From Chloroflexota bacterium (GTDB lineage Bacteria > Chloroflexota > Anaerolineae > Aggregatilineales > J027): a stretch of DNA of 35,360 nt. This document shows, one piece after another, positions 1 through 35,360 of the stretch. The notes under the pieces were generated by a model that saw nothing but the letters and a program-made list of their open reading frames with translations, had not been told where the DNA came from and ran no database searches. Made by a program: the position numbers and the translations under genes. The stretch lies in assembly GCA_003697365.1 (NCBI GenBank), contig RFGP01000204.1, positions 1 through 35,360 of the forward strand. The letters are read 5' to 3'. Position 1 is the first letter of the stretch. Every line of letters begins with the position of its first letter.

Positions 1-47
1 ATCATGAGCTGTTGCTGTTGTTTTTGCTTTGCGCGTCTTGTAGACAT
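1..47 (-). CDS. N-terminal fragment of an unknown protein, cut by the window edge
   Basis: Read on the minus strand, an ATG at 47-45 opens a frame that runs off the left edge after 15 codons. The visible start is very basic and glutamine-rich (M-S-T-R-R-A-K-Q-K then a run of Q). An AAAGGAG-like ribosome binding site lies about 15 bases upstream, somewhat far. It follows the methyltransferase-like gene in the same direction with a 61-base gap, so the two may be co-transcribed. Basic Q/K-rich starts of this kind are common on cytosolic tails of membrane proteins, but too little is visible to name a function. Confidence 0.4.
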   Translation of the reverse strand, partial: MSTRRAKQKQQQQLM

Positions 48-108
48 AGTGATTACTTTAAACTCCTTTTTTAGTTGTATCATGTATAACAGTAAACATC
101 AGGCTTTT

Positions 109-735
109 TTAGCGCAAAAAGCTCGGTAAACGCAAGAACGGAATTAGCCAAGAAACTTGTTGCTGATAAGATTCATAAGCTGCACCGAAATCTCGTCGTA
201 GCTTCTGCTCTTCAAAAAGCGATCCAATCATAAAATATACAGTCGAACCCACACAAAACCCCAGCCACGCGCTATACATTGTTGGAATAGCCCAGATAAA
301 AAGCAAGCTGAAGAAATATAGTGGATGCCTTACTAATGCATACACACCACTTGTAGTTAATGGCTCAGATGGTAAAGGTAAAGGTTCACCATTTAGCCAC
401 GCGAATGTTTGACGTATCCCCAAAAATCGCATTCCATCAATTTGCAATAAAGAAACAACCAGCCCTATCAACCCTACTAATTGTACCCCCTGCAAGAATA
501 AAGCGCCGCCACCTTGTACTTCCCAAATAATTTGGCCACGATCATGGGCAAGATAAAACAATACTGGTAAAAATGTGACAACAGCGATAGTGTTAAACGT
601 TAAGCGATACCAACCTTGATATAAACGCTCGCCAATAAAACGACGTACTATTGACTTAATACGGTTAGCAGCAAGTAGACTATGCAGAAAACCATAGATC
701 AACATTAAGCCTAAAACTGTAAGAAACGCTTGCAT
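109..735 (-). CDS. Isoprenylcysteine carboxyl methyltransferase/NnrU-like membrane protein
   Basis: This is a 208-residue integral membrane protein with about five hydrophobic segments (near 2-22, 48-64, 82-98, 138-152 and 158-172). The C-terminal half carries the hallmark of the ICMT/PEMT/NnrU superfamily: R-H-P at 136-138 (context L-V-R-H-P-L-Y-F), then an E-E pair at 175-176 followed by L-x3-F-G-x2-Y-x2-Y. In this family these residues bind S-adenosylmethionine at the membrane face. The substrate cannot be told from sequence; bacterial members are mostly unstudied, and NnrU itself is linked to denitrification without a proven reaction. An AGAGG ribosome binding site 9 bases upstream supports the ATG at 735. 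It is transcribed divergently from the nucleoside phosphorylase gene. Confidence 0.78.
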   Translation of the reverse strand: MQAFLTVLGLMLIYGFLHSLLAANRIKSIVRRFIGERLYQGWYRLTFNTIAVVTFLPVLFYLAHDRGQIIWEVQGGGALFLQGVQLVGLIGLVVSLLQIDGMRFLGIRQTFAWLNGEPLPLPSEPLTTSGVYALVRHPLYFFSLLFIWAIPTMYSAWLGFCVGSTVYFMIGSLFEEQKLRRDFGAAYESYQQQVSWLIPFLRLPSFLR

Positions 736-792
736 AGCTATTAACCTCTTAATTTTTTAATATGAGATATTCTATCGATTGGAGCATGATTC

Positions 793-2157
793 ATGAAACC
801 CCAATTGCCTGAGTCAATGAAGACTTTAAATGTTATAGAAATTCTTGTGCGCAAACGCGATAAAATCGAGCTTTCTACAGAGCAAATTTACTGGCTTATA
901 GAACGCTATACAGCTGATAAAGTCCCTGATTATCAAATGGCAGCGTGGCTTATGGCCGTTCAGCTCAATGGTATGACACGGCGAGAGACTGTCGATCTTA
1001 CCTTAGCAATGGCGCATAGTGGCGATATGATCGATCTCAGTGATGTCGTTCCGTTTGCTGTCGATAAACATTCTACTGGTGGTGTGGGCGACAAAACTTC
1101 ACTTGTGGTTCTACCTATTGTGGCAACATGCGGTGTTCCTGTTGCAAAAATGAGTGGGCGTAGTTTGGGCCATACAGGTGGCACAATCGATAAACTTGAA
1201 TCAATACGTGGATTTAGAGCTGAATTAACACCAGAGCAATTTAAGAATATTGCTCGAAAAAATCAGCTTGTAATTGCAAGTCAATCTGGCAATTTAGCCC
1301 CCGCTGATAAAAAGCTCTATGCATTAAGGGATGTAACAGCCACAGTCCCCAGCATACCGCTGATTGCTTCTAGTATTATGAGCAAAAAACTCGCTGGTGG
1401 TGCCCAAGCCATTGTATTAGATGTTAAGTGTGGCGAAGGCGCATTTATGCGAACCATTGATGAAGCCCATCAATTAGCGAGAACAATGGTTGATATTGGC
1501 GTAGATGCCGGCCGCCGAGTTACTGCTGTCATTACTGATATGAACCAACCACTAGGTATTACTGCTGGAAATGCACTCGAAGTACGCGAAGCCATTGAAA
1601 CATTACGCGGTGAAGGCCCTAGTGATTTTGTGGAATTATGTTTAACAATAGCAGCTCATATGCTTATCGCATCACCCCATAGCCCTGTTCAAAACTTTGA
1701 AGAGGCAAAGACCATTGCACAACAAGCCATCACTGATGGCACAGCATTTAATAAGTTTCGCGAAATGGTTCGCCTGCAAGGTGGCGATCCGAATCAAATT
1801 GACGATCCGACATTGCTTCCTCAAGCGCGGCTACAAGATACTATAGCAGCCCCCAAGTCTGGCTACATAGCCAAAATTGATGCTCGACAAATTGGGCGCG
1901 CAGTGGTTGACTTAGGTGGTGGTCGTGAGAAGAAAGGCGATCCTATCGATCATGCTGTAGGAATTGAAACTCTTGTAAAAATAGGTGATAAAGTTGAAGT
2001 TGGAGACTTGCTGTTTAGAGTACATGCTAATGACGAAGATCGTCTTGCGATGGCGACAGGTTGGTTAGAACAACACGTGTTTGAAATTAGCGATCACCCA
2101 GTAGAACCCCAACCTTTAATTATTGATACTATCATCGGCAAACCACAATCTTTTTAA
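793..2157 (+). CDS. Pyrimidine-nucleoside (thymidine) phosphorylase
   Basis: This cytosolic enzyme of nucleoside salvage splits thymidine, and in many relatives uridine, with phosphate to give the free base and (deoxy)ribose-1-phosphate. The 454-residue length is typical of the DeoA/Pdp family. Visible motifs are K-H-S-T-G-G-V-G-D-K-T-S at 92-103 (phosphate binding) and S-G-R-S-L-G-H-T-G-G-T at 121-131, which is the family signature with S for the usual G at its fourth place. The C-terminal alpha/beta domain of the family (L-G-G-G-R, near 374-378) is present. GGAG 8 bases upstream supports the first ATG at 793; a second ATG at residue 9 is less well placed. Whether it is uridine-tolerant (Pdp) or thymidine-specific (DeoA) cannot be decided here, so no symbol is given. 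A perfect hairpin follows the stop. Confidence 0.95.
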   Translation: MKPQLPESMKTLNVIEILVRKRDKIELSTEQIYWLIERYTADKVPDYQMAAWLMAVQLNGMTRRETVDLTLAMAHSGDMIDLSDVVPFAVDKHSTGGVGDKTSLVVLPIVATCGVPVAKMSGRSLGHTGGTIDKLESIRGFRAELTPEQFKNIARKNQLVIASQSGNLAPADKKLYALRDVTATVPSIPLIASSIMSKKLAGGAQAIVLDVKCGEGAFMRTIDEAHQLARTMVDIGVDAGRRVTAVITDMNQPLGITAGNALEVREAIETLRGEGPSDFVELCLTIAAHMLIASPHSPVQNFEEAKTIAQQAITDGTAFNKFREMVRLQGGDPNQIDDPTLLPQARLQDTIAAPKSGYIAKIDARQIGRAVVDLGGGREKKGDPIDHAVGIETLVKIGDKVEVGDLLFRVHANDEDRLAMATGWLEQHVFEISDHPVEPQPLIIDTIIGKPQSF

Positions 2158-2161
2158 TGCT

Positions 2162-2180
2162 TAGGGGCAATTTGCCCCTA
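2162..2180. terminator. Hairpin between two convergent genes
   Basis: A 9-bp perfect inverted repeat (TAGGGGCAA / TTGCCCCTA around a single T, so a real loop would open the inner pairs) starts 5 bases after the phosphorylase stop and ends 6 bases before the stop of the minus-strand ligase gene. No T-run follows on either strand. It probably ends or protects both transcripts. Confidence 0.55.
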
Positions 2181-2186
2181 GCAACA

Positions 2187-3686
2187 TTACTCTATCTCTG
2201 AGAAGCGTTTGACTATAGGCACGCGCGCGAGTTTAGCTAAGTCCGTATCAGGTAACGGGTTACATATCCGTATAATTGCAAGAAACATACCCACATAAAA
2301 CCAAAAAATGAGTGAGGTAGCTTGAAATTGGATGTTAAAATAGAAATGATCAAAAATGCCACTTACGAGAGCACCTATTATCCCACCTAAAAAGCCAAAC
2401 CACACATCATTGACATAATCATCAGCAGTAATTGTTTTTCGTCCTCGATAACCAAAAAAGAACACACTCCCAATAGTCGCTAAATAGGCAGCCAAACCGA
2501 CAATCCCTGCATTCGTTGCTATTGTCAAATATGTACTGGCAACGCCTAAATACAAATCAATATCTGGCGGAGCACTAAAACCCACTCCGATCACTGGATA
2601 GCGTGAGATCAATTCTAAAGCATCGCCATATTCTCCCAAGCGCATTTGTGTTTCGAGATCGGCCGCACTAAAGCCTGCTGCATATCGTTGAATAAGGTCT
2701 TGCACAGGTGGTAAAAGTAACGAACCACCGCCAGCAAAAATCATCAACCAAATTAACCGACGATAACGTAATAAAGCCACCACTCCCACACCGGCCACAA
2801 GCCCCAACAATGAACCGCGAGAATTCGTTAAAAACAATCCGATCCCAATGATTCCCATAAGTATGAAGGCGATGAACCGATAGCCAAAAACTGTGCGTTT
2901 GGCAAGTAATTGTGGCGCTGTTAGAGCACCTATCATCATCAAACAACCGCCAAAAGCATTAGGATCGATCCATGTTCCAATAGCGCGTTCGATACCTCGT
3001 GTTACTCCATCTTCACGATAACGAATTACGCCACCAACTGGATACCCTATTCTTCCTAAGCGATTAAGAATAGCTTCAGCTGTCATATCAGGTAATAGCC
3101 AAAGCACAGTTCCTATCAAAGCAGATACTGTTCCTAAGATAATTAATGTAGCAGCAATTCGACGCACTGCTATAGGTGTACGCACAACATCAAAAATCAC
3201 CAAAGCTAGTGCTATATTCACTAGCAAACCTAAAAATCGCCGCAATATCCCCGGCGTTAAAGGTGCGTTTCCTACGCCTAAAACAAAAGCCAACAAAATA
3301 ATCGACAAAAACATTAAGAATGCACCATGTACCCAACTCAAGCGCAAATCATGTCGGCGGCCAGTCATCCATTGAAACAAATAAACGACCAAGAATGTGC
3401 CCAAAGCAACATCCAACAACGATGGTGTAACAGCTATATCGAAAGGTAACGTTCCATACGGTAAAAGCGTAGCAGTAGCGAGGATAACAAGTAGAGCAAC
3501 TTCTAGATTACTAAGCGCGATCAGCCCAATTAATACGGCAAAAACGAAGCCAAATGTCATCACGGGGCCAGCAAGCACCAGCATAAGTGCAACGATAGCA
3601 CTCAATATGCCAATGAAAGCACCTATCAGCAAAGCATAACCTTGTCGATGTTCTGTAATAAACTGTTCAACAACAGGAAGTTGCAT
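2187..3686 (-). CDS. O-antigen ligase/polymerase-like membrane protein (Wzy_C type)
   Basis: This 499-residue protein is almost wholly hydrophobic with about a dozen membrane segments. It has the features of the O-antigen ligase/WaaL-Wzy family: a long extracytoplasmic loop (about 198-240) ending in G-T-W-I-D-P-N-A-F-G-G (237-247) and, after the next helices, T-N-S-R-G-S-L-L-G (287-295), a conserved segment of the Wzy_C domain. Family members polymerise or ligate lipid-linked sugar chains on the outer face of the cytoplasmic membrane. The start ATG at 3686 shares its A with the stop of the upstream YfhO-like gene (T-A-A-T-G overlap), so the two are translationally coupled. The exact product (capsule, exopolysaccharide or protein glycan) is unknown. 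Confidence 0.82.
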   Translation of the reverse strand: MQLPVVEQFITEHRQGYALLIGAFIGILSAIVALMLVLAGPVMTFGFVFAVLIGLIALSNLEVALLVILATATLLPYGTLPFDIAVTPSLLDVALGTFLVVYLFQWMTGRRHDLRLSWVHGAFLMFLSIILLAFVLGVGNAPLTPGILRRFLGLLVNIALALVIFDVVRTPIAVRRIAATLIILGTVSALIGTVLWLLPDMTAEAILNRLGRIGYPVGGVIRYREDGVTRGIERAIGTWIDPNAFGGCLMMIGALTAPQLLAKRTVFGYRFIAFILMGIIGIGLFLTNSRGSLLGLVAGVGVVALLRYRRLIWLMIFAGGGSLLLPPVQDLIQRYAAGFSAADLETQMRLGEYGDALELISRYPVIGVGFSAPPDIDLYLGVASTYLTIATNAGIVGLAAYLATIGSVFFFGYRGRKTITADDYVNDVWFGFLGGIIGALVSGIFDHFYFNIQFQATSLIFWFYVGMFLAIIRICNPLPDTDLAKLARVPIVKRFSEIE

Positions 3687-5929
3687 TAAGTTGCCCTTTC
3701 CAAAAGATATGCTCTTCCTAAACTTATCACAACAACCAAAAGCGAAATGATACTAATGCCTGCACCAATGAGGAAAGATAAAGGTTGATAGCGCAAGATA
3801 ATCGTATGCGTACCGCTCGGCAAGACCACAGCCATTAAACCATCATAGGCTTTTAAAATCTCTGCAGGCTGTCCATCTATTTCTGCCCGCCAACCGTTTA
3901 TATATGGTAAAGCAAGACTTAACACAGCATCCGTATTTGTGCTTGCTTGCAGCGCTATATATTCAGGCAAAAAGGTATTGACTGCAACGCTTCCTTCACC
4001 TTCGCGAATATTAGGTATTTTCGCTTTATCTTCGGGCAAGAGTAAAACAGTATCTCGCAACGAAAAGCTGAGATCAGCTAAAATTGAGCGCGTCTCTTCT
4101 GAAGAAGCAAAGCGAACATTATAAATTAAGTGCGCAAATGGACGTGGGTCTGTCAATTGATAAATCATGAACGGCCCATCAATATCTTGCCCAGAACCAA
4201 GCAATTGATAGGGGCGAGGAAGCATTTCCCATTCAGAATTTACCACTTGCACCCCTAGCAGTTCCCACCGTTGCTCAATAGGCAATTGCCAAAGATAAAA
4301 CTCAATACTATCTAAGCGTAAGGGGCTGTTGCCCCAAATATCAGGCACACGATATAATGCCCCGTAACTATCGCGAATGCCACGCAGCCCCTCAACACGT
4401 TGACCAGCGGCGAGATTTGCTTGAATAAGAGATATATATTGCGGTTCGGGTAAGCGTTCACTGGCGGGAATGGGTTCAAAATTACTATTATTCAAATTCA
4501 CGCTAAACAGATCAAACACCAATAAGCCTACTAAAAGCACTACAAATACTATAGGCTTTGTTTCTACCTGCGTTATACGGTCAAGCAATGCCCAACTTAC
4601 CAGTACCATTAGAAGGCTATAAATACTCGCCTGTAAAGGTATCTGATAAATTTCCCCATTAGGTGGCATAAGGCGTAAAAAGAAAAATACAATTGCAAAG
4701 CCTCCTGTTATGAAGACTAATAAAAACCCTCCTAACCTGAGGTAACGTCGCTCAGCCACGCCTAATGAATTCTGTACTAACGAGGCCAATGAAAACGCAA
4801 CAAGCACGCAAGCAGCCATTACAACCAATATTACATTGCGCTCTTGGCCTCTAAATAAGCTAAAACCCGGCAATAAAACATATAACACTTGGTACAAAGC
4901 AAATTTATTGCCAAATGAAAGAATAAGACCAATCGCTCCCGTAAAAATCCAAAATAGCGTATCCTGTATCTGCTGACGACTAACAACTAGGCCAATCAAT
5001 AAAACGCTACTTATACCAACATATAAAGGTGACCATTCACCCAACATGCGCGGAAACAATATTTGCAAAATATCCTGCAGTGCAAAACCGTTACTTTTGT
5101 CGTCTATACTAAAACCTTGCCGATAAGTTATTTGCTGAAATTCAAGTGTAGGCAATAATTGCACAGCGCTAAGACCAGCAGCAACCATCCCAAAGATCAC
5201 CAATAACTTTAAGATTTTCCGCCAACTTTGATGACGCATCCGATATAGAAAATAAGCGACAGCTGCATAGCCCATCAAAACAAAAGTCTGTGGATGCCCT
5301 GCAAGAATAGCAAGTGCTAGAGTAATTCCAGCCCCCATTGTCCATTTTACCGATGAACGTTCAGCGGCAAGGTGAATACAAAATAAAATAAGAGGGAACC
5401 AAATAGCAGTCTCTAAAATAGGCAATTGCAGCTGAGGATAAGCATTTAAATAGCCACCAAAACCCCAAATAGCCGCTCCTGCTATGCTGCTAAGTTTTGA
5501 GACCATCAGATCATGTTTATAGGTGAGAAGGCGCAAAAAGGCATACATAAAAATAACACCTAATAAAACGTGTACCGTCATCTCAATTTGTAGCGCTTGA
5601 TAAACCCGTGCGCCTGAAAAATCACCGCCTATTGCTAAAAGTGTTAGCGTCAATTGGCGCGGAGGATACATTAACGCAGTTTGTGGATCAGCAAGGAAAG
5701 GAGCTCCAGCGTGCATATAAGGATTCCAAAGTGCCAGCTCCCCATTCGACCAACGCTCAGCGGCATAAGAAGTCCAAGAAACAAATTGTGCAGAAAAATC
5801 ACCTTCTTTCAAGGAAACTGCATCAACTTGGTTTGGTGTATATATGCGCCAAAAAAATAAGCTCCAAAGTACTAAGAATAAAAGTAAAACTAAGTGTTCT
5901 GGAAAACGACGAATCCAACTCATCCGCAA
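3686..5929 (-). CDS. YfhO-like GT-C membrane glycosyltransferase
   Basis: This is a 747-residue multi-pass membrane protein. After the first helix (12-27) comes an extracytoplasmic loop with an acidic residue (D44) and the characteristic W-N-P-Y-x2-A-G-x-P-F-x-A-D-x-Q-x3-Y-P-P signature (68-90) of YfhO-type GT-C proteins. About twelve helices follow. The C-terminal region is a soluble, beta-rich outer domain with a typical ending near 680-720 (N-G-W-R-A-E-I-D-G, then L-P-x-G-x-H), and one last helix closes the chain. Bacillus YfhO is implicated in putting sugars on lipoteichoic acid; for this protein the role is inferred as transfer of a sugar from a polyprenyl-phosphate carrier. It overlaps the ligase-like gene by one base, which suggests joint work on one surface glycan. 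Confidence 0.8.
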   Translation of the reverse strand: MRMSWIRRFPEHLVLLLFLVLWSLFFWRIYTPNQVDAVSLKEGDFSAQFVSWTSYAAERWSNGELALWNPYMHAGAPFLADPQTALMYPPRQLTLTLLAIGGDFSGARVYQALQIEMTVHVLLGVIFMYAFLRLLTYKHDLMVSKLSSIAGAAIWGFGGYLNAYPQLQLPILETAIWFPLILFCIHLAAERSSVKWTMGAGITLALAILAGHPQTFVLMGYAAVAYFLYRMRHQSWRKILKLLVIFGMVAAGLSAVQLLPTLEFQQITYRQGFSIDDKSNGFALQDILQILFPRMLGEWSPLYVGISSVLLIGLVVSRQQIQDTLFWIFTGAIGLILSFGNKFALYQVLYVLLPGFSLFRGQERNVILVVMAACVLVAFSLASLVQNSLGVAERRYLRLGGFLLVFITGGFAIVFFFLRLMPPNGEIYQIPLQASIYSLLMVLVSWALLDRITQVETKPIVFVVLLVGLLVFDLFSVNLNNSNFEPIPASERLPEPQYISLIQANLAAGQRVEGLRGIRDSYGALYRVPDIWGNSPLRLDSIEFYLWQLPIEQRWELLGVQVVNSEWEMLPRPYQLLGSGQDIDGPFMIYQLTDPRPFAHLIYNVRFASSEETRSILADLSFSLRDTVLLLPEDKAKIPNIREGEGSVAVNTFLPEYIALQASTNTDAVLSLALPYINGWRAEIDGQPAEILKAYDGLMAVVLPSGTHTIILRYQPLSFLIGAGISIISLLVVVISLGRAYLLERAT

Positions 5930-6014
5930 CTATGCTTTCTATCAAGACTCTGGTACAGTAGTCGGCGGCCAAGTCTAGCGTAGGGTAGGCTATCAGTCTA
6001 GTAGAGGAAAACTT

Positions 6015-6581
6015 ATGGTGATAAAACTCGACGTTGTCGTTGTGATTGACATTGAAGCCACATGTTGGGCAGGTGCTACTCCTGTTGGGCAAGAGCACGA
6101 AATTATCGAAATAGGTATTTGTACTCTTGATATTAAAACAGGAGAGCGTATAGACCGTGAAAGCCTTCTTGTAAAACCAACTAAGTCAAAAGTGAGTCAG
6201 TTTTGCACTGAGCTTACAGGATTAACACAACAAGATGTGGACAATGGTTTGCGTTTTGATCGCGCATGTAGCATTCTGCGCAAAAAATTTAAAACTAAAA
6301 GCCGTATATGGGCAAGCTATGGCGACTATGATCGCAAAATGTTTGAAAAGCAATGTGCCGCACACGGCGTGGCTTATCCATTCAATGGTACGCATATCAA
6401 CATCAAAAGCCTGTATGCGATGCTGATGGGCTTAGAACGCGAAATCAGCCTAAGCGCTGTCCTATCTCAGCTCAACATTGAATTTGAAGGACAGCCACAT
6501 CGTGGTATTGACGATGCATGGAATGAGGCGCTTATCTTAAGTCACCTTATTGAGAAAATGCGCTTGCCCTTAGCCGAATAA
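6015..6581 (+). CDS. DEDDh 3'-5' exonuclease (RNase T/ERI-1/KapD-like)
   Basis: This is a 188-residue single-domain exonuclease. The four metal-binding acidic residues and the general base of the DEDDh class are visible: D12 and E14 (V-I-D-I-E-A-T), an aspartate in A-S-Y-G-D-Y-D-R-K-x-F (104 or 106), and H162-x4-D167 in H-R-G-I-D-D-A-x-N. The tryptophan after A-T-C, the E-I-I-E-I-G stretch and the H-R-G-I-D-D-A ending fit the ERI-1/KapD branch, which acts mainly on RNA 3' ends, better than the DNA polymerase proofreading subunit. A GAGGA ribosome binding site supports the ATG at 6015. It stands alone on the plus strand between minus-strand glycan genes and converges with the GT4 gene over a 13-base gap, so its neighbours say nothing about its role. 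Confidence 0.85.
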   Translation: MVIKLDVVVVIDIEATCWAGATPVGQEHEIIEIGICTLDIKTGERIDRESLLVKPTKSKVSQFCTELTGLTQQDVDNGLRFDRACSILRKKFKTKSRIWASYGDYDRKMFEKQCAAHGVAYPFNGTHINIKSLYAMLMGLEREISLSAVLSQLNIEFEGQPHRGIDDAWNEALILSHLIEKMRLPLAE

Positions 6582-6594
6582 TATTTTAATGCGT

Positions 6595-7779
6595 TTATCG
6601 CTTAAGCTGTTGAATAAATCTAGTCACAGCACCAGCGATATTATCCCACTCAAATGATTTTGATAACAAAGCCGCATTTTGCCCCAACCGTTGGCGTAGC
6701 GTTTCATCTTGCCATAAGTGTAATAAGGCTTCCGCTAGGGCAGCAGGTTGCTCTGGGGGCACAAACCACGCTTCTACGCCGTGTCGCAATTCGGGAATAG
6801 GTATTTGTGGTGTGGTGGTTACAATGGGGCAAGCATGAGCAAGCGCCGCCATCAAAGTTCCACGACGCAAAGAAACACCATCTTTATAAGGCAATGCAAT
6901 AACATCACATGCCATTAAATTCGCACTCACTAAAGATTGTTCAACAAAACCCGTCCAGTGAACACGTTGCGTAATGCCTAAGCCTCCAATCAAGCGTTCA
7001 GCAATATCAGCCTGTTCAACATTTGTTGCATCACTTGCGCCAGTTTGGCCTCCAATAATGAGCAATTCAACATTCACACCACGATCTACTAATAAACGAA
7101 TGGCTTGGGCAAGCGTATCCACCCCTTTACTAGCGTTAATAAAGCCAAAATAGCCAACCAAAAAAATTTCAGGTGGCACATGTAAGTGTTGGGTACGCCA
7201 TAAAGAACGTTCAAAGTCTTCTGGAGGAGAAGCCGCGATATTAGAGCCGATAGGAATTCGGCTAATTGGCGGCATTTTACCTTGTTGGCGCAACTCTTGC
7301 TCATCAGGCAAGTTGGTTACGATTACCCCGTGACTATTGCGTGCCATTTGATAAACGATACGTTTACGCAAAGGCCCAGCTTTAGGAAAAAGATAAGGAA
7401 ACAAAAGATCATGAAAAGTCGTAACAACAGTAGTATATGGCCGCAATAAACGCGGCAAGTCATTCGCAGCAGCGTGCATATTATAAGCAGCGGCTTGATA
7501 TTGGATATTAACAGCTTCTAATTGATGTTGTTTTACCCATGAAATCGCCTGTAACACCCCCCGTGGGGTTCGATCTTTACGATGATGCCAGCGCCCCCAA
7601 TGTGTTACGCTAGGTTGAACGTGAATACGAGAATCTTCTATGGGAGGTGTTGCCCGTTGATCAGTTAAGACAAATACTTCATGTCCTTGTTGAACCCATG
7701 CCCTTGCAAGTTCACGGCTATAATCCCCTACCCCCCCTTGCATAGGAGGGTATTCTCCCGTGATGATCCCAAGTCGCAT
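6595..7779 (-). CDS. GT4 family glycosyltransferase
   Basis: This is a 394-residue cytosolic GT-B glycosyltransferase. The N-terminal acceptor domain starts with G-E-Y-P-P-M-Q-G-G-V-G-D-Y (8-20), the glycine-rich opening of GT4 enzymes that work on a sugar nucleotide. The C-terminal half has the donor-binding domain (G-Y-F-G-F-I-N-A-S-K-G-V-D-T, then D-V-I-A-L-P-Y-K-D-G-V-S-L-R-R-G) and the H-G-V-E-A-W-x-V-P-P ending. The donor and acceptor cannot be told. It lies 6 bases behind the GT2 gene and is likely translated from the same mRNA. In place of a glutamate, the usual E-x7-E motif region reads G-V-S-L-R-R-G, a pattern seen in other members with relaxed motifs. Confidence 0.88.
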   Translation of the reverse strand: MRLGIITGEYPPMQGGVGDYSRELARAWVQQGHEVFVLTDQRATPPIEDSRIHVQPSVTHWGRWHHRKDRTPRGVLQAISWVKQHQLEAVNIQYQAAAYNMHAAANDLPRLLRPYTTVVTTFHDLLFPYLFPKAGPLRKRIVYQMARNSHGVIVTNLPDEQELRQQGKMPPISRIPIGSNIAASPPEDFERSLWRTQHLHVPPEIFLVGYFGFINASKGVDTLAQAIRLLVDRGVNVELLIIGGQTGASDATNVEQADIAERLIGGLGITQRVHWTGFVEQSLVSANLMACDVIALPYKDGVSLRRGTLMAALAHACPIVTTTPQIPIPELRHGVEAWFVPPEQPAALAEALLHLWQDETLRQRLGQNAALLSKSFEWDNIAGAVTRFIQQLKR

Positions 7780-7785
7780 AACGCT

Positions 7786-8766
7786 CTAAACCTTCCTTGT
7801 TGCCACTCGTTCCCCGCTAAAAAAAGACCATAGAACGAGTAAGTAAGTCTGTATACGTTCACGGCGCATCGAACGCTTATGACCTACTAGCCATTTTGCC
7901 CCTTCTAACACTAATTGCCAACTGTAACTTAATACGAGCACAAGCCACAACAAACATGCTGCCCACCAACCATGAAATTTCTTCATATATCGCATTTTGC
8001 TATGCTGAAAATGAATGTGGCTTCGTGCCCTTACCTGCCCGCTACTTTGCCCGCCATGATGAATAATAAAGGCATCACCAACATAAAAGGTTTTCCAACC
8101 GACTATGGCGGCACGTTTACACCAATCCATCTCTTCCGCATACATGATATAACGTGGATCAAGCCCCCCAATCTGCTCATATACTTCACGTTTTGCCATC
8201 AACGCAGAACCTTGTACCCAGTCAACGGCATATGTACCTTCATTAGGCATGTCTTGTACATGAAATTTTTCTAGCAAACTTTTAGGCGCAAAAACCTCTA
8301 ACCATGTGCTCTCAAAAATCGCAGTACCTAATGTCAAAAACCGACGACGAGTTGATTGATGCGTACCATCAGAATTCAAGGTGTGAGGGCCAACAATGCC
8401 AATTTTAGGATCGGAGGCCAAAACTTCTATGAGACGACCTAATGCCCCTGCTTGAACTTCTGTATCTGGGTTAAGTAACATGATATAGCGCCCTTGTGCA
8501 TGTTCAAATCCAATATTATTTCCCCGCACAAAACCCACATTCTCAGACTGTGCAAACAGATATACCCAAGAATATTTTGTACGTATCATCTCTACACTGT
8601 CATCATCACTAGCAGAATCAACAACAATTACTTGTGTGCGCAGCCCTTGACCATACGTTTCTCCATTGGGTGCCACAATTTGAACCCCGCTCTCCAAAAT
8701 ACTATCCAAGCATTTAGCCAAAAGTGTTGAGACATTCCAACTGACAATAATGATCGATAAGTCCAT
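7786..8766 (-). CDS. GT2 family glycosyltransferase (rhamnosyltransferase-like), membrane-attached
   Basis: This is a 326-residue GT-A enzyme. It begins with the family fold (D-L-S-I-I-I-V-S-W-N) and shows V-V-D-S-A-S-D-D (48-55), the N-V-G-F-x2-G-N-N-x-G motif (76-86) and the nucleotide-sugar/metal site L-L-N-P-D-T-E-V (97-104). Further on are F/Y-A-E-E-M-D-W-C-K-R and H-H-G-G-Q-S, as in WbbL/rhamnosyltransferase-type GT2 proteins that lengthen cell-surface polysaccharides. A hydrophobic helix near 267-288 probably holds it to the membrane. GGGAG 7 bases upstream supports the ATG at 8766. It leads the two-gene unit with the GT4 gene. The sugar is not predictable. Confidence 0.88.
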   Translation of the reverse strand: MDLSIIIVSWNVSTLLAKCLDSILESGVQIVAPNGETYGQGLRTQVIVVDSASDDDSVEMIRTKYSWVYLFAQSENVGFVRGNNIGFEHAQGRYIMLLNPDTEVQAGALGRLIEVLASDPKIGIVGPHTLNSDGTHQSTRRRFLTLGTAIFESTWLEVFAPKSLLEKFHVQDMPNEGTYAVDWVQGSALMAKREVYEQIGGLDPRYIMYAEEMDWCKRAAIVGWKTFYVGDAFIIHHGGQSSGQVRARSHIHFQHSKMRYMKKFHGWWAACLLWLVLVLSYSWQLVLEGAKWLVGHKRSMRRERIQTYLLVLWSFFSGERVATRKV

Positions 8767-8904
8767 TCCAACTCTCCCAATTTTGCACTTATTTTACCTA
8801 GAACCTACAACTTCTACGTATTGCGATAACACTCTCTTTACAATTTAGGCGCACAATCATGATCAATAACGTAATCTTCGTCAATCAAGAAAGGACATGT
8901 AATC

Positions 8905-9678
8905 ATGTTAAAGCGTACCGTTATTGTTGTTCTCAGTGTTGTGATGTTGTTCTCTGCTGTCGGTGTTGTTGGAGCACAAGGTCCAGATGATGGTCGCCCT
9001 ATTAGTGATCGCTTCGGTAAAGCAGAGTTGATCTCTGGAGCACTACTTCGCGAAGCCGCCAATCAACTGGGTGTATCTGCCCGTGACCTCATTGCCAATG
9101 CTGAAGAAGGGCAAACTGTAAGTGAGATTATCACAGCAAATGGTGGTGATGTAGTTGCCATAAGCAATGCTGTAAAAGAACAATTAATCAGCCGTTTGGA
9201 TACTGCACTCGAAAACGAGCGCATCGATCAAGAACGATATGACGAAATGTTGGCAGGTCTAGATGAAGCTATTGCGCAAGGGCTCAACAATCCCGTTCCT
9301 CAACATGATCGTTCTGTAGGAGATCGTGAACGCCTACATCAAAACTTTAACCGTGAAGCGATAAGTATTGTTAGCGAAGCGCTAGGGTTAACGCCTGAAG
9401 AAATCCTCAGTCAATTACGTGAAGGCAAGACTGTTGGCGTGATTATCACTGAAAATGGTGGCGATGTTGATGCAATCACAGCTCAAATTGTCGCGAGCGT
9501 ATCTGAGCACATCAATGAAGCAGTAGCCAATGGTGAACTAGATGCAGAGCGTGCAGAAACACTCTTGAGCAATCTCGAAACACGAATTACCGAATGGCTG
9601 AATCGCACAGAGCGCCCAACACGAGATCGCAATGGAATTGGGGCAAATACAGATAGTAGCGAAGGTGTTCTCGAATAA
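8905..9678 (+). CDS. Secreted protein with two tandem helical repeats
   Basis: This is a 257-residue protein with a clear signal peptide (1-25, cleavage expected after V-G-A). The mature part is two copies of an about 80-residue helical unit: copy 1 near 48-128 and copy 2 near 152-233, 105 residues apart. Each has a helix with L-G-(V/L)-(S/T)-x-(R/E)-(D/E)-(L/I), then G-(Q/K)-T-V-x2-I-I-T-x-N-G-G-D-V-x-A-I (69-86 and 174-191), then a long helix ending in an amphipathic tail. Similar L-G-x-x-x-E-E-L, G-K-T-x-x-x-I units occur in secreted proteins of Chloroflexota, Actinobacteria and Firmicutes without a known function. A hydrophilic linker with H/D/R separates the copies. AGGA 9 bases upstream supports the start. 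No catalytic motif is seen, so a structural or binding role is inferred. Confidence 0.8.
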   Translation: MLKRTVIVVLSVVMLFSAVGVVGAQGPDDGRPISDRFGKAELISGALLREAANQLGVSARDLIANAEEGQTVSEIITANGGDVVAISNAVKEQLISRLDTALENERIDQERYDEMLAGLDEAIAQGLNNPVPQHDRSVGDRERLHQNFNREAISIVSEALGLTPEEILSQLREGKTVGVIITENGGDVDAITAQIVASVSEHINEAVANGELDAERAETLLSNLETRITEWLNRTERPTRDRNGIGANTDSSEGVLE

Positions 9679-9711
9679 TTCCATCCTAAACACATAATGC
9701 ACTCCCTACCT

Positions 9712-9736
9712 TAGCCCACTCAATGTGGGCTATTTC
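9712..9736. terminator. Intrinsic terminator shared by convergent genes
   Basis: A perfect 8-bp stem (TAGCCCAC / GTGGGCTA) with a 5-base loop is followed by TTTCT on the plus strand. It lies 33 bases after the stop of the secreted repeat protein and just ahead of the end of the minus-strand LysM gene. Confidence 0.72.
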
Positions 9737-9740
9737 TATA

Positions 9741-11294
9741 CTAGTAACTCAATTGGTTAATTGGATTTTCACGCCCTTGCTCCGCTTGGCGCACTTCACC
9801 TGTTTTCACATGTACCATCGTGCCTTGATACTCACCAGTCGTCAGGAAAACACGCCATTCTCCCATGATAAATGGTGGCACCTGTGCATCCTCAGGGCAG
9901 GATGTGCAGTCTGCTGGAATCCATTCTCCATTGTACCGACGAGAAATATGCAAATGGGTTGCATTTGAAATCCCCCCCTCACATGAAGGATGTCCCAATG
10001 CCTCTCCCCGATGCACACGCTTTCCTACAGGTACAACGCCTTGACTAGAAATATGCAAATAAACTATTGTCCAACCTGTATGCTCATTTCCATCCCCATC
10101 TAGATCAAGCACCACATATCCCTCTCCACTGCGAGCGATCACACCATCAGCAACCGCTGTCACAGCAAAAGGCGAGATATAACAATAACCTTGTTGAGCG
10201 ATCAGCTCATCAGGCGGTGCTGGAGGAGCAAAATCAACAGCCGCCCATGCGCTGCCACTGGCAAAACCGCCATGCGGCCCGCCTGTGTAATACCAAATTT
10301 CACCGGGAGCAAAAGGTAATGATAAAGTTGGCTGCTCAAGTTTAGACGGCACTAATGGTTCAACCGCGTTACGAAACGGGTCACCAAACAAACGCATATA
10401 GGTCAAATATAAGCCTTGTTCGCCAACATCATAAGCCCACTGTGTTTGTGATGTTATCTTGGCAAAGAAGTATTGAATGGCGACAGTACCTGCATTTAGA
10501 TCAGGGGCAAACACGAGTGTATTACCTTCAAGCGTCGTTGTTGCTGTTAAACCTCTATAACGCCAACCGTAGTAACCTTCATTTAAGAGATTAGCTACAG
10601 TTTGCACTTGTCGATATAATCCTTGTCGATTTGGGTCTAAATACCCCATAGGATACTGTAATAATTCTCCACTGGGTGCTAGCTCAGATAGCCACCCCCC
10701 TTTATATTCTAATATCGCCAATAAAATACGCGGGTTTACGCTATATTCAGTTGCCACTTCATCGATAATTTCAACCCCACTAAGTACTTGGCCATTAATG
10801 GATTCACTAAAAATCTGAAGAAAACCACCATGCGCTTTGACAAAAGCAGCAACATCAAAATCAGAGGCAGAAGGCCCATAAACTAACTCACTATCTGGAA
10901 TTATCTTGAAACTCGTACTTGGCTCTACTTGTACTGATGGTATTTGTAGCACTTGACCAACTTCAATTGTGTTTGGATCAGCAATATTGTTTAACGCAAT
11001 TAAAGCCTCTAAAGATACGGCAAAGCGTGCTGCGATAAGCGCTAGTGTATCACCGGGTTGAATAGTGTACGTGCCATCATCGCGTAATTCCATGTTATAG
11101 CGTATAGGATTTGGCGTTGGACGAATGGGAGTGAATGGTGGCAATGTTGGTGTCGCAATTATTGCATTCAAGGGTGGGGTTGCACTTACCTCAATTACGC
11201 GCTGAGAACTTGGTTTTGCACACGCTAATACAGCCACAAACAATGCCCACAAGACAACACTAATATTGATAAAAGGTCGTAACCTCATTTTCAT
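9741..11294 (-). CDS. LysM-domain lipoprotein with M23-type (LasA-like) peptidase domain
   Basis: This is a 517-residue exported peptidoglycan-directed protein. A lipobox V-L-A-C puts the lipid anchor on C25. After a Thr/Pro-rich linker comes one LysM domain (76-119, Y-T-I-Q-P-G-D-T-L to V-L-Q-I-P), which binds N-acetylglucosamine glycans. The C-terminal domain looks like an M23 metallopeptidase: G-G-P-H341 and D354 spaced 13 residues apart, as in the LasA branch rather than the usual H-x3-D, plus H414 and H447-L-H449. These could supply the zinc ligands and catalytic histidine of a peptide-bridge endopeptidase. The middle region (about 150-320) is unrecognised. The ATG overlaps the esterase stop by four bases (A-T-G-A), so it is the second gene of that unit. 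Confidence 0.85.
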   Translation of the reverse strand: MKMRLRPFINISVVLWALFVAVLACAKPSSQRVIEVSATPPLNAIIATPTLPPFTPIRPTPNPIRYNMELRDDGTYTIQPGDTLALIAARFAVSLEALIALNNIADPNTIEVGQVLQIPSVQVEPSTSFKIIPDSELVYGPSASDFDVAAFVKAHGGFLQIFSESINGQVLSGVEIIDEVATEYSVNPRILLAILEYKGGWLSELAPSGELLQYPMGYLDPNRQGLYRQVQTVANLLNEGYYGWRYRGLTATTTLEGNTLVFAPDLNAGTVAIQYFFAKITSQTQWAYDVGEQGLYLTYMRLFGDPFRNAVEPLVPSKLEQPTLSLPFAPGEIWYYTGGPHGGFASGSAWAAVDFAPPAPPDELIAQQGYCYISPFAVTAVADGVIARSGEGYVVLDLDGDGNEHTGWTIVYLHISSQGVVPVGKRVHRGEALGHPSCEGGISNATHLHISRRYNGEWIPADCTSCPEDAQVPPFIMGEWRVFLTTGEYQGTMVHVKTGEVRQAEQGRENPINQLSY

Positions 11295-12295
11295 CCCGCA
11301 ATCGCATTCGCTAATCTAGGCAGCATTACATCAAAGCGATAACTTGTTCCACCATGTCCGTCAGGAAATTCTTCATAATCATGCTCAACATTCAATTCAG
11401 CTAGCTTGCGATGAAAAATGCGAGCCCCTGTTTGTAAATGATATTCATCGAACTGCCCCACTTCCAAGAAAATTTTCTTCATTGAGCGCAAAGCCTCTTG
11501 ATTCTGGGGCAAATCTATCATACGCACAGGATCGAAAGTCAGCCAACGCGCCCACACCTCAGGCAATAGCGCCCCAGTTTCTAGATCAATTGGAGAATCA
11601 AAGCCTAAGGGATTATCAGGATTAGCTCCATAAATCATACACTGCATTACTGTATGAACCGCAGCCCAAAAATCAGCACGTTTAGGATGAATTGTAGGCA
11701 CTGCTTCAATGAAGGCTTCAAAACCTCCCCACTTTTCTAATTGCTGAGGAAGTTGTGCCAAAAGTGGCATTATGGAATATTCCCAATACATATCAGGTGC
11801 TCTAGCGCCGACAGCGCTAAAAATATCTGCTCTCGTCATAGCTAAAGTGATGGCACCATATCCCCCGCTACTATGGCCACACACAGCACGCCCATCGCGC
11901 TCTGCTATTGTACGATATTGCGCATCAACAGCAGGAATAATCTCATCAATCAGATAAGTGCGATAAGCACCAATGGGAGAGTCTAAATACTGTGATCCAC
12001 CTAAGCGCGTCCAACAATCAGGTAACACTACAATCGTTGGAGGCATGACACCATCAGAAATCAAGCGATCTAGGCGCTCTTGAATGCGCTCTTCCCACTG
12101 ATTCCATCCAGTATAGTAATAATTTGTGCGCCCATGACTAGCGAGCAAATATATGACCCCATAGCGTTTTTGTGACTGGTGTTCATATTCGTTAGGCAAA
12201 TACACAGCTACTTCACGAGTAGCGGGGTCGCTAAGACGATTACCTTGTAATGCTGCACTTGTAAGTGTAAAAAACTCGATCCGACCTTTTTTCAA
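11291..12295 (-). CDS. Esterase of the putative esterase D/antigen 85-like alpha/beta hydrolase family
   Basis: This is a 334-residue alpha/beta hydrolase. The nucleophile elbow is G-H-S-S-G-G-Y-G-A (about 138-146), with the second S as the likely nucleophile. The acid and base are probably the D in E-V-G-Q-F-D-E-Y and the H in D-G-H-G-G-T-S-Y-R near the C-terminus, the usual order. No signal peptide is visible, so it is probably cytosolic. Family members cleave small esters such as S-formylglutathione or siderophore and sugar esters; the substrate here is not predictable. The start appears to be a rare TTG (an AGGG ribosome binding site sits about 8 bases upstream), since no ATG precedes the conserved region. 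It is the first gene of a pair with the LysM lipoprotein. Confidence 0.83.
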   Translation of the reverse strand: MKKGRIEFFTLTSAALQGNRLSDPATREVAVYLPNEYEHQSQKRYGVIYLLASHGRTNYYYTGWNQWEERIQERLDRLISDGVMPPTIVVLPDCWTRLGGSQYLDSPIGAYRTYLIDEIIPAVDAQYRTIAERDGRAVCGHSSGGYGAITLAMTRADIFSAVGARAPDMYWEYSIMPLLAQLPQQLEKWGGFEAFIEAVPTIHPKRADFWAAVHTVMQCMIYGANPDNPLGFDSPIDLETGALLPEVWARWLTFDPVRMIDLPQNQEALRSMKKIFLEVGQFDEYHLQTGARIFHRKLAELNVEHDYEEFPDGHGGTSYRFDVMLPRLANAIAG

Positions 12296-12411
12296 AATGC
12301 TGCCCTATCTTATATTTTGCATATATCTATCCACTTTATAAATTCTAACCTTGTGCAGCTTAGCATTCAACCCTACGTAGACATTACATATGCCCATCAT
12401 CGAGTTTGGAC

Positions 12412-12440
12412 TTGTCAAGACTATCGCTTTAAGGTAATAT
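12412..12440 (+). promoter_or_regulatory. Sigma-70-type promoter of the rpsF operon
   Basis: A -35 box TTGTCA (12412-12417) and a -10 box TAATAT (12435-12440) are 17 bases apart. Transcription would begin near 12447, giving a leader of about 78 bases before rpsF. Confidence 0.7.
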
Positions 12441-12476
12441 GTTGCCGCTTTTGTACAGAATAATTTATCCTGAAAA

Positions 12477-12520
12477 CTTTCCGCCTGAATTTGACAGTCA
12501 GGCAAACCCGTGGGAAGGAG
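12477..12520 (+). promoter_or_regulatory. Leader hairpin of the rpsF operon, probable S6:S18 autoregulatory RNA
   Basis: The leader folds into an outer 6-bp stem (CTTTCC 12477-12482 with GGGAAG 12512-12517, one G-U) stacked directly on an inner 6-bp stem (GCCTGA 12483-12488 with TCAGGC 12498-12503). All unpaired bases are on the 3' side: a bulge AAACCCGT (12504-12511). The outer stem takes in the first half of the AAGGAG ribosome binding site (12515-12520). A bulged stem with an exposed C-C-G on one side, upstream of rpsF, is as I recall the published S6:S18 binding motif, by which the two ribosomal proteins repress their own operon. The fold is seen in the sequence; the regulation is inferred from the family. 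Confidence 0.7.
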
Positions 12521-12524
12521 ATAT

Positions 12525-12815
12525 ATGACCCGCAATTACGAAATCACCTACATTATGCCTGTAAACCTTCATGATGAAGAGCAAAAGGCAACCGAAGCTC
12601 GTGTTATTGAGTGGATCACCTCTGCTGGTGGCACTATCAAAACCTCAAGTCACTGGGGCCGTCGTCGGCTAGCCTATCCAATTGGTACAAACCGCGAAGG
12701 ATATTATGTCTTTTTGCAAGCCGAAATGCCGCCCTCTGCACTCAAAGATTTTGAGCGCCGTATGCAAATTGATACGAACATTATTCGCCATCTCGTTGTA
12801 CGTATTGATGAATAA
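12525..12815 (+). CDS. rpsF: 30S ribosomal protein S6
   Basis: This is S6 of the 30S subunit platform, where it pairs with S18. The 96-residue length and the sequence (N-Y-E-I-T-Y-I-M-P at the start, then H-W-G-R-R-R-L-A-Y-P-I and G-Y-Y-V-F-L-Q-A in the middle) are typical. AAGGAG at 12515-12520 decides the ATG at 12525; a GTG in frame at 12510 would place the ribosome binding site inside the gene and add five residues foreign to S6. It is the first gene of rpsF-ssb-rpsR and has its own promoter and a folded leader. Confidence 0.97.
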   Translation: MTRNYEITYIMPVNLHDEEQKATEARVIEWITSAGGTIKTSSHWGRRRLAYPIGTNREGYYVFLQAEMPPSALKDFERRMQIDTNIIRHLVVRIDE

Positions 12816-12874
12816 CAATGACGCAAGTTCCCCACTCTCTGCAATTATTTAGTGAAGTGGTGTAATTCAACCTT

Positions 12875-13273
12875 ATGGGACGCGGATTAAACAAAGTAAT
12901 GATCATTGGTAACTTAGGACGCGATCCAGAATTACGTTATACGCCAAGTGGTCGTCCTGTTGCCAGCTTCAACGTTGCAACAACGCGAACATGGGTAACG
13001 TTAGATGGTGAACGCCGCGAAGAAACTGAATGGTTTAATATCGTAGCGTGGGGGCCTCTTGCTGAAATTTGTAGCCAACATTTAACTAAAGGTCAACAAG
13101 TGTATATTGAGGGTCGCTTGCAAACTCGTGGTTGGGAAGATGAAGCTGGCCGCCGCCATTATCGAACAGAGGTGGTAGCGCAAGAAATGATCATCTTAGG
13201 TGACCGTCAAAGTTCGCATTTTGCACAACCATCACATTATGATGATGATGGGAACGATGACCTTATATTTTAA
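12875..13273 (+). CDS. ssb: Single-stranded DNA-binding protein
   Basis: This is a 132-residue SSB that coats single-stranded DNA in replication and repair and recruits partners through its acidic tip. The OB-fold runs from about residue 5 to 112 (K-V-M-I-I-G-N-L-G-R-D-P-E-L-R-Y-T-P-S-G near the start, then E-W-F-N-I-V-A-W-G). The C-terminal tail is short and ends D-D-D-G-N-D-D-L-I-F, a close variant of the usual D-D-D-I-P-F tip with the terminal F kept. The linker between OB-fold and tip is short (about 15 residues) compared with 40 or more in E. coli. No strong ribosome binding site precedes the ATG. Its place between rpsF and rpsR is the common bacterial order. Confidence 0.97.
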   Translation: MGRGLNKVMIIGNLGRDPELRYTPSGRPVASFNVATTRTWVTLDGERREETEWFNIVAWGPLAEICSQHLTKGQQVYIEGRLQTRGWEDEAGRRHYRTEVVAQEMIILGDRQSSHFAQPSHYDDDGNDDLIF

Positions 13274-13313
13274 CTTGTCATAAACTCATAGCATGAGAAG
13301 GATATACAATACT

Positions 13314-13715
13314 ATGAACAAAAAAAATACCCATGACATCGATGAACTCGATGATGAAGAATTAGAAGACCTCGACGACGAAGAACTTGAAGATGTTGAA
13401 GATGAAGAGCTCGACGATGAAGAAGAAGTCACGAGTTCAAAACCAACAAGTTCGCGGTTTAGTCGACGATCCGGATCAGTAGCACGTGGTCGACGACGTA
13501 AGCGTGGCTGCCCATTTAAAGTAGATGGCAAGTGTGTTATTGACTATAAAGACGTAGAAACCTTGCAAATGTATATCACAGATACAGGTAAAATTCGCCC
13601 TCGTCGTCAGACAGGTGCTTGCTCCAAGTGTCAACGTCAATTAGCTCGCGCCATCAAACGCGCCCGCTATCTAGCCTTATTGCCCTATGTACCTGAGCAT
13701 ATCCGCCAAAAGTAA
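13314..13715 (+). CDS. rpsR: 30S ribosomal protein S18 with acidic N-terminal extension
   Basis: The C-terminal part (about 62-133) is a normal S18: R-R-R-K-R-G-C, Y-K-D-V, L-x3[14 protein letters not shown] and the helix with [11 protein letters not shown]. Four cysteines (C66, C74, C103, C106) suggest a zinc-binding (C+) S18. In front is an unusual tail: of residues 8-38, 24 are D or E, the rest only I, L or V, in repeats of the form D-D-E-E-L-E-D, followed by a basic Ser/Arg linker. The total of 133 residues compares with 70-80 for most S18. GAGAAGGA 11 bases upstream supports the ATG at 13314; the in-frame ATG at 13293 would bury that site. The frame is intact, so the tail is translated. 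Confidence 0.95.
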
Positions 13716-13736
13716 CCATCAGGGAGAGACTTTCGG

Positions 13737-15179
13737 ATGTCGAAACGAGATACACGTGGGCGGCCACAAAAGCAGCGCACGCTGAGTAATCGCCCAATCT
13801 CACGAGCAGAGCAAGACTATCAACGCCAACGTCTTGTGCTGCTTATAGCTGGTGGTGTCACTGTCTTTATCGTTATATTATTGGTACTCGCCATCGTAAA
13901 TGAAACGGTGGTAGTACCAAGCCAAGCCATATCAGAAGTAAACGGTGTAGAAATCAAAACTCGCGACTTCCAAGAGCGCGTTAAAGCCGAGCGGTGGATC
14001 ACTATAGATGGTCTACGCCAATATTACGAAGAGACAGGCGACTATGACACTGTCGCTAATCAAATAGCATTATTAGACAGAGACCCGCTTAATATTGGCG
14101 CAAGAGTCTTAGATGATATGGAGCTTCAAATTCTGCTTGAAGCTGAGGCAAAAGCACGCAGCATTGAAGTTGATGAAGCTGCTATTCAAGCTCAAGTAGA
14201 CGAGTTCATATCAAATTTCACAGGGGTTAGCACAACGCCAACGCCAACTACAGAGCCCACAGCCGAGCCTTCGGCGACATGGACACCCATTCTGTTGGCA
14301 ACTGCAACCTTAACTCCATCTATAACGCCAACGGAAACAGTGACTCCACTGCCCCCCGTTGAAGGCTGTCAAGACCCGAATGACTGCCCAACAGTGACTC
14401 CGCTTCCAACAGCAACCGCTTCCAATACGCCAACTGAAACTCCAACAGCAACTCCAACGGATACTCCAATTAGTCCAGAGGATGCTGCAGCCACTCAAGA
14501 GCGTTTTGAGGCGCGGCTCTATAATACTGCTGATGAAGAAGCTAATATTGACCGTGATGTTTTAAGAGATATTTTCTATTTACAAGCTCTACGAGATGCC
14601 CTAAAAGAAGCCGTTACAAACGAACAAATTGAAAATGGCGAACTACTAGATACCCGTGTAAAAGCTACAACACGACACATCTTGATTAGCGTTCCACAAG
14701 AATTGCAACGTGGATACAGTGAATCATTGTGCGAATCTGAGGATTGGCAACCTTACGCTGAAAAAGCGCAACAAGTTTTAGATTTACTCAATAGCGGGGA
14801 ACCATTTGCAGCTGTTGCTTTTGCAATGTCTGATGACAGCGGATCAGCGGTCAATGGTGGTATGCTTGGTGAAACCACTGATGCTGACAATGCATATGTT
14901 GAGCCATTTGCTAAAGCAGTACGCAATAGCGTTGTTGGCGAATATGTAGGGCCTGTATGTTCACAATTTGGCTTCCACATCATTCAAGTGCTCTCACGCG
15001 AGATCACACCTATACCCGAAGCAGAACTAGAAAGTATACGTGAAAACGCCTATCGAGAATGGGAACTTGATTTGACCATTGGTGCAGACATACAACGTCG
15101 TACAGGATGGGAAGATCGCGTCCCAGAAACGCCAAAAGCTGAAGACATCTTGCGTGACATTATCGACGAGAACGAATAA
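13737..15179 (+). CDS. Membrane-anchored PpiC-type peptidyl-prolyl isomerase (SurA/PrsA-like foldase)
   Basis: This is a 480-residue protein with a basic cytosolic start, one membrane helix (33-55) and a large outer part. A SurA/PrsA-like N-terminal helical region (about 60-165) is split from its continuation (about 248-305) by an 80-residue Thr/Pro-rich linker that holds two cysteines (C211, C217). The parvulin domain is at about 309-422 (T-R-H-I-L-I-S-V, G-M-L-G-E-T, G-P-V-C-S-Q-F-G-F-H-I-I-Q-V). Such proteins turn X-Pro bonds and help exported proteins fold outside the membrane. It lies 21 bases behind rpsR with a GGGAGAG ribosome binding site and ends at a strong terminator, so it is the last gene of the rpsF operon. 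Confidence 0.87.
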   Translation: MSKRDTRGRPQKQRTLSNRPISRAEQDYQRQRLVLLIAGGVTVFIVILLVLAIVNETVVVPSQAISEVNGVEIKTRDFQERVKAERWITIDGLRQYYEETGDYDTVANQIALLDRDPLNIGARVLDDMELQILLEAEAKARSIEVDEAAIQAQVDEFISNFTGVSTTPTPTTEPTAEPSATWTPILLATATLTPSITPTETVTPLPPVEGCQDPNDCPTVTPLPTATASNTPTETPTATPTDTPISPEDAAATQERFEARLYNTADEEANIDRDVLRDIFYLQALRDALKEAVTNEQIENGELLDTRVKATTRHILISVPQELQRGYSESLCESEDWQPYAEKAQQVLDLLNSGEPFAAVAFAMSDDSGSAVNGGMLGETTDADNAYVEPFAKAVRNSVVGEYVGPVCSQFGFHIIQVLSREITPIPEAELESIRENAYREWELDLTIGADIQRRTGWEDRVPETPKAEDILRDIIDENE

Positions 15180-15200
15180 AAGCATGTTATCACGATGCTT

Positions 15201-15233
15201 AAAAAACACTCAACCTATGTTGGGTGTTTTTTT
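15201..15233 (+). terminator. Intrinsic terminator of the rpsF-ssb-rpsR-PPIase operon
   Basis: The stem CACTCAAC / GTTGGGTG (one G-U) has a 4-base loop, flanked by A-run and T-run (TTTTTTT). It starts 22 bases after the stop of the foldase gene. A smaller hairpin, AGCAT / ATGCT at 15181-15199, lies just before it. Confidence 0.85.
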
Positions 15234-15252
15234 ATGCGACTCTCATTGTTTC

Positions 15253-15279
15253 TTGTATCATACTGCAGCAATTTATAAT
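15253..15279 (+). promoter_or_regulatory. Probable promoter of the aquaporin gene
   Basis: A perfect -10 box TATAAT (15274-15279) has a weaker -35 candidate TTGTAT (15253-15258) at 15 bases. It sits just behind the preceding terminator and 54 bases ahead of the aquaporin ATG. Confidence 0.5.
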
Positions 15280-15332
15280 TTTTTCACAGTTCTCTTTTAA
15301 ATAACTAACAATGCTAAAAGGAGATTTTTTAC

Positions 15333-16049
15333 ATGACACCCCAACTTACACGTGAAGCAACTGCAGAATTTATTGGTACATTTATGCTCGTATTTGTAGG
15401 TGCTGGCGCAGTAGCCGCAACAAGCGTATTTCAACCCAATGTAGTTGTCATAGCAGCCGCTTTTGCACATGCTCTAATTCTTGCCTCAATTATCAGTACA
15501 TATGGCCATATCTCCGGTGCTCATGTTAACCCAGCTGTTACATTAGGACTTTTAATTGGTGGGAAAATTGAGCTCAATAAAGCTCTTATCTACATGGTGG
15601 CACAAATTATCGGCGGCATCTTAGCAGCGCTCGTACTACGTATTGTTCTCACTGATGTGGGCAATGCCATTCAAACTCTAGGACAAACTGCCCCCAATGA
15701 GGGCATTAATGAATTAGATATTTTTGTTATCGAAGCAATACTAACGTTTTTCTTGGTCAGTGCTGTATACCAGAATGCAGTTTATGGAAGAGGTGGCAAT
15801 CTTGCGGCGTTGTATATCCCCTTTACATTAGCAGCTTGTATCCTCATAGGTGGTACACTGACAGGGGCATCACTGAATCCTGCGCGCACGCTGGGGCCTG
15901 CTCTATTAGCCGAAGACGTTCAGGATTTTGGAGAAGTTTTAGTATATCTCGCTGCGATCTTTACGGGTGGTGCCTTAGCTGGTATTGTACATACTGATGA
16001 TGCTTTTGTTTCAGAGGAAACTTTACCAGCCGCCAAGAAAAAGAAATAA
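15333..16049 (+). CDS. Aquaporin (MIP family) with TIP-like selectivity filter
   Basis: This is a 238-residue channel with six membrane helices and the two half-helix NPA motifs of the MIP family: H-V-N-P-A-V-T (NPA 66-68) and S-L-N-P-A-R-T (NPA 182-184). Counting from these motifs without gaps against E. coli AqpZ, the aromatic/arginine filter is H46, I170, A179 and R185. That combination is found in plant tonoplast intrinsic proteins and differs from the F/H/T/R of AqpZ and the W/G/F/R of GlpF. It therefore probably conducts water and perhaps ammonia or urea rather than glycerol. AAAGGAG 11 bases upstream supports the start. The C-terminus ends in a short basic K-K-K-K tail. The next gene begins 13 bases downstream. 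Confidence 0.93.
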   Translation: MTPQLTREATAEFIGTFMLVFVGAGAVAATSVFQPNVVVIAAAFAHALILASIISTYGHISGAHVNPAVTLGLLIGGKIELNKALIYMVAQIIGGILAALVLRIVLTDVGNAIQTLGQTAPNEGINELDIFVIEAILTFFLVSAVYQNAVYGRGGNLAALYIPFTLAACILIGGTLTGASLNPARTLGPALLAEDVQDFGEVLVYLAAIFTGGALAGIVHTDDAFVSEETLPAAKKKK

Positions 16050-16062
16050 GAAACTCGTAACA

Positions 16063-17109
16063 ATGCAAATACTCGTATGGGGCAACAGCCCAATAGCAGG
16101 ATGGATAGCAGGAAAACTACATTTAGCACAACATCAAGTTAAGTGGCTATCTGATGACAACATCGTTAAGAATGTAGAGCGTTTTAGGGGCCTGTATTTA
16201 CAAGCCCCTAACGAACAGACTATCGTTCGTAGCCTGCCGCTAAGTAGCAGCATTGATGAATTCTTGCGCCCACCTATCGATTGGATTATCTTAGCAATGC
16301 CCACATGGGCAATCAGCCAAATAGCATATGAAATGGCGCGACGAATTCCAGCGAAAAATTGTCCCTCCATACTTATCATCAGTGATGGTATCGGGGCACG
16401 CGAAAAAGTACGGAGTCTTTTTGAAGAAACGCCAATTATACAAGCCTTCTCTACTCGTCTTTTCCAGTGGACAATACTCGCTGATGGGCAACCTGCCTAC
16501 GAATCTATCATCAGTAACAACAGGGGCGGCATAGCCCTTACTGCCAGCGAAAAAGATGTAGAAGCTGAGCTTCTCTTTAAGCAAGCCGATATCCATAACG
16601 TCAAAATTCACCCCGCTCAATCCTTAGAGTGGAGTAGCTTATTATGGCAAATTCAAGTAAATGCCTTACCAGCTCTTCTGCGAGTGTCACCAGAAACAGT
16701 TTACGATGAAGAAGAATTATTCAACATTGAATACCGTCAACTTCGAGAAGCAATACAGATTATCGATCTACAAAAAATCCCCTTAGTCGATTTACCCGAA
16801 GTGGCATTACGGCGATTAGGTTGGCAGATTCGGATTTTACCACCCAATTTATTGAAGAAAGTGTTACGTCCAAATATCAAGCCATCCTCTTTATTCGCTG
16901 AACTTAGCTTAAAGACTGGCAGAAGTGATGCCGCTTACCTAAATGGCATTGTAGCAAAAACAGCACATGACATAGGAATAGCTGCACCCGTCAACTATAC
17001 GTTGGCTGTTAGCGTTACTGATATTGCAGAAGGGCGTATTATGTGGGAACAATTTACATTAGATTACTTACATACATTATTGCGCATCGCAGAACGACAC
17101 ATAACATAA
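16063..17109 (+). CDS. Ketopantoate reductase-like protein (divergent ApbA/PanE family)
   Basis: This is a 348-residue protein of the ketopantoate reductase fold. The N-terminal dinucleotide-binding half starts Q-I-L-V-W-G-N-S-P-I-A-G-W (the usual G-x-G-x-x-G is relaxed). The C-terminal helical half has the family's P-S-S-L, K-T-G-R, A-Y-L-N-G and I-A-A-P-V-N-Y-T segments. By hand alignment, the conserved catalytic lysine (W-x-K-L-x3-N) falls on serine in L-E-W-S-S-L-L-W-Q, and the T-E-I-D glutamate on aspartate, so classic PanE activity is doubtful. It may reduce another 2-keto acid or have lost activity. The ATG at 16063 is chosen; an in-frame ATG at 15985 would overlap the aquaporin gene by 65 bases and adds a tail that does not fit the fold. 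No strong ribosome binding site is seen. Confidence 0.78.
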   Translation: MQILVWGNSPIAGWIAGKLHLAQHQVKWLSDDNIVKNVERFRGLYLQAPNEQTIVRSLPLSSSIDEFLRPPIDWIILAMPTWAISQIAYEMARRIPAKNCPSILIISDGIGAREKVRSLFEETPIIQAFSTRLFQWTILADGQPAYESIISNNRGGIALTASEKDVEAELLFKQADIHNVKIHPAQSLEWSSLLWQIQVNALPALLRVSPETVYDEEELFNIEYRQLREAIQIIDLQKIPLVDLPEVALRRLGWQIRILPPNLLKKVLRPNIKPSSLFAELSLKTGRSDAAYLNGIVAKTAHDIGIAAPVNYTLAVSVTDIAEGRIMWEQFTLDYLHTLLRIAERHIT

Positions 17110-17172
17110 GATGTTTTTTAAGTTATACTCAATGGCGGTTCATTCCATAAGATAAATAAGGAGAAGTTTAGA

Positions 17173-17505
17173 ATGGCTGAGAAAGCAGCAAACCTTCAAG
17201 AAGCATTTGAAATGATGGCAGCACGATTCAATCCAAACGCCGCAAAAGGTGTAAATGCCATTTTTCAATTTGAGTTAAGCGGTGATGATGGTGGAAAATA
17301 TTGGATCAAGATTGCCGATCAACAAATGGAAGCACACGAAGGCGAGCATGAAAGCCCCACATTAACAATTATTGCTACTGCTGAAAACTACTTAAAGCTG
17401 GTCAATGGAGAGATTGCACCCATGACTGCCTTTATGCAAGGCAAGCTGCGCGTTAAAGGCAACATGGGCGAAGCCATGAAATTACAAAGTATATTTGGAC
17501 TCTAA
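17173..17505 (+). CDS. SCP2 sterol-carrier-like protein
   Basis: This is a 110-residue single-domain protein of the SCP2 family. The family pattern is clear: a helix at the start, F-Q-F-E-L-S-G-D-D-G-G-K-Y-W-I-K-I (beta strands, about 36-52), E-S-P-T-L-T-I-I-A-T-A-E-N-Y-L-K-L (60-77) and the ending M-Q-G-K-L-R-V-K-G-N-M-G-E-A-M-K-L. The fold makes a hydrophobic tunnel that holds lipids or fatty acyl chains; bacterial stand-alone members are uncharacterised and many sit near lipid or polyketide genes, which is not the case here. AAGGAG about 9 bases upstream supports the ATG at 17173. A terminator follows. Confidence 0.9.
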   Translation: MAEKAANLQEAFEMMAARFNPNAAKGVNAIFQFELSGDDGGKYWIKIADQQMEAHEGEHESPTLTIIATAENYLKLVNGEIAPMTAFMQGKLRVKGNMGEAMKLQSIFGL

Positions 17506-17518
17506 AATTTATAAATGG

Positions 17519-17547
17519 AAAGCGGGACTGAAACTAGCCCCGCTTTT
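17519..17547. terminator. Intrinsic terminator between convergent genes
   Basis: The stem AAAGCGGG (17519-17526) / CCCGCTTT (17539-17546) has a 12-base loop and is followed by TTTTC. It lies between the SCP2 gene and the end of the minus-strand lipoprotein gene and shares the AAAGCGG core with two other terminators in the window. Confidence 0.75.
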
Positions 17548-17555
17548 CATCATCC

Positions 17556-18437
17556 CTATTGCGCATTTTCATCAACAACAGGGCTTGGCGTTGGTGATGC
17601 CTCTGCTGCTGATGGCTCATCATCTAAATCTTCTTCAGCTTCTTCGCCTCCAAAAACATAAAAGCCAATAATGCTGCTCAGCTGTGAACGCCGATATACT
17701 TGGTTTTGAGAAATATGACTAATTCCACCTTGATCGACAACAATCAACGACAAACTCTGTGGCTCTAGCACACTGTCACCAAACGTATCTACTAAGTCAC
17801 GCTGAAGAAAAGAGGAAATAGTGCCTACATACCAATTGAGTTGCGGTTCTGAGCCTATGTTATGATTATCAGCCCAAAACTCTAGGGAACGCGCAGAAAC
17901 TGTTGTATTAGTGTTCAACGTTATAAAAACAACTGCACCATTATAGAGATCACTTGTATTTTCAGCTATTTGTCGCAATGTAAGTTGCATATCTAAGCAA
18001 CTCTGATCACAATCTGTTGTGAGCGTCCGAACAATGATAACGGAGTCTGAAAAATCTCGTAAACGTCTTTCTACGCCATCTGTTGTGATAAATGGCTGCT
18101 CTAACCAACTTTGTTGTGGATATGAATTGCCCAAAATATCTTCACGATCTCGGATGGCAACCGTAGGTTTTGGCGTAAATGTAACAATGCGAGCAGGATC
18201 AATTGTCGCCGTAGGGACAAAAGGTGTTACAGTAGGCACAAAAGAAGCTGTAGAAGTTGCTGTTTCTGCAAGTGCTGTTAAAGCCAAATCTGTTTGGCGT
18301 ATGAAATTTGGCGAAGCTCGTAATACCTGAGGAGTCTCTTTCTCATCTGAATTTGATGTACATGCTCCAATCATTAAGATTACAATTATTAATAATAATC
18401 TCCACAGATTACGATGCACAACAGCACCCCTTTTCAT
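17556..18437 (-). CDS. Lipoprotein with SCO1/thioredoxin-like domain
   Basis: This is a 293-residue exported protein. The lipobox I-G-A-C gives a lipid anchor at C26. A Thr-rich linker (about 50-95) precedes a thioredoxin-like domain (about 100-260) in which V-I-I-V-R-T-L-T-T-D-C-D-Q-S-C puts two cysteines (C143, C147) in the C-x3-C spacing of SCO1/SenC proteins. The histidine that completes the copper site of SCO1 is not in its expected place (the segment reads L-S-L-I-V-V-D-Q-G-G), so a thiol-redox role seems likelier than copper delivery. The tail (268-293) is acidic and Pro/Ser-rich. The start overlaps the stop of the GT-C gene by four bases (A-T-G-A), so they are coupled. Confidence 0.72.
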   Translation of the reverse strand: MKRGAVVHRNLWRLLLIIVILMIGACTSNSDEKETPQVLRASPNFIRQTDLALTALAETATSTASFVPTVTPFVPTATIDPARIVTFTPKPTVAIRDREDILGNSYPQQSWLEQPFITTDGVERRLRDFSDSVIIVRTLTTDCDQSCLDMQLTLRQIAENTSDLYNGAVVFITLNTNTTVSARSLEFWADNHNIGSEPQLNWYVGTISSFLQRDLVDTFGDSVLEPQSLSLIVVDQGGISHISQNQVYRRSQLSSIIGFYVFGGEEAEEDLDDEPSAAEASPTPSPVVDENAQ

Positions 18438-20203
18438 TTTTTATCGATTATATCAACTACAAAGTATTCTTCTTCAGCACTTGTTTGCAAAATTTGACCT
18501 GTTGCCGAATCATATACTTTTACGGCTAAACGATATTGACCAACAGGTAGATGGCTTATATCAACAGTGTGTATATCAAACACAATTCCATCTACTTGCC
18601 ACTGAGTTGTTGGTGCATTCCCATCTTGAGGTGGCCCATCTTGTTGTGCAACAAGTTGCCCATCCTCATTTAATAAAAACACAGAAATGCTATAGCTTAC
18701 TGAAAGTGGTTCAACGCTACTCCACCATAAACTCACAGGTAAAGTATCTGTTGTTACTACTGAGGGATATTTTACCCGATGTAGCCGAATTGTACCGCCA
18801 AAAAGTGCAACCACTTCATCTAATGTCGGGAGTTTATCATAATGATACAGCTCAATGGGTTTTCCTAAATGATAGGTTCGATATGTTGCTGTGCGAATGT
18901 ATCCTGCTTGCTCCATTCTTGGCGCAATATCCCAATGTTCATTTTCATTAACCCAATATGCGATCCAAAACCCCTCATTTTGCTGAAGGTATTGTTCCCA
19001 TACTCCCAAAAAGTATATACCATAATCTAGCCGTAATTGATTTACAGACACGATTTCTGTGTCGGCAGGCAAAAGTTGTGTTAAATGATAACGTAATGCT
19101 TTATCCCCACCGCGCACATCCATAAAAACTGTTTCGTTGGCAGGATAATGCTCAGCAACATAAGTAGCTAGCTCTCGCCATGGCGGATGAATTTGGTACG
19201 AATCCAAACTTGCTACACCGTTAATCGTGATAATAGCAGCCAATAGCCAGCGTCCACGGGGTTCTAGCCAGAGCGCTCCCTGCCCAGCCAATATAGCAAT
19301 GGGCAATAAAAGTAAAGCCATATTGCGATCAGTGAGGACTGTAACAAAGGGGTATACAAGAATTGTGATGATAATTGGCACGATAAACCACAGCAAACTA
19401 TATAAGTATGGAGTTTGACGTTTTTTCAAATGCCCTAAACTTAATCCTATCAAGCTCAATAAAAGAATGGGTGGTCGCCCCAAAAAGTCGACAGAGAGAT
19501 ATTCTAAAGTATCCCAACTTAAAGGCATAGAATGCAGAATGCCTTCCGGGCGAATTAAAAGCTGATACCACGCCACAAAAGTCCAAGGCAAAAAAGCGAT
19601 CATAGACAGTGCCATCATCAAAAACAGCGCATAAATACGCTTATGGCATTTTACAAGTGTATAAAGTAATTGAACAAATAAAATTAACGCGGTGTAGTAG
19701 TGTATATAAACGCTTGCAATAATACTGATGGCATATAAAAGTGTATTTTGCCGAGTTGGTTGTTTTAACCAGCGCAAAAAAAGCCAACTGCACACTGCCA
19801 TCATTAGAAAAGCGGTAGGATAATGTCGAACTTCTTGCGAAAGAACAACATGCTTATCAGATAGCGCAAGCACAAGCGCTGCTATAACTCCTGCCGTTTT
19901 ATTAGTAGTCAGATGAGGCAAAATCGCAACTGTAAGTAGCGCAGAATATACAGCCAGTAAACGCATAGCAATCTCACTATTACCAGCAACATCTCGCCAT
20001 AAGGCTAACATCATAAAGTAAAGTGGGGGGTGAAGATCAGGTACCAGTGCACGCACAACATCTTTGGGGTTCGCAGATTCTGAAAATTCAACAGACCACC
20101 CTTCATCTCCCCAAAGTCCTTGCAAATTGAGGTGATAAATGCGTAACACACTAGCCAAAAGTAAAACGCCCACCATCAGCCATAAAAAACCAGCGTTGCG
20201 CAT
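18434..20203 (-). CDS. GT-C (GT39/PMT-like) membrane glycosyltransferase
   Basis: This is a 589-residue protein with about eleven membrane helices. The first outer loop has the acidic pair of GT-C enzymes in L-Q-G-L-W-G-D-E-G-W-S (D33, E34), followed by D-L-H-P-P-L-Y-F (55-62), as in the ArnT/PMT group that moves a sugar from a polyprenyl-phosphate donor to protein or lipid. The C-terminal part (about 340-589) is an outer region rich in beta strands with a late domain (about 465-585: P-V-S-L-W-W, L-P-V-G-Q-Y-R-L-A-V-K-V-Y-D) of immunoglobulin-like look. It heads a two-gene unit with the SCO-like lipoprotein and diverges from the peptidase gene. The acceptor is unknown. Confidence 0.82.
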   Translation of the reverse strand: MRNAGFLWLMVGVLLLASVLRIYHLNLQGLWGDEGWSVEFSESANPKDVVRALVPDLHPPLYFMMLALWRDVAGNSEIAMRLLAVYSALLTVAILPHLTTNKTAGVIAALVLALSDKHVVLSQEVRHYPTAFLMMAVCSWLFLRWLKQPTRQNTLLYAISIIASVYIHYYTALILFVQLLYTLVKCHKRIYALFLMMALSMIAFLPWTFVAWYQLLIRPEGILHSMPLSWDTLEYLSVDFLGRPPILLLSLIGLSLGHLKKRQTPYLYSLLWFIVPIIITILVYPFVTVLTDRNMALLLLPIAILAGQGALWLEPRGRWLLAAIITINGVASLDSYQIHPPWRELATYVAEHYPANETVFMDVRGGDKALRYHLTQLLPADTEIVSVNQLRLDYGIYFLGVWEQYLQQNEGFWIAYWVNENEHWDIAPRMEQAGYIRTATYRTYHLGKPIELYHYDKLPTLDEVVALFGGTIRLHRVKYPSVVTTDTLPVSLWWSSVEPLSVSYSISVFLLNEDGQLVAQQDGPPQDGNAPTTQWQVDGIVFDIHTVDISHLPVGQYRLAVKVYDSATGQILQTSAEEEYFVVDIIDKK

Positions 20204-20278
20204 GACTTATTTTCACCGTTCTTTAACATGAATATGATTAGCTAACATCAAACGCTATCCAGTAAGAAAGAGGCATAA

Positions 20279-21577
20279 ATGTTCCTTCGTCCAGCCAGCA
20301 TTGTACCAGCCCTTCTCAGCATTGCGATGCTGATTTCCCTACTATTTACCAGCATTAGCATTGCAACTTTTGCTCAAGGTGATAGCACCCCCACCATAGC
20401 AGTGGATGAGTGGTATCTTGAAACAGATGTAGAATGGAATAATCCATATCCGCGTCCAAATACTATTGTAGGTGATGCAATTTGGACTGTTGAAGCGGCA
20501 ACTTTTACAAGTCAATATCCCTCTGGCTTTGAGTTTAGTGTTCGTGTGCATAATGATACAGCACCTATTACACTAGCTTCTGTTATTTGGTCTCATACCC
20601 CTAATGAACTACAACGCATTGAAACACAAAATATTTCAGCCGATGGTCAAGTTCGCATTCGCTATCGTGTTGAAGGCGTTTTACCCCCATGGGTAGCTGT
20701 AAACTATTATTGGAGTTTTGTTGATGCAGAAGGCAATCGATACCGCACAAATTGGTTTGTCGGCGCAGAATATCTCCCCAATAATCCTGAAAGTTGGACA
20801 CGCGCAGAATCAGAAGACGTTATTGTTGTTGCACAAAATACACTTCCTGATGACGCAATCGCCAACACACTTGACGCTATGCATCAACAACGTGAAACCT
20901 TCTTACAGGCTTGGGGAGCATTATTGCCCTATAAACCGCGCGTCATCTTGTTTGGCGATCAGCGTGCTTTCAATGAGTGGCTAGGAAGTACGAATAGTTC
21001 AATTCTAGGATTAACAGAACCCGAATGGGGAGCAACTATTCAAGTACTTAATCCCGATGATACTCTTGCCGATCTCACTTATGGCACAGTGCCGCATGAA
21101 ATCGCACACCTATATCAGTTTGAATTTGTCGGTGATAGAGGATTTCCGGCGGGGTCTTGGTTTACTGAAGGAAATGCGACTTTATTTGAGCTCTCGCAAA
21201 TGTACGACTATGAAACACGTATACGAAATATCGCTCTTGAGGGGAACTTGCCTCCGCTTCTAGAAAATGAGAGTTTCTTCGCGATGAGCTTTGGCCCAGA
21301 TAATCGTGGACGATATGGCTATGATGTAGGCTATACTTTTTGGCGTTGGTTCATACAAGAATATGGTTTATCTGGACATTATCAGCTTATTACAAAATTG
21401 AAAGAAGGCGAAACACGTAACCAAGCTCTTGAACAGATCACAGGTCTGAGTTTGTATGAAATCGAGACCAGATGGGCACAATGGCTTGGTGCAGAATCAG
21501 CTGCGCCACCTTTAATCGTTCCGAGTACAGAATATCGTTTTCCGCCCACAGCTACACCTTTTCCATCTCCTCGCTAG
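20279..21577 (+). CDS. Secreted MA-clan (gluzincin) metallopeptidase-like protein
   Basis: This is a 432-residue exported protein with a signal peptide (about 1-33, cleavage near T-F-A/Q). The N-terminal half (40-165) is an all-beta domain. The C-terminal half is of the Peptidase_MA type: P-H-E-I-A-H (H273, E274, H277) supplies two zinc ligands and the catalytic glutamate, and W-F-T-E-G-N-A (E297) the third ligand, 20 residues on. The family is known for lone genes in bacteria with many secreted proteins; substrates are unknown. The tail (about 412-432) is Pro/Thr-rich. It is the only gene of its unit, and a long imperfect hairpin follows. Confidence 0.85.
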   Translation: MFLRPASIVPALLSIAMLISLLFTSISIATFAQGDSTPTIAVDEWYLETDVEWNNPYPRPNTIVGDAIWTVEAATFTSQYPSGFEFSVRVHNDTAPITLASVIWSHTPNELQRIETQNISADGQVRIRYRVEGVLPPWVAVNYYWSFVDAEGNRYRTNWFVGAEYLPNNPESWTRAESEDVIVVAQNTLPDDAIANTLDAMHQQRETFLQAWGALLPYKPRVILFGDQRAFNEWLGSTNSSILGLTEPEWGATIQVLNPDDTLADLTYGTVPHEIAHLYQFEFVGDRGFPAGSWFTEGNATLFELSQMYDYETRIRNIALEGNLPPLLENESFFAMSFGPDNRGRYGYDVGYTFWRWFIQEYGLSGHYQLITKLKEGETRNQALEQITGLSLYEIETRWAQWLGAESAAPPLIVPSTEYRFPPTATPFPSPR

Positions 21578-21582
21578 CCGAT

Positions 21583-21625
21583 AGCATAGCAAAGTCTTCT
21601 CGTACGTAGAGAGACTTGCTATGCT
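21583..21625 (+). terminator. Long imperfect hairpin between peptidase and modA
   Basis: AGCATAGCAA...GTCTTCTC pairs with GAGAGACTTGCTATGCT across a short GTACGTA loop, with two small bulges. It starts 5 bases after the peptidase stop. There is no T-run, so termination is plausible but not clear, and a role in the modA leader cannot be excluded. Confidence 0.45.
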
Positions 21626-21684
21626 TAAACTTATCTTTATCTTGAGGATCAATCCGAACTCTAATTTTGAGGAACTTCTGAATA

Positions 21685-22467
21685 ATGCGGTCTTGCTTAC
21701 TCGTTTTTATTTTATTGAGCTTTGTTCTTTGGGGATGTAAGCCAAATGATGAACAGTCAAAAACGTTAACCATTTTTGCAGCTGCATCTCTAACAGATCT
21801 CTTCACCGAACTAGGTCATAACTTTGAAGCACAACACAAGGATGTTAGGGTACGTTTCAATTTCGCTAGTTCTTCTCAGCTTGCAACGCAGATCAATAAC
21901 GGGCTACGTGGTGATATTTTCGCTAGTGCTAATGAATCTCAGATGGAATTTATTGCGAAAAAAGGACACATTGAAGCCCCTCCCATTATATTTGCTCAGA
22001 ATTCAATTGTGCTGATCGTCTCAAAACATTCCAGCATTGAAATTTCTGATATATCTGACTTGGAAAAGGATGGTATTCGCTTTATTACGGCAATTGAGGG
22101 TGTGCCTATTCGTGAATATACGAATAAATTATTGGCGAACTTAAGCCAATCTGATGTCTATGGCGAAAACTTCGCAAGACAAGTGTTTAACAATTTGGTT
22201 TCAGAAGAAATCAATGTCAGGCAGTTAGTCATCAAAGTTGCATTAGGAGAGGCTGATGCAGCTTTCGTATACGCCTCCGACATTACACCAGAAATACAGG
22301 ACTCACTAACCGTCATCACTATTCCAACAGAGCATAATATCATCGCGCGTTATACTATTGCGGTGCTAGATTCTTCCAGCCAAAAAGCATTGGCACAAGA
22401 ATTCATCGCTTTTATACTCTCGGCAGATGCTACGCTGGAAAAATGGGGATTCTTACCTGTTGAATAA
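21685..22467 (+). CDS. modA: Molybdate ABC transporter substrate-binding lipoprotein
   Basis: This is the 260-residue binding protein of a molybdate importer. The lipobox L-W-G-C gives a lipid anchor at C18. The family pattern is clear: L-T-I-F-A-A-A-S-L-T-D-L-F (29-41), then F-A-S-S-S-Q-L-A-T-Q-I and G-D-I-F-A-S-A-N, whose serines and backbone hold the oxyanion, and a later A-D-A-A-F-V-Y-A-S-D segment in the second lobe. Tungstate binding cannot be excluded. A GAGGAA ribosome binding site is about 9 bases upstream. It overlaps or abuts modB, the permease gene, but no ATPase gene follows. Confidence 0.93.
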   Translation: MRSCLLVFILLSFVLWGCKPNDEQSKTLTIFAAASLTDLFTELGHNFEAQHKDVRVRFNFASSSQLATQINNGLRGDIFASANESQMEFIAKKGHIEAPPIIFAQNSIVLIVSKHSSIEISDISDLEKDGIRFITAIEGVPIREYTNKLLANLSQSDVYGENFARQVFNNLVSEEINVRQLVIKVALGEADAAFVYASDITPEIQDSLTVITIPTEHNIIARYTIAVLDSSSQKALAQEFIAFILSADATLEKWGFLPVE

Positions 22468-22471
22468 GTTT

Positions 22472-23278
22472 ATGATAAAAGCCTTATTTATTTTTACAGG
22501 TTTAACTGCTGTTAGTTTTGTTTTATTACCGATCTATGCATTATTTGCACGCGCCATAAGAGAAAGCGCATGGCAAACAGCATCTTCGCCATTGATTATT
22601 GATGCATTACAGCTTAGCTTGATGACCACTTTTATTAGCTTATTAATTATTCTGCTTATTGGAACACCATTAGCTTATGGGCTAGTACATTACTCATTTC
22701 GTGGGCAACATCTGCTTGCAACTGTTCTTGAACTACCGATTGTTTTACCTCCTGCAGTAGCAGGCTTAGGGCTTTTGATGGCACTCGGTCGACAAAGTTT
22801 TATTGGTCGACTCATTGAAACTTACTTTGGCTATACGATACCCTTCTCTGAAATGGCTGTGATTATCGCGCAAGTCTTTGTCGCCCTTCCCTATTATGTT
22901 CGCACAGCACAAGTAGGCTTTCAGAATATCGCTAAACCCATTGAAGAAGCAGCACAAATTGATGGAGCTGATTGGTTAGCGCGCTTAAGATTTATTACAC
23001 TGCCTCTTTCGCGCAACGCTTTAGTTTCAGGTATGATGCTCAGTTGGGCTAGAGCACTAGGAGAGTTTGGAGCAACAATCTTATTCGCCGGAAACCTACA
23101 AGGGGTTACTCAAACACTCCCATTACTGATATTTTCAATATTCGAGCGTGACTTGAATGCTGCAATCTGGACATCGCTTATCCTTATTATGACAGCATTC
23201 CTTGCGCTATTTCTTGCTCGGTGGTTATCTAATCAAAATGTATCATCACTAAAGGAAGATTTGGCTAGTGAGATATAA
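22472..23278 (+). CDS. modB: Molybdate ABC transporter permease
   Basis: This is the membrane subunit of the molybdate importer, 268 residues with about five to six helices. The ATPase-contact (EAA) loop is present as E-E-A-A-Q-I-D-G-A-D-W-L-A-R-L-R-F-I-T-L-P-L, and A-R-A-L-G-E-F-G-A-T follows it, as in ModB. The start is uncertain: the ATG at 22472 is 4 bases behind the modA stop, a TTG at 22460 and an ATG at 22427 are in frame but overlap modA, and no ribosome binding site clearly decides. It ends at a perfect 13-bp hairpin and meets the copper operon head-on, so modC is not in this unit. Confidence 0.9.
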   Translation: MIKALFIFTGLTAVSFVLLPIYALFARAIRESAWQTASSPLIIDALQLSLMTTFISLLIILLIGTPLAYGLVHYSFRGQHLLATVLELPIVLPPAVAGLGLLMALGRQSFIGRLIETYFGYTIPFSEMAVIIAQVFVALPYYVRTAQVGFQNIAKPIEEAAQIDGADWLARLRFITLPLSRNALVSGMMLSWARALGEFGATILFAGNLQGVTQTLPLLIFSIFERDLNAAIWTSLILIMTAFLALFLARWLSNQNVSSLKEDLASEI

Positions 23279-23313
23279 CCGCAACCATGTTTGAGCTACG
23301 ATGGTTGCGGTTA
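23276..23313. terminator. Perfect 13-bp hairpin between modB and copA ends
   Basis: TAACCGCAACCAT (23276-23288) pairs perfectly with ATGGTTGCGGTTA (23301-23313) across a 12-base loop. The first three bases are the modB stop codon. No T-run follows. It probably ends both convergent transcripts. Confidence 0.7.
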
Positions 23314-23328
23314 GCCAGAGTGATTTTA

Positions 23329-25779
23329 TTAGAGTTTCACGCGCCGCAATCGCAAGCTGTTGGTTACAACACTCACACTGCTAAATGCCATTGCTAATGC
23401 TGCTAACATGGGGTTAAGTTGTTGTAAAAATTTTGGCGCAAAAGGCACCAGCGTCAATACACCCGCAGCCACTGGAATCAATACCACATTATAGCCAAAT
23501 GCCCAAAACAGATTTTGCCAAATTGTGCGCATTGTTGCACGTGACAAACGAATTGCTTGTGGCACAGCCCGAAGATCACCACGCATAAGCGTCACTGCTG
23601 CTGTTTCCATTGCAACATCGGTCCCTGTTCCAATCGCTATCCCTACATCTGCCTGAGCTAATGCAGGTGCGTCGTTAATACCATCTCCTACCATTGCCAC
23701 ACGCAGCCTTTCATCTTGCAATGCTTTCACATGCGCCGATTTTTCGTGTGGCAACACATCAGCAATTACGCGATCAATCCCCACTTCATCAGCAATAGCT
23801 TGAGCAGTAACTTTGTTATCGCCCGTCAACATAATCACTTGGAGGCCCATTTTATGCATTTCAGCAATGGCTTCTTTAGCCCCTTCTTTAATGGTATCAG
23901 CCACACTTAGAAGTCCTACCGCTTGATCCTCAACAGCTAACCAAATGGGAGTTTGCCCTCGCGATTGCATTTCAGCAGCCACAGACTCTAAGCCATTCAG
24001 ATAAACTTGGCGCGCCTGCATAAGTTTATAGCTACCTACTAAAACAGGACGATCTTCAATGATGGCGGAAATTCCGTATCCAGCTAAAGCCTCAAATTGA
24101 CGTGGTGATGCTAAAGGTAGTTGGCGCATTTGAGCAGCTTGAACAATTGATTGACCAATGGGATGTTCGCTACCTCTTTCTGCACTTGCTGCCAAACGAA
24201 GCACATCATCAGTCGTTAATGTAGATTGAGCACTTACCAATATATCCGTTACGCTGGGTTCACCTTTTGTAATAGTGCCCGTCTTATCAAGAACAACGGC
24301 TTGAATATCGCGCGCTTGCTGTAAAGCATGACTGTTTCTAAACAAAATACCCGCTTCAGCTCCCTTGCCAACGCCAACCATAATAGCTGTTGGTGTAGCC
24401 AACCCCATAGCGCAAGGGCAAGCAATAACTAACACAGCTATAGCACGAATAAGGGCGGCAGTAAAATCTCCTGATCCTATCCACCACACCCCTAATGTTA
24501 TAAGGGCAATTGTAATGACAGCAGGAACAAAAACCGCTGATACTTTATCAACCACATCTTGAATTGGTGCTTTGCTACCTTGAGCTTCTTCTACTAATCG
24601 AATAATCTGAGCCAGTGCAGTATCTTTGCCGACTTTCGTTGCACGAATTTTTAGCAGACCATTTTTATTCAAGGTCGCCCCAGTTACAGTATCATTCACT
24701 GATTTATCAACGGGTAAGGGTTCACCAGTGAGCATACTTTCATCAACGCTACTATGGCCTTCAATTACAACGCCATCAACTGGAATTTTTTCACCCGGCC
24801 GAACAAGAATAACATCCCCAACTTGGACTTGCTGAATAGGAATATCAATTTCCTGATCACCGCGTATGACGCGAGCGGTTCGCGGTTGTAAACCAATGAG
24901 TCGTTTAATTGCTGCACTTGTTTTACCCTTAGCACGAGATTCAAGGACTTTTCCGACCACAATCAACGTGATGATTACAGCAGCAGTTTCAAAATAAACA
25001 TGATGCCCTAAGGCGCTAACCCCCAATGCAATCGGAATACTATAGAAGTAGGCAGCAGATGATCCCATAGCGACGAGAACATCCATATTGGCCATGCCAT
25101 TTTTGAGTGATTTGTATGCTCCCACATAATAATCTTTGCCAACAACAAATTGTACAGGGGTCGCTAGCGCCCAAAACAGCAAATCTACCCACATAGAATG
25201 CGCCCATGTTCCCAAAACACCAATATCGCGCCCCATACTCATCAAAAATAAGGGTAAGGTGAACACAATGCCAATCCATAAACGGCGCATTTGATGATTG
25301 AGCTCTGCTTGGCGAGCTTCAGCTTCAACATCAGTTAAATCGTCCATTAGTGTGCTATCTGTTTCTAACACGCCATAGCCAGCTTTTTTAACAGCTTCGA
25401 TAATTGCTTGACGATCAGCATTCGGTGAAGCGATGACTTGCGCATGTTCTGTGGCAAAATTTACATCAGCCGATAAAACGCCTTCAACTTTCCTCAGTGC
25501 ACGCGCCACAGTATTAGCACAATTAGCGCATGTCATCCCTGTGATCGGCAAGTCTAGTGTTATCGTTGGTACATCATAACCAGCATCACGAACACGCTGC
25601 ACAATGGCTTCAGGTGAAGCCTGCTTGCCATCAAAATTCACGCTCAGTTGCTCGTTCGCATAATTGACTTCAGCACTTTCAACGCCATCAAGTTTCTTAA
25701 CGCTGCGTTCTATGGTCTTGGCACAATTAGCGCAATGCATCCCAGTTATTGGAAGGGTTATTTTTTGAGAAGCCATCAT
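23329..25779 (-). CDS. copA: Copper-exporting P1B-type ATPase
   Basis: This is an 816-residue copper efflux pump of the cytoplasmic membrane. Two N-terminal heavy-metal domains carry G-M-H-C-A-N-C (C16, C19) and G-M-T-C-A-N-C (C84, C87). Then come the actuator motif T-G-E (351-353), the transport site C-P-C (454-456), the phosphorylated aspartate in D-K-T-G-T (D498), the H-P pair (539-540) and G-D-G-I-N-D (698-703). C-P-C with these metal domains marks the Cu(I) branch. Length is normal. The first ATG is only 3 bases behind GGAG, so the second ATG (residue 2) may be the true start. It is the last gene of csoR-copZ-copA, 72 bases behind copZ with a hairpin between them. Confidence 0.97.
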
Positions 25780-25798
25780 TCGCTCCTTTCAGAGGAAT

Positions 25799-25822
25799 AG
25801 TTCCCTTCAAATAAAGGGAACT
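25799..25822 (-). other. Intercistronic hairpin between copZ and copA
   Basis: A perfect 9-bp stem (AGTTCCCTT / AAGGGAACT, 6-base loop) lies in the copZ-copA gap on the same mRNA. A T-run does not follow, and it sits about 20 bases ahead of the copA ribosome binding site. It may set the ratio of chaperone to pump by mRNA processing or partial stopping; this is an inference. Confidence 0.5.
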
Positions 25823-25851
25823 AACTTTTAAGGGGATTAGGTAGTAGATAA

Positions 25852-26058
25852 TTATTCTTGAGGTGCGTAATCTATCTCTACGAGAAGTTCTTCAATAGCA
25901 TCCCAAGTGGCGGGTTCATCCCATTCAACAACCACCTTGCGCGTATGTTCATCTGCTTTAACAGATTTAACACCGGGCAATGCCCCTACTTCTCGTTCAA
26001 TAGTCATCACGCAATGTCCACAGCTAATCGCAGGAATTGTTACAGTTTTAGTTTGCAT
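25852..26058 (-). CDS. copZ: Copper chaperone (HMA domain)
   Basis: This is a 68-residue cytosolic heavy-metal-associated domain protein. The metal site is I-S-C-G-H-C (C13, C16), with the ferredoxin-like fold of the family (V-T-I-P-A start, L-P-G-V-K-S-V-K-A-D, then V-V-V-E-W and the helix ending in D-Y-A-P). It hands Cu(I) to CopA or to CsoR. The site has H between the two cysteines' inner positions (C-G-H-C), whereas both CopA domains have C-A-N-C. The C-terminal half is somewhat acidic. It lies between csoR (7-base gap) and copA. A GGTAGG ribosome binding site precedes it. Confidence 0.9.
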   Translation of the reverse strand: MQTKTVTIPAISCGHCVMTIEREVGALPGVKSVKADEHTRKVVVEWDEPATWDAIEELLVEIDYAPQE

Positions 26059-26065
26059 AGAACAC

Positions 26066-26350
26066 CTACCTTCTAATACGACTTTCTGTTCTAAAAACTT
26101 CCAAGATTTCGGCGATCACGCGCTCGCGCTCTGCAGGATCATCGCCACGCATAGCGGTTGCCACACAGGTATCCATATGGTTCTCTAAAATTAGCTCACT
26201 AGCCTTTGTTAAAGCGGCTTGTGTTGCCTGAATTTGCTTGATGACATCAATACAATAGCGATCTTCTTCCAACATATTGATGATGCCATTTAGATGACCG
26301 ACCACGCTTTTCAGCCGATTGATAACTGCACGCTGCGTTTTTGCGTCCAT
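26066..26350 (-). CDS. csoR: CsoR-family copper-sensing repressor
   Basis: This is a small all-helical repressor, 94 residues from the ATG at 26350, that leaves DNA when it binds Cu(I). The metal triad C33, H58 and C62 (Y-C-I-D-V and E-N-H-M-D-T-C) matches C36-H61-C65 of Mycobacterium CsoR in spacing, which separates it from the formaldehyde sensor FrmR and nickel sensors. The start R-L-K-S-V-V-G-H-L-N-G-I-I-N-M-L-E is typical of the DUF156 family. GGAGG stands 10 bases from the ATG and 4 from an in-frame GTG at 26356. It is the first gene of the operon, with operator and promoter directly upstream. Confidence 0.93.
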   Translation of the reverse strand: MDAKTQRAVINRLKSVVGHLNGIINMLEEDRYCIDVIKQIQATQAALTKASELILENHMDTCVATAMRGDDPAERERVIAEILEVFRTESRIRR

Positions 26351-26370
26351 GTTCACTTGACCTCCGATAC

Positions 26371-26396
26371 AACCCTACCCCCTATGGGGTGGGGTT
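26371..26396. promoter_or_regulatory. CsoR operator
   Basis: The inverted repeat AACCCTACCCC (26371-26381) / GGGGTGGGGTT (26386-26396) has a 4-base centre (CTAT) and one mismatch. G-tract/C-tract palindromes of this type are the known binding sites of CsoR proteins. It lies just downstream of the -10 box and 20 bases ahead of the csoR start, where a repressor would block transcription. Confidence 0.8.
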
Positions 26397-26403
26397 TATT
26401 CTC

Positions 26404-26432
26404 ATACTATAACTACTTCTTATTGTTGTCAA
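26404..26432 (-). promoter_or_regulatory. Promoter of the csoR-copZ-copA operon
   Basis: On the minus strand a perfect -35 box TTGACA (26427-26432) is followed by TATAGT at 15 bases (26406-26411) or TAGTAT at 17 bases (26404-26409) as -10. Transcription would start near 26397, at the edge of the operator. Confidence 0.72.
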
Positions 26433-26525
26433 GATTCAACAATAACTCAGCTCATACATTGCCACTCAAAACACTAGTTGTTAGTATAATTCAAAATATT
26501 TCAATGATTATGGATTATCGCATTT

Positions 26526-27656
26526 ATGAAAGAACGAACAATTGCTGTTCATGCAGGTTTATTACATCAAACGCCTAGCGTTTCCCCTGATATTGTACTT
26601 TCAACGACTTTTCGCTATCGCTCAGAAGAAATATCTAGTAATCGCTATATTTATACACGCGCTAATAACCCCAATCGTCAAGCACTTGAAACAGCCCTTG
26701 CCAAATTAGAAGGTGGCAGTATCGCTTTTGCCTTTGCCTCTGGCATGGCTGCCATCAGTGCGATGATACAAACCTTAGAGCCTTCAGCACATATCATTTT
26801 GTCGGATGACGTATATCATGGCACTCGCGACTTAATCTATGACATATTTAGCAATTGGGGAATTACATTTAGTAGCGTTGATAAAACTGATGTTTCCCAA
26901 GTTCAGTCAGCATTGCGGGATAATACCCGCTTGATATGGATCGAAACCCCATCCAATCCATCACTGAAAATTGCAGATATACAAGCCATTGCAGATATAG
27001 CGCATCAAGCAAGTGCACTATGTGTAGTAGACAACACATGGGCCACACCTATTTTCCAGCACCCTCTCGCGCTGGGTGCAGACATCGTGATGCATTCTAC
27101 AACTAAGTATATTGGTGGTCATAGCGATGTGTTGGGAGGAGTTCTTATCCTCCCCGAACATTTGAAGGACAGCGTAGGAGAAAAACTTCACACCATCCAA
27201 CATCTTATGGGGGCAGTTCCTTCACCATTTGATTGTTGGCTACTTTTGCGCAGTCTCGCAACAATGCCTTTGCGTGTACGTCAACAAGCGCAAAATGCAG
27301 AACAAATCGCCATATTTCTATCAACACACCCCCAAATTGAAAGAGTTCATTATCCAAGTCTGGACACACATCCTCAACATCATATCGCACAAAAGCAAAT
27401 GCAAGATGGCTTTGGCGGAATGCTCTCTTTTCAAGTGCGCGGGGGTAAAAACGTGGCAGCACAAATTGCTAATAATGTGCGTTTAATTACACAAGCAACG
27501 AGCTTAGGTGGTGTAGAAACCCTAATCGAGCATCGTGCGATGGTTGAAGGGCCACGAAGCCCCACACCAGATAATCTATTACGCCTATCAGTTGGCATCG
27601 AAGATGTTGAAGATATAATTGCTGATCTAGAACAAGCGATTGAGCGCGCTAAATAG
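26526..27656 (+). CDS. PLP-dependent Cys/Met metabolism enzyme (cystathionine gamma-synthase/lyase type)
   Basis: This is a 376-residue cytosolic enzyme of the Cys/Met metabolism PLP family, which makes or splits cystathionine. Pyridoxal phosphate would be held on K194 (H-S-T-T-K-Y-I-G-G-H-S-D), with D169 (V-V-D-N-T-W-A-T-P) as the ring-nitrogen partner and Y97 (D-D-V-Y-H-G-T) stacking on the ring. R-Y-I-Y-T-R-x2-N-P-N (40-50) supplies the phosphate contact from the neighbouring subunit. Sequence alone does not separate synthase from lyase, so no symbol is given. It has no visible terminator and is followed by tRNA-Lys with its own promoter. The nearest neighbours, the copper operon, run the other way. 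Confidence 0.92.
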   Translation: MKERTIAVHAGLLHQTPSVSPDIVLSTTFRYRSEEISSNRYIYTRANNPNRQALETALAKLEGGSIAFAFASGMAAISAMIQTLEPSAHIILSDDVYHGTRDLIYDIFSNWGITFSSVDKTDVSQVQSALRDNTRLIWIETPSNPSLKIADIQAIADIAHQASALCVVDNTWATPIFQHPLALGADIVMHSTTKYIGGHSDVLGGVLILPEHLKDSVGEKLHTIQHLMGAVPSPFDCWLLLRSLATMPLRVRQQAQNAEQIAIFLSTHPQIERVHYPSLDTHPQHHIAQKQMQDGFGGMLSFQVRGGKNVAAQIANNVRLITQATSLGGVETLIEHRAMVEGPRSPTPDNLLRLSVGIEDVEDIIADLEQAIERAK

Positions 27657-27675
27657 TACCAACACAAAATACACG

Positions 27676-27703
27676 TTGACATAGTATAAAGATTTGCTAT
27701 ACT
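27676..27703 (+). promoter_or_regulatory. Promoter of tRNA-Lys
   Basis: TTGACA (27676-27681) and TATACT (27698-27703) are 16 bases apart, 12 bases ahead of the tRNA 5' end. This is one of the strongest promoter matches in the window. Confidence 0.8.
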
Positions 27704-27715
27704 ATTTCAGGATAT

Positions 27716-27787
27716 GGCCCCGTAGCTCAATGGTAGAGCAGGTGACTCTTAATCACTTGGTTGGGGGTTCGAGTCCCTCCGGGGTCA
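27716..27787 (+). tRNA. tRNA-Lys (anticodon CTT)
   Basis: The 72-base cloverleaf has acceptor GGCCCCG / CGGGGTC (one G-U), D-arm GCTC / GAGC, anticodon stem GGTGA / TCACT with loop C-T-C-T-T-A-A and anticodon CTT (lysine, codon AAG), and T-arm GGGGG / CCCTC with loop TTCGAGT. The discriminator is A. The CCA end is not encoded. Confidence 0.95.
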
Positions 27788-27807
27788 CAGGTACTTGAAT
27801 AGGGTGT

Positions 27808-27846
27808 AAGCGTCTTGAAGATTATATCTAGACGCTTTTGTTGTTT
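27808..27846 (+). terminator. Terminator behind tRNA-Lys
   Basis: An 8-bp stem AAGCGTCT (27808-27815) / AGACGCTT (27830-27837) with a 14-base loop is followed by TTGTTGTTT. It begins 20 bases after the tRNA and lies ahead of the lipoprotein operon. Confidence 0.65.
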
Positions 27847-27861
27847 ATACAGGAAGTCGTT

Positions 27862-28905
27862 ATGTTTCATGATGTGCGACGCTTGTGGATGATATTCATT
27901 ATCTTAATCTGGATTATGATTAGCTGTACAGCCAATCGTGATCCGATTATTACGACACCTTTCCCTACGAACACTTTTACACCCCTTCCACCTACACTCA
28001 CTCCAACAAGAGTGAGGCTTCCGACAAGCACACCTTTTCCTACAGATGATATTTTTGCAATTACACCCATCGCAAGAAGCAATGCATCTCCAACAAGTCC
28101 ATTAGGCCCAACCTATACGCCGGCACCACCTACTCAAACCTTTACGCCTGCTCCTACGCTCATAGGATTAGAAATAGTCTATTTTACAAGCAATAATGAA
28201 GCCATTGCGCCCGGTGATAATGTTACGTTATTTTGGCAGGTACGAGGCGCGCAAGAAATAACAATTTATCGCATCAATGAAGAAGGCGAACGCAATAATC
28301 CGCGCCCTGTTGAAGCTGAAGGTTCAATTACACTCAGTACAGACCCCGCTGCAACAGAGTTAGTGCAGTTTGTGCTGGTTGCGCAAACAGGCAATTTTAT
28401 AGCTGAGGAAACTGTAGAAATAGAAATTAGCTGTGAGGGGGAATGGTTTTTTAGCCCAGCACCGGGTGGTTGCCCCTCTGAAGCATCATTGCCAAGCGCA
28501 CATGCTGAACAAGTTTTCCAAAATGGTTTGATGATTTGGTCAAGCATTACTAACGAAATATTTATTTTTTACAGCGATAATCAAATACCAACATGGCAGC
28601 GCTTTACTGATGCTTATACCGAAGGATTACCTGAAATACCAGTAGATGTTCAGCCACCACAAGGGCTATTATTGCCTGTTCGCGGTTTTGGATTGATTTG
28701 GCGCACAAATCCAACCGTTCAAAATCGATTAGGATTTGCCCTAACGCCAGAAGTAGGTTATAGCGGTATCATACAAGCTGGTACTGATACAAACGGCGAT
28801 AAAGTGTTGTATATACAACGAGAAAATGGCGAAATATTACAGTTGTTGCCAGAAGGAAGTAGTTGGCAGACAATTGTTCCTGAAACCTTTACAGAAAGTG
28901 AATAA
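27862..28905 (+). CDS. Lipoprotein with Thr/Pro-rich linker, function unknown
   Basis: This is a 347-residue exported protein not assigned to a known family. A basic start and hydrophobic stretch end in the lipobox M-I-S-C, giving a lipid anchor at C22. A long Thr/Pro-rich linker (about 30-100) leads to a beta-rich domain (about 105-190: A-P-G-D-N-V-T-L-F-W-Q-V-R-G-A, an immunoglobulin-like start), a cysteine pair near 195-215 (S-C-E-G-E-W-F-F-S-P and G-G-C-P) and a C-terminal domain with conserved-looking W, F and Q positions. The ATG at 27862 is chosen because AGGAAG lies 6 bases ahead; a TTG at 27838 is in frame but would lie within the hairpin. It begins a three-gene unit with the site-2 protease and transglycosylase. 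Confidence 0.75.
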   Translation: MFHDVRRLWMIFIILIWIMISCTANRDPIITTPFPTNTFTPLPPTLTPTRVRLPTSTPFPTDDIFAITPIARSNASPTSPLGPTYTPAPPTQTFTPAPTLIGLEIVYFTSNNEAIAPGDNVTLFWQVRGAQEITIYRINEEGERNNPRPVEAEGSITLSTDPAATELVQFVLVAQTGNFIAEETVEIEISCEGEWFFSPAPGGCPSEASLPSAHAEQVFQNGLMIWSSITNEIFIFYSDNQIPTWQRFTDAYTEGLPEIPVDVQPPQGLLLPVRGFGLIWRTNPTVQNRLGFALTPEVGYSGIIQAGTDTNGDKVLYIQRENGEILQLLPEGSSWQTIVPETFTESE

Positions 28906-28911
28906 AGCCTA

Positions 28912-30126
28912 ATGTTAAACGAACAATCGAATCGTGATTTTAGCTATGAGCCAAAGTCAAGTTCACCTTTTTCTAAAGCAAATCCATTAGAACCTGAAAA
29001 GCCTTTAGTGCCACAGCCTGTTCACGCCTCTATTGAGCAAGTCCTAACTATTAGTCGCATACAGCGCCCCAATGTGAACATGAGCGGACATGAGCGTTTA
29101 GTTGCGCAATATGTCGGGCGTTTAACAATGCCCAGCGCACAAGCATTTGAGCTTGTCGATCCTGTATTAGAAAAATATGGGCTATTTGCGCAATTCTCAA
29201 CGCTAGATGGAATAGATGATCACGTCATCACTATTTTTAACAATCGGCCCCAACCTAAACCCCGACCATGGTGGCCTAATGCGGTATTATTTGTTTTAAC
29301 CATTTTCAGCCTACTCACAGTTGGGGCAGGTATCCAAGCTGGTATAGAAGACCGCGAAATTAACGAACTCACTGACTTACGCTTATGGGAAGGACTCCCT
29401 TACGCCATCAGCTTAATGCTTATCTTAGGCGCACATGAATTAGGCCATTATTTCGCTGCACGCTATCACAAAGTAGCAGTAACTCTCCCCTACTTTATTC
29501 CGCTGCCTTTCATTGGCATTTTTGGCACAATGGGAGCATTCATTCAAATTCGAGATAATGTAAAAAATCGTAAGGCATTATTCGATATTGGCGTATCTGG
29601 ACCGCTTGCTGGACTCATATTCGCTATACCAATTCTTTTCATTGGGCTAGCAACATCGAACATTGAGCCGATACCCACCGATCAAGATATTATCCGTGAA
29701 GGAAATTCCATCTTCTACGCTGTAGCAAAATACATCACCTTTGGAGAGTTTCTTCCTAACGGAAATCGGGATGTTTTTATCAATCAATTAGCACAAGCAG
29801 GCTGGACGGGCCTTTTTGTCACGGCACTTAATCTTGTACCTGTGGGACAGCTCGATGGTGGTCATGTCATGTATACTTTGCTGGGTCGGAGAGCAAGAGT
29901 ACTATATTGGCCCATTATCATTGGGTTGGTAATCTTGTCGCTGATGAATTCAGCATGGATTATATGGCTATTGCTATTGTTTCTTTTCGGACGCTTCTAT
30001 GCACAACCTCTAGATGACATCACCCCTCTTGATCCAATGCGGCGAACAATAGGGATACTTGTTCTGGTTATTTTTGTGTTGATTTTCATACCAAACCCAA
30101 TTGAGTTCATTCCGGCAGCAAACTAA
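28912..30126 (+). CDS. Site-2 protease family (M50) membrane metallopeptidase
   Basis: This is a 404-residue intramembrane peptidase. The zinc site is G-A-H-E-L-G-H (H175, E176, H179) in one helix and N-L-V-P-V-G-Q-L-D-G-G (D315) in a later one, the classic S2P pair. G-T-M-G-A-F (205-210) is the conserved loop next to the active site. About 120 residues of soluble N-terminal sequence precede the first helix (123-140), with a small domain near 40-110. This layout resembles the EGY-type branch of cyanobacteria and chloroplasts, a tentative comparison. Family members cut membrane-held regulators or other membrane proteins. The gene starts 6 bases after the lipoprotein stop and overlaps the next gene by one base (T-A-A-T-G). 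Confidence 0.92.
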   Translation: MLNEQSNRDFSYEPKSSSPFSKANPLEPEKPLVPQPVHASIEQVLTISRIQRPNVNMSGHERLVAQYVGRLTMPSAQAFELVDPVLEKYGLFAQFSTLDGIDDHVITIFNNRPQPKPRPWWPNAVLFVLTIFSLLTVGAGIQAGIEDREINELTDLRLWEGLPYAISLMLILGAHELGHYFAARYHKVAVTLPYFIPLPFIGIFGTMGAFIQIRDNVKNRKALFDIGVSGPLAGLIFAIPILFIGLATSNIEPIPTDQDIIREGNSIFYAVAKYITFGEFLPNGNRDVFINQLAQAGWTGLFVTALNLVPVGQLDGGHVMYTLLGRRARVLYWPIIIGLVILSLMNSAWIIWLLLLFLFGRFYAQPLDDITPLDPMRRTIGILVLVIFVLIFIPNPIEFIPAAN

Positions 30127-30983
30127 TGGGTCATTCAAAACAGTCAAAAAATAACAAACAAGCTAAGACTTCATCATCAAGAAAAAAATCAACCTCAAAA
30201 TCTTCATCTGCGCGCCAACGCCAGCATCAATCTGAGGCATGGTGGAAGCGCGCAATTCGATACATCCCAGCATGGGTTGGCCTAATATTCATCATCGTTT
30301 TATTTGTGTATGATAGTTTTGGCGATGCTCTTCCCTTTGCAGAAGAAGTGCGCCACGACGTTTTAGGACGTGAAGTCCAGTCATCATCAACTGATAATTC
30401 TGATTTATACGGGGGAATCTATAATACTGAAGCACCTTTATCACGCTTTTTTGCTGAATCTGTATTATATTGGGAACCCAAGATTTACGAATGGGCGCAA
30501 GAAAATGAGCTAAATCCCAATTTAGTAGCAACAGTTATGCAAATTGAGTCTTGTGGGCATCCATATGCTGAATCTATCGCAACTGCACAGGGATTATTTC
30601 AAGTGATGCCGAGCAATTTTCAGGTAGGCGACAATCAACTAAACCCTGATCAAAATGCTGAAACAGGTCTACAAATCATGCGTGACTGTTTACGTTGGAC
30701 AACTGATCTTAACCTCGACCAAATAGCCGAGAGCGAGCCAGATGTCGGGCTTGCTCTGGTTTGCTATAATGGTGGCCCAAGCCTCATTTATCTAGATCAA
30801 AGAGAATGGTATCCTGAATCACAAAATTATTATATTTGGGGAACAGGCATCTGGAATGACGCAGCCAAAGGTGCAACAAGTAGCCCCACATTAGATGCAT
30901 GGATGAACAGTGGGGGACAACTTCTGTGTCAGCAAGCAATAGAGGCTTTAAAGATGCTTGACCCTCTAGGACGTTTTGACTAA
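30126..30983 (+). CDS. Lytic transglycosylase (SLT domain), membrane-anchored
   Basis: This is a 285-residue protein that cuts the glycan strands of peptidoglycan. A very basic, Ser/Lys-rich cytosolic start (1-40) is followed by one membrane helix (46-63) and an outer SLT domain (about 110-240). The catalytic glutamate is E141 in M-Q-I-E-S, followed by G-H-P-Y-A and A-Q-G-L-F-Q-V-M-P (154-162), and later A-L-V-C-Y-N-G-G-P, all in the order expected for the family. The cysteines C143, C183, C208 and C264 could make two disulfides. It overlaps the site-2 protease gene by one base. A perfect palindromic terminator follows at once. Confidence 0.9.
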   Translation: MGHSKQSKNNKQAKTSSSRKKSTSKSSSARQRQHQSEAWWKRAIRYIPAWVGLIFIIVLFVYDSFGDALPFAEEVRHDVLGREVQSSSTDNSDLYGGIYNTEAPLSRFFAESVLYWEPKIYEWAQENELNPNLVATVMQIESCGHPYAESIATAQGLFQVMPSNFQVGDNQLNPDQNAETGLQIMRDCLRWTTDLNLDQIAESEPDVGLALVCYNGGPSLIYLDQREWYPESQNYYIWGTGIWNDAAKGATSSPTLDAWMNSGGQLLCQQAIEALKMLDPLGRFD

Positions 30984-31011
30984 AAAAGCGGCCTAAATTT
31001 AGGCCGCTTTT
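30984..31011. terminator. Perfect palindromic terminator
   Basis: The 28-base sequence AAAAGCGGCCTAAA / TTTAGGCCGCTTTT is a perfect palindrome starting one base after the transglycosylase stop, flanked by A-run and T-run. Any real loop would open the inner A-T pairs. It can end transcripts from both sides (transglycosylase and the converging gamma-glutamyltransferase). Confidence 0.85.
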
Positions 31012-31044
31012 CATAACTCACATTAAATGCTAAGCCTTATGGCA

Positions 31045-32853
31045 TCAGTGCCCAAGAGCCAAGCCCAAACGACGATAGTCTGCCGCACCATATAGCAAAC
31101 CATCATCACCAACCATCACCGCTTGAACTGAACCTGTGTTCGGTTGACGCACATCAAAGCCACGAGCTTGTAAACCGCCCACTAATTCGGGTGTAAAGAA
31201 CTCAGGATCAACCGTCAATGCACCATTACGTCCAACAACACGCGGCGCATTTACGGCTTCTTGCAGCTCCATATCATAGTCAATGACATGAACAAGAACG
31301 TTGAACACATAACCAATAATCCGTGAACCACCGGGAGTACCCACTGCCATGAAGGGTTGCCCATTACGCAAAACTAAAGTTGGAGACATACTACTACGAG
31401 GACGCTTTCCACCTTCAGTATTAGCATCTTCACCTAATGCAGTGCGGCGTAACGCACGCTCACCTGTTGGCGCATTCGCAATTGGATTACCATCTGCATC
31501 CTGATAACGGAATGAAAAGTCAGTAAGTTCATTGTTCAACAAGAAACCATAACCGGGCACAGACACCGCTGAACCAAACAACAATTCAATTGTGCTGGTT
31601 ACAGAGACCATATTTCGGTCTTTGTCAATAATTGAGAAGTGTGTCGTTGAGATACTCTCGGTATCATCAGGATTAATACCAAATTCATAGCTTGTCGTTT
31701 CGCCTTCGGGCTCAATTACAGGTGGTGTTCCAGCTGGCACACCTACTGCCGCGTTTGTTGTGCTAACAAGAGCACGGCGTTCACGTGCATAATTGGCATC
31801 CAATAAACCAGCAACGTTGACATCAACAAAATCTGCATCAGCCATGTACTGATTACGGTCAGCAAAAGCAACATTCTGCACATTAGCCATTAGGGTGATA
31901 TAATCAAGGCTTCCCCATTCAACAGAAGACATATCAAAGCCTTCAAGGAGATTCAGCATCAACATCAATGTTGTGCCACCACTTGTTGGCATGTTCATAC
32001 CATAAACATCATAACCACGATAATTCGTAGTAACCGGTTGACGGCGCACAGCACGATAATTTTCGAGATCGCTTAGCTCCATAACACCGGGATTCACAGG
32101 AGCATTCTGAACAGCATCAACAATTGCTGCACCAATTTCACCGCCATAGAAAACGTCAATACCTTCACTCGCAATTAATTCAAAAGTATCAGCCAGCTCA
32201 GGGTTGGTAATTACGGTTCCTTCAGGAAGGGGATTCCCTTCAGCATCTAAGTACATTGCGGCCGTAGCAGGGAATAATTTAATACGTTCTGCATTGCTCG
32301 CAATTTGATCAGCAAAATATGCATCAATGGTAAAACCACTACGCGCTAGTTGAATCGCAGGAGCCATTGCCTCAGCTAAGGTAAAAGTGCCATATTCTTC
32401 AAGTGCACGCGCAACAGCGGCTAAAGTTCCCGGTACACCTACAGAATTTCCACCAGTCGCAGCCTCAAAGAATGGTAAGGTGTTGCCCTCTTCATCCAAA
32501 AAGACATCTTCTGTATATGCAGCAGGCGCTTCTTCACGTCCATCAATAGCAACAACTTCACCTGTTGCCGCATCATAAATCATAATGAAAGCACCACCAC
32601 CGATACCACTAGCGTAAGGCTCAGTGACATTTAGGACGAATTGAACGACAGCCATTGCATCTACAGCGTTGCCACCCTGACGCAAAGCCTCAATACCGGC
32701 TAAGGTCGCATAACGATTGGAAGTTGCAACCATGCCATTTTCAGCAACGGTCGCACCCTTCTGACCACCAACCTGTGCTACAGAGGTATCAGGGGCAACC
32801 ATCACAATAAGTAGCGTTGACAGTAATAAAAATGGAACTAATTTACGTAGCAT
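31045..32853 (-). CDS. ggt: Gamma-glutamyltransferase
   Basis: This is a 602-residue exported enzyme that moves or hydrolyses the gamma-glutamyl group of glutathione and similar peptides. A signal peptide (1-26, S-V-A/Q) sends it out of the cell. The precursor would cut itself ahead of the nucleophile threonine T403 in E-S-I-S-T-T-H-F-S, giving large and small subunits. Conserved features are N-G-M-V-A-T-S (39-45), G-G-N-A-V-D-A (60-66), S-G-I-G-G-G-A-F (82-89), S-T-I-E-L-L-F-G-S (Bacillus-type E in place of N) and P-R-S-S-M-S-P-T-L-V with G-T-P-G-G-S-R-I. The lid loop appears short, as in Bacillus-type enzymes. AGGAG 8 bases upstream supports the start. Confidence 0.96.
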   Translation of the reverse strand: MLRKLVPFLLLSTLLIVMVAPDTSVAQVGGQKGATVAENGMVATSNRYATLAGIEALRQGGNAVDAMAVVQFVLNVTEPYASGIGGGAFIMIYDAATGEVVAIDGREEAPAAYTEDVFLDEEGNTLPFFEAATGGNSVGVPGTLAAVARALEEYGTFTLAEAMAPAIQLARSGFTIDAYFADQIASNAERIKLFPATAAMYLDAEGNPLPEGTVITNPELADTFELIASEGIDVFYGGEIGAAIVDAVQNAPVNPGVMELSDLENYRAVRRQPVTTNYRGYDVYGMNMPTSGGTTLMLMLNLLEGFDMSSVEWGSLDYITLMANVQNVAFADRNQYMADADFVDVNVAGLLDANYARERRALVSTTNAAVGVPAGTPPVIEPEGETTSYEFGINPDDTESISTTHFSIIDKDRNMVSVTSTIELLFGSAVSVPGYGFLLNNELTDFSFRYQDADGNPIANAPTGERALRRTALGEDANTEGGKRPRSSMSPTLVLRNGQPFMAVGTPGGSRIIGYVFNVLVHVIDYDMELQEAVNAPRVVGRNGALTVDPEFFTPELVGGLQARGFDVRQPNTGSVQAVMVGDDGLLYGAADYRRLGLALGH

Positions 32854-32895
32854 ATTGCAGCTCCTATATAAAATTTGATTTTACAAAGCGCTATG

Positions 32896-32904
32896 AGTAT
32901 AACA
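32896..32904 (-). promoter_or_regulatory. Extended -10 promoter candidate for ggt
   Basis: Read on the minus strand, TGT-TATACT gives a TG-n extended -10 element about 45 bases upstream of the ggt ATG. No good -35 box is present. Moderate support only. Confidence 0.4.
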
Positions 32905-32965
32905 AGAAATAAACAATAAGGGGTAACATTAAGCCAATAATCATAAATCTGTGCAAAATTTCTCT

Positions 32966-32997
32966 AAAAAAACAAAAGCGGCCTTTGTGCCGCTTTT
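32966..32997 (-). terminator. Intrinsic terminator behind the NHL-type gene
   Basis: On the minus strand the stem AAAAGCGGC / GCCGCTTTT (6-base loop) is followed by G and a T-run (TTTTTTT). It starts 5 bases after the stop of the 33002-34036 gene and is the third copy of the AAAGCGG-core hairpin. Confidence 0.88.
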
Positions 32998-33001
32998 ATC
33001 G

Positions 33002-34036
33002 TTATCGAGGTGAAACAAGTTCTTCAGGCAGTATAACTCGATCGATAGTAAATGGCAGAGAAGGATCAACAATAAGACTCACTAGTGGTGCTAAAGATAC
33101 AGCATCAGCATTTGTCACATAAAGAGTGCCATTTAAATAAGCAATATCGCTAGGTTGTCGAAAATCTTTAGCTAATATTGTCACGCCTGACTCTGGTTGA
33201 TACATCGCAACTTGATTAAGATTATATTGCGTAAAGAAAACACGCCCCCGATCATCCACTGTCAAGCCATCTAGTTCTATGTCAGTATTATCAACTAAGA
33301 CTTGTGGATTTCCCGCAGTTCCATCAGGCATAATTGGAACACGATACAATATGCCATTTTCCGTATCCGCTGTTACCAAACCATTATTTACAAAATCATA
33401 AGCCAAGCCTGTCAGGCTAGCATCACGACTGGGAGCATCCCACCATGTAATGAAATTCTCGCCTTCTAAGCGACGAATAGCCCCTGTACGTGAATCACTG
33501 ACATATAAATTCCCATCGGCATCAAAAGCTAAAGCATTTGGTAAATCCTCTGTACCAATATTTGTTACACGCTCAACAGTTTTTGTTTCAGGGGCAATAC
33601 GTTTCAACGTTGCTGACCATTTTCGAGGACTACAGTCTCCACCATCAATCACATACAACATACCATCAGGGGCAAAAGCAAGCCCAGAGGCTGCACCAAT
33701 ACCATCGTCACCATCAAAATATACGTCTAGTTGCCCGTCTGGTGTAATGCGCCAAATATCGCCTTCACAATAGCTTGAGACATATAAATTACCATCTGGG
33801 CCTATCGTAATTGAGTCTGGGTAAGCGCGTTTACCCGGCAATTCAACAAATGTTTCAACAATTACACCCGCTAATACTGGCTTGGGTTCGCGGCGCGTAC
33901 CGCTAATAGTCCCTCGAATCAGAACTAGGGTTAAGCCACAAATAAGCAATAGCACAACCACTAAAAATGCTATAACAAAGCTCGCATTGCGGCGACGTGA
34001 AGCAGTAGAGCGTATAGAAGCCTGTGGTTTTACCAT
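33002..34036 (-). CDS. Membrane-anchored NHL/SMP-30-like beta-propeller protein
   Basis: This is a 344-residue protein with a basic cytosolic start, one membrane helix (about 20-41) and an outer six-bladed beta-propeller. The repeats show the NHL/SMP-30 pattern: P-D-S-I-T-I-G-P-D-G-N-L-Y-V-S (74-88), A-S-G-L-A-F-A-P-D-G-M-L-Y-V, P-N-A-L-A-F-D-A-D-G-N-L-Y-V-S-D and L-D-G-L-T-V-D-D-R-G-R-V-F-F, each with D-G in the turn. Relatives include lactonases and binding proteins; a catalytic set of metal ligands cannot be checked by eye, so a function is not assigned. Two cysteines in blade parts (Y-C-E-G-D, G-D-C-S) may form a disulfide. It stands alone, ending at a strong terminator. Confidence 0.82.
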   Translation of the reverse strand: MVKPQASIRSTASRRRNASFVIAFLVVVLLLICGLTLVLIRGTISGTRREPKPVLAGVIVETFVELPGKRAYPDSITIGPDGNLYVSSYCEGDIWRITPDGQLDVYFDGDDGIGAASGLAFAPDGMLYVIDGGDCSPRKWSATLKRIAPETKTVERVTNIGTEDLPNALAFDADGNLYVSDSRTGAIRRLEGENFITWWDAPSRDASLTGLAYDFVNNGLVTADTENGILYRVPIMPDGTAGNPQVLVDNTDIELDGLTVDDRGRVFFTQYNLNQVAMYQPESGVTILAKDFRQPSDIAYLNGTLYVTNADAVSLAPLVSLIVDPSLPFTIDRVILPEELVSPR

Positions 34037-34069
34037 CTATTTCCCTTTATAAAACATTCCCATTAAATG

Positions 34070-34100
34070 AAAAACGACAAGTTAGCATACTAACCTGTCG
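34070..34100 (-). terminator. Terminator behind tRNA-Ser
   Basis: On the minus strand CGACAGGTTAG / CTAACTTGTCG (11 bp, one G-U, loop TATG) is followed by TTTTT. It lies 14 bases beyond the tRNA 3' end and keeps the tRNA transcript from entering the propeller gene. Confidence 0.85.
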
Positions 34101-34114
34101 TAATTTATCATGTG

Positions 34115-34206
34115 CGGAGGGAGAGGGATTTGAACCCTCGACCGAGAGACTATCCCGGTACCCGCTTTCCAGGCGAGCGCATTAGGCCAGACTATGCTAC
34201 CCCTCC
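34115..34206 (-). tRNA. tRNA-Ser (anticodon GGA)
   Basis: On the minus strand a 92-base cloverleaf runs from 34206 to 34115. It has acceptor GGAGGGG / TCCCTCC (one G-U), an anticodon arm CTCGC / GCGGG with loop C-T-G-G-A-A-A and anticodon GGA (serine, UCC/UCU), a long variable arm typical of type II tRNAs, and T-arm GAGGG / CCCTC with loop TTCAAAT. The discriminator is G, as in serine tRNAs. No CCA is encoded. Confidence 0.95.
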
Positions 34207-34230
34207 ACTTTTTATGGCTTACAGTGGCTC

Positions 34231-34258
34231 ATTATAGCAAACAAGCCCATAGAATCAA
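34231..34258 (-). promoter_or_regulatory. Promoter of tRNA-Ser
   Basis: On the minus strand TTGATT (34253-34258) and a perfect TATAAT (34231-34236) are 16 bases apart, 24 bases ahead of the tRNA 5' end. The rest of the 161-base stretch up to 34367 shows nothing else recognisable. Confidence 0.75.
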
Positions 34259-34367
34259 GTCTGTTCTTATCTTAATGAACGACATCGCTAGTATATCATC
34301 ATCTTAGCGCAAAAGCCTCAAGAATATCAGTACTAAACATCAAATGTCATCATACATTAATTTTGCT

Positions 34368-35360
34368 TTAGCCAGAAAGCGAGTCGGCAACAATCTCAGC
34401 GATGTCTCGAATTTCAACATTAGAAACATTCATCGATTGAACAGCGCTATCTAACATCACTGTGCAGAAGGGACAAGCTGCAGCGATAGTAGCGTGACCA
34501 TCCTTGAGTTGAACATTTTCACCAACTTTGCGCGGTGCTTCAGCATGGCTTTCAGGGACATTGCCATTCAAAGCCTCTACAGCTTCCGTTAAACGTACCA
34601 TATTTACAGGCTCTTCTTGATGCGTTTCCATCCATACTTGAGCTCCACCGCCACCACAACATAAACCTCGATCACGGCTACGTGCCATTTCTACCAATTG
34701 AACATTCGGTAAAGCGGCAAGCATTGCGCGTGGCTCATCATAGACATCGTTATAACGCCCCAGATAACACGAATCATGATAAGTAATTTTACGAACTGCT
34801 TGGCCCATCTCATCAGCAGTGCCGTTTGCAGCATAGTTTGGTTTAATCTTACCTTCATTAATGAGCTTAGCGATATATTGGCTATGATGAACAACCGTAT
34901 AATTGCCCCCAAAGTCAGGAAATTCATTCTTCATTGTATTAAAGCAATGTGGACAATGTGTAATGATCACATTGAATTCATAGCTGTTCAACAACTCAAC
35001 AATAGGATTGACGCTCTCTTGAAATAGAAATTCATTACCACCACGACGCGCCCATTCACAATGACAAGATTCTTCATCGCCCAGCACCGCCCAGTCAACA
35101 CCAGCCGCATTCAAAATTTTAGCAACAGCCCGTGTTGTACGTTGACTATTAGGATCAAAGGCACCAGCACATCCCACCCAATATAGCACATCGACTTTCT
35201 TTTTCTCAGCCATAATAGGAACATCAATGCCAGCCTGTTCAGCCCATGCCAAACGTGAATCACGGTTATTCCAAGGATTGCCCGCACGTTCAGCATTTGT
35301 AAAAGTACTTCCCAGCAAATCTGGTGGTGCGCCTTCCATCAAAACCAAATGACGACGCAT
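34368..35360 (-). CDS. CCG-domain iron-sulfur protein, heterodisulfide reductase/GlcF-like, 5' end outside the window
   Basis: The 330 residues visible are the C-terminal part of a larger redox protein; the ATG at the window edge is internal, since the segment R-R-H-L-V-L-M-E-G-A-P-P is the usual middle of these proteins, after a ferredoxin part. Two CCG domains follow: W-V-G-C-A-G-A-F (near 60-67), S-C-H-C-E-W-A-R-R with T-H-C-P-H-C (near 97-105 and 134-139), then D-S-C-Y-L-G-R (195-201), L-C-C-G-G-G-G-A-Q-V-W (about 231-241) and A-A-C-P-F-C-T (about 295-301). In HdrB/GlcF relatives such cysteines hold an iron-sulfur cluster that passes electrons to a thiol or quinone. The first domain reads S-C-H-C-E-W, where most relatives have S-C-T-G-D/E. 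The partner is not visible. Confidence 0.88.
   Translation of the reverse strand: MRRHLVLMEGAPPDLLGSTFTNAERAGNPWNNRDSRLAWAEQAGIDVPIMAEKKKVDVLYWVGCAGAFDPNSQRTTRAVAKILNAAGVDWAVLGDEESCHCEWARRGGNEFLFQESVNPIVELLNSYEFNVIITHCPHCFNTMKNEFPDFGGNYTVVHHSQYIAKLINEGKIKPNYAANGTADEMGQAVRKITYHDSCYLGRYNDVYDEPRAMLAALPNVQLVEMARSRDRGLCCGGGGAQVWMETHQEEPVNMVRLTEAVEALNGNVPESHAEAPRKVGENVQLKDGHATIAAACPFCTVMLDSAVQSMNVSNVEIRDIAEIVADSLSG

Follow-up and report, generated by a model that had tools for sequence, protein, structure and literature searches.

The primary descriptions of an rpsF leader that binds the ribosomal proteins S6 and S18 are reportedly those of Matelska 2013 and Fu 2014. In E. coli, the S6:S18 complex represses the translation of rpsF through a leader whose outer stem holds the Shine-Dalgarno sequence and which also has an inner hairpin and a bulge containing a conserved pair of cytosines, as set out by Babina et al. 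(2015, PMC4647458). The same paper reports that altering the bulge cytosines abolishes regulation, that residues K60 and R63 of S18 contact C719 and C720 of 16S rRNA and are required for full repression, and that the same leader could act by other mechanisms in other phyla. The rpsF leader of B. subtilis binds S6:S18 in vitro (Fu et al. 2014, as relayed in PMC4647458 and PMC10931766), and the review PMC10931766 describes the S6:S18 leader motif as spread across many phyla. Among the papers listed by a literature search on rpsF with Chloroflexi and ribosomal leaders, none dealt with the rpsF leader of Chloroflexota.

We analyzed a 35,360-nucleotide stretch of DNA (here called the window; contig RFGP01000204.1) from a Chloroflexota bacterium and noted a leader directly before rpsF, at positions 12477-12520 of the + strand. 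We consider it probable (roughly 0.88) that this leader is a cis-regulatory mRNA element of rpsF-ssb-rpsR and is of the S6:S18-binding kind that has been described in E. coli and B. subtilis. It reads CTTTCC-GCCTGA-ATTTGACAG-TCAGGC-AAACCCGT-GGGAAG-GAG, and its features are collected in Table 1. The outer stem (P1) is made of six pairs, one of them U-G. The inner stem (P2) pairs 12483-12488 with 12498-12503 around a loop of nine bases (12489-12497), and all of the unpaired bases outside this loop are on the 3' side, with CCG at 12508-12510. The 3' arm of P1 ends in the AAG of AAGGAG, 7 bases before the ATG start codon of rpsF. The initial annotation, made from the sequence of the window alone, had drawn this same bulged stem of two 6-bp stems with 3' unpaired bases and a CCG, and it was exact to the base; the pairing of the AAG by the outer stem, which it also claimed, was confirmed in the sequence.

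Table 1. Features of the rpsF leader and of the genes that follow it (window coordinates)
Feature	Position	Strand	Evidence or remark
Possible sigma-70-type promoter, TTGTCA - 17 nt - TAATAT	12412..12440	+	9/12 consensus matches; predicted
P1 outer stem, 5' arm CUUUCC	12477..12482	+	Sequence, fold; exact arm (CTTTCC) in 52/55 leaders of the order
P2 inner stem and loop, GCCUGA - 9-nt loop - UCAGGC	12483..12503	+	Sequence, fold, compensating changes
3'-side bulge AAACCCGU (AAACCCGT)	12504..12511	+	C12508-C12509, counterpart of the cytosine pair contacted by S18
P1 outer stem, 3' arm GGGAAG, overlapping the Shine-Dalgarno sequence	12512..12517	+	Sequence, fold, alignment of leaders
Shine-Dalgarno sequence AAGGAG	12515..12520	+	Read from the sequence
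rpsF, ribosomal protein S6, 96 aa	12525..12815	+	PF01250, E 4.8e-27
ssb, single-strand DNA-binding protein	12875..13273	+	PF00436, E 2.6e-39
rpsR, ribosomal protein S18, 133 aa from ATG 13314	13314..13715	+	PF01084, E 2.7e-24

The leader is followed by the gene order rpsF-ssb-rpsR, so that rpsF stands in an operon with rpsR, and the same arrangement is seen in relatives. The S6 and S18 genes were each found in one copy in the genome. For rpsR we took the ATG at 13314, which has AAGGA upstream; the mechanically called open reading frame begins at 13293. The three genes presumably share one transcript. If the promoter in Table 1 holds, transcription would start near 12447, and the region contains two promoter-like sites versus the 1.3 expected in shuffles, a count that is weak alone. 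One could also picture the leader as a transcription attenuator before rpsF, in which the hairpin competes with a terminator; Babina et al. (2015, PMC4647458), by allowing other mechanisms for the same leader in other phyla, give this some room. However, no terminator-like site was found in 12300-12560, and the 3' end of the outer arm falls within the Shine-Dalgarno sequence, just short of the start codon. We regard attenuation as very unlikely.

Folded alone, 12477-12520 adopts exactly the two-stem structure, at -12.9 kcal/mol. This energy is within chance (z -1.23; 24/200 shuffles are as good), as is that of a longer stretch (z -0.64), and such ordinary values are what a chance fold without function would give. 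That explanation is refuted by the comparative evidence: the match to a held-out model, the plan shared by every leader compared, and covariation. We leave it next to no weight.

The comparison covered 61 genomes, namely that of the window and 60 others from its order. An S6 gene was found in 55 of them (the six without a match are G003, G024, G026, G034, G043, and G051), and in all 55 the leader stands directly before S6 with the same plan. The same fold is possible throughout, as the initial annotation had expected of relatives. A covariance model was built from the aligned leaders of 46 genomes belonging to other families of the order, with the nine leaders of the window's own family excluded on purpose. 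When run against the window's 3.12-Mb genome, this model returned a single match at E <= 10. The match was 12477-12520 on the + strand, with 40.8 bits and E 3.7e-6, and so gave the same coordinates as the initial annotation.

Among the 46 leaders, standard pairs fill 93.2% of the cells versus 83.3% in shuffles, double-sided changes occupy 69 cells versus 18.7, and covariation scores 0.340 versus 0.160. None of 500 shuffles attained any of these three values, and all of them drop when the pairing partner is shifted by 1 to 3 columns. Two further counts were not unusual in this set: the number of doubly changed pairs was attained by 152/500 shuffles and the number of pair types by 133/500. The compensating changes predicted for relatives' leaders are present, in five of the seven P2 pairs, and all five doubly changed pairs belong to the inner stem. 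In the window's family, all cells of the nine leaders pair and 5/6 P2 pairs are doubly changed, which 0/500 shuffles attain. Outside the order, 29 leaders (28 distinct) show double changes in six inner pairs and one outer pair, in an alignment that was fitted to the model and hence leans toward it. The P2 covariation score was reached by 0/500 shuffles in each of the three sets (46 of the order, 9 of the family, and 28 distinct elsewhere in the phylum). P1 can form its six pairs in 52 of the 55 leaders and is nearly invariant, so that hardly any covariation can come from it; the 3' arm, which doubles as the ribosome binding site, would be conserved in any case. Judged by its conservation, namely the held-out model match and the covariation of the inner stem, the leader is more than a product of chance.

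The bulge is conserved at two positions in particular: its fifth base is C in 54 of the 55 leaders, and its sixth is C in all 55. The third base (12510 in the window) is G in 32/55 and A in 23/55; the window has CCG, the form described as conserved in S6:S18 leaders. This G/A alternation amounts to a straightforward natural experiment on the importance of individual bulge contacts. In five leaders (L040, L042, L043, L044, and L047), the inner hairpin is very short and the bulge starts with U, UACUCCGA or UGCUCCGA. Separately, an extra hairpin lies directly 5' of P1 in 10 of the 55 leaders (L005, L009, L012, L039, L040, L045, L046, L049, L054, and L055), each with no more than 2/50 shuffles folding as well. 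We did not retain an upstream hairpin as part of the element, as in the window 48/50 shuffles fold as well as the native sequence.

The behavior of P1 in longer RNA was assessed from pair probabilities, which are values of an energy model without protein. In the window, the P1 pair probability is 0.51 when only the 3-base remainder of the Shine-Dalgarno sequence is kept downstream. It falls to 0.04 once flanks of 30 nt upstream and 20 nt downstream are included, and to 0.01 when the downstream flank is at least 40 nt long. P1 is a minority fold in context because 12510-12514 pairs instead with 12529-12533, inside rpsF. P2 holds at 0.78-1.0 across every context tried. Among the 55 leaders, P1 exceeds 0.5 in 42 when no flanks are included, but in only 12 to 18 when they are. 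The claim that the stem hides the ribosome binding site thus stands in part: the AAG is paired in the fold taken alone, whereas in context P1 forms with a probability of only 0.01-0.04. These modeled values suggest that the Shine-Dalgarno sequence would be closed by protein binding, without prior closure in the free mRNA, and the ribosome binding site is probably hidden only when protein is bound. The competing pairing corresponds to a hairpin between GUGGG and CCCGC in the S6 gene (window 12510-12533), which places the Shine-Dalgarno sequence and the start codon in its loop and excludes P1. This 12510-12514/12529-12533 hairpin was considered as a conserved switch and set aside by eye; the closest relative, L026, lacks the matching bases.

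The openness of the free leader also bears on a simpler role, that of a conserved translation initiation element (a ribosome-positioning or standby hairpin, or an RNA thermometer) which does not bind S6:S18. Such an element would be in keeping with an outer 3' arm that doubles as the Shine-Dalgarno sequence, with a nearly invariant outer stem, and with a free fold in which the window's Shine-Dalgarno sequence is largely open. It leaves unexplained, however, why the unpaired CC of the bulge is almost invariant, why the leader is restricted to rpsF, with one match in the genome, and why its plan matches that of the E. coli S6:S18 leader, in which the CC is needed for repression. We hold this alternative to be improbable, if less so than attenuation, and retain S6:S18 binding as the preferred reading.

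Autoregulation by S6:S18 is supported by homology and anatomy, with binding predicted. In S18 of the window, K115, R116, and R118 correspond to the contact residues K60, R61, and R63 of E. coli, within the motif AIKRAR, and the S6 loop is RRLAYP here versus RQLAYP in E. coli. The architecture, the operon, the inner-stem compensation, and these residues all fit the likeness to the S6:S18 motif, in position and form, that the initial annotation had drawn. No 16S rRNA of the organism itself was found in the assembly for comparison with the bulge.

An acidic tail on S18 had also been proposed as part of the regulatory complex. The window's S18 does carry an extension, with 24 D/E and 10 K/R among 62 residues (counted from ATG 13314), but it is N-terminal and its acidity is not conserved. 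All 51 loci in which S18 was found encode an N-terminal extension, 14 to 75 residues long (4/55 loci were left out, having no S18 in the stretch examined); the start codons used here are approximate, as a simple rule assigned them. Most extensions mix acidic and basic residues. The window's extension has the most acidic residues of the set, whereas that of L026, a relative from the same genus, is net basic, with 5 acidic residues against 9 basic ones. On account of this relative, we rejected the acidic extension as a defining part of the regulatory complex; the extension belongs to S18 in this lineage rather than to the leader. In the window's family, S18 also contains a spaced cysteine pair (CPFKVDGKC, with a later CSKC, in window 13314-13715), which is possibly a zinc site. 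The pattern C-6to9-C was seen in 9/51 S18 loci of the order, which are exactly the nine of the family (L001, L011, L018, L019, L020, L024, L026, L027, and L048).

With the location, fold, and conservation of the leader, its inner-stem covariation, the conserved contact residues, and the single-copy genes established here, the following circuit is predicted. When S6 and S18 are in excess over free rRNA, the S6:S18 heterodimer would bind the bulged hairpin. K115, R116, and R118 of S18 would hold C12508-C12509, which would imitate C719-C720 of 16S rRNA. Binding would stabilize P1, which pairs the AAG of AAGGAG, and ribosome loading on rpsF would drop. Through the shared transcript, the output of S18 would be expected to fall too, with ssb and rpsR repressed together with rpsF.

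The distribution of the leader was examined in two further samples. In a sample of 400 genomes from the phylum, the model matched 78 at E <= 0.01 under strict filters. In the best 30 of these 78, the window's genome included, S6 lies downstream in 30/30, within 40 bases in 28 and at about 150 bases in two. Among 80 named S6 loci, 48 had a match at E <= 0.1, and all 48 matches are upstream of S6, at a distance of within 33 bases in 47 and of 148 in one; these loci are mostly Chloroflexota by record title. With this model (R1) at E <= 0.1, no match was obtained in the loci titled Ignavibacteria, Kapaibacterium, or Chlorobiota. Throughout the order, and in other classes of the phylum too, the model locates the putative leader upstream of S6.

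The published RNA family gave a different result. A covariance search with the published S6:S18 model had been suggested as a check, and Rfam RF02893 returned no match to the window leader at E <= 10, the gathering score (37 bits) not being reached. The E. coli leader, used as a positive control, scored 110.1 bits. At the gathering threshold, RF02893 matched 0/13 Chloroflexota loci scanned, and Rfam scans of the window and its relatives matched no leader family. Conversely, the new 46-leader model found no match to the E. coli leader at E <= 10. The likeness to the tested leaders therefore rests on a shared plan and not on a profile score, and we file the leader under the broad S6:S18 kind and not under RF02893. 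It is possible, though doubtful, that the Chloroflexota leaders form a distinct S6:S18 subclass beyond Rfam, which would be marked by an 8-base bulge, a near-fixed outer stem, G or A as the third base, a Shine-Dalgarno sequence that stays open in the free mRNA, and closure of P1 induced by the ligand. The leader itself is a genuine but ordinary example of a known hairpin kind, unrecognized here by the public RNA-family library. With it, a known autoregulatory circuit probably reaches into a largely uncultured lineage, supported down to single bases. The curated model misses it; a model trained on Chloroflexota would annotate many genomes.

Among the closest known systems is the leader of E. 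coli (RF02893). Both leaders precede an rpsF gene that shares its operon with rpsR. In both, two stems are stacked, every bulge base falls on the 3' side, a conserved CC (CCGU in the window) stands next to the 3' arm of the outer stem, and the outer stem overlaps the Shine-Dalgarno sequence; the contact residues of S18 are also shared. The end of the bulge beside the outer arm is AAUCCGU in E. coli (Rfam alignment) and AACCCGU here. The inner stem has six pairs in each, whereas the outer stem has seven pairs in E. coli and six here, and the bulge has 12 bases in E. coli and 8 here. Unlike in E. coli, only the AAG of AAGGAG is paired, and ssb takes the place of priB. The presence of ssb within the rpsF-rpsR operon is shared with B. 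subtilis and other Firmicutes, a likeness drawn from the operon and from the binding reported there. By description, the leader also resembles a candidate leader of Chlorobi that precedes rpsF, ssbA, and rpsR and is assigned to S6:S18 by Eckert et al. (2020, PMC7247131).
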